DNA from: a bacterium
GTDB taxonomy: Bacteria; ARS69
Assembly: GCA_025774805.1 (NCBI GenBank)
Contig: JALGZR010000153.1
Span: 1-6,073 of the forward strand
Length of the DNA stretch: 6,073 nucleotides
Reading direction: 5' to 3'
Shown: in pieces, positions 1 to 6,073 of the stretch
How the letters are laid out: every line of letters begins with the position of its first letter
Position numbering within the stretch: position 1 is the stretch's first letter
Notes under the pieces: model-generated
The model's input: the letters and a program-made list of their open reading frames with translations, nothing else
Told to the model about the DNA's origin: nothing
Databases searched by the model: none
Position numbers and translations under genes: made by a program

Positions 1-1
1 G

Positions 2-541
2 GTCCTCGAGCGCATCTTCGACGAAGATTTCGAATACGACGAGAGGATGATGCTGATCGCCCACGTGCACCGGATGGGGGAGCGGGTCGCCAACTACACG
101 GTGCTGAACGACGTCGTCATCAACAAGGGGGCGCTTGCGAGGATCATCGACATCGAGACGACGATAGGGGAATTGTATCTCTCGTCGTTCAAGGCGGACG
201 GGCTGATCATCTCCACCCCGACCGGATCGACGGGATACTCCCTCGCGGCACAGGGGCCGATCCTCTACCCGACCCTGCGCGCCATCGTGATCACGCCGAT
301 CTGCCCGCACATGCTCACGAACCGCCCGATCGTCATCCCCGACGACATGGTGGTCCGGGCCAGGCTTCGCACCCGGGAGACCGATGTCTTTCTCACCCTG
401 GACGGGCAGGTGGGTCTCGGGATCCGGGAGGGGGACGTGATCGAGGTGAAGAGAGCGGAGGCCCCGCTCCGCTTCTTCCGCTCCCCGTTCAAGGATTACT
501 TCGAAGTTCTCCGGACAAAGCTCAAGTGGGGAGAAAGGTGA
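2..541 (+). CDS. nadK: NAD kinase, C-terminal part (5' end outside window)
   Basis: NAD kinase phosphorylates NAD to NADP in the cytoplasm using ATP or polyphosphate. The frame is open from base 2, so the first ATG at 47 is internal; 179 residues remain of a family that is usually about 280-300. The N-terminal GGDGT nucleotide-binding motif lies upstream of the window. Visible motifs are LNDVVINKG (from about base 104), which matches the conserved LNE/LND region, and STPTGSTGYS at 212-241, the NAD-binding signature, with Gly where many members have Ala (GSTAYS). Further on, ITPICPHMLTNRP and LDGQ match the conserved C-terminal domain, and the end KLKWGER resembles the KLGW-type C-terminus of the E. 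coli enzyme. recN follows after 13 bp, a pairing seen in many bacteria. Family assignment is firm; only the length is unknown. Confidence 0.95.
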   Translation, partial: VLERIFDEDFEYDERMMLIAHVHRMGERVANYTVLNDVVINKGALARIIDIETTIGELYLSSFKADGLIISTPTGSTGYSLAAQGPILYPTLRAIVITPICPHMLTNRPIVIPDDMVVRARLRTRETDVFLTLDGQVGLGIREGDVIEVKRAEAPLRFFRSPFKDYFEVLRTKLKWGER

Positions 542-554
542 CTCCCCTCCCGAG

Positions 555-2234
555 ATGCTGATCGAACTCTCCGTACGTAATCTCGCCATCTTCAGCGACG
601 TACGCGTGCCGTTCGCCCCGGGGTTGAACATCGTCACGGGGGAGACGGGGGCAGGGAAATCGATCCTGGTGGAGGCGATCCGCCTCGCGCTGGGGGAGAA
701 GGCGGACCCGATGGCCGTAAAGGCGGGGGAGGCGGAAGCGGAGGTTTCCGCGCGCTTCGATCTCTCCGGGCGCGAAGACCTGCGGGAGGCGTGGGAGGAG
801 GCGGGCTTCCCGTGGGAGGAGGAACTGGTGCTCCGGCGGGTCATTCCCGCCGCGGGGCGAAGTCGGGCCTACCTGAACGGTCGGATGGTCGCGCAATCCG
901 TCCTCGAGGAGCTGTCGCCGCTGCTCGTGGAGCTGGTGGGGCAGCACAGCGTCCCCCAATTGCTGTCGCGGGCGGCCGCGCTGTCCGCGCTGGACGATTT
1001 CTCGGGAACCGCGCAGGAGGCGGCGGAGATGCGCCGGCTCTACCGGCAGATATCCGCCAGCAGGCGGAAGGCGGTGGAGACCGCCTCGCGCGGAAAGAAC
1101 GCCCGCCAACAGGGAGAGCACCTCGATTTCCAGGTCCAGGAGCTGACACGGGCAGCACTTGACCCCGCGGAGGAGGAAAGACTCGCCGCGGATCTTCTCG
1201 TCTTGCGCAACGCCTCCAAGATGCAGGAGGCCCTCCGGGGCGCCGAGGACGCTCTTTCCTCCTCTGAACATTCCTCGGTCTCCTCTCTGTCCTTCGCCGT
1301 TGCCAGGCTAAAGGAAGCGGCGGCGGTCGACCCGAGGGTCAAAGTTCTCGTCGAGCGTGTTCTGTCGCTCCGGATCGAAGCCCAGGAACTGGCCCGGGAA
1401 TTGTCCGATCTGTCGACAGGGATCGACCTGTCCGCCGACCGGAGGGAGCAGGCGGAGGAACGGCTTAGCGAGATCCGGCGCCTGAAGCGGAAATACGGGA
1501 CCGACGTCCCGGGGCTTTTGGCCATGCTCGAAGAGGTCCGGGTGGAACGGGAGAAGCTCGAGGGGGCGCTCGAAGAGGAAAGAAGGGTGCGGGAAGAGTT
1601 GCGGAAGCTGGAGGAGGAGGGAGTTCGCGCGGCCTCGGAACTTGGCAGGAAGCGGGGGGAGGGGGCAAGCCGGATGGGCGCCGCGGTCGAGAAGGAGCTC
1701 TCCCGGGTGGCGCTGACCGGCGCGAAGTTCCGGGTCGAACTCGTTTCCCGCCCGCCCGGGCCGGAATCCCTCTCGGGGCACGGATTCGACGAGGCGGAAC
1801 TCCTTTTCTGCGCCAACCCCGGGCAGGAGATGCGCCCCCTTACCGTGACGGCGTCGGGAGGGGAGCTTTCCCGCGTCATGCTCGCCATCCGCAATGCTTC
1901 GGCGCGAGGGAAAGGGAACCGGACGATGGTGTTCGACGAAATCGACACGGGGATCGGCGGGAAGGTGGCGGAGCGGGTCGGTGCGCGCCTGAAAGGGCTG
2001 GGCGTGACAGCCCAGGTGGTCTGCGTGACCCATCTTCCCCAGGTGGCCGCGTTCGCAGACGGCCACCTGCTTGTGGCCAAGCGGGCCGGGAAGAACTCGG
2101 TCGTCACCGGTGTGCAACCGCTGTCGAAACAAGATAGGATTAAGGAGCTTGCGCGCATGATATCGGGAGCGGACGTGACCGAGGAAGCGCAGGCGCACGC
2201 GAGGGAGCTGATCAAGGGAGCGGCCCGGGGATGA
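555..2234 (+). CDS. recN: DNA repair protein RecN
   Basis: RecN is an SMC-like ATPase that acts early in recombinational repair of double-strand breaks. At 559 residues it is close to the usual length (E. coli 553). The start MLIELSVRNLAIF aligns with the family N-terminus, so ATG 555 is well supported; a modest purine-rich stretch (AAAGGTGA, 534-541) lies upstream. Walker A is GETGAGKS at residues 29-36. The GRSRAYLNG region and the GQH motif (residues 129-131) follow. A charged, Glu/Arg/Lys-rich coiled-coil region occupies roughly residues 150-360. The ABC signature SGGELSR is at 434-440, Walker B ends in D461-E462 (VFDEIDTGIGG), and the H-loop histidine is H493 in VTHLPQVAA. All ATPase motifs are present, so the protein should be functional. 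It lies between nadK and the acetyltransferase gene, and its stop codon overlaps the next start (ATGA). No LexA box is recognisable upstream, so SOS control, if any, would act on an upstream promoter. Confidence 0.97.
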   Translation: MLIELSVRNLAIFSDVRVPFAPGLNIVTGETGAGKSILVEAIRLALGEKADPMAVKAGEAEAEVSARFDLSGREDLREAWEEAGFPWEEELVLRRVIPAAGRSRAYLNGRMVAQSVLEELSPLLVELVGQHSVPQLLSRAAALSALDDFSGTAQEAAEMRRLYRQISASRRKAVETASRGKNARQQGEHLDFQVQELTRAALDPAEEERLAADLLVLRNASKMQEALRGAEDALSSSEHSSVSSLSFAVARLKEAAAVDPRVKVLVERVLSLRIEAQELARELSDLSTGIDLSADRREQAEERLSEIRRLKRKYGTDVPGLLAMLEEVRVEREKLEGALEEERRVREELRKLEEEGVRAASELGRKRGEGASRMGAAVEKELSRVALTGAKFRVELVSRPPGPESLSGHGFDEAELLFCANPGQEMRPLTVTASGGELSRVMLAIRNASARGKGNRTMVFDEIDTGIGGKVAERVGARLKGLGVTAQVVCVTHLPQVAAFADGHLLVAKRAGKNSVVTGVQPLSKQDRIKELARMISGADVTEEAQAHARELIKGAARG

Positions 2235-2701
2235 TTCGAAAGGCCCGGATGGGAGACGTCAAGGCGATCCAGAAACTGATCGCGGAGTATGCGCGCAAAG
2301 GCGACATGCTCCCGCGGTCGCTGAGCGAAATCTACGAGAACCTGCGCGATTACTTCGTGTACCTCGAAGACGGCGGGGAGGTGATCGGGTCCGCCGCGAT
2401 CCATATCATGTGGGAGGATTTGGCCGAGGTGCGGTCGCTCGCCGTGCGCGACGGCCACAAGAGCAAGGGGGTGGGGACGCAACTCGTCGAAGCGTGCATC
2501 TCCGAGGCGATCGTTCTCGGCATCGCGCGGGTGTTCGCCCTGACCTACAGACCCGAGTTCTTCGAGAAGCTGGGATTCGTCCGGGTGGAAAAATCCGAGC
2601 TGCCCCAGAAGATCTGGACGGACTGCCTCAAGTGTTCGAAGTTTCCCGACTGCGACGAGGTTGCGCTGGTTTCCGACCTGTCCGGGATGCAGCGTGTCTG
2701 A
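2231..2701 (+). CDS. argA: GNAT N-acetyltransferase, short ArgA-type N-acetylglutamate synthase
   Basis: This 156-residue protein is a stand-alone GNAT domain. It lacks the amino-acid-kinase domain of classical E. coli ArgA, and its sequence resembles the short N-acetylglutamate synthases typified by M. tuberculosis Rv2747, which make N-acetylglutamate from acetyl-CoA and glutamate in the first step of arginine synthesis. Shared features are the A-D-V-x-AI start, WEDLAEVRSLAV (residues 61-72), the acetyl-CoA pyrophosphate loop HKSKGVGTQL (76-85) and the C-terminal YRPEFFEKLGF (106-116). A cysteine cluster C132, C135, C141 (CX2CX5C) follows and could bind metal. ATG 2231 overlaps the recN stop as ATGA, with AAGGGAG at 2214-2220 as ribosome binding site, so translation is probably coupled. 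No other arginine gene is in view. The fold is certain; the substrate is inferred from family resemblance, and another amino-acid acetyltransferase activity is possible. Confidence 0.85.
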   Translation: MIRKARMGDVKAIQKLIAEYARKGDMLPRSLSEIYENLRDYFVYLEDGGEVIGSAAIHIMWEDLAEVRSLAVRDGHKSKGVGTQLVEACISEAIVLGIARVFALTYRPEFFEKLGFVRVEKSELPQKIWTDCLKCSKFPDCDEVALVSDLSGMQRV

Positions 2702-4049
2702 CCGTTTTTTCGATCTCGTGGAAAAGGAGGTGTCCCGCAACGGAAAGGGCGAGGCGGAGCTTTGGGTCCGCCGCGCCCGCGTCCGCAGGTACGAGGCGCG
2801 CGACGGGGGGATCGACGCCATCTCCTTGTCGGACTCGCTGTCTTTCGGGGTTCGCATTTTCCGGGACGGGAGGATGGGTTTCTCCTACGGGTTCGGAGAG
2901 GGAGAAGAAGACGTCCGCCGGGCGGTGGAGGCGGCGATCTTCTGCGCGGACGGCTCCGACCGGGACGATGCCTACGGTTTGCCGGAGGGCGGAGGGGAGG
3001 TATCCGCGAGGGCCGGCGAACCCGCCGCACTGCCTTTGTTCGACCCTTCCTGCGACCGGGTGGGCGAGCGGGAAAAGGCGGACTTCGCGTGCGAACTGGA
3101 GGCCCGGGCGCTTGCCTTCGATTCCCGGATGAAGCGGGTGCGGAGTGCGTCCCTCACGGAGACGGTGGCGGAGGTGCGGGTCCGCAATTCCCGGGGGCGG
3201 GAGGGGACCCAGCGCGAGTCCTCCTATTTCGCCTCCGTGGACTCCGTGGCCGAGGAGGGGCCCGAGGGTCAGACGGGGTACGGATTCGGATTCGCCCGGC
3301 GGTTCTCCGACCTCCGGCCGGAAAGGATTGCGGAGGAGAGCGCGCGGAGGGCCCTTCGGATGCTCAAGGGCCGCTCCCTGCCAACCGGTCGCGTCGCCAC
3401 GATCCTGGAAAACGAGGCGGCGGCAGACCTTCTTGACGTGCTCGCTCCGTCCTTCCTCGCACCCCAGGTCGCGAAGGGGAAATCGATGCTTGCGGAAAAG
3501 ATCGGCCAGCAAGTCGCATCGAAGCTCGTGGAAGTGGTCGACGACCCGCTCGATCCGGAAGGGGCGGGGGCCACGATCTTCGACGGGGAGGGGATTCCCA
3601 CGCAGAGAACCGTCCTGATCGGGAAGGGAACGCTTTCGTCTTTCCTGTCCGACACATTCTGGGGCAGGAAGATCGGAACGGGGACGACGGCGAACCTTAC
3701 CCGACCTGCCCCCAAAATTCCTCCGACGGTCGGCACCGCGGGGTTGCGCGTGACGTCGGGAAGCCGGTCCGTTGAGCAGATGATGGGGGATCTCGGGGGC
3801 GGAATCCTCCTCACGGAGTTTTTGGGAATCCACACGGCGGACCCGGTCTCGGGAGATTTTTCGGTGGGCGCTTCGGGCATCCGGTTTGAGGGAGGGGAGC
3901 GGAAGGAACCTGTCCGGGGATTCGCCGTATCCGGGAACGTCCTGTCGCTCCTTCGGGACGTCGTGGCCGTCGGAGACGACTTCCGATGGTTCGGAAGGAC
4001 AGGTTGTCCGTCCCTGGCCGTTTCCGGCCTCGACATCGGAGGGATGTAG
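2694..4049 (+). CDS. pmbA: TldD/PmbA family protein, PmbA (TldE) type
   Basis: PmbA/TldE is the non-catalytic partner of the TldD metalloprotease. Together they form a cytoplasmic complex that degrades unfolded peptides and trims peptide precursors such as microcin B17 and the antitoxin CcdA. From GTG 2694 the protein is 451 residues, matching the family (E. coli PmbA 450). The N-terminal half carries the variable fold (AELWVRRARVRRYEARDGG). The C-terminal half holds the diagnostic motifs: VEVVDDPLD, FDGEGIPTQR, the GTGTTANLTRPAP region, MGDLGGGILLTEFLG, PVSGDFSVGASG, FAVSGNVLSLLRDVVAVGDD and the terminal SLAVSGLDIGG. I see no HEXXXH zinc motif, consistent with the PmbA rather than the TldD subfamily. 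The GTG start overlaps the previous gene by 8 bp. A TTG at 2661 in the same frame would add 11 residues that align with nothing in the family. No strong ribosome binding site precedes GTG, so coupling to the upstream gene is likely. Confidence 0.92.
   Translation: MSDRFFDLVEKEVSRNGKGEAELWVRRARVRRYEARDGGIDAISLSDSLSFGVRIFRDGRMGFSYGFGEGEEDVRRAVEAAIFCADGSDRDDAYGLPEGGGEVSARAGEPAALPLFDPSCDRVGEREKADFACELEARALAFDSRMKRVRSASLTETVAEVRVRNSRGREGTQRESSYFASVDSVAEEGPEGQTGYGFGFARRFSDLRPERIAEESARRALRMLKGRSLPTGRVATILENEAAADLLDVLAPSFLAPQVAKGKSMLAEKIGQQVASKLVEVVDDPLDPEGAGATIFDGEGIPTQRTVLIGKGTLSSFLSDTFWGRKIGTGTTANLTRPAPKIPPTVGTAGLRVTSGSRSVEQMMGDLGGGILLTEFLGIHTADPVSGDFSVGASGIRFEGGERKEPVRGFAVSGNVLSLLRDVVAVGDDFRWFGRTGCPSLAVSGLDIGGM
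4038..4043 (+). promoter_or_regulatory. Ribosome binding site of the HAD gene
   Basis: GGAGGG lies inside the last codons of pmbA, 8 bases before ATG 4052. It fixes the HAD start and shows that this gene still has a good translation signal despite its frameshift. Confidence 0.75.
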
Positions 4050-4051
4050 GG

Positions 4052-4743
4052 ATGACTTCAGGGCCGCTCTTCGTGTTCGACCTGGACAACACCCTCTATC
4101 CGCCCCATGTGAACCTTTGGAGGATGGTGGACGCAAGGATCGAGCAGTATGTGCAGGAACGTCTCGGCGTGGACCCTGGGATCGCCAGTCGGGTCCGCAA
4201 GGATTACCTCCGGGAGTACGGGACCACGCTCCGCGGGCTCATGCACCATCACGGAGTGGCCCCCACCGAGTATCTCGAGTTCGTGCACGACGTCCCCATC
4301 CCCGAGATCGTACCAAAGCGTCCGGCGTTGGGAGAGATGCTCTCCTCTCTTCCGGGCAGGCGCGTGGTGTTCACCAACGGGTCCGAGTGTTACGCTCGCC
4401 GGGTGCTCGCGGCGCTGGGCGTGTCGGACCTGATGGACGGGATTTACGGTATCGAGTTCATGGAATATCGAGCCAAGCCGTCCCCTTACCCGTACGGGAA
4501 GCTGCTTCAGGTTACCGGGACCCGTCCGCAGGATTCCCCGGGACCCGTCCGCAGGATTCCCTTTTCTGCGAGGACCTCCGGGAGAACCTGCTTCCGGCTT
4601 GCGAGCTGGGGATGTTCACCGTCTGGGTCGGAGGCGGGGAAGAGGGGTTTCCCGCGCGCGCCATCCTCGATGACGTGTGCGACCTTCCCCGGATCCTTCC
4701 CCGGTTCCTGGGCGACGGGACCGGCGCCACGCGGAAGGCCTAG
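4052..4743 (+). pseudogene. HAD-superfamily phosphatase (pyrimidine 5'-nucleotidase-like), frameshifted by a 23-bp tandem duplication
   Basis: The gene begins two bases after the pmbA stop. It encodes a HAD hydrolase of the subfamily I type annotated as pyrimidine 5'-nucleotidase, which removes phosphate from nucleoside monophosphates or similar small phosphoesters. Motif I is FDLDNTLYP with D10 (nucleophile) and D12; motif II is VFTNGS with T108; the motif III lysine is K142 in RAKPSPYPYG. After residue 162 the frame is lost at a perfect 23-bp tandem repeat (4515-4560). The continuing frame runs to a TGA at 4817-4819 and gives a Ser/Arg/Pro/Gly-rich tail typical of off-frame GC-rich DNA (255 residues in all). 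Removing one copy joins QDS to LFCEDLRENLLPA and then LGMFTVWVGG, which is motif IV with its E-D pair at residues 166-167, and yields a normal 222-residue protein ending at TAG 4743. As read here the product lacks motif IV and is probably inactive. A sequencing or assembly error cannot be excluded. The substrate is an inference. Confidence 0.9.
4515..4560 (+). repeat. Perfect 23-bp tandem duplication inside the HAD gene
   Basis: Two identical adjacent copies occupy 4515-4537 and 4538-4560; each begins CCGGGACCCG and ends GGATTCC. The unit length of 23 is not a multiple of three, so the extra copy shifts the frame. The absence of any mismatch points to a very recent event or an artefact. Confidence 0.97.
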
Positions 4744-4818
4744 CGCGGCAACGGGTCGGGAGCGAGCGGCTGGCGGGAGGCCCGAACCCCTTGGGCCCCC
4801 ACGAACAGGAGGATCCTG
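4744..4818. other. 75-bp spacer before the RNase E/G gene
   Basis: This is the only intergenic stretch of any length in the window. It is GC-rich and ends in a strong ribosome binding site. A weak GGCCC/GGGCC inverted repeat is present, but there is no following T-run, so I do not call a terminator. No convincing -35/-10 pair is visible. The RNase gene may be read through from upstream or have a promoter I cannot recognise. Confidence 0.5.
4807..4812 (+). promoter_or_regulatory. Ribosome binding site of the RNase E/G gene
   Basis: AGGAGG lies 6 bases before ATG 4819, a near-ideal Shine-Dalgarno sequence. It decides the start in favour of the long form of the protein that includes the N-terminal low-complexity region. 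Confidence 0.88.
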
Positions 4819-6073
4819 ATGACGGAAGAAAAAAGGAAACGCAGGTTCTGGAAACGGGGCCCGCGCCGGAAGAAGGCAGGCGAGGCGCCCGTGCCGGCCA
4901 CTGACGGAGAGCAGTCCGGGACTCCCGGCTTGCCGGAAGCGGAGGGCCAGCCGGATCGGGAAGGGGCTACGGGGACGGCTGCCGGCGCAGAGACGGAAGG
5001 GGACCTAAGGGCCGAGGCGGCCCCCGAAATTCTCGAGGTTGCAGAGGCGGTCACCTCGCAGTCCGGCGGAAAGAAGGGACGCCGCCGAAGCCGCCGACGC
5101 GGGCGGGGGCGCGAGAAGCCGGGGTCCGGCGCGGTTTTGGAGGAGGAGAAGCCCGCCCACGCACGGGATGGCGAAGACGCGGGGGACCTTGCGGACGAGC
5201 GTCACGCGGACGAGGAGGGGAAGGCGGGGGAATCCGGGGATGCCGCCGAGGAAGCGGAATCTTCCCAAATCCCGCGGAAAGGCCGCCGTCGAAGCCGACG
5301 GCGTGGGCGACGGCGCGGGAAGAAGGATCCGGCCGCTGCCGGGGAGGCAGCGGTGCTCGAGGCCGACGCGGAGGAAGATCCCGTATCCGGTGCGGAGATC
5401 CCTGCGGGTGCAGAAGGCACCTTGTCCGAGGAGGCGTCCCTGCAGGAGGAGGAAGAAGAGACCGAGGGAGAGGAGGAGGAAGAAGCCGTCCCGGCGGGAT
5501 CGGGCCCGAGGAAGGTGATGCTCATCGACGGGGTGAACCCCGAGGAAATCCGCGTGGCCATCGTGAGCGACGGGGTTCTCGACTATTTCGAGGTGGAGAA
5601 CCAGCGAAGGAAACAGTTCAAGGGGAACATCTACAAGGCGAGAGTGGTAAACGTTGCCCCGGCGATCGAAGCCGCCTTCGTGGATTTTGGAGGCGGGAGG
5701 CACGGATTCCTTCCCCTGAATGAATATTGCGGCGGGGCCCTCATCGATAACCTCGATTCGTGGAACGAGGGGGACAAGCGCCCCCATCTGCGCTCGGGGA
5801 CGGAGATCCTCGTGCAGGTCACCAAGGAGGAGTCTCCCATCAAGGGGGCGGCGGTCACGTCGTACATCAGCATCGCGGGGCGGTACCTGGTGATGATGCT
5901 GGGAATGAAACGGTACGGGATCTCGAAGAAGATCACCGGCGAGAAGGAGCGGGAGCGGATCCGGAAGAACATGGAGAAGCTCTCGTACCCCGACCACCTG
6001 GGGTTCATCGTACGGACCGTGGGGGCGGGCCAGCCGCTGAAAGACCTGCGGGCGGACCTCACAAACCTGGTCA
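4819..6073 (+). CDS. rne: Ribonuclease E/G family endoribonuclease with long N-terminal charged extension (3' end outside window)
   Basis: Enzymes of this family cleave single-stranded RNA in mRNA decay and rRNA/tRNA processing. The frame is open from ATG 4819 to the right edge (418 codons). Residues 1-233 are low-complexity and probably disordered. Arg/Lys clusters at 5-19, 85-98 and 153-169 alternate with Ala/Gly/Glu-rich acidic stretches, ending in an almost all-Glu run at 210-222. From M234 the sequence matches the start of E. coli RNase E: MLIDGVNPEEIRVAIV, FKGNIYKARV (267-276) and AAFVDFGGGRHGFLPL (285-300) of the S1 domain, then KGAAVTSYISIAGRYLV (342-358). GFIVRTVGAG (395-404) carries R399-T400, equivalent to the 5'-monophosphate sensor R169-T170. 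The catalytic Asp residues, Zn-link cysteines and C-terminus lie beyond the window, so RNase E cannot be separated from RNase G. Disordered extensions at the N-terminus are known in actinobacterial members, whereas E. coli carries its disordered region at the C-terminus. Confidence 0.93.
   Translation, partial: MTEEKRKRRFWKRGPRRKKAGEAPVPATDGEQSGTPGLPEAEGQPDREGATGTAAGAETEGDLRAEAAPEILEVAEAVTSQSGGKKGRRRSRRRGRGREKPGSGAVLEEEKPAHARDGEDAGDLADERHADEEGKAGESGDAAEEAESSQIPRKGRRRSRRRGRRRGKKDPAAAGEAAVLEADAEEDPVSGAEIPAGAEGTLSEEASLQEEEEETEGEEEEEAVPAGSGPRKVMLIDGVNPEEIRVAIVSDGVLDYFEVENQRRKQFKGNIYKARVVNVAPAIEAAFVDFGGGRHGFLPLNEYCGGALIDNLDSWNEGDKRPHLRSGTEILVQVTKEESPIKGAAVTSYISIAGRYLVMMLGMKRYGISKKITGEKERERIRKNMEKLSYPDHLGFIVRTVGAGQPLKDLRADLTNLV
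5077..5109 (+). repeat. Arg-rich repeat, copy 1, in the RNase extension (second copy at 5281-5313)
   Basis: This segment encodes GRRRSRRRGRG (residues 87-97). A related copy 204 bp downstream, at 5281-5313, encodes GRRRSRRRGRR (155-165). By hand alignment the two share 26 of 33 bases. Six of the seven differences are synonymous third-position changes and one changes Gly to Arg. This pattern suggests an old internal duplication, or convergence, kept by selection on the peptide, plausibly for RNA or protein binding. Confidence 0.8.
5281..5313 (+). repeat. Arg-rich repeat, copy 2, in the RNase extension
   Basis: This segment encodes GRRRSRRRGRR and is followed by RGKK. It is the partner of the copy at 5077-5109, with a 68-residue period. 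Acidic Ala/Glu-rich sequence flanks it on both sides. Confidence 0.8.

Follow-up and report, generated by a model that had tools for sequence, protein, structure and literature searches.

An exact 23-bp tandem duplication interrupts a HAD-family phosphatase gene on a bacterial contig, and it may be asked whether the second copy exists in the organism, as a recent mutation or as a reversible on/off allele, or whether it arose in the assembly. The sequence-only reading of this DNA had left all three explanations open. The window that we analysed is the whole of contig 13 (G000:C13), 6073 bp in length, from a bin with 5.06% estimated contamination.

The duplication and the reading frame

We observed that the 23-bp unit CCGGGACCCGTCCGCAGGATTCC at 4515-4537 is identical to the adjacent sequence at 4538-4560, and that the match extends for 1 additional base, to 4561; TRF reports the same repeat as 4515-4561 with a 100% match. 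No perfect tandem pair with a period of 13-60 appeared in 20 shuffles of the window, and the pair is thus not a chance occurrence. The HAD-family gene begins with ATG at 4052. Because a period of 23 is not a multiple of 3, the frame is lost at the second copy, as the sequence-only reading had stated, and translation from this point is off-frame to the TGA at 4817-4819. The family sequence LFCEDLRENL... is found instead in the frame that terminates at TAG 4741-4743. The relevant features are as follows.

4515..4537, + strand: first copy of the 23-bp unit CCGGGACCCGTCCGCAGGATTCC (identity with 4538-4560; TRF)
4538..4560, + strand: second copy of the unit (opposite a 23-column gap in the DNA alignment, 10/10 relatives; protein frames continuous in 22 relatives)
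4052..4537, + strand: 5' part, residues 1-162, of a predicted TIGR01993-type HAD phosphatase gene (motifs DLDNT, TNGS and KPSP; TIGR01993 score)
4538..4819, + strand: off-frame tail after the duplication (without family resemblance; its TGA overlaps the ATG of the RNase E/G gene)
4561..4743, + strand: displaced 3' part of the HAD gene, LFCEDLRENL...RKA, 60 residues, then TAG (same residues in frame in relatives)

The proposal that a single copy would restore a protein of 222 residues proved correct in its count, with 162 residues before and 60 after the break, and relatives of this protein are mostly near 220 residues in length. The overlap of the tail's stop codon with the RNase E/G start (TGATG at 4817-4821) is probably a coincidence.

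One way in which a full-length product could be made from the sequence as it stands is a -1 shift of the ribosome within the duplicated stretch, which would add 8 residues to the protein. The second copy does read PGTRPQDS in the displaced frame and is directly followed there by LFCED; however, we saw no slippery heptamer in register on reading the sequence, and a frame break at this site occurs in no relative. Ribosomal frameshifting here would be a highly improbable explanation, the least likely of those we considered.

Identity of the interrupted gene and its neighbours

The 5' part of the gene matches the TIGR01993 profile (pyrimidine 5'-nucleotidase) with 161.2 bits over residues 7-160, which is above the curated cut-off of 142.9 bits, and also matches the Pfam Hydrolase profile; it is 81-83% identical to its nearest relatives. 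The TIGR01993 match ends at position 158 of the 183 in the profile, whereas relatives reach position 182, and the scores of intact relatives, 173-186 bits, come from matches to almost the full model. From the profile match, the interrupted gene is predicted to encode a TIGR01993-type pyrimidine 5'-nucleotidase, although it departs from that family in that the final part of the model, including motif IV, lies in another frame on the contig and no complete same-frame domain is formed. With both copies present, motifs I-III remain in the product but motif IV (CED) is lost; this loss, together with that of the frame, had been noted earlier and was confirmed by comparison with the relatives. To judge from the known catalytic motifs of the HAD family, such a product should be inactive. 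In this group, motif IV (window positions 4566-4581) reads CED, with ED replacing the DD that is usual there; of the close relatives only L055 departs from this, with CDD.

The neighbouring genes encode an NAD kinase and an RNase E/G-type protein, truncated at opposite ends of the contig, as well as RecN, a GNAT acetyltransferase and a TldD/PmbA-type protein, and we saw no frame break in any of these other genes of the window. The RNase E/G-type protein carries an N-terminal extension of ~230 residues (window 4819-5510) that is acidic-rich and includes two basic KGRRRSRRRGRGR-like blocks.

The site in related genomes

Comparison with close relatives had been named in the sequence-only reading as a check, and we carried it out on six close loci found by scanning species genomes and on about 30 loci from relatives of CSP1-8. 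In all 22 close relatives that can be read at this site, the unit occurs once and a single frame passes through the motif IV region, which reads SLFCED..ENL or a close variant; the single-copy state is thus confirmed as ancestral. In the DNA alignment, each of ten relatives has one copy, with a 23-column gap opposite the second copy of the contig. The one-copy relatives include G066, in which the gene lies on a 2.32-Mb contig. Among 24 family members we found no genome of the same species (the best DNA match was 83%), and no near-identical DNA was found in plasmids; in one family member, G080, the HAD gene was not found. Since every readable relative is in frame with one copy, the second copy is, by this comparison, peculiar to the contig.

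These observations bear directly on the suggestion of a reversible allele, in which loss or gain of a 23-bp copy by slippage or recombination would switch the enzyme on and off. One of two exact tandem copies can, in principle, disappear again, and copy-number switching of tandem repeats has been described in other systems (PMC12817950). The locus resembles tandem-repeat phase variation in that an exact tandem unit, here the 23-bp pair, lies at the frame break and changes the reading frame. It differs in having two copies only, in the lack of copy-number variation among relatives (one copy in 22 of 22 read, with neither two or more copies nor a degenerate repeat at the site in any) and in its target, which is a soluble housekeeping-type enzyme and not a surface, restriction or regulatory gene. 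We therefore hold it very unlikely that the enzyme is switched in this way. It would be just as surprising if the two-copy state were a real reversible allele by which some members of an uncultured deltaproteobacterial population switch off a nucleotide-salvage or house-cleaning phosphatase.

Selection and age of the break

A real and recent 23-bp duplication in the sampled population would also have broken the gene, and the product would then be predicted to be an inactive protein, made up of the 162 residues with motifs I-III and about 93 off-frame residues, in which motif IV and the end of the core fold are missing. The perfect identity of the copies and the one-copy state of the relatives fit a recent event, and the absence of the gene from G080, as far as it was searched for there, suggests that it may be dispensable. 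In addition, dN/dS for the displaced 3' part against the nearest relatives is 0.20-0.43, higher than the 0.07-0.10 among intact relatives, although these values are based on only 7-11 nonsynonymous differences, which are too few to be separated from drift. The displaced part keeps the family sequence and contains no stop and no second indel. When columns invariant among 16 relatives were examined, the only change, H to R, lay after the break; a change at a residue fixed in 16/16 relatives is a hint of relaxation and counts against an assembly error, but several intact relatives also show one such change. Because the 3' part keeps its family sequence with few changes, the break, if real, would be recent, and decay is not shown by the data. 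Two further points weigh against a real duplication, namely that an allele of this kind should reach a consensus contig only if common, and that similar lesions in other genes of the bin, described below, favour a shared technical cause. On balance, we consider a real, recent duplication possible but rather doubtful.

Origin of the contig and companion duplications in the bin

The RecN encoded in the window is 84-86% identical to RecN of CSP1-8 and CSMAG_819, and at the DNA level both align over the entire window with 83% identity. In contrast, the window RecN shares only 34-36% identity with the RecN proteins of the bin itself and of the bin's kin, and the second RecN of the bin, on contig 19, shows 56-66% identity to RecN of the bin's own family. 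Since the window RecN fits CSP1-8-type Deltaproteobacteria and the contig-19 RecN fits the family of the bin, the contig is most likely misbinned and would derive from a CSP1-8-like deltaproteobacterium.

In the other contigs of the bin (1.49 Mb read), we found five further tandem duplications, exact and in two copies, among those with units of 20 bp or longer; the units measure 21, 61, 62, 66 and 88 bp. Three of the five split conserved genes, and the assembly thus contains, outside the window, gene-breaking exact two-copy duplications of the sort that an assembly artefact would leave. An exact 62-bp duplication (L114 15173-15297, G000:C43) separates the Radical_SAM and SPASM domains within one gene; an exact 61-bp duplication (L156 7102-7223, G000:C22:27102-27223) parts a protein kinase domain (Pkinase) from a PD40 propeller; and an exact 88-bp duplication (L121 5471-5648, G000:C50) falls within a gene for a DHH phosphoesterase, where it repeats part of the DHHA1 domain, the domain continuing in another frame. 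The radical-SAM/SPASM gene seems to have another frame break upstream, and the DHH phosphoesterase gene adjoins a TruB-like gene.

Control sequence amounting to 0.68 Mb, comprising 400 kb of G066 and 281 kb of other loci searched with periods up to 120, contained no exact pair with a unit of 20 bp or more; about 2.3 were expected against 0 seen (P about 0.10), a difference that is not significant alone and is suggestive only. Counting the 23-bp pair, four of the six duplications are not multiples of three in size, as expected where coding constraint has not filtered them, and the end homology at all six junctions is only 0-2 bases. Since contig 13 and the remaining contigs of the bin apparently come from different organisms, what the lesions have in common is the assembly. 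We infer that all six have one cause, in the assembler or in gap filling.

Assembly error as the preferred explanation

Of the three explanations with which we began, assembly error came out ahead, owing to the companion lesions and the probable misbinning of the contig; the on/off allele gained no positive support, and recent frameshift mutation stands as the doubtful alternative described above. We consider it probable, though far from certain, that the second 23-bp copy is an assembly error. The same kind of lesion occurs on contigs of apparently different organisms within one assembly; conserved genes are broken irrespective of multiples of three, at junctions with 0-2 bases of end homology; and the one-copy relatives are in frame, the other genes of the window are intact and the 3' part of the HAD gene keeps its family sequence. 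Such an error might have arisen if two contig ends overlapping by 23 bases were joined without removal of the overlap, the joining step being our suggestion, and in the living cell the gene would then contain the unit once and encode an ordinary, intact HAD-family nucleotidase.

Some observations run counter to an assembly error. The 46-bp repeat can be spanned by ordinary short reads, so that the error must come from a joining step, and we found no large overlap flanking the single short N run, a scaffold gap, in the contigs read. Also, it has been argued for M. tuberculosis that errors of assembly are more prone to collapse repeats than to expand them (PMC12817950). On the other side, according to a survey of frame transitions across prokaryotic genomes, most singleton frameshifts that are validated by homology should be sequencing errors (PMC3711429). 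The present case is like these in that one gene carries one indel, which homologues confirm, and it differs from them only in the size of the unit and in having companions in the same bin; their usual causes are sequencing or assembly error, or recent mutation (PMC3711429).

As biology, the duplication matters little. As a caution it matters more: conserved genes in the bin seem to be broken by short, exact tandem duplications as a class, and the bin seems to include at least one foreign contig, so that claims of pseudogenes or phase variation from this bin need read support. A minor observation on the same bin is that one of its contigs, of 2935 bases (L065, G000:C3), is masked or withheld, since every base reads as N.
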